Below are positions 1-64,000 of a DNA stretch of 64,000 bases, piece by piece (the first letter of the stretch is position 1; each line of letters opens with the position of its first letter). Location: NCBI GenBank assembly GCA_002698995.1, contig PAAX01000010.1, positions 1-64,000 on the forward strand, read 5' to 3'. The position numbers were made by a program, and so were the translations under genes. Source of the DNA: Ignavibacteriota bacterium. Its GTDB lineage: Bacteria > Bacteroidota > Ignavibacteria > Ignavibacteriales > Melioribacteraceae. The notes under the pieces were generated by a model, which was not told the DNA's origin, did not search any database, and saw only the letters and a list, made by a program, of their open reading frames with translations.

Positions 1-66
1 ACATGGCTAAGAATAAAATGATTGGTTATAATCTTACACTTAATATGTAACTTACAATTGAAGTTG

Positions 67-1563
67 TCAGATTAAGTAATGACTAGTACAAATAATTCCT
101 CTTAATAAATATGCTTGCACAAACTTATTATTTATTGAAATTGCTTTATCCAAATCCTCAACAGCTTCAAAAGTTTTTTCCATTCCGTTGTAACATTGCG
201 CACGTAAATAGTAATAAACAGCTTCGTTATTCTTAAGCAGAATTGCTTTTGAAAAATCTTTTGATGCCGCATTATACTCTTTTAATGCCAGCCGCAATTT
301 ACCTCTGCTGTAATAGGCATCAATAAATTTTGGATCGTTTAATGCTTTTGTATAATCTGTTATTGCTCCGTAATTATCCTTCAACTCTTCTTTTACTTTT
401 GCTCTAAAATAGAATGCAGAATATAATTCAGGATTAATATCAATTGCTTTTGATAAATCCTTGGAAGCACTTTGAAAATCCTTTAAGTGATAAAATGCTC
501 TTCCTCTTAGCTGCAGAATATCTGCATCTAACTTTATTGCGGTTGCACGTGTTAAATATTTTATTACATTCTTGAATTTCTTTTCATTGAATTCAAGTTT
601 GGAAATCATATAAAGAGCATTAATATTTTCCGAATCAACTTTAAGTACTTTTTCTAAGTCTTCTTTTGAACCGGCTAAATCGTATAATCTTAATTTTAAT
701 TCGGATGATCTTATTAAGTATTTTGTAGAGTTGGGATTTAGTTTTACTAATGTTTCAATATCGGAGAGTGCTGCATCCGGGTCATCAATTGCTAATTTAA
801 TTTCAGATCGCAATTCCAATGCCGGTTTATATTTTTCTTTTGATAAGGCTTCATCCAAATGTTTAATTGATTTGTAATAATCTTTTAGTGAGGAGTAACA
901 GAATCCCAAATAAAAATTTGCCTCAACATTTTCTTTGTTAATTGTTATTGCCGACTTAAAATCTTCAATTGCTTTTTCAATTTCTTTTAAAAATGTTTTT
1001 GCTTTCCCTCTTAATAAATATGCATGGTCATTTTCTAAATCATACTCTAACAGTTTATTTATTTCTATTACTGCCTTTTTATAGTTTTTTTCAGCAATAT
1101 AAGCTTCTGCTGCCAACAAATAAGCAGAAGAGATATCACCTCTTATACTTTTTAATTTATCCGATAAAATTAGTACCTTCTGCAAGTCATTATTCTTAAG
1201 GTAGTTCCATCCAAGTTCTTCCAGAACGGTAGTATCGTTATTATTTTTGGTAAAATTTTCTAGATAACTGATGGCTCTTTTATAATCTTTATTTTTACTA
1301 AAGATTGTACCTAAATAATAATTTGAATTTGGGAATTCATCGGAGGCAAATTTGAAATAATCTTCACATTTATCATACTTCTCAGTTTTGTAATAAGCTA
1401 TGCCGAGTAAATAATTTGCTTTCTTATTTAAATTATCTTTAGTAAGAATATCACTTAACTTAACAACGGCTTCATCATAATTCTTATTATCAATTAACTT
1501 TTCAACTTCAGTTAAAATTTTATGAGAATCATTGTTCGAAAATATTTTAGAAAATAAACTCAT
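67..1563 (-). CDS. Cytoplasmic TPR-repeat protein
   Basis: The 498-residue protein is built almost entirely of about 13 tetratricopeptide repeats of 34 residues, each with the usual A/Y/G...A/P spacing (for example NKKANYLLGIAYYKTEKYD near residue 47). TPR arrays are protein-interaction scaffolds, and nothing here shows a catalytic domain. There is no signal peptide or membrane segment, so it probably acts in the cytoplasm. The ATG is preceded by GGAAGGGG, a clear ribosome binding site. It lies 123 bases downstream of the GMPR/IMPDH-type gene but is separated from it by a hairpin terminator, so it is probably transcribed alone. Its partner cannot be told from sequence. Confidence 0.85.
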   Translation of the reverse strand: MSLFSKIFSNNDSHKILTEVEKLIDNKNYDEAVVKLSDILTKDNLNKKANYLLGIAYYKTEKYDKCEDYFKFASDEFPNSNYYLGTIFSKNKDYKRAISYLENFTKNNNDTTVLEELGWNYLKNNDLQKVLILSDKLKSIRGDISSAYLLAAEAYIAEKNYKKAVIEINKLLEYDLENDHAYLLRGKAKTFLKEIEKAIEDFKSAITINKENVEANFYLGFCYSSLKDYYKSIKHLDEALSKEKYKPALELRSEIKLAIDDPDAALSDIETLVKLNPNSTKYLIRSSELKLRLYDLAGSKEDLEKVLKVDSENINALYMISKLEFNEKKFKNVIKYLTRATAIKLDADILQLRGRAFYHLKDFQSASKDLSKAIDINPELYSAFYFRAKVKEELKDNYGAITDYTKALNDPKFIDAYYSRGKLRLALKEYNAASKDFSKAILLKNNEAVYYYLRAQCYNGMEKTFEAVEDLDKAISINNKFVQAYLLRGIICTSHYLI

Positions 1564-1650
1564 CCCCTTCCATAAGTTATAATGAGTATTATCGAAAAAA
1601 AATTTGAAAGGTTAAATTAATTAACAACTTTATCGAATTGAAAATAGAAT

Positions 1651-1680
1651 AGAGGTGCTGTTTAATAAAACAACACCTCT
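1651..1680 (-). terminator. Hairpin terminator after GMPR/IMPDH-type gene
   Basis: A 13-base inverted repeat (1651-1663 with 1668-1680, one G-T wobble, 4-base loop) starts seven bases past the stop of the minus-strand gene. The U tract on the minus strand is only moderate (ATTCTATTTTC). Confidence 0.65.
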
Positions 1681-1686
1681 TTCAAA

Positions 1687-2703
1687 TTATTTTTTAGGAA
1701 GTCTTTCTATGTATGAGCTGTTGCTAAGAATTGCAAAATGGTCAATCTTATTTAATTCTTGTATTGATTTACAATTCAAATAGCTTAGTGATGATCTTAA
1801 TCCATCTGAGATAGCATTAATTACGTTTTTTACTGTTCCTTTATAGGGAACCATAGTTTCTTCACCTTCAATAAATTCATTTTTCATTTTAACACCAAAA
1901 GATGCAGAACCTCTATATTTCTTCCATAATTGATCATTGTATTTAATTACTTCACCCGGTGTTTCTCTGGTTCCGGCAAGCATTCTGCCCAGCATAACCG
2001 CATCTGCACCAAGAGCTAATGCTTTTGAAACGTCTCCCGGACTTTTTATTCCGCCGTCAGCTATTAGAGCAATATTTAATTTCTGTTCTTTGCGTGCAAA
2101 ATAAACATCAAGCAGACTTGATACTTGTCCGATACCAATTCCGGTTTGAACTGAAGTTGTACATACACTCCCTCCTCCAATTCCAATTCTAACCGCATCT
2201 GCTCCAGAATTAACTAAATCTCTAAGAGTTCCTCCATGCGCTACGTTTCCAACTATTACTCTTAAATTGTATTTAGTTTTTAACTCTTCGCATTTCTTTA
2301 AAACTGCTTTATTATTAGCATTTGCAGTATCGATACAAACCATATAATTTTTTTCAGCAAGCATCGAAAGAATTTCATCATCTGCAGTTAATGCCACCGA
2401 AACAGCTTTAATATTTTTAGTTTCTTCGGATTCATTTCTTAATTCTTTTAATGAACTGTCGAATCTATTAAGTATCCCGATACACCCCATTTCAGTTAAT
2501 GCTGCAGCCATATCAATACCAGTAACGGTATCCATTGGAGAAGAAAGAACCGGCAGATTTACATCATCACCAAGAAAAGATGAACGAGTTGTAACTTCAG
2601 TTCTGGTTCTAATTTCAGAAACCTCAGTCGGAATAAGACTTATATCATCGTAAGTCAGAGAGAGACTATAATCATTCAATTCCGCTTTGCTGTATATTTT
2701 CAT
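1687..2703 (-). CDS. IMP dehydrogenase/GMP reductase family protein, no CBS domains
   Basis: This is a TIM-barrel enzyme of the IMPDH/GMP reductase family, acting in purine nucleotide interconversion. The catalytic loop [13 protein letters not shown] carries the nucleophilic cysteine, [10 protein letters not shown] is the N-terminal signature, [20 protein letters not shown] is the phosphate-binding motif and [11 protein letters not shown] is the mobile flap region. At 338 residues it has no room for the paired CBS domains that interrupt classical IMP dehydrogenase (about 490 residues) and matches the length of GMP reductase (GuaC). Length and the flap favour GMP reductase; the family alone does not settle the reaction direction. 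The start has the site AAAAGGATTAACAATATG. It seems to be a single-gene unit bounded by hairpins on both sides. Confidence 0.85.
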
Positions 2704-2724
2704 ATTGTTAATCCTTTTTATTAT

Positions 2725-2753
2725 TCAAAAAGAAGGCGAGCCAAAACTCGCCT
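2725..2753 (-). terminator. Terminator after oligoendopeptidase gene
   Basis: A perfect 7-base stem (AGGCGAG, 2734-2740, with CTCGCCT, 2747-2753) is followed on the minus strand by TCTTTTTG. It sits 25 bases after the stop of the minus-strand peptidase gene. Confidence 0.75.
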
Positions 2754-2778
2754 CGTAAAATAAATATTTCAAACTAAT

Positions 2779-4680
2779 TTATTCATTTAATAATTCTTCC
2801 ATTTGATCTAAAAGCTGATCCATTTTTTTCACAACAGCTAAAATCGGTTCAGGTGAAGTCATATCAACTCCGGCCATTTTTAGAACTTCTATTGGAGATA
2901 CAGAACTTCCAGCTTTTAGGAATGTAAGGAATTTATCAATTGCCGGTTGACCTTCGGTCTTAATTTTTTCTGCAAGTGCTTGAGATGCAGCAAAACTTGT
3001 AGCGTATTGATAAACATAAAAATTATAATAGAAATGTGGAATTCTTGCCCAAGTAAATTTTTCTTCTTCATCCACAGTCATACTTGGACCCCAATATGCT
3101 TGATATAATTCGCCGTAAATTTCGCTTAATTTATCCGGAGTTAAAGCTTCTCCTTTTTCTGTTTTTTCATGAACTAAATGTTCAAATTCTGCAAATCTAG
3201 TTTGTCTAAAGAAAGTTGTAGTAATGTTATTAAGATTTTTTTCGATCAAAGCTAATTTTTCTTCTTTTGTTTCAGCATTTTCTATAAGATAATCTAACAA
3301 TAATGCTTCATTCATTGTAGATGCAACCTCGGCAACAAATATTGAATAATCAGCATAAGGATAAGGCTGATTTAAGCCTGTGTAATACGAATGCATATTA
3401 TGACCCATTTCATGAGCTAAAGTAAACACATCATTAAGCTGATCATTCCAATTCAATAATACATACGGATGCATACCAAAGGTTGTTCCCGAAGAATAAG
3501 CTCCGCTTCTCTTTCCTTTTGTTTCGTAAACATCAATCCATCTATTATTAAATGCTTTGTTTAAACTATTTATATAATCTTCACCAAGCGGCTTTAATGC
3601 TTCAATGGTTAAAGCTGCACCTTCATCATAAGAATATTCTTTTTGCACTGATGGAAATAAAGTTACGTAAGTATCATATGCATGAAAATCATTTAACTTA
3701 AGAACCCTTTGTTTTAACTGTGCCCATCTATGTAATACTTGTGCATTCTCTCTGCAAGTATTAACTAAATTATCATACACAGAAATCGGGATATTGTTTG
3801 CATCAAGCGCTGCTTCTCTAGTAGAATTATATTTTCTTGCTTTGGAATTGAACTGAATTGATTTCAAGTTTCCATTGAACATTGCACCAATTGCATTTTT
3901 ATATTCCATGAAAGGAACATAATAACCTCTATAAACTCTTTCTCTGTATTCTCTGTCATTTGAGTATAAAGCTGCATAATATCTACCATCGGAAATTCGA
4001 ATTTCTTTTCCCTGCTCATCTTTTACTTTCGGAAATTGAATATCAGCATTCTTGAATAGCGAAAAAATATCGTATGGTACTTGCTGCAATTGAGATGAAA
4101 GAGCTAAAATTTCCTCTTCATTTTTTGAAAGTGTATGAGCCTTTCTCCTTAGCATTTCTTTGAACTGCTGTTCATATACTTTTAATTCGGGTTCGTTGGC
4201 TACAAAATCCCATAATTTAGATTCGGGTATTGCTAAAATTTCCGGTCGCATAAATGAACCGGCTGCAGAGAGTTTTGAAGCTAATCCCATTGTTCTGTCA
4301 TAAATCCCTTGATATTTTGTATCGGCTAAATCTAGATCCTTTGATAGGAAAGCATATAAATGAAGTCTGCCGAATTTAATTCCAATCTGTTCATCAAATT
4401 TCAAAGCTTTCAATAAATCTTGCGCCGAGTTACCAAGTGTACCTTCGTAATTTTTATAATTAGCTACATTTTCATTTAACCAGTTAAAATCATTTTCCCA
4501 AGCTTCTTCTGTTTGATAAATATCGTTTAGATTCCATTTATATTTATCATCAATCTCAGAGCGTTTTAATAAACCGCCGGATTCATCTTGAGCAATTAAG
4601 TTAACACCTAAACCAAAATTTAATAACATCATAATAACCAATAACCTCTTTACATTTTTTTTAATTAATTGAAATGACAT
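2779..4680 (-). CDS. pepF: Exported oligoendopeptidase F (M3B peptidase)
   Basis: This zinc metallopeptidase of family M3 cleaves oligopeptides. The HEMGH zinc motif (within TLAHEMGHNMHSYYTG) and the full-length M3B fold of about 600 residues are present. The longest reading frame begins at a TTG at 4707, but I chose ATG 4680: it is preceded by AAGGAAAAACAAA, a properly spaced ribosome binding site, and begins a plausible signal peptide (basic FQLIKKNVKRLL, then a hydrophobic core ending at IAQDE). Most PepF proteins are cytoplasmic, so this is probably a periplasmic or envelope member. The nearby POT-family transporter could take up the peptides it releases; that link is inference. Confidence 0.92.
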   Translation of the reverse strand: MSFQLIKKNVKRLLVIMMLLNFGLGVNLIAQDESGGLLKRSEIDDKYKWNLNDIYQTEEAWENDFNWLNENVANYKNYEGTLGNSAQDLLKALKFDEQIGIKFGRLHLYAFLSKDLDLADTKYQGIYDRTMGLASKLSAAGSFMRPEILAIPESKLWDFVANEPELKVYEQQFKEMLRRKAHTLSKNEEEILALSSQLQQVPYDIFSLFKNADIQFPKVKDEQGKEIRISDGRYYAALYSNDREYRERVYRGYYVPFMEYKNAIGAMFNGNLKSIQFNSKARKYNSTREAALDANNIPISVYDNLVNTCRENAQVLHRWAQLKQRVLKLNDFHAYDTYVTLFPSVQKEYSYDEGAALTIEALKPLGEDYINSLNKAFNNRWIDVYETKGKRSGAYSSGTTFGMHPYVLLNWNDQLNDVFTLAHEMGHNMHSYYTGLNQPYPYADYSIFVAEVASTMNEALLLDYLIENAETKEEKLALIEKNLNNITTTFFRQTRFAEFEHLVHEKTEKGEALTPDKLSEIYGELYQAYWGPSMTVDEEEKFTWARIPHFYYNFYVYQYATSFAASQALAEKIKTEGQPAIDKFLTFLKAGSSVSPIEVLKMAGVDMTSPEPILAVVKKMDQLLDQMEELLNE

Positions 4681-4844
4681 TTTGTTTTTCCTTATGTCGT
4701 TAGACAAATTTATTTATAACAACGTTAAATCATTTTTTCCCCTTTCACATAAATTGCATTTCTACTAAACAAAAATAAGAAAGTTATTTTAATAGACGAA
4801 CCTGAAGTTTAATAATAATTTATTCTTTAGCACAATAGAAGGAA

Positions 4845-6227
4845 TTATTTTGCAAGTATCATTTTTTTAACTTGATAATAACCGTCTGTATTTATTGAAT
4901 AAAAATAAATTCCGCTTGGTAAATCGGAAGCATCAAATTTTATTTCGTAAGAACCAGGTTCTTTAGTTTCATTCACTAAAATTGATATTTCATTACCCAG
5001 TATGTCGTAAACCTTTAGAATTACAAACTTAGATACTGGAAGAGAATATTTAATATTTGTGTAAGGATTGAAAGGATTGGGATAATTCTGATTAAGTTCA
5101 AAAACAAATCGATTTTCTTTATTTACTTTTACTGTGTTGTTATTGAATGCTTTTATGGAATTAAGAACTTCTCCCTTAAAATCAAATAAAGCTAAGTTTT
5201 CCCAAGAAGAACCAAATGACTGTGTTGAAATCCATGCGGGCTCCCAATAAACTAAACCAAGCAGCTTATTATTTTGGTTAGTAGTAATTTTTAATAATTC
5301 CGCAATAAATCTTTTCTGTCCTTCAACCGATGCCGGATAACCATTTAAAAGTTGATCACTATTTCCTATAATATTTTGTGTGTTATCATTCCAGTTTAAC
5401 GTCCATGGATAAGCAGTTTCAGCTATAATAATTTCCTTATCATAGCGAAGTGATAAATCATTTATATTGTACTTTAAATCATCAAGAGAACCGTGCCACC
5501 AAGGATAGTATGATAACCCAATAATATCATAACTAATTTCAGTTTTATTAAGATTATCTAAAAACCAGCGGCAGATTTCATTATTTCCCCCATTATCAAT
5601 GTGAAGCATTATCTTGACAGAATCTTCATTTGTTAAACTCTCGTTAACTCCTCTTATTCCTTCTTTAATTAAATCAGAAAATTTATTCCATTGTTCCTCA
5701 TTATTAAATGTATCGCAAATCTTTCCATCATCCCATAAAAATCCGCATGTAATTTCGTTTCCAATCTGTATTATTTCCGGTATTGTATTTTGCTGTTTAA
5801 GTGAGCCGACAACAAACTTTGTGTATAAGTAAACAGAATCCTTCAGTTCATTAAAAGTCAATTCTTTCCATTTATTTGGTTTTACTTGCTGAGAAGGATC
5901 AGCCCAAGAATCAGAATAGTGAAAATCCAAAATAAAGTTTAGTCCCATATTTTTAATTCTTTGTGCAAATATTAAAGTCTTGCTAAAATTGTTATAGCCT
6001 GATTGAGGATTGTGCCAAAGTCTTAATCGAACAGTATTAATTCCATTTTCCTTAAAAATTTTAAGCGGATCTTTTTCGATTCCATTCTGATAAAATTTTC
6101 CGTTATTATCTTCAATTTGCTGTAGAGAAGAAATATCAATTCCTTTTATAATATTATTATATTCCTGAGCATTTAATATTGATGCTAAGATTAGAAGTGA
6201 AAGTAAATACTTAATCAAAAAAGTCAT
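4845..6227 (-). CDS. Secreted GH53 endo-beta-1,4-galactanase with T9SS tail
   Basis: This glycoside hydrolase family 53 enzyme is expected to cut beta-1,4-galactan side chains of pectin. After a signal peptide (about residues 1-20) the barrel opens with KGIDISSLQQIED. The family's acid/base glutamate is E158 in IQIGNEIT and the nucleophile is E270 in IIIAETAYPW. From about residue 372 a T9SS sorting domain follows: NQNYPNPFNP, a beta-sandwich, and the terminal VKKMILAK. The product should therefore be exported by type IX secretion and then released or anchored at the surface. It is divergent from the POT transporter gene, with a 106-base shared upstream region. No other glycan-degrading gene is nearby, so this is not a polysaccharide utilisation locus. 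Confidence 0.9.
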   Translation of the reverse strand: MTFLIKYLLSLLILASILNAQEYNNIIKGIDISSLQQIEDNNGKFYQNGIEKDPLKIFKENGINTVRLRLWHNPQSGYNNFSKTLIFAQRIKNMGLNFILDFHYSDSWADPSQQVKPNKWKELTFNELKDSVYLYTKFVVGSLKQQNTIPEIIQIGNEITCGFLWDDGKICDTFNNEEQWNKFSDLIKEGIRGVNESLTNEDSVKIMLHIDNGGNNEICRWFLDNLNKTEISYDIIGLSYYPWWHGSLDDLKYNINDLSLRYDKEIIIAETAYPWTLNWNDNTQNIIGNSDQLLNGYPASVEGQKRFIAELLKITTNQNNKLLGLVYWEPAWISTQSFGSSWENLALFDFKGEVLNSIKAFNNNTVKVNKENRFVFELNQNYPNPFNPYTNIKYSLPVSKFVILKVYDILGNEISILVNETKEPGSYEIKFDASDLPSGIYFYSINTDGYYQVKKMILAK

Positions 6228-6333
6228 TTTAACCGAATTTCTTATCGATAATTAAAGTTACAAAAATATTTATACAAGTATATCTTATTTACCTTTATAT
6301 TTGCAAGGTCTTCAAACAAAATTTTGGAAAACT

Positions 6334-7671
6334 ATGACAAACGAAACTACAGAAAAAATGGAAACTTGGAAATTCCCAAAAGAATTCTGGCTTGCAAATT
6401 TAATGGAGCTTTGTGAGAGAGCTGCATATTATGGCTTCTTTATTGTTTTAACATTATACTTAACAGACATAGTTGGATTTACTGATCAAGAAACAGGCAT
6501 TGTTGCAGGTATCTTTTTTGCGATGCTTTATTTTTTACCCCCTTTTGTTGGCGCAATAGGTGATAAAATAGGTTTTAAGAATGGGTTAATTATCGCTTTT
6601 GGATTACTTACAATCGGATATTTTTTTCTTGGTGTTTTTCATTCAAAAGTATTAGTGATAATATTTTTAACAGTAGTTTTAATTGGCGGATCTTTTATTA
6701 AACCGTTAATAACAGGTACGGTTGCAAAAACAACATCCGAAGCAAATCGTGCAAGAGGTTTTTCTTTGTTTTATTGGGTTGTAAATATTGGTGCTTTCAG
6801 TGGAAAAACTTTCGTCCCTTATATTAGACAAGGAGTTGGTTTAGAATATGTAAATTTCTTTTCAGCCGGGATGTCACTTTTAGCATTGCTCTTTGCTTTG
6901 TTCTTCTTTAAGCCGCTTGATGGAAAAAGAAAAGATTCAAAAACAATTTCGGAAGTTTGGCAGTCATTAATAAAAGTTTTTACAACCGGCAGACTAATTA
7001 CTCTTACTCTAATTGTTACCGGATTTTGGATAATTCAACACCAGCTTTATGCAACTATGCCTAAGTACGTAATCAGACTTTTAGGTGAAGAAGCTAAACC
7101 GGAATGGCTTGCTAATGTTAATCCATTAGTTGTAGTAATCTTTGTTGTTGGTGTTACTCAATTATTCAAAAAGAAATCTGCTGTTTCATCTATGCTTATT
7201 GGAATGATATTAATGCCCTTCTCCGCATTGGCAATGGCTATGAGTCAAGAATTAAAACTTATTACCGGCAGCACAATTGACGTATTCGGATTAGTTGAAA
7301 TGTATCCACTAACCGTAATGATGATTATTGGTATTGCCATTCAAGGTTTGGCGGAATGTTTTATCTCACCAAGATTTTTAGAGTATTTTTCAGTACAAGC
7401 TCCTAAAGGAGAAGAAGGTTTATACCTAGGTTTTTCTCATCTACATTCTTTTTTCTCAGCTTTGTTAGGTTTTATATCTTCAGGTTTTCTATTAGATGCA
7501 TATTGCCCTGATCCTAAAACTTTGCCGGTTGGGCTAACAGAAATAGAGAGAGCTGCAGTTTATGCAGATGCTCATGTTATATGGTATTATTTTATGGCAG
7601 TTGGATTTGTTTCTGCTGTGGCACTTTTTATTTTTAGATATGTTACAAATAAAATGGATGCAAAAAAGTAA
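6334..7671 (+). CDS. POT/PTR2-family proton-coupled oligopeptide transporter
   Basis: This inner-membrane MFS transporter has about 12 hydrophobic segments and 445 residues. The N-terminal ELCERAAYYGFF corresponds to the ExxERFxYYG proton-coupling motif of the POT family, which imports di- and tripeptides. The reading frame extends up to a TTG at 6301, but ATG 6334 fits better: TTTTGGAAAACT gives a ribosome binding site and MTNETTEKMETWKFPKEFW is a normal POT N-terminus. It is divergent from the galactanase and followed by a long hairpin. With the exported PepF nearby it suggests peptide scavenging, though the two genes are not co-transcribed. Confidence 0.9.
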   Translation: MTNETTEKMETWKFPKEFWLANLMELCERAAYYGFFIVLTLYLTDIVGFTDQETGIVAGIFFAMLYFLPPFVGAIGDKIGFKNGLIIAFGLLTIGYFFLGVFHSKVLVIIFLTVVLIGGSFIKPLITGTVAKTTSEANRARGFSLFYWVVNIGAFSGKTFVPYIRQGVGLEYVNFFSAGMSLLALLFALFFFKPLDGKRKDSKTISEVWQSLIKVFTTGRLITLTLIVTGFWIIQHQLYATMPKYVIRLLGEEAKPEWLANVNPLVVVIFVVGVTQLFKKKSAVSSMLIGMILMPFSALAMAMSQELKLITGSTIDVFGLVEMYPLTVMMIIGIAIQGLAECFISPRFLEYFSVQAPKGEEGLYLGFSHLHSFFSALLGFISSGFLLDAYCPDPKTLPVGLTEIERAAVYADAHVIWYYFMAVGFVSAVALFIFRYVTNKMDAKK

Positions 7672-7707
7672 AGCTGATATAATAAACTGAACAAAAATTA
7701 TATTAAT

Positions 7708-7764
7708 AAGTGACATTCCGATTTATTTGATTTTCTTAATCCAAATAAATTATGAATGTCACTT
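7708..7764. terminator. Long hairpin between convergent genes
   Basis: A nested inverted repeat: AAGTGACATT (7708-7717) pairs with AATGTCACTT (7755-7764) and, inside it, ATTTATTTG (7721-7729) pairs perfectly with CAAATAAAT (7742-7750). It lies 36 bases after the transporter stop on the plus strand and 72 bases after the stop of the convergent UnbV gene, so it may serve both. The plus-strand U tract is TTTTT. Confidence 0.75.
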
Positions 7765-7835
7765 TTTGATTTATACAGAATTTGGGATTATATTAATTTT
7801 AATACTTTTAGAAAATGAAATGATATATAATCATT

Positions 7836-10127
7836 TTACTTAATAAGCATCATTTTACGAACCTGATTAAAACTTCCCGCTTGAATTTTATAGATGTACA
7901 ATCCCGATGCAAGATCAGCCTTGCCCTTGGAAAGATTGGATGCATTAAATGCAACTTTATATGTTCCTGCTGATTTTTGCTCGTTCACTAATGAAGCAAC
8001 TTCGTTACCAAGAATGTCAAATACTTTTAACGTTACATACTCATTATTAGGCACTGAATATTCTATAATTGTACTGGGATTAAAAGGATTAGGATAATTC
8101 TGTTGTAGTCCAAAATTAATCGGTTTAACTTGATCTTCAAGACCAGTAGTCGTTTCAACATGAACATACCATATCTCTTCTTTGGTATTAACCGAATTTG
8201 ATATTTTAACTAAAACTGTATCAACCCGAGGTGCAGGAAATAAAATAAATGATTTATAGTTATATGTCGAATCAGTGCTAACTTGTATATTATTCTTAAA
8301 CCAAGTGTATGAAATATTATAGCCTGTAGTATCTTTTGCATCAACTCTAAAATCTACTGAACCACTTTTGCTTATAGTTGTATCTTGGTTCATAGGATAC
8401 TTTTCAATTACAACAGGAATACCAGGCTGAATTTTAACTTCAACATAATCTTCTCTAACAAGTTTATCAGATATAGAATTACTAAACAAAGTAAGAGTAA
8501 CAGTATGCTTTCCGACTTGATTGAAAGTCCATTTCGGATTTTGTTCTTCGGAATCAGTAATTCCATCATTATTAAAATCCCATTCCCATTTAGTAATTTG
8601 ATTATTTATGCCTACGATTGAAAGATCTGTAAACTGAACTTCAACTGAACCGAATCCTTCAATTACATCTCCCTTGAAATTTGATTTTAAAAAATCGTTC
8701 GGAATTTCTTCAACAATATCATAAGTCTTATTGACTGAAATGTTCTCGAGAGTTTCTTTCTGACCTGATGGAAATTCAATAACCGCTTGAGAAATAACTG
8801 ATGCATCTGCCAAACCAAAATGAACTTCATAACTATTATGACTATTGAAACTATTTTGAGAATTAATTTCTCTTATCTGCCAGGTTTCCTTTCCGTTTAT
8901 AACTGCTTTTATTTTTACTTTTGAACCTATTGCAGATTTATTAGAAATTGTTCCTTCTAAATTAAATTTTACCCACGAATTATTATTATCAAGGTCATTT
9001 CTATAAAGTCCTCTTACTGAACTTGCCCCGGCAATAAAAACATCTAAATCGCCATCATTATCAATATCTGCTGATATTGCTCCTCTTCCGGCTCCATTAG
9101 AAGTTATAGAATTGCTTTTTTGAGAAAAGCTTCCGTCACCGTTATTTTGATAATAATACGTTTTATTTTCTGATGTTACTATTACATCAATATAACTATC
9201 GTTATCAAAATCACCCCAAGTATTTGCTAAATTATTTCCATCAATTGTTAGAGAGTTCTGGACGCTTTCATAAGTTCCATTATTATTCACATAAAACCTA
9301 TCCGGCGCCCCACCATAGTTAGTTAAGAAAATATCGAAATCCATATCGTTGTCAAAATCAATAAAATTATAAGTCTGACCATCCTGTAAATCAGAACCAA
9401 TTGGATCATCATCAATACGAATAAAATCAACAGAACCAGATTCAACAAGCATATTTCTGTAATTATAGTCGCGGGCAGCAGTACCGGCGGGACCGCTTCC
9501 AATAAACAGATCCAAATCACCATCTAAATCATAATCCGTCCAAGTTGGAATAGTATAAGCGGCTAATTCTTTATTGAATTCATAGTCTTCAATTTTTGTA
9601 AATCTTCCGTCTCCATTATTTTTGAACAGAAAGCAAGGCTGAGCAAGTGTCAAAAATCCTTTGGGATTAGTTATAATTAAATCAACAAAACCGTCATTAT
9701 CGTAATCTCCCCATGCAGCTGCCCAACCATAATTTTTGTTATCTAAAGAAACCGGCGAATCTGCAGATAAAGACAAAGCATTATTTTCATTATAATAAAT
9801 TGCTGATGGTGAACCGGCTAATGCTAAATCCATATCTCCATCATTATCTATATCGGCAAAGCTAACACCATTTGATATTCCACCGGACTGCTGATCAATA
9901 TCTTTTTCCTCTAAAGTGAAATTCCCGTTTCCATCATTTATAAAAAAGAATCTTAGTGATGAATAAATATCCTGATCACCGTCACCGTCAATATCTACAA
10001 ATGCTGATCCGGAATAATTTGTTGGAAGATTTGCTTGATTTACAACATTGCTTAAATCCTTCACAAAATTTTGTGAGTAAAGTGTTAATGTAAAAACAAA
10101 TAATAGAGCTTTATTGAGATGTTTCAT
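7836..10127 (-). CDS. Secreted FG-GAP/UnbV/PKD repeat protein with T9SS tail
   Basis: This 763-residue cell-surface or secreted protein has, in order, a signal peptide (MKHLNKALLFVFTLTLYSQ), about seven FG-GAP/VCBS repeats between residues 45 and 375 with calcium-type loops (DIDGDGDQD, DIDNDGDMD, DYDNDGFVD, DYDLDGDLD and others), and an ASPIC/UnbV domain (about 395-470, with REINSQNSF and VHFGLADAS). A PKD domain (about 490-565, KWEWDFNNDG), an Ig-like region and a T9SS sorting tail (NYPNPFNPSTIIEYS to the end) follow. No enzyme is evident; such proteins are thought to be adhesins or polymer binders. The ATG has the site AAAAGGGGGAAATA. It follows the response regulator and sensor kinase genes on the same strand but has its own upstream inverted-repeat site at 10186-10203. 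The sorting tail contains a six-codon insertion (see findings). Confidence 0.85.
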   Translation of the reverse strand: MKHLNKALLFVFTLTLYSQNFVKDLSNVVNQANLPTNYSGSAFVDIDGDGDQDIYSSLRFFFINDGNGNFTLEEKDIDQQSGGISNGVSFADIDNDGDMDLALAGSPSAIYYNENNALSLSADSPVSLDNKNYGWAAAWGDYDNDGFVDLIITNPKGFLTLAQPCFLFKNNGDGRFTKIEDYEFNKELAAYTIPTWTDYDLDGDLDLFIGSGPAGTAARDYNYRNMLVESGSVDFIRIDDDPIGSDLQDGQTYNFIDFDNDMDFDIFLTNYGGAPDRFYVNNNGTYESVQNSLTIDGNNLANTWGDFDNDSYIDVIVTSENKTYYYQNNGDGSFSQKSNSITSNGAGRGAISADIDNDGDLDVFIAGASSVRGLYRNDLDNNNSWVKFNLEGTISNKSAIGSKVKIKAVINGKETWQIREINSQNSFNSHNSYEVHFGLADASVISQAVIEFPSGQKETLENISVNKTYDIVEEIPNDFLKSNFKGDVIEGFGSVEVQFTDLSIVGINNQITKWEWDFNNDGITDSEEQNPKWTFNQVGKHTVTLTLFSNSISDKLVREDYVEVKIQPGIPVVIEKYPMNQDTTISKSGSVDFRVDAKDTTGYNISYTWFKNNIQVSTDSTYNYKSFILFPAPRVDTVLVKISNSVNTKEEIWYVHVETTTGLEDQVKPINFGLQQNYPNPFNPSTIIEYSVPNNEYVTLKVFDILGNEVASLVNEQKSAGTYKVAFNASNLSKGKADLASGLYIYKIQAGSFNQVRKMMLIK

Positions 10128-10185
10128 TATTTCCCCCTTTTGTTAATGAACACTGCAATAGTACTTATAAAATAAAGGGAGAACC

Positions 10186-10203
10186 ATAACCCAAAAGGGT
10201 CAA
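10186..10203. promoter_or_regulatory. Candidate operator ACCC-N4-GGGT upstream of UnbV gene
   Basis: ATAACCCAAAAGGGTCAA is an inverted repeat with half-sites TAACCC and GGGTCA, 58 bases before the UnbV start. It differs by one spacer base from the copy at 13930-13947 upstream of the sensor kinase. The response regulator encoded between them is the obvious candidate binder; that is inference. Confidence 0.5.
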
Positions 10204-10206
10204 TTA

Positions 10207-10824
10207 TTAAACTAATCTTTCTTTTATAGCTTTTGCAACTGCTTCTGATTTTGAATGGACTTCAAGTTTTCGATAAATGCTTTTGATATGTCTTCTTACA
10301 GTTTCTTCACTAATAAATAATGCTTCTGCAATTACTTTGTAACTGGAACCTTTAACTAATTCGTTTAATACTTCAAATTCTCGCGGAGTAAGCTCAGGTG
10401 GAGGTTGAATTTTAAATGAACCAACAACCATTCTTGCTATTTGAGAGCTCATTGGAGCACCGCCGTCATAAGCTTCTTTAATTGCATCTAAAATTCTTGT
10501 TGGTGATGAATCCTTTGTAAGATAACCTGTCGCACCCGCGCAGAGTGCATCAAAAACATATTGATCATTCTCATGAATTGATAAAACAAGAATATCTAAC
10601 GAAGAGTATTTTTTTTTGATAAGTTTTATACATTCTATACCATTTACTTCAGGCAGACCAATATCCATCAATACAATATCCGGAATTTCATTATCAAAAT
10701 ATTTTAATGATTCTTTACAATTTGGGAAGGTAGCAATACAGGAAAAACCGGGAGTTCCGTTAATTAATAAACTTAAATTTTCTCTTATTTCATCATCATC
10801 TTCTACAATCGCAACTGAAATCAT
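10207..10824 (-). CDS. NarL/LuxR-type response regulator
   Basis: This is a two-domain cytoplasmic transcription factor of 205 residues. The receiver domain has the acidic pocket VEDDDE (residues 7-12), phospho-acceptor D54 in VLMDIG and K104 in YLTKDSS. The LuxR-type helix-turn-helix spans about 144-200 (LTPREFEVLNELVKG, then SEETVRRHIKSIYRKL). It lies 64 bases downstream of the propeller sensor kinase on the same strand, so the two form a cognate pair. HisKA_3 kinases characteristically pair with NarL-type regulators, which fits. Its likely targets are the paired inverted repeats upstream of the kinase and the UnbV protein. Confidence 0.92.
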   Translation of the reverse strand: MISVAIVEDDDEIRENLSLLINGTPGFSCIATFPNCKESLKYFDNEIPDIVLMDIGLPEVNGIECIKLIKKKYSSLDILVLSIHENDQYVFDALCAGATGYLTKDSSPTRILDAIKEAYDGGAPMSSQIARMVVGSFKIQPPPELTPREFEVLNELVKGSSYKVIAEALFISEETVRRHIKSIYRKLEVHSKSEAVAKAIKERLV

Positions 10825-10888
10825 AAATTGCTGACCGAATTTTTATTGATTGCATGAAGTTAATAAACAAACAATAAAAGTAAAAATT

Positions 10889-13879
10889 CTAATTTAAGCT
10901 TGCCTCGAAATAAATTTTAGTCCCTTTTTTAAGCGATGAATCAACAACTAATTTTCCGTTTATTATATTTGCTCTATTATTCATGCTCTTTAATCCTCTG
11001 CCAAAATTAAATTTATTCTCTTCAATTCCAATCCCATCGTCTTCAAGCTCAATAGAAATTCGATTCTCTACAAAATTAAATTTCAAGCTGACATTCTGTG
11101 AGCCGGAATATTTTAGCGAATTGTTCATTGCCTCTTTGAAAATAAAAATCATATTTCTTTTGTAGTCCATAGGTATATGTATTTTTTCAAAATTTTGGTT
11201 AATTCCATTTACTCGAAAATTAATGCCGGTTTTACTAAAAAACTCCTCTCCAAAATCCTTTATTCTTAGTGCCACATCGTAATAAGAATCTTTGTTTGGA
11301 TCTAATGTCCATATAAAATCTTTTACTCCAAAACTTAATGACGACGATAATTCGGAAATCTTCTTTAAATAATCCTTTGTTCCGGATTCCTGTTCAATTG
11401 AGGCTCTTTTTAATAATTCACTATAAAGAGAAATTTTTGTTATTCTATGACCAAGTTCATCATGAAAATCATCAGCAGCTTTTTTTCTTAACTTTTTTTC
11501 CTCTTCTTCTCTAATTTTTTGTATAAGTAATAGTCTTTTAATTTTTCTTTTATGATAAAGAATAAATGATAGAATTAGTAAGATAACTGCCAATAATGAT
11601 ATTAAAATTAGAAACCAAATTGTTTCCCAAAACGGTGGACTAATAATCAACTTCACTGCTTTTTCTCTATCGTTCCACATTCCATTATAATCAGTAGAAC
11701 TCATTATTATATTGTATTCACCGGGCGAAAGGTCAATTAAGTCAATTTGGCTGTTGAATCCTAAATAAATCCAATTAGTGTCAATTTCCGGAATTTTATA
11801 TCTATACTTTATTGCTTGAGGATAATTATAATCTAGAAGTGCAAAGCTGATTCTAATTTGGGAATCGTGATAATCAGCATAGTAAGAATTATTATTTTCT
11901 TCAGCTTGAATAAACCTGCCGTTTGAGTATTTCTCCACATTTGAAATTTCAATCGGAGAAGTTATTCCTTTAAAATTAGTAACGGAGAAGGAAGTATAAC
12001 CGTCAATCCCCCCAAATATCAGGCTCCCTTCACTTCTCCTAAAGTAAGAACCTGGAACAAACATATTGCTGTGCAATCCGCTATTAACATCATAATTTGT
12101 TATTATGTTTGTCCCTAAATCCAAAGAGCTTATTCCTTTTGAAGTACTTAAAAAGAGTTTATTATTACTTTGTAAAATTCCATTTATAACTGTATTACTA
12201 AGCCCGCTGCTTTCATCATAAAGAATGATTTCCCCGGTTTTTTTGTCAATCTTATTTAATCCGCCACCGGTTCCTAACCAAAAATTATCTTCATCTTCAT
12301 AAAATGAAAACATATAATTATTAGAAATAGAATTACTGTCAGTAATAGTTTTTTTTAGATAAGTAATTTTATCATCACTATTAATTTTGGTAATACCTTC
12401 ATAAGAACCAATCCAGATAGTCCCTTCGCTGTCTTCAAATAATGAAAGAACATAATCTCCAAGAATTTTATTTTTATATTTCTCATTAATATTTACAAAA
12501 TCATTTTTAGATTTATCAAAAAGAAAGACTCCATAATAATTACCAATCCACAACCTTTCCTTGCTATCTAAAAGTACTTTAAGAATATGATCATCTGTTA
12601 GACTAGAATTAGATTTACTAAATCGTTTAATTATGTTAAAAACTTTATCAGTTATTAAAAGCCCTTTATCAGTCCCGATAAAATATTGCTCACCATTTGT
12701 AAAAATCGAATTGATCGCTATCTCTTCGTTAGATATTAATTCAATTTTAGAAAGAGTGTTTTCTGAATCAGCAGAATATAATCCAGCATTAGTTGCAAGT
12801 ATTAATTGATTTACCTCCTTTTCAACTATTTGATTTACTCGTACAGTTTTATCAAAATTAATTTGTGCGGGAGTAAATATTCGATAATCTTTGTAAAGCT
12901 TTTGAACACCATTATTATAACTTCCAAGCCAAATTACTCCTGAGTTATCTCTACAAATCGAAATTATATTCGATAAATTTATTTTATCTGCTGAAGTATT
13001 TATCTCACTTAGGCTTTTTATAATTTTTTTTCTTATATCAAAAATGAAAAGATTGTTTGTGGAACCGATTAATATTTCCTCATCAGAAATGATCATATCG
13101 TTTACTTGTAAATCGGATTCAAATATTTTTTCATCAACTATTTTATTTTCATTTGAATCAAATGAATAGAGATTTTTATTGGTCCCAATCCATATTTTAT
13201 TTGTTTTATCCTCAACAAAAGATAAGATAGAACTGTTATTTAATTCATCACCTAGATCAACTTTAGTAAATTCATCTTTGGATTCATTAAAACTATAAAC
13301 ACCTCCTCTCGATGTTCCCACAAGAATTTCATTAGCTCTGCTTACAAATATTTTGTTGAGTCTTAATTCGTTGATACTATACGTGTTAATTTTGGTTTTA
13401 GAAATTTTTATAACCCCGGCATTATTTGTAACTACCCAGATGTTTTTCTTTTTATCCTGAGTAATACTCCAAATAATTCCGTCAAATGTTTCATTAACAT
13501 TTAGATCGCTGTTTGAAAATCTTATAAATTTATTTTGAGAAGGAATATATTTGTTTAATCCACCACCATAAGTTCCTATCCAAAAATTCCCTTCTGAATC
13601 TTCAAAAACTGCAGTTATATCATCATTAGAAAGTGAATTAATGTCGTTTGGGTTATAACGAAAGGTTTTATAACGAACTCCGTCATATTTTACTAAACCA
13701 AACATAGAGCCAAACCAAATAAATCCTTTGCTGTCTTGGTAAATTCGAAATACAGAATTATGAGTAATCCCCTCTTCAAATGAAATCTGTTCAGCCTTCA
13801 TTCTTGAAATCTGATTGCTTAATGATTCTGCCTTAATAAGAGAAAGTGAAGCAAAAATAATTACAACAAGTGTTTTCAT
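10889..13879 (-). CDS. Propeller-type sensor histidine kinase (Reg_prop/Y_Y_Y/HisKA_3)
   Basis: A 996-residue membrane sensor. A signal peptide (1-18) precedes a periplasmic region with repeated Reg_prop blades (DSKGFIWFGSMFGLVKYD, DSEGNFWIGTYGGGLNKY and others) that should form two seven-bladed propellers up to about residue 640. A Y_Y_Y domain (about 690-755) and one transmembrane helix (about 758-785) follow. In the cytoplasm there is a HisKA_3 domain with phospho-acceptor H806 in FHDELGH and an ATPase domain with N-box EAMNNSLKYS and DDGIGI. It has no fused receiver or AraC domain, unlike the hybrid kinases of Bacteroides; the separate regulator is next door. The ATG has the site TTTAGGAAAT. 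The ligand is unknown. Confidence 0.92.
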   Translation of the reverse strand: MKTLVVIIFASLSLIKAESLSNQISRMKAEQISFEEGITHNSVFRIYQDSKGFIWFGSMFGLVKYDGVRYKTFRYNPNDINSLSNDDITAVFEDSEGNFWIGTYGGGLNKYIPSQNKFIRFSNSDLNVNETFDGIIWSITQDKKKNIWVVTNNAGVIKISKTKINTYSINELRLNKIFVSRANEILVGTSRGGVYSFNESKDEFTKVDLGDELNNSSILSFVEDKTNKIWIGTNKNLYSFDSNENKIVDEKIFESDLQVNDMIISDEEILIGSTNNLFIFDIRKKIIKSLSEINTSADKINLSNIISICRDNSGVIWLGSYNNGVQKLYKDYRIFTPAQINFDKTVRVNQIVEKEVNQLILATNAGLYSADSENTLSKIELISNEEIAINSIFTNGEQYFIGTDKGLLITDKVFNIIKRFSKSNSSLTDDHILKVLLDSKERLWIGNYYGVFLFDKSKNDFVNINEKYKNKILGDYVLSLFEDSEGTIWIGSYEGITKINSDDKITYLKKTITDSNSISNNYMFSFYEDEDNFWLGTGGGLNKIDKKTGEIILYDESSGLSNTVINGILQSNNKLFLSTSKGISSLDLGTNIITNYDVNSGLHSNMFVPGSYFRRSEGSLIFGGIDGYTSFSVTNFKGITSPIEISNVEKYSNGRFIQAEENNNSYYADYHDSQIRISFALLDYNYPQAIKYRYKIPEIDTNWIYLGFNSQIDLIDLSPGEYNIIMSSTDYNGMWNDREKAVKLIISPPFWETIWFLILISLLAVILLILSFILYHKRKIKRLLLIQKIREEEEKKLRKKAADDFHDELGHRITKISLYSELLKRASIEQESGTKDYLKKISELSSSLSFGVKDFIWTLDPNKDSYYDVALRIKDFGEEFFSKTGINFRVNGINQNFEKIHIPMDYKRNMIFIFKEAMNNSLKYSGSQNVSLKFNFVENRISIELEDDGIGIEENKFNFGRGLKSMNNRANIINGKLVVDSSLKKGTKIYFEASLN

Positions 13880-13929
13880 ATTTCCTAAATCTTTTTTTTA
13901 TAATATAAGATATTTTTCCTAACAAGAAG

Positions 13930-13947
13930 ATAACCCAAACGGGTCAA
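13930..13947. promoter_or_regulatory. Candidate operator ACCC-N4-GGGT upstream of sensor kinase
   Basis: ATAACCCAAACGGGTCAA lies 50 bases upstream of the kinase ATG. It matches 17 of 18 bases of the site at 10186-10203, and the only difference is in the non-palindromic spacer. Matching half-sites, spacing and distance to the start argue for one regulator acting on both genes, probably with autoregulation of the kinase operon. Confidence 0.5.
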
Positions 13948-13970
13948 ATGAAATATTTTCTCATATTTGT

Positions 13971-13990
13971 AAATATTACATGTAATATTT
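13971..13990. promoter_or_regulatory. Perfect 20-base palindrome in divergent intergenic region
   Basis: AAATATTACATGTAATATTT is a perfect palindrome, 91 bases upstream of the kinase start and 226 bases upstream of the Crp/Fnr start. Symmetry suggests binding by a dimeric regulator. It resembles neither the classical Crp nor the Fnr consensus, so the binder is not assigned. The 337-base gap between the two genes holds this, the ACCC/GGGT site and the leader hairpin. Confidence 0.4.
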
Positions 13991-14117
13991 TCCAGTAAAA
14001 AAAAAAGGTTGTAAAATTATGCTTGATTTTCGATCAAAAACTCACTTTTTATTTCTTAAAAATTGGTACGTCATTTGTACCTTTAATAACGCACCCTCAA
14101 AAAGTGGAAGGTTTTAC

Positions 14118-14151
14118 GGCAGTAAGCTTATCACCCTCTAAGTTTACTGCC
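14118..14151 (+). promoter_or_regulatory. Leader hairpin upstream of Crp/Fnr gene
   Basis: GGCAGTAAGCTTA (14118-14130) pairs with TAAGTTTACTGCC (14139-14151) over 13 positions with one G-U wobble and an 8-base loop. It ends 65 bases before the Crp/Fnr ATG. No U tract follows (TTCCCTCCC), so it does not look like a simple terminator. A structured 5' leader or an operator are both possible. Confidence 0.4.
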
Positions 14152-14216
14152 TTCCCTCCCTTAACTTTCACTAATCATTTTAATTTCTTAGATTACAGTA
14201 TAATTCTGAGGTTTAA

Positions 14217-14897
14217 ATGAATTCCGAAAACTTACTTAATAATATTCCTTTGTTTGAAGATATATCCGAAGAAACATTAAACAAGATTGTATCATATGGA
14301 AATAAAATAATGTTTAAAAAGGATTCTACCATTCTTGTTGAATCAGAAGAAGGTACTGCACTTTTTTTTATAATCAAAGGAAAAGTTAAAGTTACACTTC
14401 AAAGTAAAGAAGGAAAGGAAGTAATTCTTTCTTTACTTAAAGAGAATGATTTTTTTGGAGAGATGGCTTTAATTGACGGCACAAATAGAGCTGCTACAAT
14501 TGTTGCATGTGAACCTACAGAATTATTTATAATAAAACGGGATGATTTTCTTAACTTATTAAAAACATATCCCGAAATTTCGATTTCATTACTTCAAGAA
14601 ATTTCAAAGAGATTACGTTTTGCAGATTTAATGATTAAATCTCTTTCATTAAATGATGCCGAAGGAAAAGTTGCCGTTGTTCTAAATCAATATGCGTTTG
14701 ATTATGGAAAAATTAAAAACGGTGTAGTAGAGATTGATAAAGCACCGACCCAGCAAGACATTGCAAAAATGGCCGGTACTTCAAGAGAAACAGTTAACAG
14801 AGTTCTTGGCACTTTTTCAAAAAAAGGGATGATTGAAATTGAAGGTTCAATCATAAGAATAATGAACTATGAGGAATTCACCCAGCTTTACTTATAA
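14217..14897 (+). CDS. Crp/Fnr-family transcriptional regulator
   Basis: This 226-residue regulator has an N-terminal cyclic-nucleotide-binding-type beta-roll (about 10-125, with GEMALIDGTNRAATIVA) and a C-terminal winged helix-turn-helix (about 150-215, with TQQDIAKMAGTSRETVNRVL). No FNR-type cysteine cluster is visible in the N-terminus, so an Fe-S oxygen sensor is unlikely. The GEMALIDGTNRAAT segment retains the glycine and glutamate of the nucleotide pocket. The start has the site CTGAGGTTTAA. It has a long untranslated region with a strong hairpin, and its stop abuts the stop of the convergent GNAT-nitrilase gene. Targets cannot be inferred. Confidence 0.92.
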   Translation: MNSENLLNNIPLFEDISEETLNKIVSYGNKIMFKKDSTILVESEEGTALFFIIKGKVKVTLQSKEGKEVILSLLKENDFFGEMALIDGTNRAATIVACEPTELFIIKRDDFLNLLKTYPEISISLLQEISKRLRFADLMIKSLSLNDAEGKVAVVLNQYAFDYGKIKNGVVEIDKAPTQQDIAKMAGTSRETVNRVLGTFSKKGMIEIEGSIIRIMNYEEFTQLYL

Positions 14898-16430
14898 TTA
14901 TTTCTTTAAAGTAACTTCGTAAAGATCCAGTCTTCTATCTTTCCAATTTAGTGTAGTTCCGCTTGTTCTATGTTTTTTAAGAATTTCCAAATCTACATCG
15001 TGCACAACAACAGTCTCAACATTTGGTGTACATTCGGCTGCTATTCCGTCTCTTGCAAAGGCAAAGTCTGAAGGAGTAAAAATTCCGGACTGTGCATATT
15101 GAATATCCATATTTTCTACTTGCGGTAAATTCCCAACTGTACCGGCAGCTGCAACATAAACTTGATTTTCAATACATCTAGCTTGAGCGCAATATCTAAC
15201 TCTTAAGTATCCTTTTCTCTCATCCGTACAAAAAGGAACAAAAATAATTTGAGCTCCTTTTTCAACAGCTATTCTGCTCAATTCCGGAAATTCAACATCA
15301 TAACAAATCTGAATATTTATTTTACCAACATCTGTATCAAATACTTCTACGTTATCACCGGGCTCAACTCCCCACCATTTCCTTTCATTTGGAGTGATAT
15401 GGATTTTATACTGCTTCCCAATTTCACCATTTCTCTTAAACAAAAAAGAAACATTATAAAGATGATCGTCTTCATTAATAAAGTGTGATCCTCCAATAAT
15501 GTTTATATTATATTTTATTGCAAGATTAGTAAACGCTTCTAAATATTGAGGAGTATAAGTAGCTAGTTCTCTGGCAGCAATACCGGGTCTTTTATTTTCA
15601 ATGAATGAAAGAAGTTGAGTAGTTAATAATTCCGGAAAAAGAACAAAATCACTTTTATAACCTGAAGCTACATCTACAAAGTATTCACATTGCTGAATAA
15701 ATTCTTCAAAGTTTGTTATGGGACGCATTCTATATTGAACTGTAGTAATTCTAACAGGTCTTGATATTTCATATTTTTTATTTGGATGAGGATTGTAATG
15801 AATATTAGTCCATTCCATAAAAGTTGCAAAACCAACTGATTCTTTATCAGACTTTAAATAATCCTTTATGATTCTCTTAATAACAAAACCATTAGCAAGT
15901 TGTGCAGTTAGCACTGGATCATAAACCGCTTTGTTGGTAACTTTTTCTACATACTCTTCTATTGATAATTCATCTTGATATTTATGATAGTTAGGAAGTC
16001 TTCCGCCAATAACAATTCTCATTAGATTTTTATCTCTAACCAATTTCTTTCTGGCTTCATAAAGTCTTCTGGCTAGTTTCATTCCTCTAAAATCCGGATC
16101 AACCATAATTTCGATTCCATACAAAGTATCTCCTTCTTCGTTATGGTTTCTAATGTAACCAGAATCAGAAATTGCAGCCCAAGAATGAAAATCGCTGTAA
16201 ATATTAAAATCAATTATAAGTGAAGTTGCCGAAGCGATAATTTCTCCTTCATACTCAACACAAAATTGTCCTTCTTTGAAAATATTAATTTGACTTTCTA
16301 CTTGCTCTTTATCCCACGGCTGCATACCCGGGAAGCATTTTAATTGAAGCTTTTTTATGGCTTCATAATCATCTAATTCTATATTCCTTACTTTTATAAT
16401 TTTTGCAAATTCGTCTAAGTTGTTTATCAT
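14898..16430 (-). CDS. GNAT acetyltransferase-carbon-nitrogen hydrolase fusion
   Basis: A natural two-domain protein of 510 residues. Residues about 10-200 form a GNAT domain with the acetyl-CoA loop DPDFRGMKLARRLY (111-124). Residues about 225-500 form a nitrilase-superfamily amidase with the complete catalytic triad E267 (FPELLT), K342 (YKIHI) and C376 (IQICYDVEFPE). This fusion is widespread in Bacteroidota and related phyla; its substrate is not established as far as I know. An amidase with an acetyltransferase suggests processing of a small amide or amine. The ATG has the site AAAAGGGCAGAATA. It has no same-strand neighbour within operon distance downstream. Confidence 0.9.
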   Translation of the reverse strand: MINNLDEFAKIIKVRNIELDDYEAIKKLQLKCFPGMQPWDKEQVESQINIFKEGQFCVEYEGEIIASATSLIIDFNIYSDFHSWAAISDSGYIRNHNEEGDTLYGIEIMVDPDFRGMKLARRLYEARKKLVRDKNLMRIVIGGRLPNYHKYQDELSIEEYVEKVTNKAVYDPVLTAQLANGFVIKRIIKDYLKSDKESVGFATFMEWTNIHYNPHPNKKYEISRPVRITTVQYRMRPITNFEEFIQQCEYFVDVASGYKSDFVLFPELLTTQLLSFIENKRPGIAARELATYTPQYLEAFTNLAIKYNINIIGGSHFINEDDHLYNVSFLFKRNGEIGKQYKIHITPNERKWWGVEPGDNVEVFDTDVGKINIQICYDVEFPELSRIAVEKGAQIIFVPFCTDERKGYLRVRYCAQARCIENQVYVAAAGTVGNLPQVENMDIQYAQSGIFTPSDFAFARDGIAAECTPNVETVVVHDVDLEILKKHRTSGTTLNWKDRRLDLYEVTLKK

Positions 16431-16470
16431 TATTCTGCCCTTTTAACTTGAGTTAAAAAGAATATACTAA

Positions 16471-16500
16471 AAATAAAAAAGGGTTTCCAATGAAACCCTT
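16471..16500 (-). terminator. Terminator after acyl-CoA ligase gene
   Basis: A perfect 9-base stem (AAGGGTTTC, 16479-16487, with GAAACCCTT, 16492-16500) and a 4-base loop, followed on the minus strand by TTTTATTTTTAG. It lies 26 bases past the ligase stop. Confidence 0.85.
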
Positions 16501-16526
16501 AATTTATAAGCTTTGTAAGGATGTTA

Positions 16527-18230
16527 TTACGTTTTAACCAAGTAGCGCTTTATTTTTTGAGTGGTTGTTTTCTCAAATTCATTTTCTCTGATATAGAATT
16601 TTTGAATTCGCTTGTAAGAAGTAAGCTGCTTATTTGTTTCATCAATTACATTAGCAATTGTTTTCTTAATTAAACTATCATCTATTGCAATATTTTGAGA
16701 TTCTGAAATTTGAATAAAAGCTTCTGCATCAACAACTATCTGTACTGCAATTGTTTCTCCTTGCTTATCATCATGTTCACCATAGACTAATGATTCCAAA
16801 ACAAATGGACTTCTATTTAATATATCTTCAATCTCTTCTGGAAAAACATTTTTACCCGATTTCGAAATAATTACATTTTTCTTTCTTCCTGAGATGTGAA
16901 GAAAGCCGTCTTTATCTAAGTATCCTAAATCACCGGTTTTAAACCAGCCGTCTTCAAATGCTTCTTTGGTAATGAAATCATTTTTATAATAACCAAGCAT
17001 AACATTATCACCTTTGGCATATACTTCACCAATTCCGTCTTGATCTTTATTTACAATTTTCAATTCAACCGAAGGTAAAGGAATTCCAGCGGCATCATCC
17101 TTAAAATTATCTAATTGATTTAATGCAAGAATGGGAGATGTTTCAGTTAATCCGTAACCTTGTAAAAAACTGAATCCAAATTCACGCAAACCCTTTGCAA
17201 CCAAAGGATCCGGAGCAGCACCTCCGGCAATAAATACTCGTATATGTCCACCAAATTTATTATGAATTTCCGCGAATAATTTTTTCTTGATATCCTTAAT
17301 TCCAACTGATTGAATAAAGTTAGTAGCTTTAACCAAAACCGGAACTACTTTTGATTTAACTTTATCATCGGAAATTGCTTTTGAAATTCTTTTAAACATT
17401 TTATCATACAGAAGAGGAACACCAAGTAAAATTGTGGCTTTCACTTTTTGAATATCATCAACAACTGTTTTCAATGATCTAGCATAGTGAATTGAAGAGC
17501 CGGCAAAAAGAGGACACATCATTCCGCATGTACATTCATATGTGTGATGTATTGGAAGCACTGATAAAAATCTATCTTCAGGATACATCATTAACATACT
17601 CAGCATATCATGTAGATTAGCAGCTAAATTTTTCTGACTTAACATTACTCCTTTAGCTCTGCCAAGTGAACCGGATGTAAATATTATTTCTGCTAAATCT
17701 TCCGGATTAATTTTTGGAAGTTCTTTATTAACTATAAGTTCACTTTCTTTTATTAACTTTTTCATCTCTAAAAAGTTTGAATCAGTTGATACTTCATCCA
17801 TGCAAATAAAATGCTTTAAGCGTTTTAAACTAATGTGAGTTGTTTCAAAAAGTTCTTTATATGATTCTGAAAAAATAATTACTTCAGCATCTGATTCATG
17901 GATAATATTGAATATTTCATTCTGATTGAGATTTTTATCAATTGGAACTGCAACATAATTGAAACACATTGTAGTTAAAAATGAGATTGACCATTGAACT
18001 CTATTTTCTCCTATAATTGCGATGTGTGTTCTTTCGTTAATACCTAGTTTCTTTAATGAGTTTCCGAATCTTTTAATATTATTTAGTAACTCTTCATAAG
18101 TAACTCTATTAATAGGTGTTATGTTTAGATCTTCCAATGCAAGTTTATCACTGAATCTTTCTGCACTATACAAAACCATTTCTTGAACAGAAGCAATTTT
18201 CTTAATCTTGTTAAGTTTAATTTCTTTCAT
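16527..18230 (-). CDS. AMP-dependent synthetase, long-chain acyl-CoA ligase type
   Basis: This 567-residue adenylate-forming enzyme activates a carboxylic acid with ATP and CoA. The ATP-binding loop IIFTSGSLGRAKGVMLS (about residue 190) is present. So are the YGLTETSP motif and the TGDLGYLDKDGFLHISGRKK hinge, with a downstream lysine near the C-terminus (TTTQKIKR). These fit a FadD-like fatty acyl-CoA synthetase, but the chain length of the substrate cannot be read. The start has the site AAGGAAATCAG. It stands alone between two terminators. The etfBA genes nearby could belong to the same beta-oxidation metabolism; that is inference. Confidence 0.88.
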   Translation of the reverse strand: MKEIKLNKIKKIASVQEMVLYSAERFSDKLALEDLNITPINRVTYEELLNNIKRFGNSLKKLGINERTHIAIIGENRVQWSISFLTTMCFNYVAVPIDKNLNQNEIFNIIHESDAEVIIFSESYKELFETTHISLKRLKHFICMDEVSTDSNFLEMKKLIKESELIVNKELPKINPEDLAEIIFTSGSLGRAKGVMLSQKNLAANLHDMLSMLMMYPEDRFLSVLPIHHTYECTCGMMCPLFAGSSIHYARSLKTVVDDIQKVKATILLGVPLLYDKMFKRISKAISDDKVKSKVVPVLVKATNFIQSVGIKDIKKKLFAEIHNKFGGHIRVFIAGGAAPDPLVAKGLREFGFSFLQGYGLTETSPILALNQLDNFKDDAAGIPLPSVELKIVNKDQDGIGEVYAKGDNVMLGYYKNDFITKEAFEDGWFKTGDLGYLDKDGFLHISGRKKNVIISKSGKNVFPEEIEDILNRSPFVLESLVYGEHDDKQGETIAVQIVVDAEAFIQISESQNIAIDDSLIKKTIANVIDETNKQLTSYKRIQKFYIRENEFEKTTTQKIKRYLVKT

Positions 18231-18346
18231 CTGATTTCCTTAATTAGACTTATATATCTTCAAAAATAGTGATAATTGTTTTTTAAGTAAAAGAAAAAGA
18301 GAATTAGTATTTCTAAAAAATGTAAGATTGATTCGAATTGTAAAGG

Positions 18347-18376
18347 AATGACCGGAGTTTTATTTCTCCGGTCATT
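18347..18376 (-). terminator. Hairpin after dipeptidase gene
   Basis: A perfect 11-base stem (AATGACCGGAG, 18347-18357, with CTCCGGTCATT, 18366-18376) and an 8-base loop lie just past the dipeptidase stop on the minus strand. The following U tract is weak (CCTTTAC). Confidence 0.65.
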
Positions 18377-18383
18377 GAATGAA

Positions 18384-19850
18384 TTATTTTCTGTCAGCTA
18401 ATACTTTCAACATTTCTTTAAGTAGATTATAGAATTTTTCTACATCAGGAATATTAACTCTTTCATCCGGAGAATGAGCACCTGTAATAGTTGGACCAAA
18501 AGAGATCATATCCAAACCGGGATATTTTGCTCCTAGCAATCCGGTTTCTAATCCCGCATGAATAGCTTTAATCTCTGGTTCTTTACCAAACATTTTTTTA
18601 TAAACTTCTTTTGCAGTTTTTAAAAGTTCGGAATTCATATTTGGCTGCCATCCGGGATATCCGTCACCAACTTTTACATCTGCACCGGCTAATTCAAAAA
18701 CAGCAGCTACTGTATTTGCAATATTATTTTTTGCCGGTTCAACAGAACTTCTTTGACTAGTACCTATTCTTAATACGTCCCCTTCTCTTTGTATAGTTGC
18801 CAAATTTGTAGAAGTTTCAACCAATCCCGGAATATCTGGACTCATAGCAATAACACCATGCGGCATTGCCAGCAAAAGATTAGTTAAATTTCTTACAAAC
18901 TTCTTTCTGAAAACTTTTTTCACTTTTTCATTTTTCTTCTTAAAAACTACTTTCAATCCACCGTCATTAACTTTGTATTCTTGTAATGCATCAGCAATAA
19001 ATTGATCAACAATTTCCTGAACTTTTGATTCATCCTTAGGATTAATCAACAGAGTAACTTCGGCTTCTCTTGGAATAGCATTTCTTAGAGAGCCCCCAGC
19101 AATATCAGATATTCTATATTTTACATCTTCTAACTTTAAGAGTAATCTGCCTAATAATTTTATGGCATTAGCTCTTCCAATAACAATATCCATTCCTGAG
19201 TGACCGCCTTTTAGTCCGGTAATCATAAGTTCATAAGGTTCCAAATCATCTTTAGGATCAGCATAAGAAATTTCTAAAAATCCAACTGTATCTTGTCCAC
19301 CGGCACATCCAACATAAAAAACACCATCTTCTTCAGAATCCATATTGAATAAATGTTTACCTTCAATAAAACCTGATTCCAAACCATTAACTCCCGTCAT
19401 ACCGGTTTCTTCATCAACTGTACAGAGTAATTCCAAGGGACCGTGAACAACATCATTATCCAATGCGGCTGCCATACCCGCTGAAACACCAATTCCGTTA
19501 TCTGCACCTAATGTTGTTCCATCTGCTTTAATCCAATCACCATCTTTAATTAATTTAATGGGATCATTCTCAAAGTCATGTTCTGTTCCTTTATTCTTTT
19601 CACAAACCATATCTAAATGTCCTTGTAAAACAACTATCGGAGCATTTTCATATCCGGGAGTTGCAGGAACTTTAATAACGATATTACCGGTCTTATCTTC
19701 TTTCCACTTAAAATTGTTTTGATCAGCCCAGTTTTTAACATGGGTTCTAATTTTTTCTTCTTTTTTTGATGGCCTGGGAACCTGAGTTAAACCATAAAAA
19801 GATTCCCACAAAATTTTTGGATTTAGTCCTTCAATAACTTTTTTTGACAT
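18384..19850 (-). CDS. pepD: Aminoacyl-histidine dipeptidase (M20C)
   Basis: This 488-residue zinc peptidase of family M20C cleaves Xaa-His and other dipeptides in the cytoplasm. Metal ligands are visible as H78 and D80 in QGHLDMVCEK, D117 in LGADNGIG and the DEETG pair E147/E148, with a C-terminal histidine in FGPTITGAHSPDERV. Length and motif order match PepD from end to end. The ATG has the site GGAGAATTGT. It lies 19 bases after ychF on the same strand, so the two probably form an operon transcribed ychF then pepD. It fits the peptide-use theme set by PepF and the POT transporter. Confidence 0.92.
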   Translation of the reverse strand: MSKKVIEGLNPKILWESFYGLTQVPRPSKKEEKIRTHVKNWADQNNFKWKEDKTGNIVIKVPATPGYENAPIVVLQGHLDMVCEKNKGTEHDFENDPIKLIKDGDWIKADGTTLGADNGIGVSAGMAAALDNDVVHGPLELLCTVDEETGMTGVNGLESGFIEGKHLFNMDSEEDGVFYVGCAGGQDTVGFLEISYADPKDDLEPYELMITGLKGGHSGMDIVIGRANAIKLLGRLLLKLEDVKYRISDIAGGSLRNAIPREAEVTLLINPKDESKVQEIVDQFIADALQEYKVNDGGLKVVFKKKNEKVKKVFRKKFVRNLTNLLLAMPHGVIAMSPDIPGLVETSTNLATIQREGDVLRIGTSQRSSVEPAKNNIANTVAAVFELAGADVKVGDGYPGWQPNMNSELLKTAKEVYKKMFGKEPEIKAIHAGLETGLLGAKYPGLDMISFGPTITGAHSPDERVNIPDVEKFYNLLKEMLKVLADRK

Positions 19851-19869
19851 ACAATTCTCCTTTTCAAAA

Positions 19870-20952
19870 TTAATTATGTCTAATGTTTAAAATATCACCG
19901 TCATTAACAATATATTCTTTCCCTTCAAGTCTCCAAACTCCGGCTTCTTTACATTTTGCAAAAGTACCATGAGTAATAAAATCATTATAACCTACAACTT
20001 CAGCTCTAATAAAACGTTGGTAAAAATCGGTATGAATAACACCTGCAGATTCCTGCGCTGTAGCTCCTTTTTTAATTGTCCAAGCTCTGCATTCATCTTC
20101 ACCCACAGTAAAGAATGATTGAAGTCCTAATAAATGATATGATGTTCTTAAAATTTTGGAAAGTGCAGATTCCTTAATTCCATAATCACTCATAAAAACT
20201 TCTCTATCTTCTTCTTCCATCTCCGAAAGTTCATATTCCACTTTTGCAAAAAATGGTATAACATCAACTTTATCACTATTCAATTCTGTTTTTATTTTAT
20301 CAACAATTTCTTCTGTTTTATTTATGCTGTTCTCATCAAAATTGACAGCAATGCCTAATGGTTTTAGAGTTAAAAGCTGATATCCGGATAACAATTTTCT
20401 TTCATTTGAATCCAGTTCTAATTCTCTTAAAGGTTTCTCTTCGGTTACATGTTTAAAACATTTTTCAATTAGAGGCATTTCCAATTTTGGTCGTTCATCT
20501 TTTGATTTCATAATTTCTTTCTTAAGCTTTTCAATTCTGTTTTCAAGAAAAGCCATATCATAAAAAAGAAATTCAGTTTCTAAAAATTGTATATCTCGTA
20601 ATGCATCAATACTATTCATTGGATGAGGAACAGAATCTTCTTCAAAATTTCTAATTACATAGAATAACGCATCATTGTTTTTTACATCATTTAGAAAAGC
20701 ATTTGTGATTTTTACTTTACCATCATCCTGCATTCTTAAACCCGGGACATCAAATACTTCAATTGTTGCATGTACTTCCTTTTTGGGATTAAATATTGAA
20801 GTAAGTTTTTCTAATCTTTCATCGGGTACTTTTACAACTTCAATTGAAGCTTCTTCTTTTAAAGAACCGCTTAAATCTAATTCTATATTTGCTAAAGTAT
20901 TAAAGAGTGTAGTTTTTCCGGAATACTGCAATCCAACAAGACCTATCTGCAT
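19870..20952 (-). CDS. ychF: YchF-family Obg-like ATPase
   Basis: This TRAFAC-class P-loop NTPase has 360 residues. The P-loop is GLQYSGKTTLF (7-17) and the DVPGL switch is at about residue 69. The G4 position reads NFDE rather than NKxD, the change that makes YchF prefer ATP over GTP. A coiled-coil insertion (about 130-170) and a C-terminal TGS-like DUF933 domain (about 270-358, ending KEYIVNDGDILNIRHN) complete the fold. YchF binds ribosomes and is linked to stress responses. It is upstream of pepD in a likely two-gene operon. Confidence 0.92.
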   Translation of the reverse strand: MQIGLVGLQYSGKTTLFNTLANIELDLSGSLKEEASIEVVKVPDERLEKLTSIFNPKKEVHATIEVFDVPGLRMQDDGKVKITNAFLNDVKNNDALFYVIRNFEEDSVPHPMNSIDALRDIQFLETEFLFYDMAFLENRIEKLKKEIMKSKDERPKLEMPLIEKCFKHVTEEKPLRELELDSNERKLLSGYQLLTLKPLGIAVNFDENSINKTEEIVDKIKTELNSDKVDVIPFFAKVEYELSEMEEEDREVFMSDYGIKESALSKILRTSYHLLGLQSFFTVGEDECRAWTIKKGATAQESAGVIHTDFYQRFIRAEVVGYNDFITHGTFAKCKEAGVWRLEGKEYIVNDGDILNIRHN

Positions 20953-21074
20953 TTTGTACCTTTACTTAATTATTATTTTACAATTATTAAATATAGAAGA
21001 ATTGAAGGGCTTTATCAAAAGTGTAAATTAAATTGCTTTAATTACGAATGGAACTTGGCCAAAAGACAAACTAA

Positions 21075-23135
21075 TTAAACTGTTGGAAGAGTAAAACTAA
21101 ATGTGCTTCCATTATTGGGTTTACTGATTACAGAGATTTCACCATTATGTTTAGTTATGAACTCTTTACAAAGCAATAATCCTAATCCGGTGCTTTCCTC
21201 ACCGTTTGTACCCAATCTATTTATTTTCTGATCTATTTTAAAAAGATTGTCTAACATCTTTTCATCCATTCCAATTCCGTTATCTTTAATTGAAACACTT
21301 ACAAAGTTTTCATTTTCTCGCTCTGCAGAAATTTCAACATTTCCTTTTTGATGAGTAAACTTAATTGCATTTGTAAGAAGATTCTGAATTACTGAAGTAA
21401 TCATATTTGCATCAACGTTTACAATAATTCTGCTGTTGATTTTATTTATTACTTCAATTTCTTTATTAACGGCACTTAATTTTACAACTTCGTAAGCATT
21501 AGCTACTAGTTTATCTAAAAGAAAAGGCTTCTGTTCAAATGGAACATTCCCTTCCTGCATTCTTGCCCAGTCAAGTAAATTCCTAAGAAGCTTATAGAGT
21601 TTATTAGCTTTAGAATTTATTTCCTTACTGAATTCAAACAATTCTTCCGATGACAAATCATTAATATCATTAACCATTATTTCAGTTAGACCAAGAAAAG
21701 ATTGAAAAGGACTTCTTAAATCATGAGAAATAATTGCAAGAAATTTATCCTTCTCAGAATTTATTTTTTTTAATTCTTCAACTAACTTACTTTTTTCAAC
21801 CAAACTGTTTTCCATTTCATTTTGAGAAATGCTCAATGCTTTATTCAGTTTTTCTAAAACCTCAGTGTATGTATTAATTTTTAATTCATGTTCTCTTCTT
21901 TCAGTAATATCTTCTGCCGAACAAATTACATATTCAACATTACCACTTTGAGTTAATTTTGGTGTCTTATGAATTTTTAATAATCTTTTTTCGCCGGAAG
22001 CATTTGGAAACCAATCTTCAAAAATTAATTCTCTTTTTGATTGAAATACTTCCAAATTTTTTGATACGTGAATTTTTACAGATTCTTCAGGCATAACATC
22101 CTTTAATTTCTTAAATGAAATTTCGGAGATTTTTTTCCCAATAAATTGAGCATGAGCCTTATTTACAACTCCAAATTTATCTATATCCGTCATATACCAT
22201 ACTTGTACTTGGATATTATCCAGAAGCAGACTTCTTTCTTCATTAAGTTTACGCAGTTTATAATTTCTGTAAAAACCAATAAATATCAGAAGAAGGAGAA
22301 TTAGTCCAACCATTAAAACGCGGGAATAGTCAAATGGTCTTTCAATTTTAAGATTAACATGTTTATTAACAATCTGTTCTCTTTCTTCAAAAGTGATTGC
22401 ATTAATTGCTTTATTAAGAATATTTACTAATCGCGCTTCACTTTTAATTACTCCTACTCTGAGATTATAATTAAAATCCGGGAAATCTCCGGCGATTTTT
22501 AGATTAAATAATCCTTCATTTTTTATTGTATACGCAGCAACAATTAATGAACGTACAGTAAAATCAGCCTCTTTATCGGATACTTTACGGAAAGCTTCAA
22601 TTTCATTTTCTACAAGAAGTATTTTCAAATTTCGAAAATTTCTTCTAATTAATTCTTCGGTTGAAGTTCCTCTTGGAAGCGCAACAATTTTTTCACCAAG
22701 TTCGTTTGGATCGGTTATAAACGGATGTTCCTCACGAGATATAAACACAAAAGGATCAATAAATATTGGTTCTGTAAATAGAAGCCACTCGTCTCTATCT
22801 TCAGTTTGATTAAGGAGAGGAAGAATGATACATTTATTTTGCTTAGAATACTTGAGTGATTCACCCCAATTTTTTGTTGGAATAAGTTGAAGCTGAACAT
22901 TAAGTTTACTTGCTGCAAGTCTTATTAAATCTGCACCAATTCCTACATAATTACCATCTTCATCAATAAATTCATACGGCATCCAATCCGGATCAACACA
23001 CATTGTAATTTTGCCCAAACTATCCAAATAAGTTTTTTCACTTTCCGATAATTCAAAAAACTTATCTGAGTTGGAAAAAATTAAAATTGGAAACAGAAAT
23101 ACATATACTGCTGTCAGTTTGGTTTTATTAAACAA
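21075..23135 (-). CDS. Sensor histidine kinase with periplasmic solute-binding domain and PAS
   Basis: This 686-residue kinase has a signal anchor and a bacterial extracellular solute-binding family 3 domain (about 40-260, opening MCVDPDWMPYEFIDEDG). One transmembrane helix (about 270-292), a PAS domain with PAC end (about 300-420) and a coiled coil follow. HisKA has H471 in ISHDLRSPFQ, and HATPase_c has NLLTNAIKF, DNGIGMD and STGLGLLL. The architecture resembles BvgS/EvgS-type sensors without the receiver and Hpt domains. The start is a TTG, as no ATG precedes the conserved region. The solute-binding domain suggests an amino-acid-like ligand. No response regulator is adjacent, so it is an orphan. 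Confidence 0.9.
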   Translation of the reverse strand: MFNKTKLTAVYVFLFPILIFSNSDKFFELSESEKTYLDSLGKITMCVDPDWMPYEFIDEDGNYVGIGADLIRLAASKLNVQLQLIPTKNWGESLKYSKQNKCIILPLLNQTEDRDEWLLFTEPIFIDPFVFISREEHPFITDPNELGEKIVALPRGTSTEELIRRNFRNLKILLVENEIEAFRKVSDKEADFTVRSLIVAAYTIKNEGLFNLKIAGDFPDFNYNLRVGVIKSEARLVNILNKAINAITFEEREQIVNKHVNLKIERPFDYSRVLMVGLILLLLIFIGFYRNYKLRKLNEERSLLLDNIQVQVWYMTDIDKFGVVNKAHAQFIGKKISEISFKKLKDVMPEESVKIHVSKNLEVFQSKRELIFEDWFPNASGEKRLLKIHKTPKLTQSGNVEYVICSAEDITERREHELKINTYTEVLEKLNKALSISQNEMENSLVEKSKLVEELKKINSEKDKFLAIISHDLRSPFQSFLGLTEIMVNDINDLSSEELFEFSKEINSKANKLYKLLRNLLDWARMQEGNVPFEQKPFLLDKLVANAYEVVKLSAVNKEIEVINKINSRIIVNVDANMITSVIQNLLTNAIKFTHQKGNVEISAERENENFVSVSIKDNGIGMDEKMLDNLFKIDQKINRLGTNGEESTGLGLLLCKEFITKHNGEISVISKPNNGSTFSFTLPTV

Positions 23136-23217
23136 AATAAATTTTCTCTCTCTTTGATGATTAATTTAACAATAAGTTATCGAAGAAACAGAAGAATTGT
23201 TTAACATTTTCGGTAAT

Positions 23218-23273
23218 AAAATTGAACTCAAATGTTCTCTATCATTAAAAATATTTTAATCAAAGTTCAATTT
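23218..23273 (-). terminator. Possible terminator after clpS
   Basis: An AT-rich 10-base inverted repeat (AAATTGAACT, 23219-23228, with AGTTCAATTT, 23264-23273) encloses a second small stem. It is followed on the minus strand by TTTTATTACC and lies 43 bases past the clpS stop. Confidence 0.4.
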
Positions 23274-23315
23274 CTTTATCGAATAAAAGAATTGTAAATA
23301 CAAATTCATTTATTA

Positions 23316-23615
23316 TTACTGGCTTTCGGAGACTACTTGAGTGTGAAGTTCTATTTCTTCCAGAATGGATGATACTTTTAAGCAATCATTTAATGAACCG
23401 TGAAAAACAATAGCCTTCCCTTTTACGTGAACTTCAAAAGTTAGTGAACGTGCCTTTTCAAAGCTGCATTTTATTGCTTTTATTAATTGACTAATTACTT
23501 CATCAAAAGAATGATAATCATCATTATATAAAATGACCAAAAAAGGGAATTCAATTGATGTAGTTTCGTCTGACTGAGATTCGTATATATTAGTCGGTTT
23601 TTCTTGTAACTTCAT
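23316..23615 (-). CDS. clpS: ClpS adaptor protein
   Basis: This 99-residue adaptor delivers N-degron substrates to ClpAP or ClpCP. The family core is clear: LVILYNDDYHSFDEVI (the N-D-D of the substrate pocket), FEKARSLTFEVHVKGKAIV and the end of the fold at ELHTQVV. The N-terminal 25 residues are a variable extension, as usual. The clp ATPase gene is not next door. The gene stands alone and is divergent from etfBA. Confidence 0.92.
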   Translation of the reverse strand: MKLQEKPTNIYESQSDETTSIEFPFLVILYNDDYHSFDEVISQLIKAIKCSFEKARSLTFEVHVKGKAIVFHGSLNDCLKVSSILEEIELHTQVVSESQ

Positions 23616-23670
23616 TTGGAACTAACTTTAATTCATTACAATTGCATCAAATAAGGGTTTAAAAAAAAAT

Positions 23671-23698
23671 TTGATTATATTAGAAAACATAATATAAT
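23671..23698 (+). promoter_or_regulatory. Sigma70-like promoter of etfBA
   Basis: TTGATT (23671-23676) and TATAAT (23693-23698) are separated by 16 bases, placing transcription start near 23705, about 40 bases before the etfB ATG. The spacing is one short of ideal. Confidence 0.5.
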
Positions 23699-23743
23699 AA
23701 ATAACAAATCCTTTTTTCAGAAGAATTTTGATCAGGAGGAAAA

Positions 23744-24490
23744 ATGAAAATTGCAGTTTGTGTAAGTCATGTTCCGGATACGGCTACAAAAATAAATATT
23801 GGAAGTGACGGCAAAACCATAGATCCTAATGGTGTTACTTATATTGTAAATCCTTATGATGAATTTGCAATTGAAGAAGCATTAAAAACCAAAGAAAAGT
23901 TAGGGGGCGAAGTTGTAGTTATTAGTGTTGGAAATGATGCTAATAAAGAGACTTTAAGAAAAGCTCTGGCTATGGGAGCCGACTCAGCAGTTCTGCTTAA
24001 AGACGAAAATCAAAGAGATTCATTTGGAATTGCTAAAGCACTTGCAGAAGAAATTAAATTACAAAATGCCGAACTAGTGTTTTTTGGAAAACAATCTGTT
24101 GATTATGACAATTCAATAACCGGACAGTTAACCGCAGAATTACTTAATTATAATTCTGTTTCTGTAGTTGTAAATCTTAATATTGACGGGAATAAAATTA
24201 CTGCCGAAAGAGAAATTGAAGGTGGAAAAGAAGTAGTTGAAACTTCCTTACCTGTAGTAATTACAGCACAAAAAGGGCTTAATGAACCCCGTTATGCTTC
24301 TCTTAAAGGAATTATGGCTGCCAAGAAAAAAACTATTGAAGAGAAAGAAGCCGTTGCAGCTAATCTTTTTGTTGAAGTTGTTGAAATGAAAAAACCTGCT
24401 CCTAAACAAGCCGGTAAAATACTTGGTTCGGATTCATCTGCTGTTTCTGAACTGGTTAAATTATTAAGAGAAGAAGCAAAAGTAATTTAA
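23744..24490 (+). CDS. etfB: Electron transfer flavoprotein subunit beta
   Basis: This is the beta subunit of the soluble flavoprotein that carries electrons from acyl-CoA dehydrogenases to the quinone pool. The N-terminus MKIAVCVSHVPDT and the segment NPYDEFAIEEAL are typical, as is EPRYASLKGIMAAKKK, which marks the EtfB signature. At 248 residues it has the expected length. GATCAGGAGGAAAA gives an excellent ribosome binding site. It is followed by etfA after a 12-base gap. The presence of an acyl-CoA ligase in the window fits fatty-acid degradation. Confidence 0.95.
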   Translation: MKIAVCVSHVPDTATKINIGSDGKTIDPNGVTYIVNPYDEFAIEEALKTKEKLGGEVVVISVGNDANKETLRKALAMGADSAVLLKDENQRDSFGIAKALAEEIKLQNAELVFFGKQSVDYDNSITGQLTAELLNYNSVSVVVNLNIDGNKITAEREIEGGKEVVETSLPVVITAQKGLNEPRYASLKGIMAAKKKTIEEKEAVAANLFVEVVEMKKPAPKQAGKILGSDSSAVSELVKLLREEAKVI

Positions 24491-24502
24491 GGGGATTTGA
24501 CT

Positions 24503-25462
24503 ATGGCAAATAAAATTTTAGTTTTTATTGAACAGAGAAACGGACAAATTAAAAGAGCTTCGCTTGAAGCGGTTAAAGCTGCCAATAATTTAGCTGAAAA
24601 ATTATCTTATGAAGTTACTGCAGTTTCTGTCGGTAATGAAGTTTCAGATTTAGATAAAATAAATGTTCAAAAAGTTGTTCATTATAAAAATAATGAATTG
24701 GAAAATTATTCAACTTCAGCTTATTCAGATTTAGTTGCGGAATTTGCTAAAGAATCAGATGCAGAGATTTTGTTTTTTGGTAATACTGCTTTGGGTAAAG
24801 ATCTTGCGCCTAGAGTTTCAGTTAAATTGGAAGCCGGAATAATAATGGATGTTGTTGAATTTAATATTAACGACGGAAACATTATTGCTTCTCGTCCTGT
24901 TTATGCCGGAAAAGCGTTAACTAATGTTAAAGTTAATACTAAAAAGAAAGTATTTACAGTAAGACCAAATGTATTTAGTTTAAGTGATGAAGAATCCGGT
25001 TCAGCGCAAGTTGAGATTAAAGAAGTATCATCACCTAATTTAGCTTGTAAGGTTGTTGAATATAAGAAAGCCGGTGGTAAACTAGATGTTGCAGAAGCTG
25101 ATATAATTGTATCCGGCGGAAGAGGTTTAAAGGAAGCGGGTAATTTTAAACTTATTGAAGATCTTGCAGAAGTTTTAGGTGGTGCAGTTGGCGCTTCTAG
25201 AGCTGTTGTTGATGCCGGTTGGAGACCTCATGGTGAACAAGTTGGACAAACAGGAAAAACTGTTTCTCCGACTCTATATGTTGCTGTAGGAATTTCGGGA
25301 GCTATTCAACATTTAGCCGGAATGAGATCATCTAAATACATAGTTGCAATAAATAAAGATGCAGATGCTCCAATTTTTCAAATTGCTGATTATGGAATTG
25401 CCGGAGACGCATTTGAAATTGTTCCTGCATTAATTGAAGAATTAAAGAAAGTAAAAGCATAA
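24503..25462 (+). CDS. etfA: Electron transfer flavoprotein subunit alpha
   Basis: This subunit holds the FAD. The C-terminal FAD domain is plain: GGRGLKEAGNFKLIEDLAE, GASRAVVDAGWRPHGEQVGQ, SGAIQHLAGM and NKDADAPIFQIADYGIAGD. A TTG at 24497 lies in frame, but GGGG at 24491-24494 is correctly spaced only for the ATG at 24503, which I chose. The product has 319 residues. It is in one operon with etfB and a bifunctional-nuclease-domain gene that begins four bases after its stop. Confidence 0.95.
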   Translation: MANKILVFIEQRNGQIKRASLEAVKAANNLAEKLSYEVTAVSVGNEVSDLDKINVQKVVHYKNNELENYSTSAYSDLVAEFAKESDAEILFFGNTALGKDLAPRVSVKLEAGIIMDVVEFNINDGNIIASRPVYAGKALTNVKVNTKKKVFTVRPNVFSLSDEESGSAQVEIKEVSSPNLACKVVEYKKAGGKLDVAEADIIVSGGRGLKEAGNFKLIEDLAEVLGGAVGASRAVVDAGWRPHGEQVGQTGKTVSPTLYVAVGISGAIQHLAGMRSSKYIVAINKDADAPIFQIADYGIAGDAFEIVPALIEELKKVKA

Positions 25463-25466
25463 AATC

Positions 25467-26111
25467 GTGAACAAAGTACAAGTTGAAATATTAGGATTAT
25501 CTTCAAGTCCTTCTGCAGGAGGGGCCTATGCACTTCTGCTTAAAGAATCATTTGGATTAAGAAGATTACCAATCATTATTGGAGCTTTTGAAGCTCAAGC
25601 AATAGCATTGGAAATTGAAGGAATTAAACCGCCGAGACCTTTAACGCATGATTTGTTAAAAAATGTAATCTATAATCTTGGCGGTACTGTTGTAGAAGTA
25701 TTAATTGATTCTTTAAGAGAAAATACTTTCTATGCAAAAATTGTTTTGGAAATTTCTTCTCTGACTAATGAAATTGATGCTCGTCCTAGTGATGCAATTG
25801 CCGTAGCAGTTAGAACCGGTGCTCCAATTTTTGTTTCGGAGGAAGTAATGAAAACTGCTTCATTTATTCCTTCGGGTGAATCTGATACTGATAAGGAAAG
25901 TGAAAGTTTATTCGATGATTCTTTTTCGGAAGATGAGGAAGAAAAAGAAGAATATGAAGAACCTCAAAAACCAACTTCGGGTAAATCATCTTTAGAATCC
26001 AAGATTGCAGTACTTCAAGAAAAGTTGAGAGAAGCTATAGAAAAAGAAGATTACGAAAGAGCTGCTATTTTAAGAGATGAAATTTCGAAACTGCAGGGTA
26101 CTAATAATTAA
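25467..26111 (+). CDS. Bifunctional nuclease (BFN/DUF151) domain protein with UVR motif
   Basis: This 214-residue protein has an N-terminal BFN domain (about 1-130, with LPIIIGAFEAQAIALEIEG and DARPSDAIAVAVRTGAPIFV) and an acidic linker (about 145-170). A C-terminal UVR motif (about 178-212, KLREAIEKEDYERAAILRDE) is shared with UvrB/UvrC and Clp ATPases, where it mediates protein contacts. The start is GTG; no in-frame ATG precedes the conserved domain, and it lies four bases past the etfA stop, implying translational coupling. Why this gene should travel with ETF is not clear. Nuclease activity is known for a few BFN proteins and is not proven for this one. Confidence 0.85.
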   Translation: MNKVQVEILGLSSSPSAGGAYALLLKESFGLRRLPIIIGAFEAQAIALEIEGIKPPRPLTHDLLKNVIYNLGGTVVEVLIDSLRENTFYAKIVLEISSLTNEIDARPSDAIAVAVRTGAPIFVSEEVMKTASFIPSGESDTDKESESLFDDSFSEDEEEKEEYEEPQKPTSGKSSLESKIAVLQEKLREAIEKEDYERAAILRDEISKLQGTNN

Positions 26112-26115
26112 TTTG

Positions 26116-26143
26116 TGCAGAGATTCTTTATCGAATCTCTGCA
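26116..26143. terminator. Hairpin between convergent genes
   Basis: A perfect 11-base stem (TGCAGAGATTC, 26116-26126, with GAATCTCTGCA, 26133-26143) and a 6-base loop lie between the stops of the BFN gene (plus) and the DUF2851 gene (minus). Both flanks are AT-rich with only short U tracts. Confidence 0.65.
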
Positions 26144-26148
26144 GTTAA

Positions 26149-27624
26149 TTAATTAAAAACTATTTTTCCAATTTCGCATTCAAGACATTTATTTTTAGAA
26201 CAGTATGATCTGAAAAGTTCAATCATTCCTTGGGAATAAACTGTATGCTTTATATATTCACTCATTCCTAAACCTTCAGCTACGTCTCGTACAATTTTAT
26301 TATCTGATTTCTGCTGATAGATATTATAAATCTTTAATATTTTTTTTGATAATTCTGTTTTGCCGAAAACATCAAAATAAACCGAGAAGAAAGGAAGTAT
26401 AACATTTACTAAAATTTCATCTGCTCTGGAAGCACCTACAAAATACTTAACTTCACTTTCACTTTTTTCTTCAAAAACAAAATGCTTTTGCCAATATCCG
26501 TCTGAAGGAATTACAAATAGTGATCTCAATGAATTTATCAGTACTTTTGGATTTCTTATTTCATCAATCTTTTTAATTATATTCTCAATTAATCCACCGT
26601 ATAATAGAGATTCAATAAATCTAGCTCCACCGGCAATTCTTACTGTTGGAAAGTTTTGCGGACGGAGTTTAAAGAAATGCCATTGCGTTTCATCATACTT
26701 TTCACCGTCATACACTCTTTGTAAAATTTCCCATTCTTCTGCCAGCTTTTTAACATAATCCGAGGTGTCTGAATTCAATTTTATTTCTGGCATTAATCCG
26801 GCTACATGGAAAAACAGGCTTTCAATTCTAACAATAAAATTGCTATCATGTCCTAATCTGGTTATTAATTCTATATCAACTGATTGAGCAAGTTTCTGCA
26901 TAATACTTTTATTCTTAGAATAACCGAGAGCTTCAAAAACCATTTCATGAAATAACTGCTGCCATAAAATTTTATCTTTAAAGTCATCCGGAGTAAAAAT
27001 TCTATCTTTAAATTCAGGCGTCAACTCATACCTGATAACAGGTTCATTAATTTTATTCTGTTTTAAAAATGCTAATTCTTTTAATCTTTCATAAACTCTT
27101 TCGCATTTCTTTTTAAATCTATCTACACCAAAATGAAGTATTAAATCATTTTTAATGGAAAAATTTATATCTCTATTCAAGTGAGAACATCTAAGTTTCG
27201 AATCATTATCTTCTGCAATTTCTCTTTGACTTGATTTTATTTTTTTTAAAATACTTTCGTGAAGAAAATCAGTAAGAACTATGGTAGGTACTTTCCTGCC
27301 GTCTTTTGTATAAACATAGGGCTGCAGATTTTTGTTGAAAAGAGAAGCATGAAGTACAACACTGTTGTATTTATTATCAATATTATGACCATGCTTTTTC
27401 CAATCGGAATAATCTTTATCAATTTCGATATCACCAACAAAAGTAAAATTGCCAATCCTTATTCTGGCCTGCTTAAAATCAGGTCCAGCAGATTCTTCAT
27501 CCAAACTGCCTGAATCCAGAATTTCAATTTCATCACCTGTGATGGTCTTTAACTTAGCTGTAAAATCTTGTCTGCTCCAGATTGAGTACAATTCTGATTC
27601 ATAAACTTTAGCAACATCTTCCAT
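26149..27624 (-). CDS. DUF2851 family protein
   Basis: This 491-residue protein matches the DUF2851 family of Bacteroidota and Chlorobiota, for which I know no function. Recognisable features are the N-terminal beta-rich region (SAGPDFKQARIRIGNFTFVGDIEI and HGHNIDNKYNSVVLH) and a helical C-terminus that ends in a cysteine-containing segment, YCSKNKCLECEIG, which could bind metal. I chose ATG 27624 rather than 27636 because GAGG, six bases upstream, is a good ribosome binding site and the upstream ATG overlaps it. There is no signal peptide. It is convergent with the etf operon. Confidence 0.8.
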   Translation of the reverse strand: MEDVAKVYESELYSIWSRQDFTAKLKTITGDEIEILDSGSLDEESAGPDFKQARIRIGNFTFVGDIEIDKDYSDWKKHGHNIDNKYNSVVLHASLFNKNLQPYVYTKDGRKVPTIVLTDFLHESILKKIKSSQREIAEDNDSKLRCSHLNRDINFSIKNDLILHFGVDRFKKKCERVYERLKELAFLKQNKINEPVIRYELTPEFKDRIFTPDDFKDKILWQQLFHEMVFEALGYSKNKSIMQKLAQSVDIELITRLGHDSNFIVRIESLFFHVAGLMPEIKLNSDTSDYVKKLAEEWEILQRVYDGEKYDETQWHFFKLRPQNFPTVRIAGGARFIESLLYGGLIENIIKKIDEIRNPKVLINSLRSLFVIPSDGYWQKHFVFEEKSESEVKYFVGASRADEILVNVILPFFSVYFDVFGKTELSKKILKIYNIYQQKSDNKIVRDVAEGLGMSEYIKHTVYSQGMIELFRSYCSKNKCLECEIGKIVFN

Positions 27625-27749
27625 AGTAAACCTCATGAATTTACTTTCTATTCAAATAAAATTAAAGAATAGAAGTATAAATAAGATAATTAACTGCGTT
27701 TATTAAAATAGTATATTTATGATGAAAAACAAATAATTTTGTCTTTTTA

Positions 27750-28544
27750 TTATATCAAATTATTATAAGCAATTAATTTTTTTCGACATTCAACATCAAA
27801 TTTTGTTGAATTATCTGCAAATATTAGAGCACGACTTATGTTAATTATAAAATTATTTTGATTAGCAGATTGAAAAACAGAAACAATGTCTTCAAACGAT
27901 CCTCCTTGCGCTCCTACTCCGGGTAATAAAACAGGAAGATTGTTAATTAAATTTATATTCTCTTTTAGTTCATCTGAATTTGTTGCTCCAAAAACAATTC
28001 CACAATTAGAAAATTTATTCCATTCATGTACTTTGGTAATAATTCTCTTATAAAGATAAGTCCCATCTTCTAGTTTTAGTTTTTCAAAATCGGAGTTACC
28101 AGGATTTGATGTTAATGCGAGTATAAAGTTAAGCTTATTTTTATAATTAAGAAATGGCTCAACAGAATCAAATCCCATATAAGGATGAAGTGTTGATGCA
28201 TCAAACTTTAGATGATCAAACAAAGCTTCTGCATACATCTGAGATGTATTTCCTATATCACCTCTTTTGGCATCGCCGATTATCAAAACATCATCCGGAA
28301 ATATTTCTAAGGTTTTTTGAAGTGATTCAATTCCCTTCTTACCATCTCTTTCATAAAAAGCTAAATTGATTTTATAAGCACAAGCAACGTCGTAAGTTGA
28401 TTCAAAAATTCTTTTATTAAACTCATACACTGGATCATTTTCATTTAACAAAAATTTTGGGATTTTATTTATATCGCTGTCTAAACCTACACAAACATGC
28501 AGACCTTTGGCAATTCTATAATTTAATTTATCTTGACTTGTCAT
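27750..28544 (-). CDS. pyrF: Orotidine 5'-phosphate decarboxylase
   Basis: This enzyme catalyses the last step of UMP synthesis. The catalytic array DAKRGDIGNTS (D91, K93, D96) and the phosphate-binding end LLPGVGAQGG are intact. At 264 residues it belongs to the longer PyrF group (type 2). It directly abuts dcd (stop and start are adjacent, TAAATG) and is the last gene of the long purN-to-pyrF operon, so pyrimidine synthesis and dUTP supply are co-transcribed here. A weak AT-rich inverted repeat at 27646-27674 follows it at a distance. Confidence 0.93.
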   Translation of the reverse strand: MTSQDKLNYRIAKGLHVCVGLDSDINKIPKFLLNENDPVYEFNKRIFESTYDVACAYKINLAFYERDGKKGIESLQKTLEIFPDDVLIIGDAKRGDIGNTSQMYAEALFDHLKFDASTLHPYMGFDSVEPFLNYKNKLNFILALTSNPGNSDFEKLKLEDGTYLYKRIITKVHEWNKFSNCGIVFGATNSDELKENINLINNLPVLLPGVGAQGGSFEDIVSVFQSANQNNFIINISRALIFADNSTKFDVECRKKLIAYNNLI

Positions 28545-29084
28545 TTACTTTCCAAAATTTTTAAACATCATGGATTCAACGGGTTTATATGTTCTTTCAT
28601 TATATTTAGCATTTTTCTTTTTATTATATGGATTAAGTATTTCCCCTTTTATTTCGAAGTAAATTAACTGTCCTATGGGCATACCGGCATAAACTCTAAC
28701 AGGCTGCTTCACGGAAATTTCTAAAGTCCAAGTATTACAAAAACCGGCATCACCTTTACCAGCAGTTGCATGAATATCAATCCCTAATCTGCCAACACTT
28801 GATTTTCCTTCAAGAAAAGGGACATGATGAAATGTTTCTGTGTATTCTTCAGTTACACCTAAATAAAGTTTTGAAGGAAGAAGAGTATAACCTTCCTCAG
28901 GTATTTCAAAAGTTTTTATTTTATTATGTGTTTTAGCATCAAGAATATCATTTTCATATATTGACAAATACTTTCCTAAATGAACATCATAACTATTTGT
29001 TCCTAAATTTTCTAATCTGAACGGCTCAATTAAAATAGTTTTCTTTTCAATCTCGTTTAGAATTTCTTTATCAGATAAAATCAT
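28545..29084 (-). CDS. dcd: dCTP deaminase
   Basis: This 179-residue enzyme converts dCTP to dUTP (or to dUMP in bifunctional members). The trimeric dUTPase fold shows in LGTNSYDVHLGKY, FLEGKSSVGRLGIDIHATAG and the catalytic glutamate in WTLEISVKQPVRVYAGMPIGQ. The site AAGGAAATTTT precedes the ATG. It lies nine bases after rodA and abuts pyrF. Confidence 0.93.
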   Translation of the reverse strand: MILSDKEILNEIEKKTILIEPFRLENLGTNSYDVHLGKYLSIYENDILDAKTHNKIKTFEIPEEGYTLLPSKLYLGVTEEYTETFHHVPFLEGKSSVGRLGIDIHATAGKGDAGFCNTWTLEISVKQPVRVYAGMPIGQLIYFEIKGEILNPYNKKKNAKYNERTYKPVESMMFKNFGK

Positions 29085-29093
29085 AAAATTTCC

Positions 29094-30323
29094 TTATATG
29101 TGTTGTCTTCTGTTTCTGTAGGTATTAAAAGCAATTCCTATTAAAATCATATTAACAAAAAGAGAACTTCCTCCGTAACTAACATAAGGAAGCGGAAGAC
29201 CGATAACTGGTGTAATACCAACATTCATTCCGATATTAATCATAAAGTGAGCAAATAAAATTGCAAGAATTCCTATTGTAGTAAGACTTGAAAACTCATC
29301 CTTGGAAGAATTAGCCAAACCTAAAAGTCTAATAAAAATTACTACAAATAAAATAATAACCAAAATACTTCCAATAAATCCGAATTCTTCACCAACAACA
29401 CAGTAAATAAAATCAGTCCATTGTTCGGGAATAAACCGCAATTGAGTTTGATTGCCTTGCAGAAAACCCTTCCCTAAAAATCCACCCGAACCAATTGCAA
29501 CTTTAGCTTGAAGGGCATTATAACCGGAGCCAAGAGGATCAGCCATTGGATCAAGAAATGATTCAATTCTTTTCTGCTGATGTGGTTTCAATAAATTAAA
29601 AACAAAATCAAAAAAGAAAGCAGATGCTAGATTGAGAATAAATACAGTAATGCTTGTGAAAATATCTTTCTTAAAATAAAATAGAGATAAAATAATTATA
29701 ATAAGAACAAATATTAATGGCGCAATTCCAAATAATGAAGCAAAAATAACTATACTAGGAGAAAGAACTACAAATAAACTGAACAGACTAATACCTGACC
29801 AAAAAATCATTACAATTGTAATTGCCATAAATACAATTGCAGTTCCCATATCAGGTTCCAACAAAATCAAAAATATTGGTACAAATCCAATTACCAATGC
29901 AATTAATATATCTTTGAAATTATTTATATCCCGTTTTTTATAAGTAAGCCAATAAGAAAGCGCAAGCATTGTCCCAATTTTTGCAAACTCTGAAGGTTGA
30001 AATCCAATTCCTCCAAAATCCAGCCAGCTTTTTGCACCATAGACTGTTTTGCCGGCAAACAAAACAATTATCAATAGAATAATTGAAAGTGCATAACTTG
30101 GTATAGCAATTAATCTAAATAAATTTTGAGGGAGATAATAAACAATTATAAAAACAGTTAAGGAAGTGATTACCCAAAAGAATTGTTTTTGAAAATTTCC
30201 GTATGCAGTTGGATGATTAACCGTAGCGCTGTATATAGAAATTAATCCAATTGTGATAAGTAAAATTAGAGCACCAAAAATCCAAAAATCAAATTTATCT
30301 TGTAATTTATATTCTACTTTCAA
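29094..30323 (-). CDS. rodA: Rod-shape SEDS glycosyltransferase RodA
   Basis: This SEDS-family peptidoglycan polymerase has 409 residues and about ten membrane segments. Diagnostic stretches are GFQPSEFAKIG, LEPDMGTA, KVAIGSGGFLGKGFLQG and FIPEQWTDFIYCVVGEEFG. It works with PBP2 in the elongasome. It begins with a TTG whose last bases overlap the mrdA stop as TTGA, a coupled start; no ATG lies near the correct N-terminus. The two proteins are therefore likely made in a fixed ratio. Confidence 0.95.
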   Translation of the reverse strand: MKVEYKLQDKFDFWIFGALILLITIGLISIYSATVNHPTAYGNFQKQFFWVITSLTVFIIVYYLPQNLFRLIAIPSYALSIILLIIVLFAGKTVYGAKSWLDFGGIGFQPSEFAKIGTMLALSYWLTYKKRDINNFKDILIALVIGFVPIFLILLEPDMGTAIVFMAITIVMIFWSGISLFSLFVVLSPSIVIFASLFGIAPLIFVLIIIILSLFYFKKDIFTSITVFILNLASAFFFDFVFNLLKPHQQKRIESFLDPMADPLGSGYNALQAKVAIGSGGFLGKGFLQGNQTQLRFIPEQWTDFIYCVVGEEFGFIGSILVIILFVVIFIRLLGLANSSKDEFSSLTTIGILAILFAHFMINIGMNVGITPVIGLPLPYVSYGGSSLFVNMILIGIAFNTYRNRRQHI

Positions 30324-32119
30324 TTATTAATCCCGGCAATATTTGTTTCTATTTTATCTTCTTTCTGTTTATCTAAACGAAGATAAGAACGAATTAAATC
30401 GCGTGCAATTGGAGCAGCATGAGTACTACCAAACCCAACATTCTCAACAAAAACAGCAACAGCAATTTTCGGATTATCATAAGGAGCGAATCCAACAAAC
30501 AAAGCATGATCTTTTCCATGAGGGTTTTGGGAAGTTCCGGTTTTACCCGCTATAACAACATCCTGCTGTTTAATCCATGTTGCAGTTCCACTTTCATTTA
30601 CAACATCGTACATTCCCTTTCTTACAATTTCAAAGTTTTCTTTTTTGATATCTACTTTAATTTTTTCAAAAGGAAATTTTACCAATTCTCCATCATCGTT
30701 TATATATCCTTTTACAAAATGAGGCTTATAAGTTTCACCTGAATTAGCAAGAAGTGAAACATACTGAGCTAGTTGAATTGGAGTTGCGCTTAACTCACCT
30801 TGACCAATTCCTAAGCTTACTAGAAATCCTCTAGTCCAGCCTCTTGGTCCGTAAACTCTATTGTAATATTCTGTATCAGGAACCAATCCGGCAGATTCTT
30901 CACTAATATCAACTTCCGTTTTACTGCCGAATCCAAATTTTCTCATATACTCAGCCCACTTTTCAAGACCAATTTCTAACATCAACTTATAGTAATAAGT
31001 ATTACAAGATTTCTCAATTGATCTTTCCATATCTACTGTACCATGCACATGAGTACATTTAAAGAATCTGTCACCAAATCTGTATCCCCCTTGGCAGTTA
31101 ACAGAATAATCTTTATCAATAATATTTTCTTCTAACCCGATTAAAGCTTCCAGCATTTTAATTGTTGAACCCGGAGGATAAATTGACATTGTAGCTCTGT
31201 TAAACAAAGGTTTATCCGGATCATTAACCAAATCATTCCATGTTGAGCCTGAGGTTACAGACGCAAACGAATTAAGATCGAACGAAGGAGAGCTTGTAAA
31301 TGCTATTATTTCACCGGTAGATGGTTCTATGGCAACAACAGCTCCTTTCTTTCCTAAAAATAATTCCTCAGCTTTTTGCTGTGTAGGTAAATCTAAGGTT
31401 AGGACTAAGTCTTTTCCTTTTATTGGACTTATATCTTCTTTACCGCTTAAATATCTGGAAATAATTCTCTGTCTCGAATCAACTAGAACCAAATTGTAAC
31501 CTTTAGAACCTCTTAAATATTCTTCATATGTTTTTTCTAATCCTTTTGAACCGATATAATCACCTAAATCATAAAACTCCTTTTTCTGAGCCAATTCTTT
31601 GGAAGTGATTTCTTTTGTATAACCAAAAATATGCGCTCCAATAACACCGTAAGAGTAATCTCTTTGTGTCTCAATTACATAATCAACACCGGATAGATTT
31701 TCACTATTTTCTTCATACCAAGCCAAAGTTTGAAAATCAATATCCCTTTTTATTCTAATAGGACGGTTACTTGCGAATCCTTTATATTTATTTAATACAT
31801 CAGCAATATAACCACTGTCTTCTTGCATAACATTTTCGAGCATAGAAGTTAAATTAGGTTTGTATTGAGACGGTGTTATTTGAAGAGTAAATGATGGTTT
31901 ATTACTTACTAATACCTCTCCATTTCTGTCATAGAAAACACCACGCGGTGCATATCTAACAATTTTTTTTATACTATTTTCTTCTGACTTTTTTTCATAT
32001 GTAGGATTTTCCAAAATCTGCATTTTGAATAAATTTATAGAGACAACAAAACTAAATCCTATTATAACAAATAAGATTATTCTTTGTCTTACAACAGATC
32101 CAAAAAATGTTTCAGTCAT
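30320..32119 (-). CDS. mrdA: Penicillin-binding protein 2
   Basis: This is the class B transpeptidase of the elongasome, 599 residues, anchored by one N-terminal helix (about 12-32). The dimerisation domain (about 50-200) begins with YAPRGVFYDRNGEVL. The transpeptidase motifs are complete: S318-x-x-K321 in PPGSTIKML, S371-C-N373 and K526-T-G-T in AGKTGTSQ. It overlaps mreD by eight bases upstream and rodA by four downstream. Confidence 0.95.
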   Translation of the reverse strand: MTETFFGSVVRQRIILFVIIGFSFVVSINLFKMQILENPTYEKKSEENSIKKIVRYAPRGVFYDRNGEVLVSNKPSFTLQITPSQYKPNLTSMLENVMQEDSGYIADVLNKYKGFASNRPIRIKRDIDFQTLAWYEENSENLSGVDYVIETQRDYSYGVIGAHIFGYTKEITSKELAQKKEFYDLGDYIGSKGLEKTYEEYLRGSKGYNLVLVDSRQRIISRYLSGKEDISPIKGKDLVLTLDLPTQQKAEELFLGKKGAVVAIEPSTGEIIAFTSSPSFDLNSFASVTSGSTWNDLVNDPDKPLFNRATMSIYPPGSTIKMLEALIGLEENIIDKDYSVNCQGGYRFGDRFFKCTHVHGTVDMERSIEKSCNTYYYKLMLEIGLEKWAEYMRKFGFGSKTEVDISEESAGLVPDTEYYNRVYGPRGWTRGFLVSLGIGQGELSATPIQLAQYVSLLANSGETYKPHFVKGYINDDGELVKFPFEKIKVDIKKENFEIVRKGMYDVVNESGTATWIKQQDVVIAGKTGTSQNPHGKDHALFVGFAPYDNPKIAVAVFVENVGFGSTHAAPIARDLIRSYLRLDKQKEDKIETNIAGINN

Positions 32120-32603
32120 TTTGGTAATTTCTTTTTGGTAAAAGTACTATAACAATTAATGCAATTATAGAAGTATAAAATCCCGGGACAACACTTCTTT
32201 CAAAAATTAATTTCAGCAAGTCGAAATTAAATTCATCCGGTCCTAAAATTGTAAATAAAAATGATTCAATAGTTGCAGAAAGAAAAACAATAAAGAAAAA
32301 ATTAAGTAATGAGAAATTAGTTTCAATTTTATTTGGATTAAAAAAATATCCTGCAATAAATCCGGCAGAAGTTAAAGAAAACATTGCACTGCCAATAATT
32401 CCACCTGATAATAAATCAAAAAATAAACCGAATATAAACCCTAAAATACTTCCATAAATTTGACCATTCAACAAAGTATAAAAAACGAGCAGAATTAAAA
32501 TCAAATTTGGACCAATATTATCAAATGAAATAAATGGGACGGCAAAAATTTGGGAAAAAAGTATAGGTATAAAAATCAATATTGGTATTAGATATTTATT
32601 CAT
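32112..32603 (-). CDS. mreD: Rod-shape protein MreD
   Basis: This small 163-residue integral membrane protein has about five hydrophobic helices. It contains the MreD-type GFIFGLFFDLLSGGIIGS motif. It helps assemble the MreBCD-RodA-PBP2 complex. It overlaps mreC by eight bases and mrdA by eight bases. Sequence conservation in this family is low, so the call rests mainly on position and topology. Confidence 0.88.
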   Translation of the reverse strand: MNKYLIPILIFIPILFSQIFAVPFISFDNIGPNLILILLVFYTLLNGQIYGSILGFIFGLFFDLLSGGIIGSAMFSLTSAGFIAGYFFNPNKIETNFSLLNFFFIVFLSATIESFLFTILGPDEFNFDLLKLIFERSVVPGFYTSIIALIVIVLLPKRNYQND

Positions 32604-33441
32604 TCGGTTTAATATTCTTTAGCAAATTGAGTTCAAATTCATTTAGTTCTTTGCTAATAACTAACTTCTTAACAAAGAGATTATTAATTTTATTAAAATC
32701 AACGTAAGGCTGAATAACTATATCGCTTACCAAACCTGATATATTATTTTCTTTTTTAACAACAACGCCAATTGGAATTTTAGGAGGAAATAATGTACTA
32801 AAATCTGATGTAATTATTCTGTCCCCTATATTAATATCATAAGTAGCGGGTATATTTTTTAAGGTAAGCTTTTCAACTTCCCAGCTTAAAATGCCTTGCA
32901 CTCCGCTTCTCTGAGCTTCTACGGCAATTTTCAATTTAGAATTTCTAAGAGTTCTAATTAGAGAAAAATCATTGGAAGTTTGATAAACAATTCCTATTAA
33001 TCCAAGATGATTAATTACCGGCATTCCAACTTTAATACTATCTTTTTCACCTCTATTAATGATTATATTACCAATAATATTACCGAAATTTTTGGCTATT
33101 ATATTTGCACTTAATAAGTCGGATTCACTTTCATTAGTAAAATTGAGCATACCTTTAATTTCACTGTTCTCAATTGCATATTCTCTCAATTTATTAACGG
33201 TAAGCATTAGTTCCGCATTTCTTCTTTTAAGCATAATGATTTCATCAGAATCATTATTGCTAATAAATATATTGTGAAAAATATTATTGATAACAGCAAT
33301 ATTAACGAAGGCAAAAGATTTTATTTTTTGCAATGATGGGGTTTCATTTTGCGATATTAAGGAAAGACTAACTAAAAGAAGTATTATAAGAATTAAATAC
33401 TCTCTAATACTGTATATAATTCTCTTTACAAAATCTATCAT
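32596..33441 (-). CDS. mreC: Rod-shape protein MreC
   Basis: This 281-residue bitopic protein has one N-terminal helix (about 14-30), a coiled coil (about 65-95) and the beta-rich periplasmic MreC domain. Conserved stretches include VGMPVINHLGLIGIVYQ, GDRIITSDFSTLFPPKIPIGVV and the RTLRNSKLKIAVEAQRSG region. MreC links cytoplasmic MreB to PBP2. Its ATG overlaps the mreB stop by one base. Confidence 0.93.
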   Translation of the reverse strand: MIDFVKRIIYSIREYLILIILLLVSLSLISQNETPSLQKIKSFAFVNIAVINNIFHNIFISNNDSDEIIMLKRRNAELMLTVNKLREYAIENSEIKGMLNFTNESESDLLSANIIAKNFGNIIGNIIINRGEKDSIKVGMPVINHLGLIGIVYQTSNDFSLIRTLRNSKLKIAVEAQRSGVQGILSWEVEKLTLKNIPATYDINIGDRIITSDFSTLFPPKIPIGVVVKKENNISGLVSDIVIQPYVDFNKINNLFVKKLVISKELNEFELNLLKNIKPNE

Positions 33442-34466
33442 TAGTAATTTCTTTTACGAATAAAAACTTTGGAATATTTATTCATATTATCTAAAACTTT
33501 CCCGGCACCTCTAACTACAGCAGTTAAAGGATCATCAGCAACATGCACAGGAAGATTTGTTTCCATTCTTATTCTTTCATCCAATCCTTTAAGTAAAGCA
33601 CCGCCGCCTGTAAGCATTACTCCTCTATCAAGAATATCAGCAGAAAGTTCAGGAGGTGTTCTTTCCAAAGTTTGTTTAACACCTTCAACAATTTGAGTAA
33701 TATTCTCGTTTAATGCTTCTCTTATTTCAACAGAACTTACTTCAGCAGTTTTAGGAATACCGCCAACCAAATCTCTACCTTTAACTTGAATTGTAACTTC
33801 TTCTTTTAATGGCACAGCAGAACCAACTTCACATTTAATAGCCTCTGCAGTTCTTTCTCCAATTAAAAGATTATAATTCTTTTTGAAGAATTGCATAATT
33901 GCATTATTCATTTCATCACCGGCAATACGTAATGATTCTTCGTTTACAATTCCCGATAAAGCAATAACTGCAATTTCAGTAGTACCGCCGCCAATATCTA
34001 TAATCATACTTCCAACAGCATCTTCAACTTCAATTCCAATACCAATTGCAGCCGCCATAGGTTCAGCAATTAAATGAACTTCTTTTGCACCGGCATGTTC
34101 TGCACTGTCTCTTACAGCTCTTTTTTCAACTTCAGTAACACCACTTGGTACTGCAATAACAATTCTTCTGCTTGAGAATCCACTTGAATTAACTCTTTTT
34201 ATAAATGCTCTAATCATACCTTCGGCAATTTCAAAATCTGCAATTACTCCGTCGCGCATTGGTCTGCTGACTCTAATTTCTCTATGTTCTCTTCCCTGCA
34301 TTTCTTTTGCTTTATTACCGAGAGCAATTATCTTTTTGGTATTTCTATCATAAGCAACAATAGAGGGTTCATTGAGAACAATTCCTTTTCCTTTAATATA
34401 CATTAAGGTATTTGCAGTTCCCAAATCAATAGCTACATCTGTTGAAAATAAATCAAAAATTCCCAT
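33441..34466 (-). CDS. mreB: Rod-shape-determining actin homologue MreB
   Basis: This 341-residue bacterial actin has all ATPase motifs: IDLGTANTLMYIKGKG (phosphate 1), SMIIDIGGGTTEIAVI (phosphate 2) and LTGGGALLKGLDERI (adenosine). It polymerises under the membrane and steers wall synthesis. The ATG has the site AGAGGGAAT. It opens the cell-shape segment and begins eight bases after purH, with no terminator between, so the purine and shape genes probably share a transcript. Confidence 0.96.
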   Translation of the reverse strand: MGIFDLFSTDVAIDLGTANTLMYIKGKGIVLNEPSIVAYDRNTKKIIALGNKAKEMQGREHREIRVSRPMRDGVIADFEIAEGMIRAFIKRVNSSGFSSRRIVIAVPSGVTEVEKRAVRDSAEHAGAKEVHLIAEPMAAAIGIGIEVEDAVGSMIIDIGGGTTEIAVIALSGIVNEESLRIAGDEMNNAIMQFFKKNYNLLIGERTAEAIKCEVGSAVPLKEEVTIQVKGRDLVGGIPKTAEVSSVEIREALNENITQIVEGVKQTLERTPPELSADILDRGVMLTGGGALLKGLDERIRMETNLPVHVADDPLTAVVRGAGKVLDNMNKYSKVFIRKRNY

Positions 34467-34474
34467 ATTCCCTC

Positions 34475-35992
34475 TTAATGTTTAAAGTTTCTTATACCGG
34501 TAAAAATCATCGATATATTTTTTTCATTAGCTGCATCAATAACTTCTTGATCTCTAACCGAGCCTCCGGGTTGAATAACTGCTTTAATTCCATGCGAAGC
34601 AATTTCTAAAAGTCCATCCGGAAAAGGAAAAAATGCATCTGATGCAGCAACTGCTCCTTCCAAATTATGTCCATGTTCCATAGCTTTTGAAGCAGCTATT
34701 TTGGTAGAATCAATTCGTGACATTTGTCCAGCACCAACTCCGATTGCTTTTTTATCTTTTACAAAAACTATTGCATTAGATTTTGTATGCTTACAAATAA
34801 CCCATGCAAATTTAAGGTCTTCTAACTCTTCATCAGTATATCTTCTATTTGTAACTACATTTAAATTCGTTTCGGATAAAACAGAATTATCCTTTTCTTG
34901 AGCAAGAATTCCTCCCGGAATATTTTTTAAAACAAATTTCTCTAAATCTTTGTGATCATTAACTTTAACAATTCTTCTATTTTTTTTCTTTTGAAGAAGT
35001 TCTATTGCTTCAGCAGTAAAAGAAGGGGCTGTAACAATTTCTAAAAATATTTCATTTAATTTTTCTGCAGTTTTAAGATCAACTTCATTATTGAATGCCA
35101 CTATTCCACCAAAAGCAGAAACAGGATCACATGAAAGTGCTTTAATATAAGCATCATAAATATTAGAAGCAGAAGCTGCTCCACATGGATTTGTATGCTT
35201 AATAATTGCACATGAGTTAATAGGTAATTCATAAACTAAATCAACCGCAGCAATCAGATCAACAATGTTATTATATGAAATTTCCTTACCGTGAAGAATC
35301 TCAAAATGGTTTTCAAAATCACCGTATAAAAATGCTTTTTGGTGCGGATTCTCTCCGTAACGAAGTTCTTTGCTTAATTTGTAATTTAATCTTATTGCTG
35401 TTCTTTCACCTATAAATGTATCTTCAAAGTAATTTGCTATCAAATTATCATAATAAGCTGTATGAGCAAAAGCAGCGGCAGCAAGCTTTTTATTCGTTTC
35501 TTCAGAAATTTTGCCATTAGAAATTTCTTTAATAAATTCATTATACTGTTCGGGATTAGTAAGAACAGAAACGAACTTATAATTTTTTGCCGAAGCTCTT
35601 ATTAAACTTGGTCCGCCGATATCAATATTTTCAATTTTTTCATCTACTGAAATATCATTTCGATTTACAACTTTAGGAAAGGGATATAGATTAACACAAA
35701 CAATATCTATTGGATATACATTGTTATTCTCTGCTTCTTGAATATCGGAAGGATTATCCCGTCTCATTAATATTCCGCCGAAAATTTGAGGCTGAAGAGT
35801 TTTAACTCTTCCTCCAAATACTTCGGGAAATGATGTGTAATTCTCTATTTTCGTACAATCAATTTTATTTTCCGATAATAATTTTGCAGTGTTTCCGGTG
35901 GCTAATATTTCATATCCAAAAGCAAGTAGTTTTTCACCTAACTCAACAATTCCAGTTTTATCCGATACACTTAATAATGCTAATTTTTTCAA
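34475..35992 (-). CDS. purH: AICAR transformylase/IMP cyclohydrolase
   Basis: This bifunctional enzyme makes the last two steps of IMP synthesis. The N-terminal MGS-like cyclohydrolase domain covers about 1-195, and the transformylase domain has the catalytic K265-H266 in IIKHTNPCG. The length of 505 residues is normal. Translation starts at TTG: the site TTAGAGGAAAATTTG is well spaced, the protein begins MKKLALLSVSDKTG exactly as in homologues, and no ATG is available. It follows purN after eight bases, forming a purN-purH pair ahead of mreB. Confidence 0.95.
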   Translation of the reverse strand: MKKLALLSVSDKTGIVELGEKLLAFGYEILATGNTAKLLSENKIDCTKIENYTSFPEVFGGRVKTLQPQIFGGILMRRDNPSDIQEAENNNVYPIDIVCVNLYPFPKVVNRNDISVDEKIENIDIGGPSLIRASAKNYKFVSVLTNPEQYNEFIKEISNGKISEETNKKLAAAAFAHTAYYDNLIANYFEDTFIGERTAIRLNYKLSKELRYGENPHQKAFLYGDFENHFEILHGKEISYNNIVDLIAAVDLVYELPINSCAIIKHTNPCGAASASNIYDAYIKALSCDPVSAFGGIVAFNNEVDLKTAEKLNEIFLEIVTAPSFTAEAIELLQKKKNRRIVKVNDHKDLEKFVLKNIPGGILAQEKDNSVLSETNLNVVTNRRYTDEELEDLKFAWVICKHTKSNAIVFVKDKKAIGVGAGQMSRIDSTKIAASKAMEHGHNLEGAVAASDAFFPFPDGLLEIASHGIKAVIQPGGSVRDQEVIDAANEKNISMIFTGIRNFKH

Positions 35993-36000
35993 ATTTTCCT

Positions 36001-36603
36001 CTAATCTATTAAAACTCTGCTGCCAATTACTCTTACTTTATTTTCCGAAAATTTTCTAATAACAAAAGGCAGAATTTTATGTTCTTCATTTAATACTTTT
36101 ACCGCAATTTCTTCCGGAGATTTAACATCATTAATATCAATTGCTCTTTGCGAGATAATTAATCCTTCATCATAATTATTATTTACAAAATGAATAGTTG
36201 GACCAGACACTTTAACTGAACTATTAAAAACTGCATTATGAACATTCATTCCATACATACCTTTACCGCCAAAAGATGGTAAAAGTGCCGGGTGTATATT
36301 TATAATTTTATTTGGAAATGCATCAACAAAAAAGTCGGGAATTTTTTTTAAGAATCCGGCTAATACAATCAGATCAATTTTTTTATTTAAAAGGATGTTA
36401 ATCAGTTCTGAATAATTTGAAGAATCTTTGGCAATTATAAAAGTTTCTATTGCATTAACTTCCGCAAATTTTACCGCATTACAATCAGATTTATTACTTA
36501 CTACCAAAGAAATTTCAGTTAGTAAATTACCTTTTGCTATTTCCTCAAAAATTGCTTTTAGGTTTGATCCATTACCGGAAACAAAACATGCTATTTTATA
36601 CAT
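36001..36603 (-). CDS. purN: Phosphoribosylglycinamide formyltransferase
   Basis: This folate-dependent enzyme of purine synthesis has 200 residues. It has FVSGNGSNLKAI at the phosphate site, the catalytic asparagine-histidine pair in NIHPALLPSFGG and the aspartate in NNNYDEGLIISQ. It is the first gene of the operon that continues through purH, mreBCD, mrdA, rodA, dcd and pyrF. The 82 bases between it and the upstream TPR gene contain no clear terminator. Confidence 0.94.
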   Translation of the reverse strand: MYKIACFVSGNGSNLKAIFEEIAKGNLLTEISLVVSNKSDCNAVKFAEVNAIETFIIAKDSSNYSELINILLNKKIDLIVLAGFLKKIPDFFVDAFPNKIINIHPALLPSFGGKGMYGMNVHNAVFNSSVKVSGPTIHFVNNNYDEGLIISQRAIDINDVKSPEEIAVKVLNEEHKILPFVIRKFSENKVRVIGSRVLID

Positions 36604-36685
36604 TTCTCAAACAAATAACTATCAAAAATACCTTAATTAAGAAGAAATTTCAATTTAGAAATTGGTATAAGCGTTTAAAATAAAA

Positions 36686-39828
<3,143 letters not shown>

Positions 39829-39976
39829 TTATTATTGGTTGAGCAAAGATAAAAAAAATAATTCACATGTCTATATGAAGATATGATTATAGATTTTTTT
39901 TCTCAATTTTTGTGAGTTTTGAATCGAAGTTTTGATCTAGAAATCAAAATTATTCAAGAAATCGGTTTCAAAATTT

Positions 39977-41029
39977 TTATTTCAAAATAATTTTTCTTTT
40001 ATAAGGCAATGAATGTATGTTCTGCTTATTTGCGGCAATAATTCTAACTTCGTGTTCACCAGAATTAACATTTTCGATATTTAGTTTCACTAAATTTTGA
40101 TCTTCGATAAATGTGTTTGAGACTAATACAGAATCAAAATATGCTGAAATTGATAACGGATCGATTCCATTTTTATCTTCAAGTAAAAAATTTAGTTCTA
40201 AATTTCTATTTACGAACTTACTTTTTTCCTGAAGCAAAGTAATTGTTGGTGAACCTAATCTGAAATATTTACCCAAACCTTTAAATATTCCCCAAGCTTG
40301 AATTTTATTAAATTGTTCATCTGCAAGTCTAATTTCTTCAACTCTATTTGAATGAAAACCACACTCAATTAAAATTGCCGGAATTTCTGTTTTTCTTAAA
40401 ACCGAAAATCCGTCTCCGGGATAAATCCAAAAATCAGAATAAGTCCCGTCAAATGAACCTAAACCACCCGGATTTCTCATTGCATAAGCTAAATCTCTTT
40501 GAACAAATTTAGCAATATCATGTTCTCCCGGTTCATATTGATAATAACCTTCTTTTGCATGGTAAAAAGTTGAAGTATAATTTGTCCAATTATCCCCTAC
40601 TTTTCCGGGTGAATTATGATGTACACTTATAAACAAATCTGCACCGCTTTCATTTGCCAATTCCGATCTATATTTCAAATCAACTGTTTCATCTTTATCT
40701 CTTGACATAATAACTACTGCACCAGCTCTTGTTAAGAAATCTCTTAAATAAAGAGATACTCTTAAATTTACATCAGCCTCAACAACAACACCGTTTTCAC
40801 TTTTATTTCTTCTATCCGAACCACCGTGTCCGGGATCGATAAAGATTTTTTTCCCGGTTAAACCTGGTTTATAATATTCAATTGATTTTTCAGTTTGAGT
40901 TTCGTCTCTAAGATCGGTTGGAATTTCATAATAAATGCAGTCACTAACATATTTTGTAACAATTTTTTCGGAGGTTGAACATGCAGTAAAAAGTATTATT
41001 AAAAAACTAAACAGTAGAATATTTTTCAT
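39977..41029 (-). CDS. N-acetylmuramoyl-L-alanine amidase lipoprotein
   Basis: This 350-residue lipoprotein has a signal peptide with lipobox LFTAC and the lipidated cysteine at C17. The Amidase_3 zinc domain (about 57-265) shows IFIDPGHGGSD with the first histidine, the glutamate in GVVVEADVNLRV, the histidine in FISVHHNS and the catalytic glutamate in PAILIECGFHSN. A C-terminal Ig-like region follows (about 270-350). It should cut the peptide stem from muramic acid. Its start overlaps the end of the helicase-nuclease gene by 23 bases, and AAGGAAAATCAAATA is its ribosome binding site, so it is the last gene of that operon. Confidence 0.93.
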   Translation of the reverse strand: MKNILLFSFLIILFTACSTSEKIVTKYVSDCIYYEIPTDLRDETQTEKSIEYYKPGLTGKKIFIDPGHGGSDRRNKSENGVVVEADVNLRVSLYLRDFLTRAGAVVIMSRDKDETVDLKYRSELANESGADLFISVHHNSPGKVGDNWTNYTSTFYHAKEGYYQYEPGEHDIAKFVQRDLAYAMRNPGGLGSFDGTYSDFWIYPGDGFSVLRKTEIPAILIECGFHSNRVEEIRLADEQFNKIQAWGIFKGLGKYFRLGSPTITLLQEKSKFVNRNLELNFLLEDKNGIDPLSISAYFDSVLVSNTFIEDQNLVKLNIENVNSGEHEVRIIAANKQNIHSLPYKRKIILK

Positions 41030-44000
41030 TTATTTGATTTTCCTTTATACATTTTTTATTGATAAAAAACTGACAGTTTCCACAATTCAATTTATTGAAA
41101 TTATATTTCCTTTCCCTAACTGAATGAATTAATTTTTTAAGATTATTTTCTAATTCGTTTAATGCGTTCGAATCTCTTTTTACTACTTCTGAATATGATT
41201 TAGTTAAATCATTTAAGAAAATTAATTTAATTTCGACATCATTAATTTTTGGGAATCTATCAAAAATCATTTTAGCATAGAACATTAATTGATTTTTATA
41301 AAGCTCAATCTTACTTATAATATTTGATTCATTTATGTTGTCTGTTTTATAATCGACTAATATTCCGCGAGAATTATCAATAATTAATTTATCGATATAG
41401 CCATGAAGATAAATATCCTCAAACTCTGAATAAATTTCATATTCATTATAGTGATTACCAGATTTTAACAATGAATTATAAATTTCAGAAGAATAATAAT
41501 TTTCTACCAATCTAACACTTTCTTCAATAACGAAGTCAGAAGATTTAAATTTGCTCTCAGCAGTCTGCTTAAGATTTTCTTTAAGCGTTTCATAAGCTAA
41601 TAAATGATGAACTATTGTTCCTCTCTCCGAACCGGTTTGCGGAGTATCATTATCATAATATTCATAATTTACTTTTGAAGGGAGCATTTCAGAAATTTCA
41701 TTAATTCCTAATTCATAAATCAATTGATACTTTACCGGACAATTTCTATAAACTGCATATTGACTTGCAGTTATAACTTCACCTTTGGATTTATCTATTA
41801 ACTTCTCAGTATTTATTTCAAATTTATTTTCTAAACTTTTTTCACCGGATAGAATTAATTTTTGATCTTCTGCTTTTGTATATGTTTCTAAATCAATAGA
41901 AATTGGAATATCAACTTCCTCAAAAGATTCATTCTTCTTAAACATTTTCTTTAAAGATCCGTCAAGTTTTATGTGACTAAAAGAAGACAAACTTGGAAAA
42001 ACAGATTTTAACATTCCAGCAAATGAATCCTCACTAATCTTACCATTATCATCATAACAGAGAAAAAGATATTTTGCTGCTCTAGTTACTGCTACGTATA
42101 GAAGTCTTTTTTGTTCTGCAACTTCTTTTCGTTTAATAATATTTCCATAAACCGAAATATTTATCGGAGATTTGTATTCTTCAAAATAGTTATCCAAAGG
42201 AATTTTAGATATAAATCCAAATTCCTTATCAAAATCAATATCCTTAGCTTTTACATTGGTAAGATTAAATTTTGTTTGAAGATTGTATAAAAAGACCGCA
42301 TCAAATTCCAATCCTTTTGACTGGTGAATTGTCATTATCTTTATTGAATTTTCTGAAGCGGATACTTCAGCCTGCCCTTCATCTTCGGATAGTTGAATAG
42401 ATTCATTTAGATAATTAACAAAATCGTAAAGACTGCGAAAGCCTTGATTTATATAGCTTTGAGCTACTTCAAATAACTTATCAATATTTGCTAATTCTTG
42501 TTTTGAGTTTATTCGATTTATAATTACAGAAGTATAAGCAGTATCGTTAAAAATTTTTCTTAAGAGTTCTGATAATCTATTTTGACTAACAAAATCAATA
42601 TGATCTTGAAGAATTGCAATAACTTTTTCCATATCAGAATTTATTGATGCGGAAGCTTTTAATTTTTCAAAAAGATTATTTCCCTTTTGAAAGGATAACA
42701 AAAATATCTGAGAATCATCAATAGAATAAAATGGTGATCTTAAAACAGCAAGTAAAGCAGCATCATTATTTTGATTAATTAAGAAAGCAAGGTAATTATA
42801 CAAATCCAAAACCAACTGCCTCTGATAGAATCCTCTTCCACCAATAATTGTATAAGGAATCTGTTCTTTAATTAATTCCTTTTCGAGTTCAGTAAAATCA
42901 ATTCTTTTTCTGCAAAGAATTGCAATCTGATTCAGTTCAACTTTTTTCTCATTAATAAGTTCGGCAATTTTACTGCAGATTAATTCGGGTTGAGTATAAA
43001 ATTCTTCTTCAGTTTGATTTGAAACAAGTACTTCAATTTTACTATTGGGATTTTCTCCTTTGTCAAAAAATACCAATTCATTGTACTGAACTTCATTAAA
43101 TGAGGAATCATAATTCCTAAAAAGATTAGAGAATAATTGATTTGAGAAAAATGCTATCTCTTTAGATAATCTAAAACTATGTGGCAGATTAAGAAGATTT
43201 TCTTTTCCATCAATTTCAGAAATCATTTTTTTCGTTTCATTGAAAATTCCGATTTCAGCTTCTCTAAACATATAAATGCTCTGCTTTTCATCACCAACAA
43301 CAAATAGGTTTCCTTTATTAAGATTTTCCAATATCGGCAGAAAAATATTTATCTGAATTTCATTTGTATCTTGAAATTCATCAATCATTATGTAGCTGTA
43401 TTTTTCTTTGAGTTTTTGAATTACTTCTTCGTGCTCCAAAACTTTTTCAGTAAATAATAAAATATCTTCAAAATCAATAAATCCCTTTTCCTTTTTCATT
43501 AAGGAATATTTTGAAATTACAGAATCCAAAACAATTGTTATGTCTTTAATAAATCTTGAATAATTCTCGATTACTACTTCCGGATTTGCCAAATCGAATT
43601 TAGAAATTATTGATGCTTGCTCACTTAGAATTTCATTTAACTCGAGATGTGATTCAATAAGTTCTTTTGGGGCATAGCCTTGCTGCCTAATTTGAAATTT
43701 ACCGGTTAACATTACCTTGAATAATTCTTGGTAAGTCTGCAATCTGCCAATCTTTGTAAGAGATTGTTGATCAAGTCTTTCCAACAATTCACTTATCTGA
43801 TCTGAGTATTTATTTTTAGGATTACTTGAAGCAACATCATAATTGAAAACCGAAATTCTTTTTACTAATGTATTTTCATCGTGAAGAAAAATAGAATCAT
43901 AATATTTATCAAATAGACTTTTTTGATAATCATTCAGTTCTTGTATGGATTTTTCCAGAAAATCACTTTTCATTTTAAGAAAAGATCTTCTTTTATTAAC

Positions 44001-44528
44001 AAGCAGTTTCAGTTGCTTTATCAAATTAGATTTTGAACCTATAATACGGACACAGTTTTTTAGAGAACTACTATTTTCAGAATCAATAATTATTTCTTGA
44101 AATGATTCTTCAACTGCCAAATCCAAAATTTCATTTGAACTTTCTTTGTCGATTGGTAGAAACGAAGCGTCTAAATTGGCTTCCGGAGCAAATTCTTTTA
44201 AGACATTTAAGCAAAAAGAATGAATAGTAGAAATATTAGCAGAAACTAACTGCTCCCTAATTTTTTTCAATCTATATTTTTTGGAAAGATCAACCTCGCC
44301 TATTAATTCAGTTTCTATTTGCTTACTAATTTTATTGTAAAGTTCTCCGGCAGCCTTATCTGTAAAGGTTATTGCAACTATTTTCTTTATTGGTATTTTT
44401 TCATCTAGTATTATTTTTAAAAATCTTTGAGCTAAGACGAACGTCTTTCCCGAACCAGCATTTGCAGTTAATGCAATATGCTTATCTAATCTTAATGCTT
44501 TTTGCTGATAAGTAGTTAATGTAGTCAT
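41007..44528 (-). CDS. AddA-like UvrD-type helicase-nuclease with probable Fe-S cluster
   Basis: This 1173-residue superfamily 1A helicase is fused to a RecB-type nuclease. Helicase motifs are ANAGSGKT (22-29), MIDEFQDTNEIQ, VGDEKQSIYMFREAE, TIHQSKGLEFDAV and VAVTRAAKYLF. The nuclease (about 920-1165) has GTIVHHLL (H974), GYIDK (D1046) and VDYKTD (D1059, K1061). Four cysteines, C930 and then C1149, C1152 and C1160, match the pattern that holds a 4Fe-4S cluster in AddB-type nucleases. It resembles AddA of AddAB and should process double-strand breaks. No AddB gene is adjacent. It lies two bases after the NtrY-like kinase and overlaps the amidase. Confidence 0.88.
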   Translation of the reverse strand: MTTLTTYQQKALRLDKHIALTANAGSGKTFVLAQRFLKIILDEKIPIKKIVAITFTDKAAGELYNKISKQIETELIGEVDLSKKYRLKKIREQLVSANISTIHSFCLNVLKEFAPEANLDASFLPIDKESSNEILDLAVEESFQEIIIDSENSSSLKNCVRIIGSKSNLIKQLKLLVNKRRSFLKMKSDFLEKSIQELNDYQKSLFDKYYDSIFLHDENTLVKRISVFNYDVASSNPKNKYSDQISELLERLDQQSLTKIGRLQTYQELFKVMLTGKFQIRQQGYAPKELIESHLELNEILSEQASIISKFDLANPEVVIENYSRFIKDITIVLDSVISKYSLMKKEKGFIDFEDILLFTEKVLEHEEVIQKLKEKYSYIMIDEFQDTNEIQINIFLPILENLNKGNLFVVGDEKQSIYMFREAEIGIFNETKKMISEIDGKENLLNLPHSFRLSKEIAFFSNQLFSNLFRNYDSSFNEVQYNELVFFDKGENPNSKIEVLVSNQTEEEFYTQPELICSKIAELINEKKVELNQIAILCRKRIDFTELEKELIKEQIPYTIIGGRGFYQRQLVLDLYNYLAFLINQNNDAALLAVLRSPFYSIDDSQIFLLSFQKGNNLFEKLKASASINSDMEKVIAILQDHIDFVSQNRLSELLRKIFNDTAYTSVIINRINSKQELANIDKLFEVAQSYINQGFRSLYDFVNYLNESIQLSEDEGQAEVSASENSIKIMTIHQSKGLEFDAVFLYNLQTKFNLTNVKAKDIDFDKEFGFISKIPLDNYFEEYKSPINISVYGNIIKRKEVAEQKRLLYVAVTRAAKYLFLCYDDNGKISEDSFAGMLKSVFPSLSSFSHIKLDGSLKKMFKKNESFEEVDIPISIDLETYTKAEDQKLILSGEKSLENKFEINTEKLIDKSKGEVITASQYAVYRNCPVKYQLIYELGINEISEMLPSKVNYEYYDNDTPQTGSERGTIVHHLLAYETLKENLKQTAESKFKSSDFVIEESVRLVENYYSSEIYNSLLKSGNHYNEYEIYSEFEDIYLHGYIDKLIIDNSRGILVDYKTDNINESNIISKIELYKNQLMFYAKMIFDRFPKINDVEIKLIFLNDLTKSYSEVVKRDSNALNELENNLKKLIHSVRERKYNFNKLNCGNCQFFINKKCIKENQINEKYSTV

Positions 44529-44530
44529 AT

Positions 44531-47500
44531 CTATTTAGGAAGCGGAAGAGTTAATATAAAAACTGTTCCATTTTTTGATGTAGATTGAATTTCAATTTCT
44601 CCGGAAATATTAGTTAGATATCTTTTTGCAAGATTTAATCCCAATCCCATACCATCTTTTTTTGTTGTAAATCCTTTTTCAAATATTTTAGGAAGAATAT
44701 TTTCGGGAATTCCTTTACCGTCATCCGAAATTAAAATAATTACAGATTCATCACTTAACGAAATGGAAATATTTATATTTTCTGCCTGCGCTTGAATTGA
44801 ATTACGAATTAAGTTAATAAAAATTCTCTTAAGATGATTTTCATCAGCTAAAACAATTATTGATTTGTTAACAGAAACTAAATTGATCTTTACTTTTTCA
44901 TCCGAAAACAAATCTGATACTTCATTAATTGCCTCTTTAATATTAACCGAATTCATTTCTCCAATCGGCATTCTTGCAAAGTTAGAAAATTCCGAAGCTA
45001 TATTTTTAAGATTTTCAATCTGACCTAAAATAGTTTTACTTACTTTTAAAAATGTCTCATCAAATTTTGGTGATTTATCATTATAAGCTGCTGTCAACTG
45101 CTGCATAGAAAGTTTCATAGGAGTAAGAGGATTTTTAATTTCATGCGCAACCTGCTTTGCCATTTCTTTCCAAGCTGTTTCTCTTTCTACGGCTGATAAA
45201 TCGGTTTGCATTTTCTTTATTTCGTTCAACATTTTATTGAAAGCATTTGTAAGATCACCAATTTCATCATTTCTTTTGTATTCAATATTCAAATTGAGAT
45301 CCCCGTAAGAAGCTGATTTGGCAGCGTTTGTTAAACGTCTTAATGGTAATGAAATTTGATTAGCAAGAATTGTACTAAGGATAATTATAAAAATTGCTGC
45401 TAAAGAATATGTTCCGAAAAGTATAATATCAAAATCAGAAATTGCCAAAGGAATTAGAATCGAATTGAAAAGATTATTTACTTCAATTACGTAATTAGTA
45501 TCCGCTAATTTAGTTTTATAAAAGATAGAATTGTAATTATACCTTTCAATCGACTGTTTAGATAAAATGTCATTCTGATCATTAACAAATAATTTTGAAT
45601 AAATATCTGAAGTTAACCACGCGGGCAAAAGTCCGGCTTTATAAAAATCATTTTTAGAAGAATAGACTAATTTGTTTTCTTCATAAAGATTAAAATCAAT
45701 GCCCAGATCTTTATCAGCCATTTCAGCTAAAAGTAATATATTCGAACTTGTAGAAAGAATTCTACTGTTGATATAATCCTCAATATTAACTGCGCGCTTG
45801 TTTAATTTATAAAAAATTGTATCAAGATTTTTTTCGTTGGTTATAGTTCTGAAATAAATTGCCAATAAAAGTAAAGGAGCAATAGATACTATAATTAAAC
45901 TAAAAGCTACTTTAGTTCTAAAATCGACTGTAATTTTTCTAATTTGAATGAAGTTTATAATTACTACCAATATGCCATATATCAATATGAACAAAGCAAA
46001 AATCAAAAATATTTTGAAAAACTGGAACAGAGTTACAGGCGTATCTTTTTCTTGGAGTCCAATTGCTATTAAATTGTTAGGATTAACACTGCTTTTAAGA
46101 AAGTAGAATTTATAATTGATCTCATCAATAAAAACTTCTTTCCATGCATCGTTATGATCATTAAAATTGATTGAAGTTAAATTCCTAACTTCTTCATCAT
46201 CAATTTTAATATTTTGATTTAATGCTTCTGCTTGATTTTCTATTATCTGTATGACCAATAAATTTTCTAATAACTGATTGGTTAACAAATATCTGTTTCT
46301 GCCGATTAATATTTCAGGTTCACTTGAATTGAGCAGAGACTTTAAATCATAGTTAATCTTAATACCTAAATAAAACTTTTGCTGATTTATAATTATTGGT
46401 GTTACAGCAATTAATGAATTAGTCTCAGCAAAAACGGATTCATTTATAACTTCAGGAAAAGCAAAATCTCTTTGTGAAAATAGTCTGTTGAAGTAGAAAG
46501 AATAATCTTCACTTTGGTTAAATATAAAGCTCCCTACTTTTTCTTTTTCAGAATTGAACAAATAGAATGAGCTATTTATAATATTTTCTTTGATAGAACT
46601 ATTAACCCAAAAATAGAACGGCAGTTGATTATAGGAATAATTGGAATGACTACTTTCAACCAACAAATCTTCTATTTCATCAAACAGAAATAAGTTGACA
46701 TTTGCTTCAATAAAATCTTTATCAAACCGTGAAAGCTCAAAAGCAGTTACTTTAACTGCTCTTTCATCTTTCAGATTATTAAAATCCGCTAGCAGAATTG
46801 AATTTATTACGGCACCAAAGATTGATAAATAAGTTAAAATTGCAGCTATAGAATAATTTTCTTTAGCTGTTAGGTAGTAAATTAAAAATACTCCGGTTAC
46901 CAGAATAATTCTTAATAACGGAGTGAATAGTGCTTCATTTTGAAAAATATCAAAAACAAAACCGAAAAACTGTAATAGTGAAAAAGTAAGAATTACAGTG
47001 AACAATTTACTTATGCTGAATTTCCTTTGTATAAGCTTTACCAAACCATCAATAAAACTATAAAGAATAATTAAGGCTGCAATAGTAATTAATAAAAGTG
47101 AAAATAATACTGTTGAAGGAACAAAGGACAAAATGAGTGAATCATTATTTAAGTAATTAATTGATGAATCAAAAATTACACTTTTTAAAGCTGCAGCATA
47201 ACCTCTGGCGGTCATGAAAAATAAAATTAGGATTGCAATGGAGCTTATTAGAAAAGATAAATTTCCATTTAATTTATTTACAATAAACTTTGAAACTCTT
47301 TTATGAAGAATAATTATTACTAAAACCAAAGTAACAGATGAAATCAGTAATTCCAATGGATTGGAAGCAATTCCCCAAGCGAATGAAGAAGAATAAATGG
47401 CTGGACTTACAAAATCCCCTTCAATAAATAGCGCCGGAACCTTGAAGAAATATAATGCCGCTCTAAAAAACAGAATGAAAAAAATATATGTAAATGTTAA

Positions 47501-48274
47501 AACATTATCGGAAACAAACTTTCTTTTAATATCTTTTACTATCTCCAGCAAAAAAACAAGCAGCAGCAAAATAAATAAAATCGATTGGATTGATTCGAAT
47601 TGCAGTTCGATATTATTTAAAAAAACATCTCTACCGGGTTTAGCAAAAGTTATATTTGCCAATACCTCTTTGTTTTTATCTAAATATTTAAAATGATGAT
47701 TTCTTCCATCCATATTCACAAGAGAATCGGAAGAATAATTTAATGCCAAATCTATTTTATACTTTTTCGATAAGTAATTATTAAAGGAAATCGGAGTGAA
47801 GTAATCATTTTCTATTGAGTATTTTTTTTCAATCAGCTCAGAAAAAATAAATCTGTATGAACTATTATTTAACTGAATTTCTTCCGAATTAATTAAAAAG
47901 GTATGAAGCAGATCATTATGAAATTTGTTACTTAAAGAGACAAAATTTTTGGGAATTTTATCAGCATAATTACCAGAATAAAATTTGACTGAATCTGATT
48001 TATCAATTAAAATAAAACTGTAATTGGAATTTAGATTAATTTTTCTGTTGGTTTGAAATTCAGATTTAATCTTGTTTCTGGTTTGTTCAAAGGATATAAA
48101 CTTATATTCAAATTCGTTCTTAATATTTTCTTCTAGATAATTAATTTTATCAGCTAATACTTCGGACCAGTTTTCAGAATAATAATTTTTTATGATTGGA
48201 GCCGACAAGGCAGATAATATAAGTAACACAATAAAAAATGAAATCAGCTTATATTTATTGAAAAATTTTAACAT
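44531..48274 (-). CDS. Large multi-pass NtrY-like sensor histidine kinase
   Basis: This 1247-residue kinase has an N-terminal helix, an extracytoplasmic segment and about seven further membrane helices up to residue 500. A second periplasmic region, another transmembrane pair and a HAMP domain (about residue 965, LPLRRLTNAAKSASYGDLNL) follow. HisKA has H1044 in VAHEIKNPLTPMKLSM, and HATPase_c has NLIRNSIQA, DDGKGIP and GMGLGLNLAKRYL. The HEIKNPLTPM motif is typical of NtrY-type kinases. No NtrX-type regulator is adjacent. It is bracketed by DUF4783 one base upstream and the helicase-nuclease two bases downstream. Confidence 0.9.
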   Translation of the reverse strand: MLKFFNKYKLISFFIVLLILSALSAPIIKNYYSENWSEVLADKINYLEENIKNEFEYKFISFEQTRNKIKSEFQTNRKINLNSNYSFILIDKSDSVKFYSGNYADKIPKNFVSLSNKFHNDLLHTFLINSEEIQLNNSSYRFIFSELIEKKYSIENDYFTPISFNNYLSKKYKIDLALNYSSDSLVNMDGRNHHFKYLDKNKEVLANITFAKPGRDVFLNNIELQFESIQSILFILLLLVFLLEIVKDIKRKFVSDNVLTFTYIFFILFFRAALYFFKVPALFIEGDFVSPAIYSSSFAWGIASNPLELLISSVTLVLVIIILHKRVSKFIVNKLNGNLSFLISSIAILILFFMTARGYAAALKSVIFDSSINYLNNDSLILSFVPSTVLFSLLLITIAALIILYSFIDGLVKLIQRKFSISKLFTVILTFSLLQFFGFVFDIFQNEALFTPLLRIILVTGVFLIYYLTAKENYSIAAILTYLSIFGAVINSILLADFNNLKDERAVKVTAFELSRFDKDFIEANVNLFLFDEIEDLLVESSHSNYSYNQLPFYFWVNSSIKENIINSSFYLFNSEKEKVGSFIFNQSEDYSFYFNRLFSQRDFAFPEVINESVFAETNSLIAVTPIIINQQKFYLGIKINYDLKSLLNSSEPEILIGRNRYLLTNQLLENLLVIQIIENQAEALNQNIKIDDEEVRNLTSINFNDHNDAWKEVFIDEINYKFYFLKSSVNPNNLIAIGLQEKDTPVTLFQFFKIFLIFALFILIYGILVVIINFIQIRKITVDFRTKVAFSLIIVSIAPLLLLAIYFRTITNEKNLDTIFYKLNKRAVNIEDYINSRILSTSSNILLLAEMADKDLGIDFNLYEENKLVYSSKNDFYKAGLLPAWLTSDIYSKLFVNDQNDILSKQSIERYNYNSIFYKTKLADTNYVIEVNNLFNSILIPLAISDFDIILFGTYSLAAIFIIILSTILANQISLPLRRLTNAAKSASYGDLNLNIEYKRNDEIGDLTNAFNKMLNEIKKMQTDLSAVERETAWKEMAKQVAHEIKNPLTPMKLSMQQLTAAYNDKSPKFDETFLKVSKTILGQIENLKNIASEFSNFARMPIGEMNSVNIKEAINEVSDLFSDEKVKINLVSVNKSIIVLADENHLKRIFINLIRNSIQAQAENINISISLSDESVIILISDDGKGIPENILPKIFEKGFTTKKDGMGLGLNLAKRYLTNISGEIEIQSTSKNGTVFILTLPLPK

Positions 48275-48275
48275 G

Positions 48276-48704
48276 CTAGTTTATAGTAATTTGAGCAATA
48301 ATCCAGTTTTCACCGGAAAGATACATTGATACAAATACTTTTGATTGTTTTCTTATTCCACTATTGATGTAAACAAACGAACCTGTAGCAAATGGTTTTC
48401 TTGTTTCAGTTTTTTTATTTGAAAGAATAAATTGAACAGGTTTATTCTCTTCTAAAAACTTTTTTAAGATGTTAACTGTTTGATCAGTGCTGAAGTACCC
48501 AACAACGCCGTTCGATAAACTTATAAATGTTGTATTGTCAATTAATTCTACTATAGTTTCAATTTTATTTTCGGTAAAAGCAGTTTCAATTTGCGCAAAA
48601 GTTCTTTGAGCCGATTCTCTATTATCCTCCCCGTAAATATTTAAATAGCTTATTAAAAAAAGTAGAAGAGAAACGAAAAAATATTTATTTAGAACTTTTT
48701 TCAT
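48276..48704 (-). CDS. DUF4783 family secreted protein
   Basis: This 142-residue exported protein has a signal peptide (MKKVLNKYFFVSLLLFLISYLNIYG). It then has a small fold resembling SnoaL/NTF2-like domains of the DUF4783 family (FAQIETAFTENKIETIVELID, STDQTVNILKKFLEENKP, SGENWIIAQITIN at the end). The upstream in-frame TTG at 48743 would add 13 residues before the signal peptide; ATG 48704 is preferred although no clear ribosome binding site precedes it. It is the first gene of the four-gene operon with the kinase, nuclease and amidase. Function unknown. Confidence 0.8.
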   Translation of the reverse strand: MKKVLNKYFFVSLLLFLISYLNIYGEDNRESAQRTFAQIETAFTENKIETIVELIDNTTFISLSNGVVGYFSTDQTVNILKKFLEENKPVQFILSNKKTETRKPFATGSFVYINSGIRKQSKVFVSMYLSGENWIIAQITIN

Positions 48705-48734
48705 AATTATAATTGTGTTGATAATCAAATATAT

Positions 48735-48800
48735 AAAAAACAAAGGAGCTTTTGCTATTAGGAAAATCGAATAAATGAAATTCTTAATAACAAAAGCTCC
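48735..48800 (-). terminator. Terminator after fibronectin-type lipoprotein gene
   Basis: A 10-base perfect stem (GGAGCTTTTG, 48745-48754, with CAAAAGCTCC, 48791-48800) with a smaller inner stem is followed on the minus strand by TTTGTTTTTTATAT. It ends nine bases from the lipoprotein stop and separates it from the DUF4783 operon. Confidence 0.8.
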
Positions 48801-48808
48801 GATACACG

Positions 48809-49630
48809 TTATCTTTTAACTTGTACTTCGTTGGGAGTTTCTCTGTTTAAAATTTCTCTTCTTTTTAATTTTGGTTCACCCTCAACAAGTTGATAAACCC
48901 AGTCAAAAACTACTCTTTCATTTGTAATTCTATTTATTCTTATCTTAGCAAAGTGATTATCCCACGTCCAAACTATGTAAGTATGACCAACTTTTGCTTC
49001 TACATATTTAATATTTTCATTAGGTTGAATTGGAACCCATCCTGAAACCGGCGCATAATCAATTTCATATAAATCGGAAGTTGGTCCCATATCTTGAATA
49101 TCAGAATCTTCCCAAACATCTAAGTAGAATGTTCCATTAAAATTTTCGAAGAAGAAATCAGCAGCGTCACTGTTGTAGGCTACAATTAAGTAATTACTAA
49201 AATCATAACCTGCGGTGCTTGGAAATTTTAGATAATCATAAATAGCTTGATTGTAACCTTCCGGTCTGGCAATATCATAAATTACATCTGTAGAAAGTTC
49301 ACTTTCATTGTTGTTGAAATCATACGCTGTGACTGCATAATAATATTTTTCGCCGTTATTTGCTTCTGTATCAATAAAATAATTATTTGATGTTGATCCA
49401 ATAAGTTCATACTCGCCATAATAATCCCATGCAAAATATATATTATAACCGGCAACATCATTTTCAGGTGCATGTCTCCATGTTATATCAATTTGATTAT
49501 CTCCGGAATATGTTCGTACGTTTGTCGGCGGAGAAGGGGGAATATTATCATAATATGGTTCATCACTGTCATCACATGAAATTAAAACTAATGCTAAAAT
49601 TAAGATCAATATACTTTTTATAGTTTTCAT
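48809..49630 (-). CDS. Fibronectin type III lipoprotein
   Basis: This 273-residue lipoprotein has lipobox VLISC with the lipidated cysteine C19 after a hydrophobic core. A fibronectin type III domain (about 30-125, PPTNVRTYSGDNQIDITW...YYYAVTAYDFNNNES) follows, then a region of about 140 residues that I do not recognise. I chose ATG 49630 over 49660: the site AAAAGGAGGTTAATT is one of the best in the window. It should sit on the outer or inner membrane. Monocistronic, with no hint of a substrate. Confidence 0.82.
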   Translation of the reverse strand: MKTIKSILILILALVLISCDDSDEPYYDNIPPSPPTNVRTYSGDNQIDITWRHAPENDVAGYNIYFAWDYYGEYELIGSTSNNYFIDTEANNGEKYYYAVTAYDFNNNESELSTDVIYDIARPEGYNQAIYDYLKFPSTAGYDFSNYLIVAYNSDAADFFFENFNGTFYLDVWEDSDIQDMGPTSDLYEIDYAPVSGWVPIQPNENIKYVEAKVGHTYIVWTWDNHFAKIRINRITNERVVFDWVYQLVEGEPKLKRREILNRETPNEVQVKR

Positions 49631-49726
49631 AATTAACCTCCTTTTAGCATAATAAGACAATCTCTATGCCATAAAAAATATCATAATTCTAACAAATTTC
49701 TAATAAATGAAGATTGAAAGTTAGAG

Positions 49727-49758
49727 AAAATGTCCACCTCTGTATAAAAAGGTGGACA
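49727..49758 (-). terminator. Terminator after pyrC
   Basis: A perfect 9-base stem (TGTCCACCT, 49731-49739, with AGGTGGACA, 49750-49758) followed on the minus strand by TTTTCTCTAAC, just past the pyrC stop. It closes the pyrRBC operon. Confidence 0.75.
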
Positions 49759-49763
49759 CTATT

Positions 49764-51056
49764 CTATGCAAGATTTATAAATTTATCATCAATAAACATT
49801 CTTTTTTTATTGATAACTCCGGTTGGTTTTCCGGTTAGAAGTTTTTTATCAAATGGAGAATTGCGTGATTTGGATTTAAATTTAGAAACATCTACTGTCC
49901 AAATGGTATCCGGATTAAAAATTGAGAAGTTAGCTTCCTTTCCAATTTCAAATTTTGGTATTTCCAGATTAAGAATTTTTCTTGGATTTATAGAAAGTTT
50001 GTAAACTAAATCTTCTAAAGTTAAATGTCCTTTATGGTAAAGTTCGCTTAATGAAATGCCAAGCTGTGTTTCCAATCCGATTATTCCGTTTGGAGCATAG
50101 ATAAACTCCATCTCTTTTTCTTCAATAGTATGCGGAGCGTGATCACTAGCAATACAATCAATAGTTCCATCCTTTAATCCTTCAATCATAGCTTCAACAT
50201 CTTCTTTTGATCTTAAAGGAGGATTCATTTTATAATTTGTATCAAATGTCTTAACAGATTCATCATTAAGTAAAAAGTGATGCGGTGTAACTTCGGCAGT
50301 AACTTTAATTCCTTTTGCTTTTGCTTGTCTAACAAGATCAACAGAATTCTTAGAAGAAATGTGAGCTATGTGAACTCTACCTCCGGTATATTCAGCAATT
50401 AAAATATCTCTCATCACTATTAAATCTTCTGCAGCAGTTGGAATTCCGGGAAGTCCTAATTGGGTAGAAGTGAAACTTTCATTCATTGCGCCGTCATCCA
50501 TTGAGGGATCTTCACAATGCTCTATAATTGGGGCATTATACATTCCTGCATATTCAATTGCATTTCTTAAAAGAGAAGCAGATTTTACAGCAACTCCGTC
50601 ATCAGAAAAACCAACTGCTCCCGCTTCAACTAATTCTGCAATTGGAGCAAGACTTTCTCCTTTCCTACCAACACTAACCGCACCTATTGGATGAACATCA
50701 ACCAAATGATTTTTAGATTTTATAATAATTGAAGTAACTACTTCAGCGGTATCAATTGTTGGATCAGTATTTGGCATACAAGCAATTCCGGTAAAACCTC
50801 CGGCGGCTGCGCTATTGCATCCTGTTATAACAGTTTCTTTATCTTCTCTTCCAGGTTCACGAAGATGCACATGCATATCAAAAAACCCGGGAGTAACATA
50901 ATTACCTTCTAAATTATATACTTCTGAATTTTTAATTTCATTTTCAGATAAACTTCCAATTTTTTTGATAATTCCATCTTCAAGAAGTATATCTGTTTTT
51001 TCATTTAACTTTTGTTCAGGATGTAAAATTATTACATCTTTCAAAACAATATTCAT
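49764..51056 (-). CDS. pyrC: Dihydroorotase
   Basis: This class I dihydroorotase of 430 residues cyclises carbamoyl aspartate to dihydroorotate. The metal-binding DMHVHLREPGREDKET has H62 and H64. GRVHIAHISS and IDCIASDHAPHT provide further metal and substrate residues, and NPRKILNL the C-terminal motif. The long form with this signature is active, unlike the pseudo-dihydroorotase that accompanies some aspartate transcarbamoylases. The site AGGTGGATA precedes the ATG. It lies 14 bases after pyrB in the pyrRBC operon. Confidence 0.94.
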   Translation of the reverse strand: MNIVLKDVIILHPEQKLNEKTDILLEDGIIKKIGSLSENEIKNSEVYNLEGNYVTPGFFDMHVHLREPGREDKETVITGCNSAAAGGFTGIACMPNTDPTIDTAEVVTSIIIKSKNHLVDVHPIGAVSVGRKGESLAPIAELVEAGAVGFSDDGVAVKSASLLRNAIEYAGMYNAPIIEHCEDPSMDDGAMNESFTSTQLGLPGIPTAAEDLIVMRDILIAEYTGGRVHIAHISSKNSVDLVRQAKAKGIKVTAEVTPHHFLLNDESVKTFDTNYKMNPPLRSKEDVEAMIEGLKDGTIDCIASDHAPHTIEEKEMEFIYAPNGIIGLETQLGISLSELYHKGHLTLEDLVYKLSINPRKILNLEIPKFEIGKEANFSIFNPDTIWTVDVSKFKSKSRNSPFDKKLLTGKPTGVINKKRMFIDDKFINLA

Positions 51057-51070
51057 TATCCACCTAAAAT

Positions 51071-51991
51071 TTAATTCATAGTTCCAAGTAAATATAAAAC
51101 TGCCATTCTTACAGCAACTCCATTTGTAACCTGATCAAGAATAACCTGATAAGGTCCGTCGGCAACTTCAGAAGTAAGTTCAACACCTCTGTTTATTGGG
51201 CCGGGATGTAGTATCACAATATTGTTGTTGTACTTTTCAATTCTTTCTGCGGTAATTCCAAAATACTTATGGTATTCTCGAACGGAAGGAATTGAAGTTC
51301 CCGCTTTTCTTTCAAGTTGAATTCTTAATACATTTAGTACATTGTGCTCTGCAATTACTCTGTCAATATCATGATAGACTCTAATGCCAAGTTTTTGAAT
51401 ATCTCTTGGGATCATTGTTGCCGGACCGCAAACTGAAACTTCAGCTCCCATTGCTTTTAAACCATAAATATTTGATAATGCAACTCTGCTATGAGCTATA
51501 TCTCCGACAATACAAACTTTCAAGCCTTCTAATTTTCCCAATCTTTCTCTTATTGAATACATATCCAGCAAAGCTTGAGTTGGATGCTCATGTCTGCCGT
51601 CACCTGCATTAATAATATTTGCTTTCGAAATTTTTGTTAGAAATGTAGGAACACCTGCAGATTCATGTCTAACAATAATCATATCAACTTTCATAGCTTC
51701 AATATTTCTAACAGTATCCTTAAACGTTTCCCCTTTCTTTGTAGAACTGGTAGATGTGGAAAAGTTTACAGTATCCGCAGAAAGTCTTTTTTGGGCAAGC
51801 TCGAAAGAGATTCTTGTCCTGGTAGAATTTTCAAAAAAAAGATTTACAATAGTTTTTCCCTGCAGAGTAGGTACTTTTTTGATTGGTCTTTCTAATACTT
51901 CTCTAAATGTTTTAGCTGTATCTAAAATTAATTGGATATCTTCTGCCGGCACCCCTTGCATACCGAGCAAATGTCTGCTTGTTAATCCCAT
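51071..51991 (-). CDS. pyrB: Aspartate carbamoyltransferase catalytic subunit
   Basis: This enzyme commits carbamoyl phosphate and aspartate to pyrimidine synthesis; 306 residues. The carbamoyl phosphate motif S56-T-R-T-R60 (FFENSTRTRISFELAQ), HPTQALLDMYSI and HPGPINRGVEL are intact. No regulatory chain (pyrI) is in the operon, so allosteric control of the E. coli type is absent here. It begins three bases after pyrR. Confidence 0.95.
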   Translation of the reverse strand: MGLTSRHLLGMQGVPAEDIQLILDTAKTFREVLERPIKKVPTLQGKTIVNLFFENSTRTRISFELAQKRLSADTVNFSTSTSSTKKGETFKDTVRNIEAMKVDMIIVRHESAGVPTFLTKISKANIINAGDGRHEHPTQALLDMYSIRERLGKLEGLKVCIVGDIAHSRVALSNIYGLKAMGAEVSVCGPATMIPRDIQKLGIRVYHDIDRVIAEHNVLNVLRIQLERKAGTSIPSVREYHKYFGITAERIEKYNNNIVILHPGPINRGVELTSEVADGPYQVILDQVTNGVAVRMAVLYLLGTMN

Positions 51992-51994
51992 TTA

Positions 51995-52552
51995 TCACTC
52001 ACTTAAATTTTGTTTAGGACTTTCAATAAGGTAAACAGCATCTTCACTGTCTACTTCTTTCATTTTTACTTTTACTTCTTCATCAATTGAAGTAGGAATA
52101 TTTTTACCAACATAATCAGCTTTTATCGGCATTTCACGGTGTCCTCTATCAACAAGAACACAAAATTGAATTGTGCTTGGTCTGCCCAAATCCATTAAGG
52201 CATCCAAAGCTGCTCTAACTGTTCTGCCGGTATAAAGAACATCATCAATTAGAATAATATCTTTCTCGTTAAGATCAAATGTTATACTGGTGATAGATAC
52301 TTCAGGCTGCTTTAAGCGCATTCTGAAATCATCTCTGTAAAGAGTTATATCAAGAACTCCAAGATTAATTTCATTTCCATCAATCTCTTTAATCTTTTCT
52401 TGAATTCTCTTCGCTAAAAATTCACCTCTTGTTCTCATACCAATAAGAACAAGGTTTCCGGTTCCCTTGTTATTTTCAATTATTTCATGGGCTAGACGTG
52501 TAATTGTACGGTTCAATCCCACTTCATCAATTATTTGTGCTTTAATTTTCAT
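51995..52552 (-). CDS. pyrR: Bifunctional PyrR regulator/uracil phosphoribosyltransferase
   Basis: PyrR is an RNA-binding regulator of pyrimidine genes and often a uracil phosphoribosyltransferase. The PRPP motif DIILIDDVLYTGRTVRAALD (about 95-110) and the RNA-binding segment near RTRGEFLAKRIQ are visible; it has 185 residues. I chose ATG 52552 because GAGGA followed by eight Ts is a well-spaced ribosome binding site; the ATG at 52567 lies upstream of and partly over that site. A possible 28-codon leader frame overlaps the start (52542-52628). It heads the pyrRBC operon, so PyrR probably controls pyrB and pyrC as well. Confidence 0.93.
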   Translation of the reverse strand: MKIKAQIIDEVGLNRTITRLAHEIIENNKGTGNLVLIGMRTRGEFLAKRIQEKIKEIDGNEINLGVLDITLYRDDFRMRLKQPEVSITSITFDLNEKDIILIDDVLYTGRTVRAALDALMDLGRPSTIQFCVLVDRGHREMPIKADYVGKNIPTSIDEEVKVKMKEVDSEDAVYLIESPKQNLSE

Positions 52553-52628
52553 AAAAAAAATCCTCATTGACCGCAGTCTCAGAGGCTCCTTGGATTGTTT
52601 TAGATATGTATAATAGTAGGTTTTTCAT
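52542..52628 (-). CDS. Putative pyrR leader peptide
   Basis: A 28-codon frame begins ATG at 52628, preceded by AAAGGTGTAAAA (a fair ribosome binding site). It starts MKNLLLYISK and ends with consecutive UUU UUU UAU codons, and its TAA lies nine bases inside pyrR. The RNA it covers also holds a CCTC/GAGG pairing that would hide the pyrR ribosome binding site (52562-52565 with 52582-52585). It also holds a stretch, AATCCAAGGAGCCT, that matches the PyrR binding-loop consensus at about 11 of 14 positions. Coincidence in AT-rich DNA is quite possible. Confidence 0.35.
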   Translation of the reverse strand: MKNLLLYISKTIQGASETAVNEDFFYEN

Positions 52629-52668
52629 TTTTACACCTTTTTTATCTCACAGGATAAATTTAAAGGAC

Positions 52669-52695
52669 AAAAAAAGAGGTCACCGAAGTGACCTC
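52669..52695 (-). terminator. UUCG-tetraloop terminator after OmpA gene
   Basis: On the minus strand the sequence is GAGGTCAC-TTCG-GTGACCTC followed by TTTTTTTG: a perfect 8-base stem capped by the very stable UUCG tetraloop, 12 bases past the OmpA-family stop. A textbook intrinsic terminator. Confidence 0.92.
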
Positions 52696-52707
52696 AATTA
52701 AAATTTT

Positions 52708-53811
52708 TTATCTGTTTTTGAATTCGATTCTTCTATTCATTGCTCTGCCATCGGCTGTTTTGTTGTCACCGATAGGATCAGCTTCGCCGTAACCTTTGAA
52801 GGTTAATCTATCTTTAGCAACACCACGAGCAACTAAATAATCATAAACTGCTTTTGCTCTTTTTTCAGATAAAGCTTGGTTAGCTTTTTCAGAACCAATA
52901 TTATCTGTGTAACCAGCAACTTCAACTTTCATATCAGGATTTTGTAATAATACTTGAGTAGCATGGAAAAGAACTGGATAAGCTTCTTGTTTTAGTCTTG
53001 CACTACCGAAATCGAAGTTAACACCAACTAAAACCCAATCAGTTGTCTTTGCAGCAACTGGTTTTTCAACTACAACTTCTTTTACAACTTCTCTAGGAAT
53101 ATATTTCTTTACAAGGTTTTCAATTCTTTCATAATCAACTGGATCCGGCATTTCATCTAACTTAATACCATCATACAATTGGCAGTATTTTGAATTTTCA
53201 CCTTTACCAAAGTAGTATAATAATCCAAGATCAAATACCATGTAAGCATCTTCTGGAGCACCTAATGCGCTAGGAGCACTTACACCGCTAACACCTTCAA
53301 AGAAGGAATTTGAGTACTGATTATATTGAAGTTCTGTCTTAAGTCTCCAATCTTGACCAATTTTCCATTCGGCACCAAGACCAAATTGAATTTGATAGTC
53401 TAAATTTCCATCTGCAGTAGAATTGGTAATACCAGCAATTTGATCAACCATTGTATAACCAAACCCAGCACCAACTGTTAAATATGGAGAGACTGGTTCA
53501 CATGGAACAAAATAATACATTAAATCAAATAAGCCTGTAATAGCACTTGAAGTAACTTCTGTTGCACCAACTTTTCCTTTCAAGCTAAGATAATTAGCTT
53601 TAAGTCTTAAGCCAACATGTTCAGAAAAATTTCTTTGTATAGATAAATGACCGCCGAAATTAGCTTCATCTCTTACATAGTTAGCATTTATAGTTCTAGG
53701 GTAAGTAAAACCAAAACCGAAACCCCAGCTGTCTTGTGCCAACTGTGCAAATGAACTGCCTGTAAAGACGAATAAAAACAATACTGAAAAATATGTAAGA
53801 AGCTTCTTCAT
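52708..53811 (-). CDS. OmpA-family outer membrane protein
   Basis: This 367-residue protein has a signal peptide (about 1-22) and an eight-strand type beta-barrel (about 25-210). A linker with a proline/valine stretch (KEVVVEKPVAAK) and a C-terminal OmpA domain (about 255-367) follow. The peptidoglycan-binding signature is TDNIGSEKANQALSEKRAKAVYDYL with DGRAMNRRIEF at the end. It should tie the outer membrane to the wall. The site AGAGGGGCAAAT precedes the ATG. Codon use looks like that of a highly expressed gene. Monocistronic. Confidence 0.92.
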   Translation of the reverse strand: MKKLLTYFSVLFLFVFTGSSFAQLAQDSWGFGFGFTYPRTINANYVRDEANFGGHLSIQRNFSEHVGLRLKANYLSLKGKVGATEVTSSAITGLFDLMYYFVPCEPVSPYLTVGAGFGYTMVDQIAGITNSTADGNLDYQIQFGLGAEWKIGQDWRLKTELQYNQYSNSFFEGVSGVSAPSALGAPEDAYMVFDLGLLYYFGKGENSKYCQLYDGIKLDEMPDPVDYERIENLVKKYIPREVVKEVVVEKPVAAKTTDWVLVGVNFDFGSARLKQEAYPVLFHATQVLLQNPDMKVEVAGYTDNIGSEKANQALSEKRAKAVYDYLVARGVAKDRLTFKGYGEADPIGDNKTADGRAMNRRIEFKNR

Positions 53812-53943
53812 ATTTGCCCCTCTATTATTGGTTGTTAATTAATTAAACTTTACTAAACTTTTTTTTCATTAACTGCTAGATTAACAAATAATGTTTACTT
53901 AATCAAGTAAAATGTATTAATCAAAAAGTTAACATTATAAAAA

Positions 53944-53972
53944 ATGACAATTGTCACAAAAAATAATATATT
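53944..53972 (+). promoter_or_regulatory. Promoter of tRNA-Pro
   Basis: ATGACA (53944-53949) and TATATT (53967-53972) are spaced by 17 bases, placing transcription start about 8 bases before the tRNA. The -35 hexamer overlaps a perfect 12-base palindrome TGACAATTGTCA (53945-53956). Confidence 0.45.
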
Positions 53973-53987
53973 TGCATTTCCTTTTTT

Positions 53988-54061
53988 CGGGGTGTAGCGC
54001 AGTCCGGTAGCGCGCTTCGTTCGGGACGAAGAGGCCGTAGGTTCGAATCCTATCACCCCGA
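53988..54061 (+). tRNA. tRNA-Pro(CGG)
   Basis: A 74-base cloverleaf: acceptor CGGGGTG with CACCCCG, D-arm GCGC/GCGC and anticodon stem CTTCG/CGAAG. The loop TTCGGGA gives anticodon CGG (54022-54024), and the T-arm is GTAGG-TTCGAAT-CCTAT. The 3' CCA is not encoded (the gene ends at the discriminator A). It is a single tRNA gene between the OmpA gene and a small barrel protein. Confidence 0.95.
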
Positions 54062-54131
54062 CTTTTCCCCTTCAACTATTTAATATAGTGATTTTTTTTA
54101 ACTATAGTCAATTTTCTTTATCGGAGGACGA

Positions 54132-54578
54132 ATGCGTAGACTTATTTTGTTATTTATTTTTTTAAGCAGCTTTATATTAATTTCTGCACAATCAAAAGGT
54201 TTTGGTGCAGGAATAATTGTTGGTGAGCCAACAGGAATTAGCGGTAAATACTGGGTTTCTTCTATAAACTCTATTAATATGGCTGCAGCTTGGTCGTTTA
54301 AGGGAGATGGTGCAATTTTACTGCAAGCGGATTATGTTTTTCATGAATATAACTTAATTAAAGTCAATAAAGGTAAACTTCCAGTTTATTTTGGAATTGG
54401 AGGTAGAGTTTTTTTAAGTGATGAAATTGTAATAGGTGCAAGGGTTCCTATTGGCATAAGTTACATGTTCGCTAATGCACCGGTAGATATTTTCTTGGAA
54501 GTAGTTCCGGTTCTCAATTTAGTCCCTGCTACAGATTTTAGTGTTGACGGTGGAATTGGATTTAGATATTTCTTTTAA
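54132..54578 (+). CDS. Small outer-membrane beta-barrel-like protein
   Basis: This 148-residue protein has a signal peptide (MRRLILLFIFLSSFILISA). The remainder alternates polar and hydrophobic residues and ends in an aromatic, GIGFRYFF, as outer-membrane barrel strands do. The motif GEPTGISGKYW near residue 32 resembles small barrels annotated as DUF3996-like proteins in other bacteria; that match is from memory only. TATCGGAGGACGA gives a strong ribosome binding site. It is 70 bases after the tRNA, with its own hairpin at the end. No function can be assigned. Confidence 0.72.
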   Translation: MRRLILLFIFLSSFILISAQSKGFGAGIIVGEPTGISGKYWVSSINSINMAAAWSFKGDGAILLQADYVFHEYNLIKVNKGKLPVYFGIGGRVFLSDEIVIGARVPIGISYMFANAPVDIFLEVVPVLNLVPATDFSVDGGIGFRYFF

Positions 54579-54580
54579 TT

Positions 54581-54614
54581 TTATGAGCAGTCAACAAAAA
54601 TTGACTGCTCATAA
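54581..54614. terminator. Hairpin between convergent genes
   Basis: A perfect 14-base stem (TTATGAGCAGTCAA, 54581-54594, with TTGACTGCTCATAA, 54601-54614) and a 6-base loop, between the barrel gene (plus) and the transglutaminase gene (minus). Followed by TTATTTTC on the plus strand and by AAAA-rich sequence on the minus strand, so the plus-strand gene is the more likely user. Confidence 0.8.
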
Positions 54615-54626
54615 TTATTTTCATTT

Positions 54627-56042
54627 TCAATTCAGGTATTCAACTTTCATATTGTAGTTCCATTTATCAAAATATAAGTTTCCGCCTCTCCATTCTAATT
54701 CACCTCTTTGAAAATCAACAGTTTCACTTCTTTCATAATTTTTTTGCGGATAAAATTGATCAGAATAATCTTCATTAACAATCATATGAAATTGATCAGT
54801 ACCGCCGAAAAAGAAATATTTTGCATCTTCAATTTCGGAATCAATTATTCCAAATGATTGATCAACCGGGATCCATCCAATTCCTTCAAAATATATTTCT
54901 CCCCAGTCATGCAGATTTACATTCCCAGGATGAAGCATCCACCCGCTTTGCCATCTTGCCGGTATTCCATTATATCTGCAAAGAGTTATGAAGAGCAAAG
55001 TTTTAATACCGCAATCGCCATGCATTCTATCAATGCAGTAATCCGAAATATTTCTTAAGGTAGAATATTCTCTTGCTCCAGCCCAAGGTATGTTATCATT
55101 AATCCAAGTGAATATTTTCTTTGCGATTATATAGGGATTTTCTTCTTCGCCAATTATTTCATTTGATAACAATTTTATTTCCTCACTAAAAAGAATATGA
55201 GGGGCACTTTCTTTCACATAAGTTTTATAAAGATCTGATTCTTTGTTATAGCCGATTATTTCTTTTGCATCAACAAAGTATTTTAGCGGTTTTGCTGAGT
55301 ACTCAACAGAATATTCAAAAATAGTCGGTTCATTTTCTTTTGCTGCTTTTTCAAGATAAATAGAACTATGTTTTTGATTTTTGCCTGATAAAACATATTG
55401 ATCATTATTTACTGATATCAATCTTACTTCTGATTGCCTTGAATTATATTCAACCGGAAAAGGGAGCCAAGCTCTGATAATTTCGTTATTTGGAACCATA
55501 TTCGGCTTTACAGAAACAGTATAAGTGAATTTTATCTTTTGAGGATTAATACTTTCTTTGTTTTTTAATTTATCTAAAATATTTGGGATATTTTTTTCAA
55601 GATAAAAATCGAGAGAATCTTTTAATGTTCCCAACTTACTTTCTTTAATTTTCCTAAGTTCTTTATTTATTCTAAAGAGATTTGTGTGAGAACGATTAAA
55701 GTACTTTTTTTCTCCGTCAATAATCATGAACTCTAATGAACCATCTTTTTCCCAATTTAATATCATTTCATCATTTACATCAGGAAGAAATTCTTTTGAA
55801 AAATTTATGATATCCTGCTTTGACTTTTGGAAATCTAATCTAATCCGATTCATTCTTTCCTTTTCAAAACGGAGATATGATTTTTCTTCAAAGCTTAATT
55901 CACTACTAATTAATAAAGAATCAATAGCTTTTTCTGAATTAGAAAAATTACCTTTATCAATCTCGCTAATTAACTGTTCAAATTTCTGTTGAGCAAAAAT
56001 TGAAGTAATTGACATGATCATTATTATAATTATCCTTTTCAA
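54627..56042 (-). CDS. Exported transglutaminase-like protein
   Basis: This 471-residue protein has a signal peptide (KRIIIIMIMSITSIFAQQ). Its C-terminal transglutaminase core has the complete cysteine-histidine-aspartate triad: C344 in HGDCGIKT, H378 in NLHDWGEIY and D394 in WIPVDQSFG. The N-terminal 150 residues are charged and helical, and the middle region is beta-rich. In bacteria such enzymes are usually cysteine proteases or amidases. A TTG start at 56042 is favoured because AAAGGA precedes it and the KR residues are needed for the signal peptide; ATGs inside the signal peptide are alternatives. It follows kdsC by four bases. Confidence 0.82.
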   Translation of the reverse strand: MKRIIIIMIMSITSIFAQQKFEQLISEIDKGNFSNSEKAIDSLLISSELSFEEKSYLRFEKERMNRIRLDFQKSKQDIINFSKEFLPDVNDEMILNWEKDGSLEFMIIDGEKKYFNRSHTNLFRINKELRKIKESKLGTLKDSLDFYLEKNIPNILDKLKNKESINPQKIKFTYTVSVKPNMVPNNEIIRAWLPFPVEYNSRQSEVRLISVNNDQYVLSGKNQKHSSIYLEKAAKENEPTIFEYSVEYSAKPLKYFVDAKEIIGYNKESDLYKTYVKESAPHILFSEEIKLLSNEIIGEEENPYIIAKKIFTWINDNIPWAGAREYSTLRNISDYCIDRMHGDCGIKTLLFITLCRYNGIPARWQSGWMLHPGNVNLHDWGEIYFEGIGWIPVDQSFGIIDSEIEDAKYFFFGGTDQFHMIVNEDYSDQFYPQKNYERSETVDFQRGELEWRGGNLYFDKWNYNMKVEYLN

Positions 56043-56046
56043 TTTA

Positions 56047-56544
56047 TTAATCCTTTTTATATTTCAAAATTAGATCGGCAACTTCACGATAAGCTCCATC
56101 TCCTCCTTTCTTTTTGCAGATATAATGACATACTTTTTTAACCGATTCAACAGCATCGTTTGGGCAAGCAGCAAATCCAACTTTTTTTAGAACTTCCAAA
56201 TCATTCACATCATCACCTATAAAACCAACATTCTTCGGTTTAATTTTCAATTCATCACAAATCTGAAGCATAATTTGATCTTTATCCCAACTACCGATAT
56301 GAATAAAATCCATTTTTAATCTTTCTCCCCTTAACTTCATTAATTCGGAAGTATCGGTAGAAATTAATGCAGTTTTAATTCCGGATTCTTTTAGAAGTCT
56401 AGTTCCCATTCCATCTTTGACTTGAAATTTTTTCATTACAAGTCCTTCATTTGTGTAATAAAGACTCCCATCGGTAAGTACACCGTCAACATCAGTAATA
56501 AATAATTTAATTTGCGCTAATTTCTTTTTAAGCGAATTTTCCAT
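56047..56544 (-). CDS. kdsC: 3-deoxy-D-manno-octulosonate 8-phosphate phosphatase
   Basis: This HAD-superfamily phosphatase of 165 residues belongs to the lipopolysaccharide Kdo pathway. The HAD motifs are FITDVDGVLTDG (nucleophile D18, D20), ALISTDTSE and GFIGDDVNDLEVLKKVG; the small capless type fits KdsC. It indicates a Gram-negative envelope with Kdo-containing lipid. It leads the transglutaminase gene with a four-base gap. The other kds genes are not in the window. Confidence 0.92.
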   Translation of the reverse strand: MENSLKKKLAQIKLFITDVDGVLTDGSLYYTNEGLVMKKFQVKDGMGTRLLKESGIKTALISTDTSELMKLRGERLKMDFIHIGSWDKDQIMLQICDELKIKPKNVGFIGDDVNDLEVLKKVGFAACPNDAVESVKKVCHYICKKKGGDGAYREVADLILKYKKD

Positions 56545-56758
56545 TTTTTGAACATCCTTTTGAATTACTTTAAAAATGATATAAAGACTTTAATAACATT
56601 TTGTTTGTATGGAATAAATCAATTATGTAATTTAAGCCGTACAATTAAAATAGATAAATGATCTCACTAGGAAAAATTTATTTATATCAAAGAGTTGTGA
56701 AAGATAACCAAACATCCAATAACTATCCCATTTTAAATAATTGTTAAGTTCTATAAAC

Positions 56759-56783
56759 ATATGGAATTCTAATTTTTCCATAT
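56759..56783. promoter_or_regulatory. Inverted repeat upstream of TonB receptor gene
   Basis: ATATGGAA (56759-56766) and TTCCATAT (56776-56783) form an 8-base inverted repeat with a 9-base spacer, 65 bases before the receptor start. It may be an operator. The rest of the 303-base gap between kdsC and the receptor (56545-56847) shows no convincing gene or promoter, only a 66-codon minus-strand frame that I do not credit. Confidence 0.3.
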
Positions 56784-56847
56784 ATAAAATTGGACTTGTA
56801 ATTTTTTCTAATTCAGTAATAATCAAAAACAAATCAGAGGTATGCGT

Positions 56848-59646
56848 ATGTCAAACATCTACAAAGCCCTAACAGGTTTATTGTTAGTGCTTTTAACTAC
56901 AACTATGCTCAGTGCACAGAGCTATCAACTCTCAGGTGTTGTAAAATCTGCAGAAACCGGAGAAGCTTTGATTGGAGCTAACGTTTATCTAAAAGGAACA
57001 ACTTATGGTGCTGCAACTAACGTTGACGGCTCCTACAAAATAACTGTTCCTGGTGGTAAATATACAGTTGTTGCTAGTTATGTTGGTTTTGAAAGTGTTG
57101 AAGAACAAATCAACTTAACTGGAAATATGGAAGTAAACTTTTCATTGAAGGATTACCAATTCTCTCTTTCAGTTACAGTAATTGCAGATAGAGCTAAAGA
57201 AAGAGAAACTCCTGTTGCTTTTACAAATATCGACAAAAAGCAAATTGAACAAAATCTAGGTTCAAGAGATATTCCTTTAGTATTAAATACTACCCCTTCT
57301 GTTTATGCTACCTCTCAAGGTGGTGGTGCAGGTGATGCAAGAGTTAACATCCGTGGTTTTGATCAAAGAAACATCGCTATTATGATTAATGGTGTGCCGA
57401 TTAACGATATGGAAAACGGCTGGGTTTATTGGTCAAACTGGGATGGTGTTGGTGATGCTACTTCTTCTATTCAGGTTCAAAGAGGTCTTAGTGCTGTTAA
57501 CTTAGCTACTCCTTCTGTTGGCGGTACTATGAATATTATTACAGATCCGGCACAAGCTAAAGCAGGTGTTTTATACAAAAATGAATATGGAAGCGGTTCT
57601 TTCCAAAAACAAACTTTGTTTGCTAGTACAGGTTTAATAAACAATAAATTTGCAATGACTGTCGGCGGTGTTAAAAAATTCGGATTGGGTCATGCAGATA
57701 GAACTTGGACTGATGCTTGGGCTTATTACTTAGGTGCTTCATACCAAATTAATGAAAAAAATAGAATTGAACTTTATGCAACAGGCGCTCCTCAAAGACA
57801 TGGTCAAAGATCATATATGTTGAACGCTGCAACTTTTTCTCATGATTATGCAAAAGAATTAGGATATAGTAATTCAGTTTTAGCAGATCCTAAATTAAGA
57901 GAACAAGGATTACTTTACAATTCGAATTGGAATTCAATTAATTCATCATATCAAGGAAAACAATATTGGAATAGTTCTTCTGATTTGAGATTTAATGAAA
58001 CTTATATGATGGAAAGAGAAAACTATTACCATAAACCAATCATCAACTTAAACTGGTACACTCAGCTTTCAAGCAAGTTATCATTATATACTACTGCTTA
58101 CTATTCAGGTGGTACTGGTGGTGGAACCGGTACTTTTGGCGGAATTCAATATAACAGAGGATTAATGCAGCAAGTAGTAGATTGGGATGCAACAATTGCA
58201 AATAACTTAACCGGTGCCGGTGCTTATGATGTGAACGGTGACGGAGTTACTGAGAATGTTATTGTTACAACTGACAGAAGAAGTGATCCAACTTATGTAC
58301 GTGGCGGTATTTTAAGAAATAGCGTTAATAATCAATGGACTATTGGTGCTATATCTAAAGCTTACTTAAAAGTAAATAAAGAATTAAATCTTTCTTTTGG
58401 TGTTGACTGGAGAACTGCTGAAATAGAACACTATAGAGAAATTAGAGATATGTTAGGAAATGATTATTATCATTTCAATGGAAACGCTTTTGAAAGCGGT
58501 TCTCAATATTTCAAACAATTAGGCGATAAAATTGATTACGATTTTACTAATACAGTTAACTGGTTAGGCGGTTATGTACAAGGTGAATATACAACAAATC
58601 GCTGGACATTCTTTGGTATGGGTGGTTACTCAATTATTAAATACAAATATGAAAACTTCTTCAGAAAAGGTCCTGACGGCAGCACTTTAAAACAAGAATC
58701 TGATAACATCGGTGGTTATCAAATTAAAGGTGGTGCAAGTTATAGAATTAATCAAGAATGGGACGTATTTGTAAACGGTGGTTATGTATCTAAAGTGCCT
58801 ATATTCGATCAAGTTATCAACGATCAAAATGGTTCTAAAATTGCCGATCCTAAAAACGAAAAAATATTATCTTTTGAAGGTGGTGTTAACGCTAGCTTGT
58901 TAAACAAGGTATTAAATCTAAAAGCTAACTTCTACTATACAACTTGGAAAGACAGAGGAGAATCTCAAGGTGTTAGAAATGCAGACGGTTCTGATGGTCT
59001 TGTTTATTTAAGCGGTGTTGGTTCACTTCACTCAGGTGTTGAATTAGAAGTTGCATTCCAACCAATTAGATATGCTAGATTAGATGCTGCTGCTTCTTTT
59101 GCTAACTGGAAATATACTGAGAATGTAAGCGGTTCTTATGTATCTGATTTTTCAACAGGTGCTACTACTAACTTTAACTTCTACTTAAAAGATCTTAAAG
59201 TTGGCGATGCTCCTCAAACTCAATTTGCAGTTGCCGGTTCTGTATTCCCAATCTCAGGTATGACTGCACAAGTAGTTTGGAAATATAATACAAATCATTA
59301 TGCAAACTTTGATCCATTCAGCAGAACTCAAGCTTACTTTGCTGGAGAACAAAGTTGGAAAACACCTGCTTACAGTTTATTTGATTTACATTTCAGCTAT
59401 GATATTCCTGTTAGTGTTGTTGGTTTTGATGTTTCATTATTTGCGCATGTTTTCAACTTACTTGATGAAGTTTATGTGCAAGATGCTGTTGATAACTCAC
59501 AATACAACGGTTACTATACTAACAACCCGGATAGAAACGGTGATGGTAGATTAAATAATGCAGACGGTATGCACACTGCTGATGATGCTGAAGTTTTCTT
59601 AGGTTTACCAAGATCTTTCAACTTCGGTTTCTCAGTTAGATTATAA
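56848..59646 (+). CDS. TonB-dependent outer membrane receptor
   Basis: This receptor has 932 residues, with a signal peptide, a carboxypeptidase-regulatory-like domain (about 23-100, SGVVKSAETGEALIGANVYLKG), a plug domain (about 120-230, with VNIRGFDQRNIAIMINGVPINDMENGW) and a 22-strand barrel ending in GFSVRL. The substrate is unknown; no SusD partner is adjacent, so it is not a classical SusCD pair. ATG 56848 is preferred over 56842 because AGAGG is better spaced from it. Codon use favours A/T-ending but uniform codons, suggesting high expression. A strong terminator follows. Confidence 0.92.
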   Translation: MSNIYKALTGLLLVLLTTTMLSAQSYQLSGVVKSAETGEALIGANVYLKGTTYGAATNVDGSYKITVPGGKYTVVASYVGFESVEEQINLTGNMEVNFSLKDYQFSLSVTVIADRAKERETPVAFTNIDKKQIEQNLGSRDIPLVLNTTPSVYATSQGGGAGDARVNIRGFDQRNIAIMINGVPINDMENGWVYWSNWDGVGDATSSIQVQRGLSAVNLATPSVGGTMNIITDPAQAKAGVLYKNEYGSGSFQKQTLFASTGLINNKFAMTVGGVKKFGLGHADRTWTDAWAYYLGASYQINEKNRIELYATGAPQRHGQRSYMLNAATFSHDYAKELGYSNSVLADPKLREQGLLYNSNWNSINSSYQGKQYWNSSSDLRFNETYMMERENYYHKPIINLNWYTQLSSKLSLYTTAYYSGGTGGGTGTFGGIQYNRGLMQQVVDWDATIANNLTGAGAYDVNGDGVTENVIVTTDRRSDPTYVRGGILRNSVNNQWTIGAISKAYLKVNKELNLSFGVDWRTAEIEHYREIRDMLGNDYYHFNGNAFESGSQYFKQLGDKIDYDFTNTVNWLGGYVQGEYTTNRWTFFGMGGYSIIKYKYENFFRKGPDGSTLKQESDNIGGYQIKGGASYRINQEWDVFVNGGYVSKVPIFDQVINDQNGSKIADPKNEKILSFEGGVNASLLNKVLNLKANFYYTTWKDRGESQGVRNADGSDGLVYLSGVGSLHSGVELEVAFQPIRYARLDAAASFANWKYTENVSGSYVSDFSTGATTNFNFYLKDLKVGDAPQTQFAVAGSVFPISGMTAQVVWKYNTNHYANFDPFSRTQAYFAGEQSWKTPAYSLFDLHFSYDIPVSVVGFDVSLFAHVFNLLDEVYVQDAVDNSQYNGYYTNNPDRNGDGRLNNADGMHTADDAEVFLGLPRSFNFGFSVRL

Positions 59647-59668
59647 TACAGTAATCTATTTTTTATTT

Positions 59669-59696
59669 AAGGCTGTCCATTTGGACAGCCTTTTTT
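59669..59696 (+). terminator. Strong terminator after TonB receptor gene
   Basis: A perfect 10-base stem (AAGGCTGTCC, 59669-59678, with GGACAGCCTT, 59683-59692) and a 4-base loop, followed by TTTTTTGTTT. It ends only about 17 bases before the next gene's ATG. Confidence 0.92.
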
Positions 59697-59712
59697 GTTT
59701 ATATTTACCGAT

Positions 59713-60933
59713 ATGAAAATCAAAAAATTATATTTCGCATTAGTATTTATCTTTATTTCATTCTTGAATCTCCATTCAAAGCCATATGTTATTATTGTAT
59801 CTTTTGATGGATTTAGATGGGACTACTTGAATAGAAACATAACTCCAAATCTAAATGAAATTTTGAATGACGGAGTTCATGCTTTATCATTAAGACCTTC
59901 ATTTCCCTCAAAAACTTTTCCAAATCATATTTCTATTTTAACAGGTATGTATCCTGATAATCATGGAATAATTTCAAACAACATTAAAAATATTTTTAAC
60001 GGAAAAAGATATCGGATTGGAAATAATAAAAGTGTTACAGAACCTGAATGGTATCAAGGAGAGTTTTTTTGGGAAACTGCTGAAAGAAACGGAATTAAAA
60101 CAGCAAGTTATTTCTGGCCCGGTTCGGAAATAAGTGATACTTTAAGAAGTCCGAATAAAGTAAAACCTTATGAACACAATTTCCCTTTCATTAACAGAAT
60201 TGATACCGTCGTTTCATGGCTTAAACTTCCCATTCAAGAGAGACCTCAATTCATTACTTTATATTTTCATGAAACAGATTCAAAAGGACATGATTTCGGC
60301 ACCGAATCAGATGAAATAAATGAAGCGATAGCACTTGTTGATTCTCTTGCCGGTTATCTGTTTAAACAGATTCAGGAACTACCGATTAAAGACAGTGTTA
60401 ATATTTTGTTTGTTTCAGACCATGGAATGCAGAATATTGATAAAAATAAAATTGTAAACGTAGAAGAGCTCATCTCACAATACAAATATGATTTAGTTGA
60501 CAGCGGTCCCTTGATGCAGATATTTCCTAATTCGGAAAATGACAAGGAAAATATTTATGCAGAATTAAAAAGGAATGAAAAACACTTTAAAGCATATTTA
60601 AAAAATGAATTACCGGATTATTATCATTTTGGGAAGCATCCTTTAATTGCCCCGATAGTTTTAATTGCCGATTATGAAGCATACTTAGTAAACAACAGAA
60701 TTAGTAAAAGAAATTATGATTTATCTGCTGCTACTCATGGATATGCAAAGGATCATATTAATATGCATGGTATTTTTATCGCAAATGGTCCAGCTTTTAA
60801 TAAGGGAATGAAAACCGGAACAATTTGGAATATCGATATTTATCCTTTACTTTGTGAATTGTTTAAAATTACTCCGCGCTCAAATATTGACGGTAAAATT
60901 GATAGAATTAGATTCATACTCAATAACGAATAA
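59713..60933 (+). CDS. Type I phosphodiesterase/nucleotide pyrophosphatase family protein
   Basis: This exported alkaline-phosphatase-superfamily enzyme has 406 residues and a signal peptide (about 1-22). Metal and catalytic residues: D32 in VSFDGFRWD, nucleophile T68 in PSFPSKTFPNHISILTG, the D/H pair in ETDSKGHDFG, SDHGM and the final histidine in THGY. The family hydrolyses phosphodiesters such as nucleotides or lysophospholipids (ENPP type). ATG 59713 was chosen because the upstream TTG at 59695 lies in the terminator of the preceding gene. It has little room for its own promoter, and no clear ribosome binding site. Confidence 0.9.
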   Translation: MKIKKLYFALVFIFISFLNLHSKPYVIIVSFDGFRWDYLNRNITPNLNEILNDGVHALSLRPSFPSKTFPNHISILTGMYPDNHGIISNNIKNIFNGKRYRIGNNKSVTEPEWYQGEFFWETAERNGIKTASYFWPGSEISDTLRSPNKVKPYEHNFPFINRIDTVVSWLKLPIQERPQFITLYFHETDSKGHDFGTESDEINEAIALVDSLAGYLFKQIQELPIKDSVNILFVSDHGMQNIDKNKIVNVEELISQYKYDLVDSGPLMQIFPNSENDKENIYAELKRNEKHFKAYLKNELPDYYHFGKHPLIAPIVLIADYEAYLVNNRISKRNYDLSAATHGYAKDHINMHGIFIANGPAFNKGMKTGTIWNIDIYPLLCELFKITPRSNIDGKIDRIRFILNNE

Positions 60934-60945
60934 AAACTAAATACT

Positions 60946-62211
60946 ATGGAACACATACTAAACATAGATTACAAAAAAATTAAACTAAGCAATGGTTTAG
61001 AGCTTATTCTTTACAAAGATAATTCCCTGCCAATTGTATCGGTAAATATCTGGTACAAAGTCGGTTCTGCAAATGAAAGAAAAGGTAAAACCGGGTTTGC
61101 TCATTTGTTCGAGCATATGATGTTCCAAGGATCTGAGAATGTGCCTAAGGAGATGCATTTTAGATATATTCAAGAAGCCGGCGGTACATTAAACGGATCA
61201 ACAAGCAACGACAGAACAAATTATTATGAAACTGTTCCTTCAAATTTTTTAGAAATGGTACTTTGGCTTGAATCCGATAGAATGGGTTTTCTTCTTCCTT
61301 CATTAAATGATGATAAACTTAAAAATCAAAAAGAAGTTGTAATGAATGAAAGAAGACAGCGATATGATAATCAACCATACGGACTTGCATGGGAATTGAT
61401 ATTTTCAAATTTATTCAAGGAAAATCATCCTTATCACTGGCCCGTTATCGGTTGGATGGATGACATTAGTAATTTTCGTTTAGATGATATCAAGGAGTTT
61501 TTTAAAACTTATTATTCCCCTTCCAATGCTAGTATGGTTATAGCCGGAGATATTGATTATGATGAAACTGAATCCTTAGTAAAAAAGTATTTTGATGAAA
61601 TTCCAAGCTCAAATACAATTCCTAAAATTGTAAAACCGGAAGTAAATTTAACGGAAAATATTTTTATTGAGCATCCGGATAATGTTGAACTTTCACGAAT
61701 ATATTTAGCTTGGCATTCTCCAAAGTTATATCATCAAGAAGATGCAGCTTTAGATATTCTTTCAACTGTTTTAAGCGGATCAAAGAATTCGAGATTGTAC
61801 AAATCACTGGTTTTTGAAAAGCAAATTGCTCAAGACGTAACAGCATTTCAATACAGCGGCAACTACGACGGTGTGTTTGTTATTGTTGCAACAGCCAAAC
61901 CTGATGTCTCCTTAGATGAATTAAAGAAGAATATTTTTATTGAACTAATTAATGTGTATTCAAATGGCATAACAGAACATGAATTAACAAAAGCGAAAAA
62001 TAATTATAAGTCCGGTTATATTTTTTCTTTACAGGATCAAGCAATGATGGCAGATTATCTAAACAACTATAACTGCAACCTTAACGAACCGAATTCATTT
62101 TTATATGATTTGAATAGATATAACAAGCTTAATACTGAAGATGTAAGATTTAATGCAGAAAAATACTTATCTAAAAATTTTGTTGAATTAAGAATAATAC
62201 CGAAGAAATAA
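60946..62211 (+). CDS. M16 family zinc peptidase, catalytic subunit
   Basis: This 421-residue M16B protease has the inverted zinc motif HLFEH (H53, E56, H57, in FAHLFEHMMFQG) and the third ligand glutamate E135 in VVMNERRQRYDNQPYG. A second M16 half follows (about 200-410). M16B enzymes work as two-chain clamps that degrade peptides. It lacks a signal peptide, so it is probably cytoplasmic. It begins 13 bases after the phosphodiesterase gene and is followed after two bases by its partner. Confidence 0.93.
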   Translation: MEHILNIDYKKIKLSNGLELILYKDNSLPIVSVNIWYKVGSANERKGKTGFAHLFEHMMFQGSENVPKEMHFRYIQEAGGTLNGSTSNDRTNYYETVPSNFLEMVLWLESDRMGFLLPSLNDDKLKNQKEVVMNERRQRYDNQPYGLAWELIFSNLFKENHPYHWPVIGWMDDISNFRLDDIKEFFKTYYSPSNASMVIAGDIDYDETESLVKKYFDEIPSSNTIPKIVKPEVNLTENIFIEHPDNVELSRIYLAWHSPKLYHQEDAALDILSTVLSGSKNSRLYKSLVFEKQIAQDVTAFQYSGNYDGVFVIVATAKPDVSLDELKKNIFIELINVYSNGITEHELTKAKNNYKSGYIFSLQDQAMMADYLNNYNCNLNEPNSFLYDLNRYNKLNTEDVRFNAEKYLSKNFVELRIIPKK

Positions 62212-62213
62212 TT

Positions 62214-63554
62214 ATGATAAACAGAAGCGAAAAACCGAAAGCTGTAAAAGATATTTATTTTGAACTCCCGGAGATAAAAGAATTCAGATTAAAAAACAAT
62301 TTAAGAGTTCTATTTGTTCATAAAAATAATCTTCCAATTCTTCAGCTAAATTTAATTACTGAATCGGGAAGTAAATTCGATCCAACCGGTAAAAAGGGTT
62401 TGGCTTATTTAACCGCACAGCTAATTGATGAAGGTGCCGGAAAATATAATGCACTGGAATTGGATGAAGAATTTGATCTTCTTGGAACGGCTTTTAATAC
62501 ATCCCTTGATAATGATAATGTTCTGCTGAATCTTTTAACCCTTCAAGAAAATTTTGAAAGATCATTGGAATTACTTTCGTTAATAATTACAGAACCTAAC
62601 TTTAGTGATGAAGATTTTATTAGAGAGCATGCAAAACTAATTACTAAATTAATTCAATCCAAAACCCAGCCGGCAGTTCAAGCAAATAAAGCTTTTGACA
62701 AAATTATTTATCAGCAGAATCCTTATTCATTCCCTACTTCCGGATTAGAAAATGATGTAAAACTTATTTCAAATGATGATGTCAAATCATTTTATAATAA
62801 ATATTATTCGCCTAATAATAGTTGTTTGATTGTGGTTGGAAATATTAATGAAAACGATTTGTTATATAATCTAAATAAACATCTTTCCAATTGGAATTCA
62901 ACTTCTAATTTTGATGTGGAAATATCAATTCCACAAAAAGAGAAAACCAAAGTTTACATTGTTGATAAAAAAGATTCACCTCAAACCGAGATTAGAATTG
63001 GGCATTTAAGTACAAAAAGGAAAACTAAAGATTACTACGCAAAAGTAATTATGAATACAATTCTTGGCGGACAGTTTTCAAGTAGAATAAACTTAAATCT
63101 GCGTGAAGATAAAGGCTATACATACGGAGCTCATTCCGGTTTTTCATACAATAAAGTGACAAGTCATTTTATAGTTTCTACAAGTGTTGAAACTAAATTC
63201 ACAAAAAATTCCGTTGACGAAATTCTGAAAGAATTAAAAGCAATTAAAGTTACTATTAGTGACGAAGAAATTGAATTTGCTAAATCTTATTTGACAAAAA
63301 GATTTCCCGCTATGTTTGAGACTTTCAATAATGTCGCCAGAAATCTTTCTACTTTGGTAATTCATGATTTGCCGTTTGAATACTACAACAACTACTTATC
63401 CAATTTATCTTCGGTTACCAGAAAGGAAGTTGAAGAAGCGGCAGCAAATAATATTTTTGAAGATAATTGTGCTATTATTCTTGTTGGGGATGAAAAGTCA
63501 ATTAGAGATCAGTTTAATGATTACGGTTATGAAATAGAATCATTTAAATTGTAG
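62214..63554 (+). CDS. M16 family peptidase-like partner, zinc motif lost
   Basis: This 446-residue M16 protein lacks the HxxEH motif; the corresponding site reads LAYLTAQLIDEGAG. It keeps the substrate-binding arginine and tyrosine in NLREDKGYTYGAHSGF. That is the pattern of the non-catalytic subunit of heterodimeric M16B proteases, in which one chain carries zinc and the other the R/Y pair. It starts two bases after the active subunit, so the two are certainly co-transcribed. No signal peptide. Confidence 0.92.
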   Translation: MINRSEKPKAVKDIYFELPEIKEFRLKNNLRVLFVHKNNLPILQLNLITESGSKFDPTGKKGLAYLTAQLIDEGAGKYNALELDEEFDLLGTAFNTSLDNDNVLLNLLTLQENFERSLELLSLIITEPNFSDEDFIREHAKLITKLIQSKTQPAVQANKAFDKIIYQQNPYSFPTSGLENDVKLISNDDVKSFYNKYYSPNNSCLIVVGNINENDLLYNLNKHLSNWNSTSNFDVEISIPQKEKTKVYIVDKKDSPQTEIRIGHLSTKRKTKDYYAKVIMNTILGGQFSSRINLNLREDKGYTYGAHSGFSYNKVTSHFIVSTSVETKFTKNSVDEILKELKAIKVTISDEEIEFAKSYLTKRFPAMFETFNNVARNLSTLVIHDLPFEYYNNYLSNLSSVTRKEVEEAAANNIFEDNCAIILVGDEKSIRDQFNDYGYEIESFKL

Positions 63555-63560
63555 TTAGTT

Positions 63561-64000
63561 TTATTCCGAAAAAATTAACTCAGATGGATTTACAAGTTTA
63601 TTTCCCTTTTTCTGGAACTGTTTAATCAAAAGTAGTAACTCATCCAATCCAATTGAATTTACCAAAAATATTTTTGTTTTAGTCTTTTGATCTTCACAAT
63701 AGAATTTAAAGAGAGACTTTAAATCATTCCCTTCTTTATTTCTCAGATCAATAAAATTTTCATAACTGTGTAATCTTATTTTTCTTTTAAGCAGTTCATC
63801 CCTAATAAAATTATAAGATGTAGATGAATAGAGTTCCGATGATTTATCAATCATACAAAAAATTGAACTGCTGAAATCACTCACAATAGAAATGATAGAT
63901 GACTTTAATCTTGTTTTAGAGAGGGAGGGATCGAGTTCATACTTTGAATCAGAGACATCATCATTAATTATAAAGTAATTCTCTTTCTTAAATTGATTTA
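63561..64000 (-). CDS. Unrecognised protein, 3' part only
   Basis: This frame is open from its stop at 63561 to the right edge without interruption, so the gene's 5' end lies beyond the window; about 146 codons are visible. A GTG at 63884 is an internal codon rather than a likely start. The visible part is rich in lysine, leucine and serine (for example NFIRDELLKRKIRLHS and IGLDELLLLIKQFQKK). It shows no membrane segment and no motif I recognise. It converges on the M16 pair with six bases between the stops. Confidence 0.6.
   Translation of the reverse strand, partial: NQFKKENYFIINDDVSDSKYELDPSLSKTRLKSSIISIVSDFSSSIFCMIDKSSELYSSTSYNFIRDELLKRKIRLHSYENFIDLRNKEGNDLKSLFKFYCEDQKTKTKIFLVNSIGLDELLLLIKQFQKKGNKLVNPSELIFSE

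Follow-up and report, generated by a model that had tools for sequence, protein, structure and literature searches.

Two nearly identical inverted repeats, one before a sensor kinase gene and one before the gene of a secreted protein, raise the question of which regulator binds them and whether it joins these genes in one circuit. They lie in a 64,000-nucleotide stretch, here called the window, of previously unread Ignavibacteria-type DNA, for which a circuit with an exact operator, promoter box and target can now be predicted.

The locus and its paired sites

Three minus-strand genes follow one another: first the kinase, then the regulator, then UnbV. The first (10889-13879) encodes a sensor histidine kinase of 996 residues with Reg_prop repeats, Y_Y_Y, HisKA_3 and HATPase_c domains. 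PF07494, PF07495 and PF02518 score above cut-off, which makes it a propeller (Reg_prop) sensor histidine kinase; HisKA_3 reaches 20.6 bits, under its cut-off of 24. The second (10207-10824) encodes a 205-residue response regulator with a receiver and a LuxR/GerE HTH (PF00072, 88 bits, cut-off 30.2; PF00196, 68.1 bits, cut-off 23.5), and thus belongs to the NarL/FixJ (LuxR-type) regulators by domain content; its recognition helix is ISEETVRRHIKSIYRKL. The third (7836-10127) encodes a secreted FG-GAP/UnbV-ASPIC/PKD protein of 763 residues, whose C-terminal sorting domain (PF18962, 32.1 bits, cut-off 27; TIGR04183, 38.3, cut-off 23) marks it as type IX cargo.

Operator 1 (13930-13947, ATAACCCAAACGGGTCAA; TTGACCCGTTTGGGTTAT on the minus strand) lies 50 bp before the kinase start codon at 13879. 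Operator 2 (10186-10203, ATAACCCAAAAGGGTCAA; TTGACCCTTTTGGGTTAT on the minus strand) directly follows the regulator stop codon and lies 58 bp before the UnbV start codon at 10127. The two agree at 17 of 18 bases and both are inverted repeats, with five of six arm pairs matching in the 16-bp core TAACCC-N4-GGGTCA. The initial annotation had described near-identical inverted repeats 50-60 bases before both start codons, and these measurements bear it out. Its statement that the sites frame all three genes holds for the kinase and regulator genes, which they bracket; UnbV is not enclosed, its gene being downstream of the second site.

The two sites are likely the operators for the NarL-type regulator whose gene lies between them, through which the propeller kinase would switch on the operon it belongs to, along with the secreted UnbV/FG-GAP protein. 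The membrane-bound kinase would sense an outside signal and phosphorylate the regulator, a dimer of which would bind each 16-18 bp inverted repeat, as conservation and the match between helix and operator suggest. Centred about 43 bp before the predicted transcription start, in keeping with the spacing that the sites show, the regulator would then help RNA polymerase at the -7 box as an activator. The outcome would be a self-reinforcing sensor operon with one dedicated adjacent output, the type IX-secreted protein.

The pair is rare. A search of the 4,231,110-base (4.23-Mb) genome for TAACCC-N4-GGGTCA, as the initial annotation had proposed, returned exactly two exact matches, both at the kinase/regulator locus, and these are also the only zero-mismatch matches within the window. 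When the pattern was relaxed to TRACCCN4GGGTYA with up to two mismatches, the whole genome gave 127 matches, fewer than the 186 of the reversed control pattern. There is no excess at this threshold, so what stands out is this exact pair; a chance origin of the paired sites is ruled out by the genome count together with the orthologue test below. We saw no larger regulon in this genome. Six of the eight one-mismatch places outside the locus sit inside reading frames, and TA..T at offset 23 occurs in 2 of their 16 orientations, both inside reading frames. Judged by the motif, no further targets are visible in this genome, and the regulon seems to comprise two promoters.

Conservation of the operator and its neighbours

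All 11 loci found with an orthologous NarL-type regulator, the one in the window included, carry the 16-bp operator with at most two mismatches, placed upstream of the kinase or on either side of the regulator. This tally combines flanking-region matches, the L070 site and two perfect kinase-regulator intergenic sites in L191 and L193. The initial annotation had held that its reading would fail if the site were scattered at random or absent upstream of the orthologous genes; instead, every locus has it at a matching place. The operator also precedes the kinase, within two mismatches, in L068, L069, L070, L071, L190 and L192. At the same threshold, no site was found before the kinase in L072, L191 and L193, or after the regulator in L070, L071 and L192.

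A region comparison gave the same picture. With the motif fixed ahead of any inspection of the orthologues, and with near-copies L075, L090 and L209 dropped, it occurred within two mismatches in 14 of 21 regions around orthologous regulators (12 of 19 without the window, to which two of the regions belong) versus 1 of 115 around other classes, where tandem-regulator loci enter the R-F-H class with the same kinase-upstream region counted twice. Shuffled motifs gave a mean of 0.3 and at most 2 in 100 shuffles. The loci of L083, L202 and L212 were each entered twice in one tabulation. In the orders to which G303 and G388 belong (98 and 123 genomes), a search at E 1e-70 found no group-A loci beyond the four known. 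A scan of genome contigs for regulator orthologues reached a best identity of 53% among the matches listed, and these were used only as outgroups. The L040 site, for its part, falls within the final 50 bases of a reading frame of 380 codons.

The gene neighbourhood is less constant. The initial annotation read kinase, regulator and UnbV as one small dedicated unit, which does not hold in every relative: in some the regulator is followed by a TonB-dependent receptor or something else, and in L070-L073 no UnbV protein comes after it.

The neighbourhood also bears on a second candidate binder, a CRP/FNR-type DNA-binding regulator encoded at 14217-14897, about 270 bp from operator 1. The sites contain TTGAC, which we take to resemble half of an FNR/DNR-type site. 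The half-sites of FNR/DNR sites are 4 bp apart, those here 8 bp, and the consensus TGTGA-N6-TCACA does not fit either. By tblastn, the CRP/FNR protein has no match in ten orthologous loci that all keep the operator (the sequence searched extends 1.0-4.7 kb beyond the kinase start in nine; in L073 it stops short of that start), so the locus does not behave as part of a CRP/FNR regulon. The protein has no match in L068-L088 either, and the operator follows the helix class of the NarL-type regulators. We rejected this neighbour, which is not kept in relatives, as a very improbable binder.

Promoter geometry and the direction of control

Activation by the NarL-type regulator would fit the promoters. 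A Bacteroidota-type -7 box (TAnnnT) begins exactly 23 bp past the operator in 14 of 17 group-A sites; the exceptions are L068, L069 and L070, before the kinase. In a scan of 60 offsets over the 17 sites, 23 bp scored 4.18, with the mean at 1.93 (sd 0.46) and the next best offset at 2.65. In the window, the -7 (sigma-A-like) boxes TATATTAT (13900-13907) and TACTATTG (10156-10163), both on the minus strand, lie 23 bp after operators 1 and 2. Class II-type activators have operators near -41 to -45. If the -7 box spans -12 to -5, as described in PMC9723704, the fixed 23 bp would put the operator centre near -43.5, as for an activator, and the transcription starts near 13895 and 10151. Relative to this predicted start, the operator's position immediately ahead of the promoter box is fixed, which is the arrangement of a class II-type activator-dependent promoter.

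The regulator might bind the same sites and repress. Autorepression is common, and the site is near the expected position of a -33 element. A repressor, however, would tolerate variation in the spacing to the -7 box, and a fixed spacing is what an activator touching RNA polymerase needs; E. coli NarL, moreover, is described as activating ogt from -44.5 (PMC7419079). Repression is thus unlikely, and activation remains our reading.

The fixed distance to the -7 box also speaks against the repeats acting as RNA hairpins, that is, as attenuators or terminators and not as DNA sites. Each repeat could pair into a short stem around a 4-base loop, and operator 2 comes immediately after a stop codon. 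No T run directly follows the repeats, however, and each site has its predicted start downstream of it. L191 and L193 each have one site between kinase and regulator, and a search of the window, L072, L073, L080 and L083 gave no Rfam match except one tRNA. A hairpin is hardly credible.

The same geometry appears in other genomes. Perfect sites in G009 and G019, which had not been used to find the spacing, have TAnnnT at 23 in four of five cases and at 22 in the fifth. Perfect sites in seven other genomes have it at 23 in none of seven, in either direction. Among 38 genomes, the window's own included, only G000, G009 and G019 combine perfect sites with promoter geometry. In G009 and G019 the operator also stands before TonB receptors elsewhere in the genome.

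These genomes bear on whether the sites are bound by an unlinked regulator, be it a different response regulator or some global factor, with the local regulator sharing them or not. In G009, where no orthologue was detected, three sites show the promoter geometry (one of them off by one base), and two such sites in G019 lie away from its regulator gene. Yet G000 and G019 have the orthologue, the G009 genome is 86% complete, and operator class and helix class go together across several clades. We consider an unlinked regulator improbable. The R-K-H regulator L217 of G009 was also tried as a binder and rejected; its 3.6-kb locus has no site within two mismatches. The local NarL-type regulator therefore remains the preferred binder, a reading supported by the orthologue test and by the comparison of helix classes.

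Known systems and the recognition helix

The circuit itself is of an ordinary kind, and three known systems resemble it. First, NarL (1a04) of E. coli NarX/NarL is the regulator's best match among solved structures, and the kinase here differs in having a propeller sensor. The NarL and NarP models of NCBIfam score 123.5 bits (cut-off 250) and 110.2 (cut-off 343), so the regulator is equivalent to neither. NarL sites are TACYYMT heptamers arranged 7-2-7, which places the ACCC arms 6 bp apart there versus 4 bp here. The ogt site shares its place just upstream of the promoter box and its activator logic with ours (-44.5 there, about -43.5 inferred here), but NarL is described as a global nitrate-responsive regulator (PMC7419079), whereas here two promoters seem to make up the regulon.

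Second, the hybrid two-component systems (HTCS) of Bacteroides carry propeller (Reg_prop) sensor domains and an AraC-type output. Like the present module, whose relatives have TonB receptors among their likely targets, they are described as sensors regulating surface-function genes, but with kinase and regulator in one chain (PMC11253607). Here the two are separate proteins (ORFs 10889-13879 and 10207-10824) with a NarL/LuxR-type output, and the kinase has no receiver match, so the locus is not an HTCS. Third, LuxR/FixJ-type class II activators such as LuxR bind a dyad site near -42 that overlaps the -35 region. The likeness is in the dyad; the present system is driven by a propeller kinase and has a Bacteroidota -7 box instead of -10/-35. 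A literature search of partial coverage found nothing on this operator or these modules. Taken with the related loci, the circuit suggests that the surface proteins of these bacteria (type IX cargo, TonB receptors) are controlled by sensor units that are small and dedicated.

What is unusually readable is the match between regulator and DNA site, and this correspondence is the point of interest. Related sensor modules form a natural series along which changes in the regulator helix seem to have gone hand in hand with changes in the operator. The codons of R177 and R178 (10291-10296, minus strand) encode the recognition-helix residues that differ between operator classes in alignments; NarL has K and V in these columns. 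The residue after the conserved T-V-x aligns with a NarL valine, presumably V189. Related regulators of other helix classes mostly have other operators, paired with the recognition helix, and this links the site with the regulator rather than with a neighbour. The x-F class goes with ACTACC/GGTAGT and the R-H class with ACCGCATA/TATGCGGT.

The paralogue motifs were picked after part of the data had been seen, and only R-H-H had a sizeable held-out test. There, the motif occurred within three mismatches in 17 of 29 rows (27 distinct loci, as L273 equals L285 and L269 equals L286) against a shuffle mean of 0.02; it was missed in 12 of 29, and the F motif was present at the same threshold in 5 of 29. 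The F motif, in a weak test, lay within three mismatches in three of six held-out R-F-H cases (shuffle mean 0.25).

We offer only tentatively a recognition code for the propeller-kinase/NarL-type modules of this class, in which the residue after T-V-x (R, F or H) would set the half-site (TRACCC, CTACC or CGCATA) at near-constant promoter spacing, and duplicates would be insulated by changes of one or two residues and of the operator. Swaps of one or two residues make testable the question of how duplicated two-component systems avoid interference at the level of DNA. The distant R-F-H regulators L092 and L099 have another repeat. The code may have arisen more than once, since GGTAGT is common to F-type helices of two separate clades and the CATA/TATG core recurs in a second H-type clade.

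The operator pair and its locus

The two operators lie where the initial annotation placed them, with 17 of 18 bases in common. Reading along the minus strand, operator 1 (13930-13947) is followed by a -7 box, a kinase gene (10889-13879; Reg_prop propeller, Y_Y_Y and HATPase_c domains), a NarL-type regulator gene (10207-10824; receiver plus GerE domains), operator 2 (10186-10203) directly 3′ of the regulator's stop codon, a second -7 box, and the gene for an FG-GAP/UnbV/PKD protein with a type IX secretion tail (7836-10127). A CRP/FNR-type gene lies divergently past operator 1. The propeller part of the kinase matches PorZ, a type IX secretion protein, at 91.9 bits, below the cut-off of 260.

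Exact matches to TAACCC-N4-GGGTCA occur twice in the 4,231,110-base genome, both at this locus. When the motif is relaxed to TRACCCN4GGGTYA with at most two mismatches, the genome holds 127 matches versus 186 for the reversed control. There is thus no general enrichment of the motif; what is exceptional is the exact pair.

The earlier proposal, that the phosphorylated regulator binds both sites and controls a surface protein as well as its own operon, holds as the most likely reading of the pair. The kinase would transfer phosphate to the regulator, a dimer of which would bind the operators and activate both promoters. The sensor would thereby come under positive feedback, and the secreted protein would be made. 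We can only guess that the propeller sensor suits a surface or polymer-derived ligand. The system belongs to a common type: a two-component module that is autoregulated and has a single neighbouring target.

Operators at orthologous regulator loci

Orthologues of the regulator (group A) were sought in 79 genomes of the family, 391 of the class, with eight candidates scored in most of the genomes listed, and the orders of genomes G303 (98) and G388 (123). These overlapping sets yielded 11 loci, the window's own and ten at 59-72% identity. Each region scored covered either the start of the kinase frame, with 150 bases 5′ and 60 bases 3′ of it, or about 200 bases after the regulator. Of 21 regions, 14 contained the fixed motif TRACCCN4GGGTYA with at most two mismatches, the window supplying two of these. 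In 100 dinucleotide shuffles the count averaged 0.3 and never exceeded 2. That count leaves out the L070 site, 80 bases 5′ of a kinase start with an open frame running upstream. At least one site (at most two mismatches) is present at all 11 loci. Six loci have two: the window, L068, L069, L190, L191 and L193. At this threshold no site was found 5′ of the kinase in L072, L191 or L193, or 3′ of the regulator in L070, L071 or L192; the L073 contig stops short of the kinase start. Elsewhere in these loci, the coding strand holds ten such matches in 122,638 bases, including one perfect site each in L191 and L193, between kinase and regulator and about 100 bases 5′ of the regulator gene. The orthologous kinase of genome G078 (L068) is split over two overlapping frames (7771-8775 and 8589-10898), and is therefore frameshifted in its assembly.

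In the window, L068 and L190, the regulator is followed by a gene for an UnbV/FG-GAP type IX protein; L069 has a similar fragment at a contig end, and L191 and L193 have a TonB receptor gene in this place. L192 has an ice-binding/Ig-like type IX protein there, and its operator was found 5′ of the kinase. No such output gene was seen 3′ of the regulator in L070-L073, the L071 contig ending about 600 bases on. In L072 (genome G019; about 8120-8260) and L073 (genome G069; 5690-5795), no gene lies within about 400 bases past the regulator's downstream operator and -7 box. Both instead carry the same small hairpin (AGTGC-CTCCCA-GCACT, with a C-rich loop) and, 3′ of it, a second, different hairpin that is GC-rich. 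These hairpins are a candidate small RNA driven by the regulator. The stretches had no Rfam match, and BLAST of the L073 stretch against the 79 family genomes returned itself and one 28-base match only, the L072 copy falling below listing length.

Promoter geometry

A TAnnTTTG-like box was scored at 60 offsets from 17 group-A sites and scored highest exactly 23 bases 3′ of the 16-bp operator, with a mean of 4.18 (overall mean 1.93, s.d. 0.46; next best 2.65). At this offset the T of TA occurs in 14 of the 17 sites, its A in 15 and the later T in 16; 14 sites have TAnnnT. Given that the corresponding box spans -12 to -5 in Flavobacterium psychrophilum (PMC9723704), the operator centre would lie near -43.5, and transcription would start near 13895 and 10151. 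At the ogt promoter of E. coli, NarL acts as an activator from -44.5 (PMC7419079).

Perfect TRACCCN4GGGTYA sites in 38 genomes provided an independent check of this geometry. Five, in genomes G009 (L043, L047, L049) and G019 (L044, L048), are all intergenic; TA..T stands at offset 23 toward the nearby gene in four and at 22 in the fifth. Seven others, in seven other genomes, overlap reading frames, and none has TA..T at offset 23 in either direction (L039 has TA without the T). The G009 and G019 operators are distant from a regulator gene and lie 5′ of exported-protein genes, two of them for TonB-dependent receptors that share 57% identity. The orthologous regulator is present in G019 but was not found in G009 (86% complete), which is the main loose end.

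Recognition helices and operators

Beyond this ordinary arrangement, operators and recognition helices appear to co-diverge among related modules while promoter geometry stays nearly constant. We name helix classes by residues of the recognition helix. The control set comprised 115 regions at regulators of other classes. Most of these came from the same genomes or related ones and shared the kinase-regulator order, and some belonged to other phyla. The group-A motif (at most two mismatches) was present in one, L214, with helix R-A-H. At the same threshold, ACTACC-N6-GGTAGT (the F motif) occurred with helices H-F-H and R/K-F-H in 15 of 47 regions (shuffle mean 0.09) and ACCGCATA-N2-TATGCGGT with helix R-H-H in 4 of 19 (shuffle mean 0), both motifs having been chosen once part of the data had been seen. 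The F motif also turned up, within two mismatches, in three regions outside the F classes: one R-A-H, one R-H-H and one unclassed.

Among held-out R-H-H loci (29 rows, 27 distinct loci), 17 rows carried the R-H-H motif with at most three mismatches (shuffle mean 0.02, largest 1). At this threshold the F motif appeared in 5 rows and the group-A motif in one, and no row had the group-A motif within two mismatches. New R-F-H loci had the F motif in 3 of 6 (shuffle mean 0.25), a weak test. The association with helix class is observed, as are the conserved operators and fixed promoter spacing. H-F-H sites have TA at the matching offset in 6 of 8 and TAnnnT in 4 of 8. R-H-H promoters were represented by 27 rows, 18 of which have a second site with at most six mismatches. 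In 16 of these 18 (one locus counted twice) the second operator lies 51 or 52 bases away, and the box 3′ of the downstream site is only weakly marked (best score 3.0, offset 21; mean 1.87, s.d. 0.47).

In the regulator tree, group A is one clade of 11 (support 99/89). H-F-H regulators fall within its larger clade, most R-F-H regulators are sister to the main R-H-H clade, and GGTAGT is common to both F-type clades. A second R-H-H clade (L200, L205, L206, L209) also lies inside group A's larger clade; L205, L206 and L209, near relatives of one another, carry ATCTCATATATATGAGAT 5′ of the kinase, sharing a CATA/TATG core with the R-H-H operator, and L200 has no comparable perfect repeat. In two distant R-F-H regulators from other Bacteroidota (L092, L099), the perfect repeat 3′ of the gene is another one, ACTGAAC-N4-GTTCAGT; over long distances, then, the operator does not follow from helix class alone. 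In half-site counts, which are biased toward the motif by which the sites were selected, all classes share C at -5, group A has T at -8 where the other classes have C, and A at -4 is found chiefly in the H class. A one-residue recognition code is a hypothesis, since the root is unsure and several helix positions vary between classes.

Five loci (L194, L195, L196, L197, L198) have tandem regulators 3′ of a single propeller kinase, both with an R-F-H helix except the second of L195, and F-type operators lie 3′ of several of these regulators.
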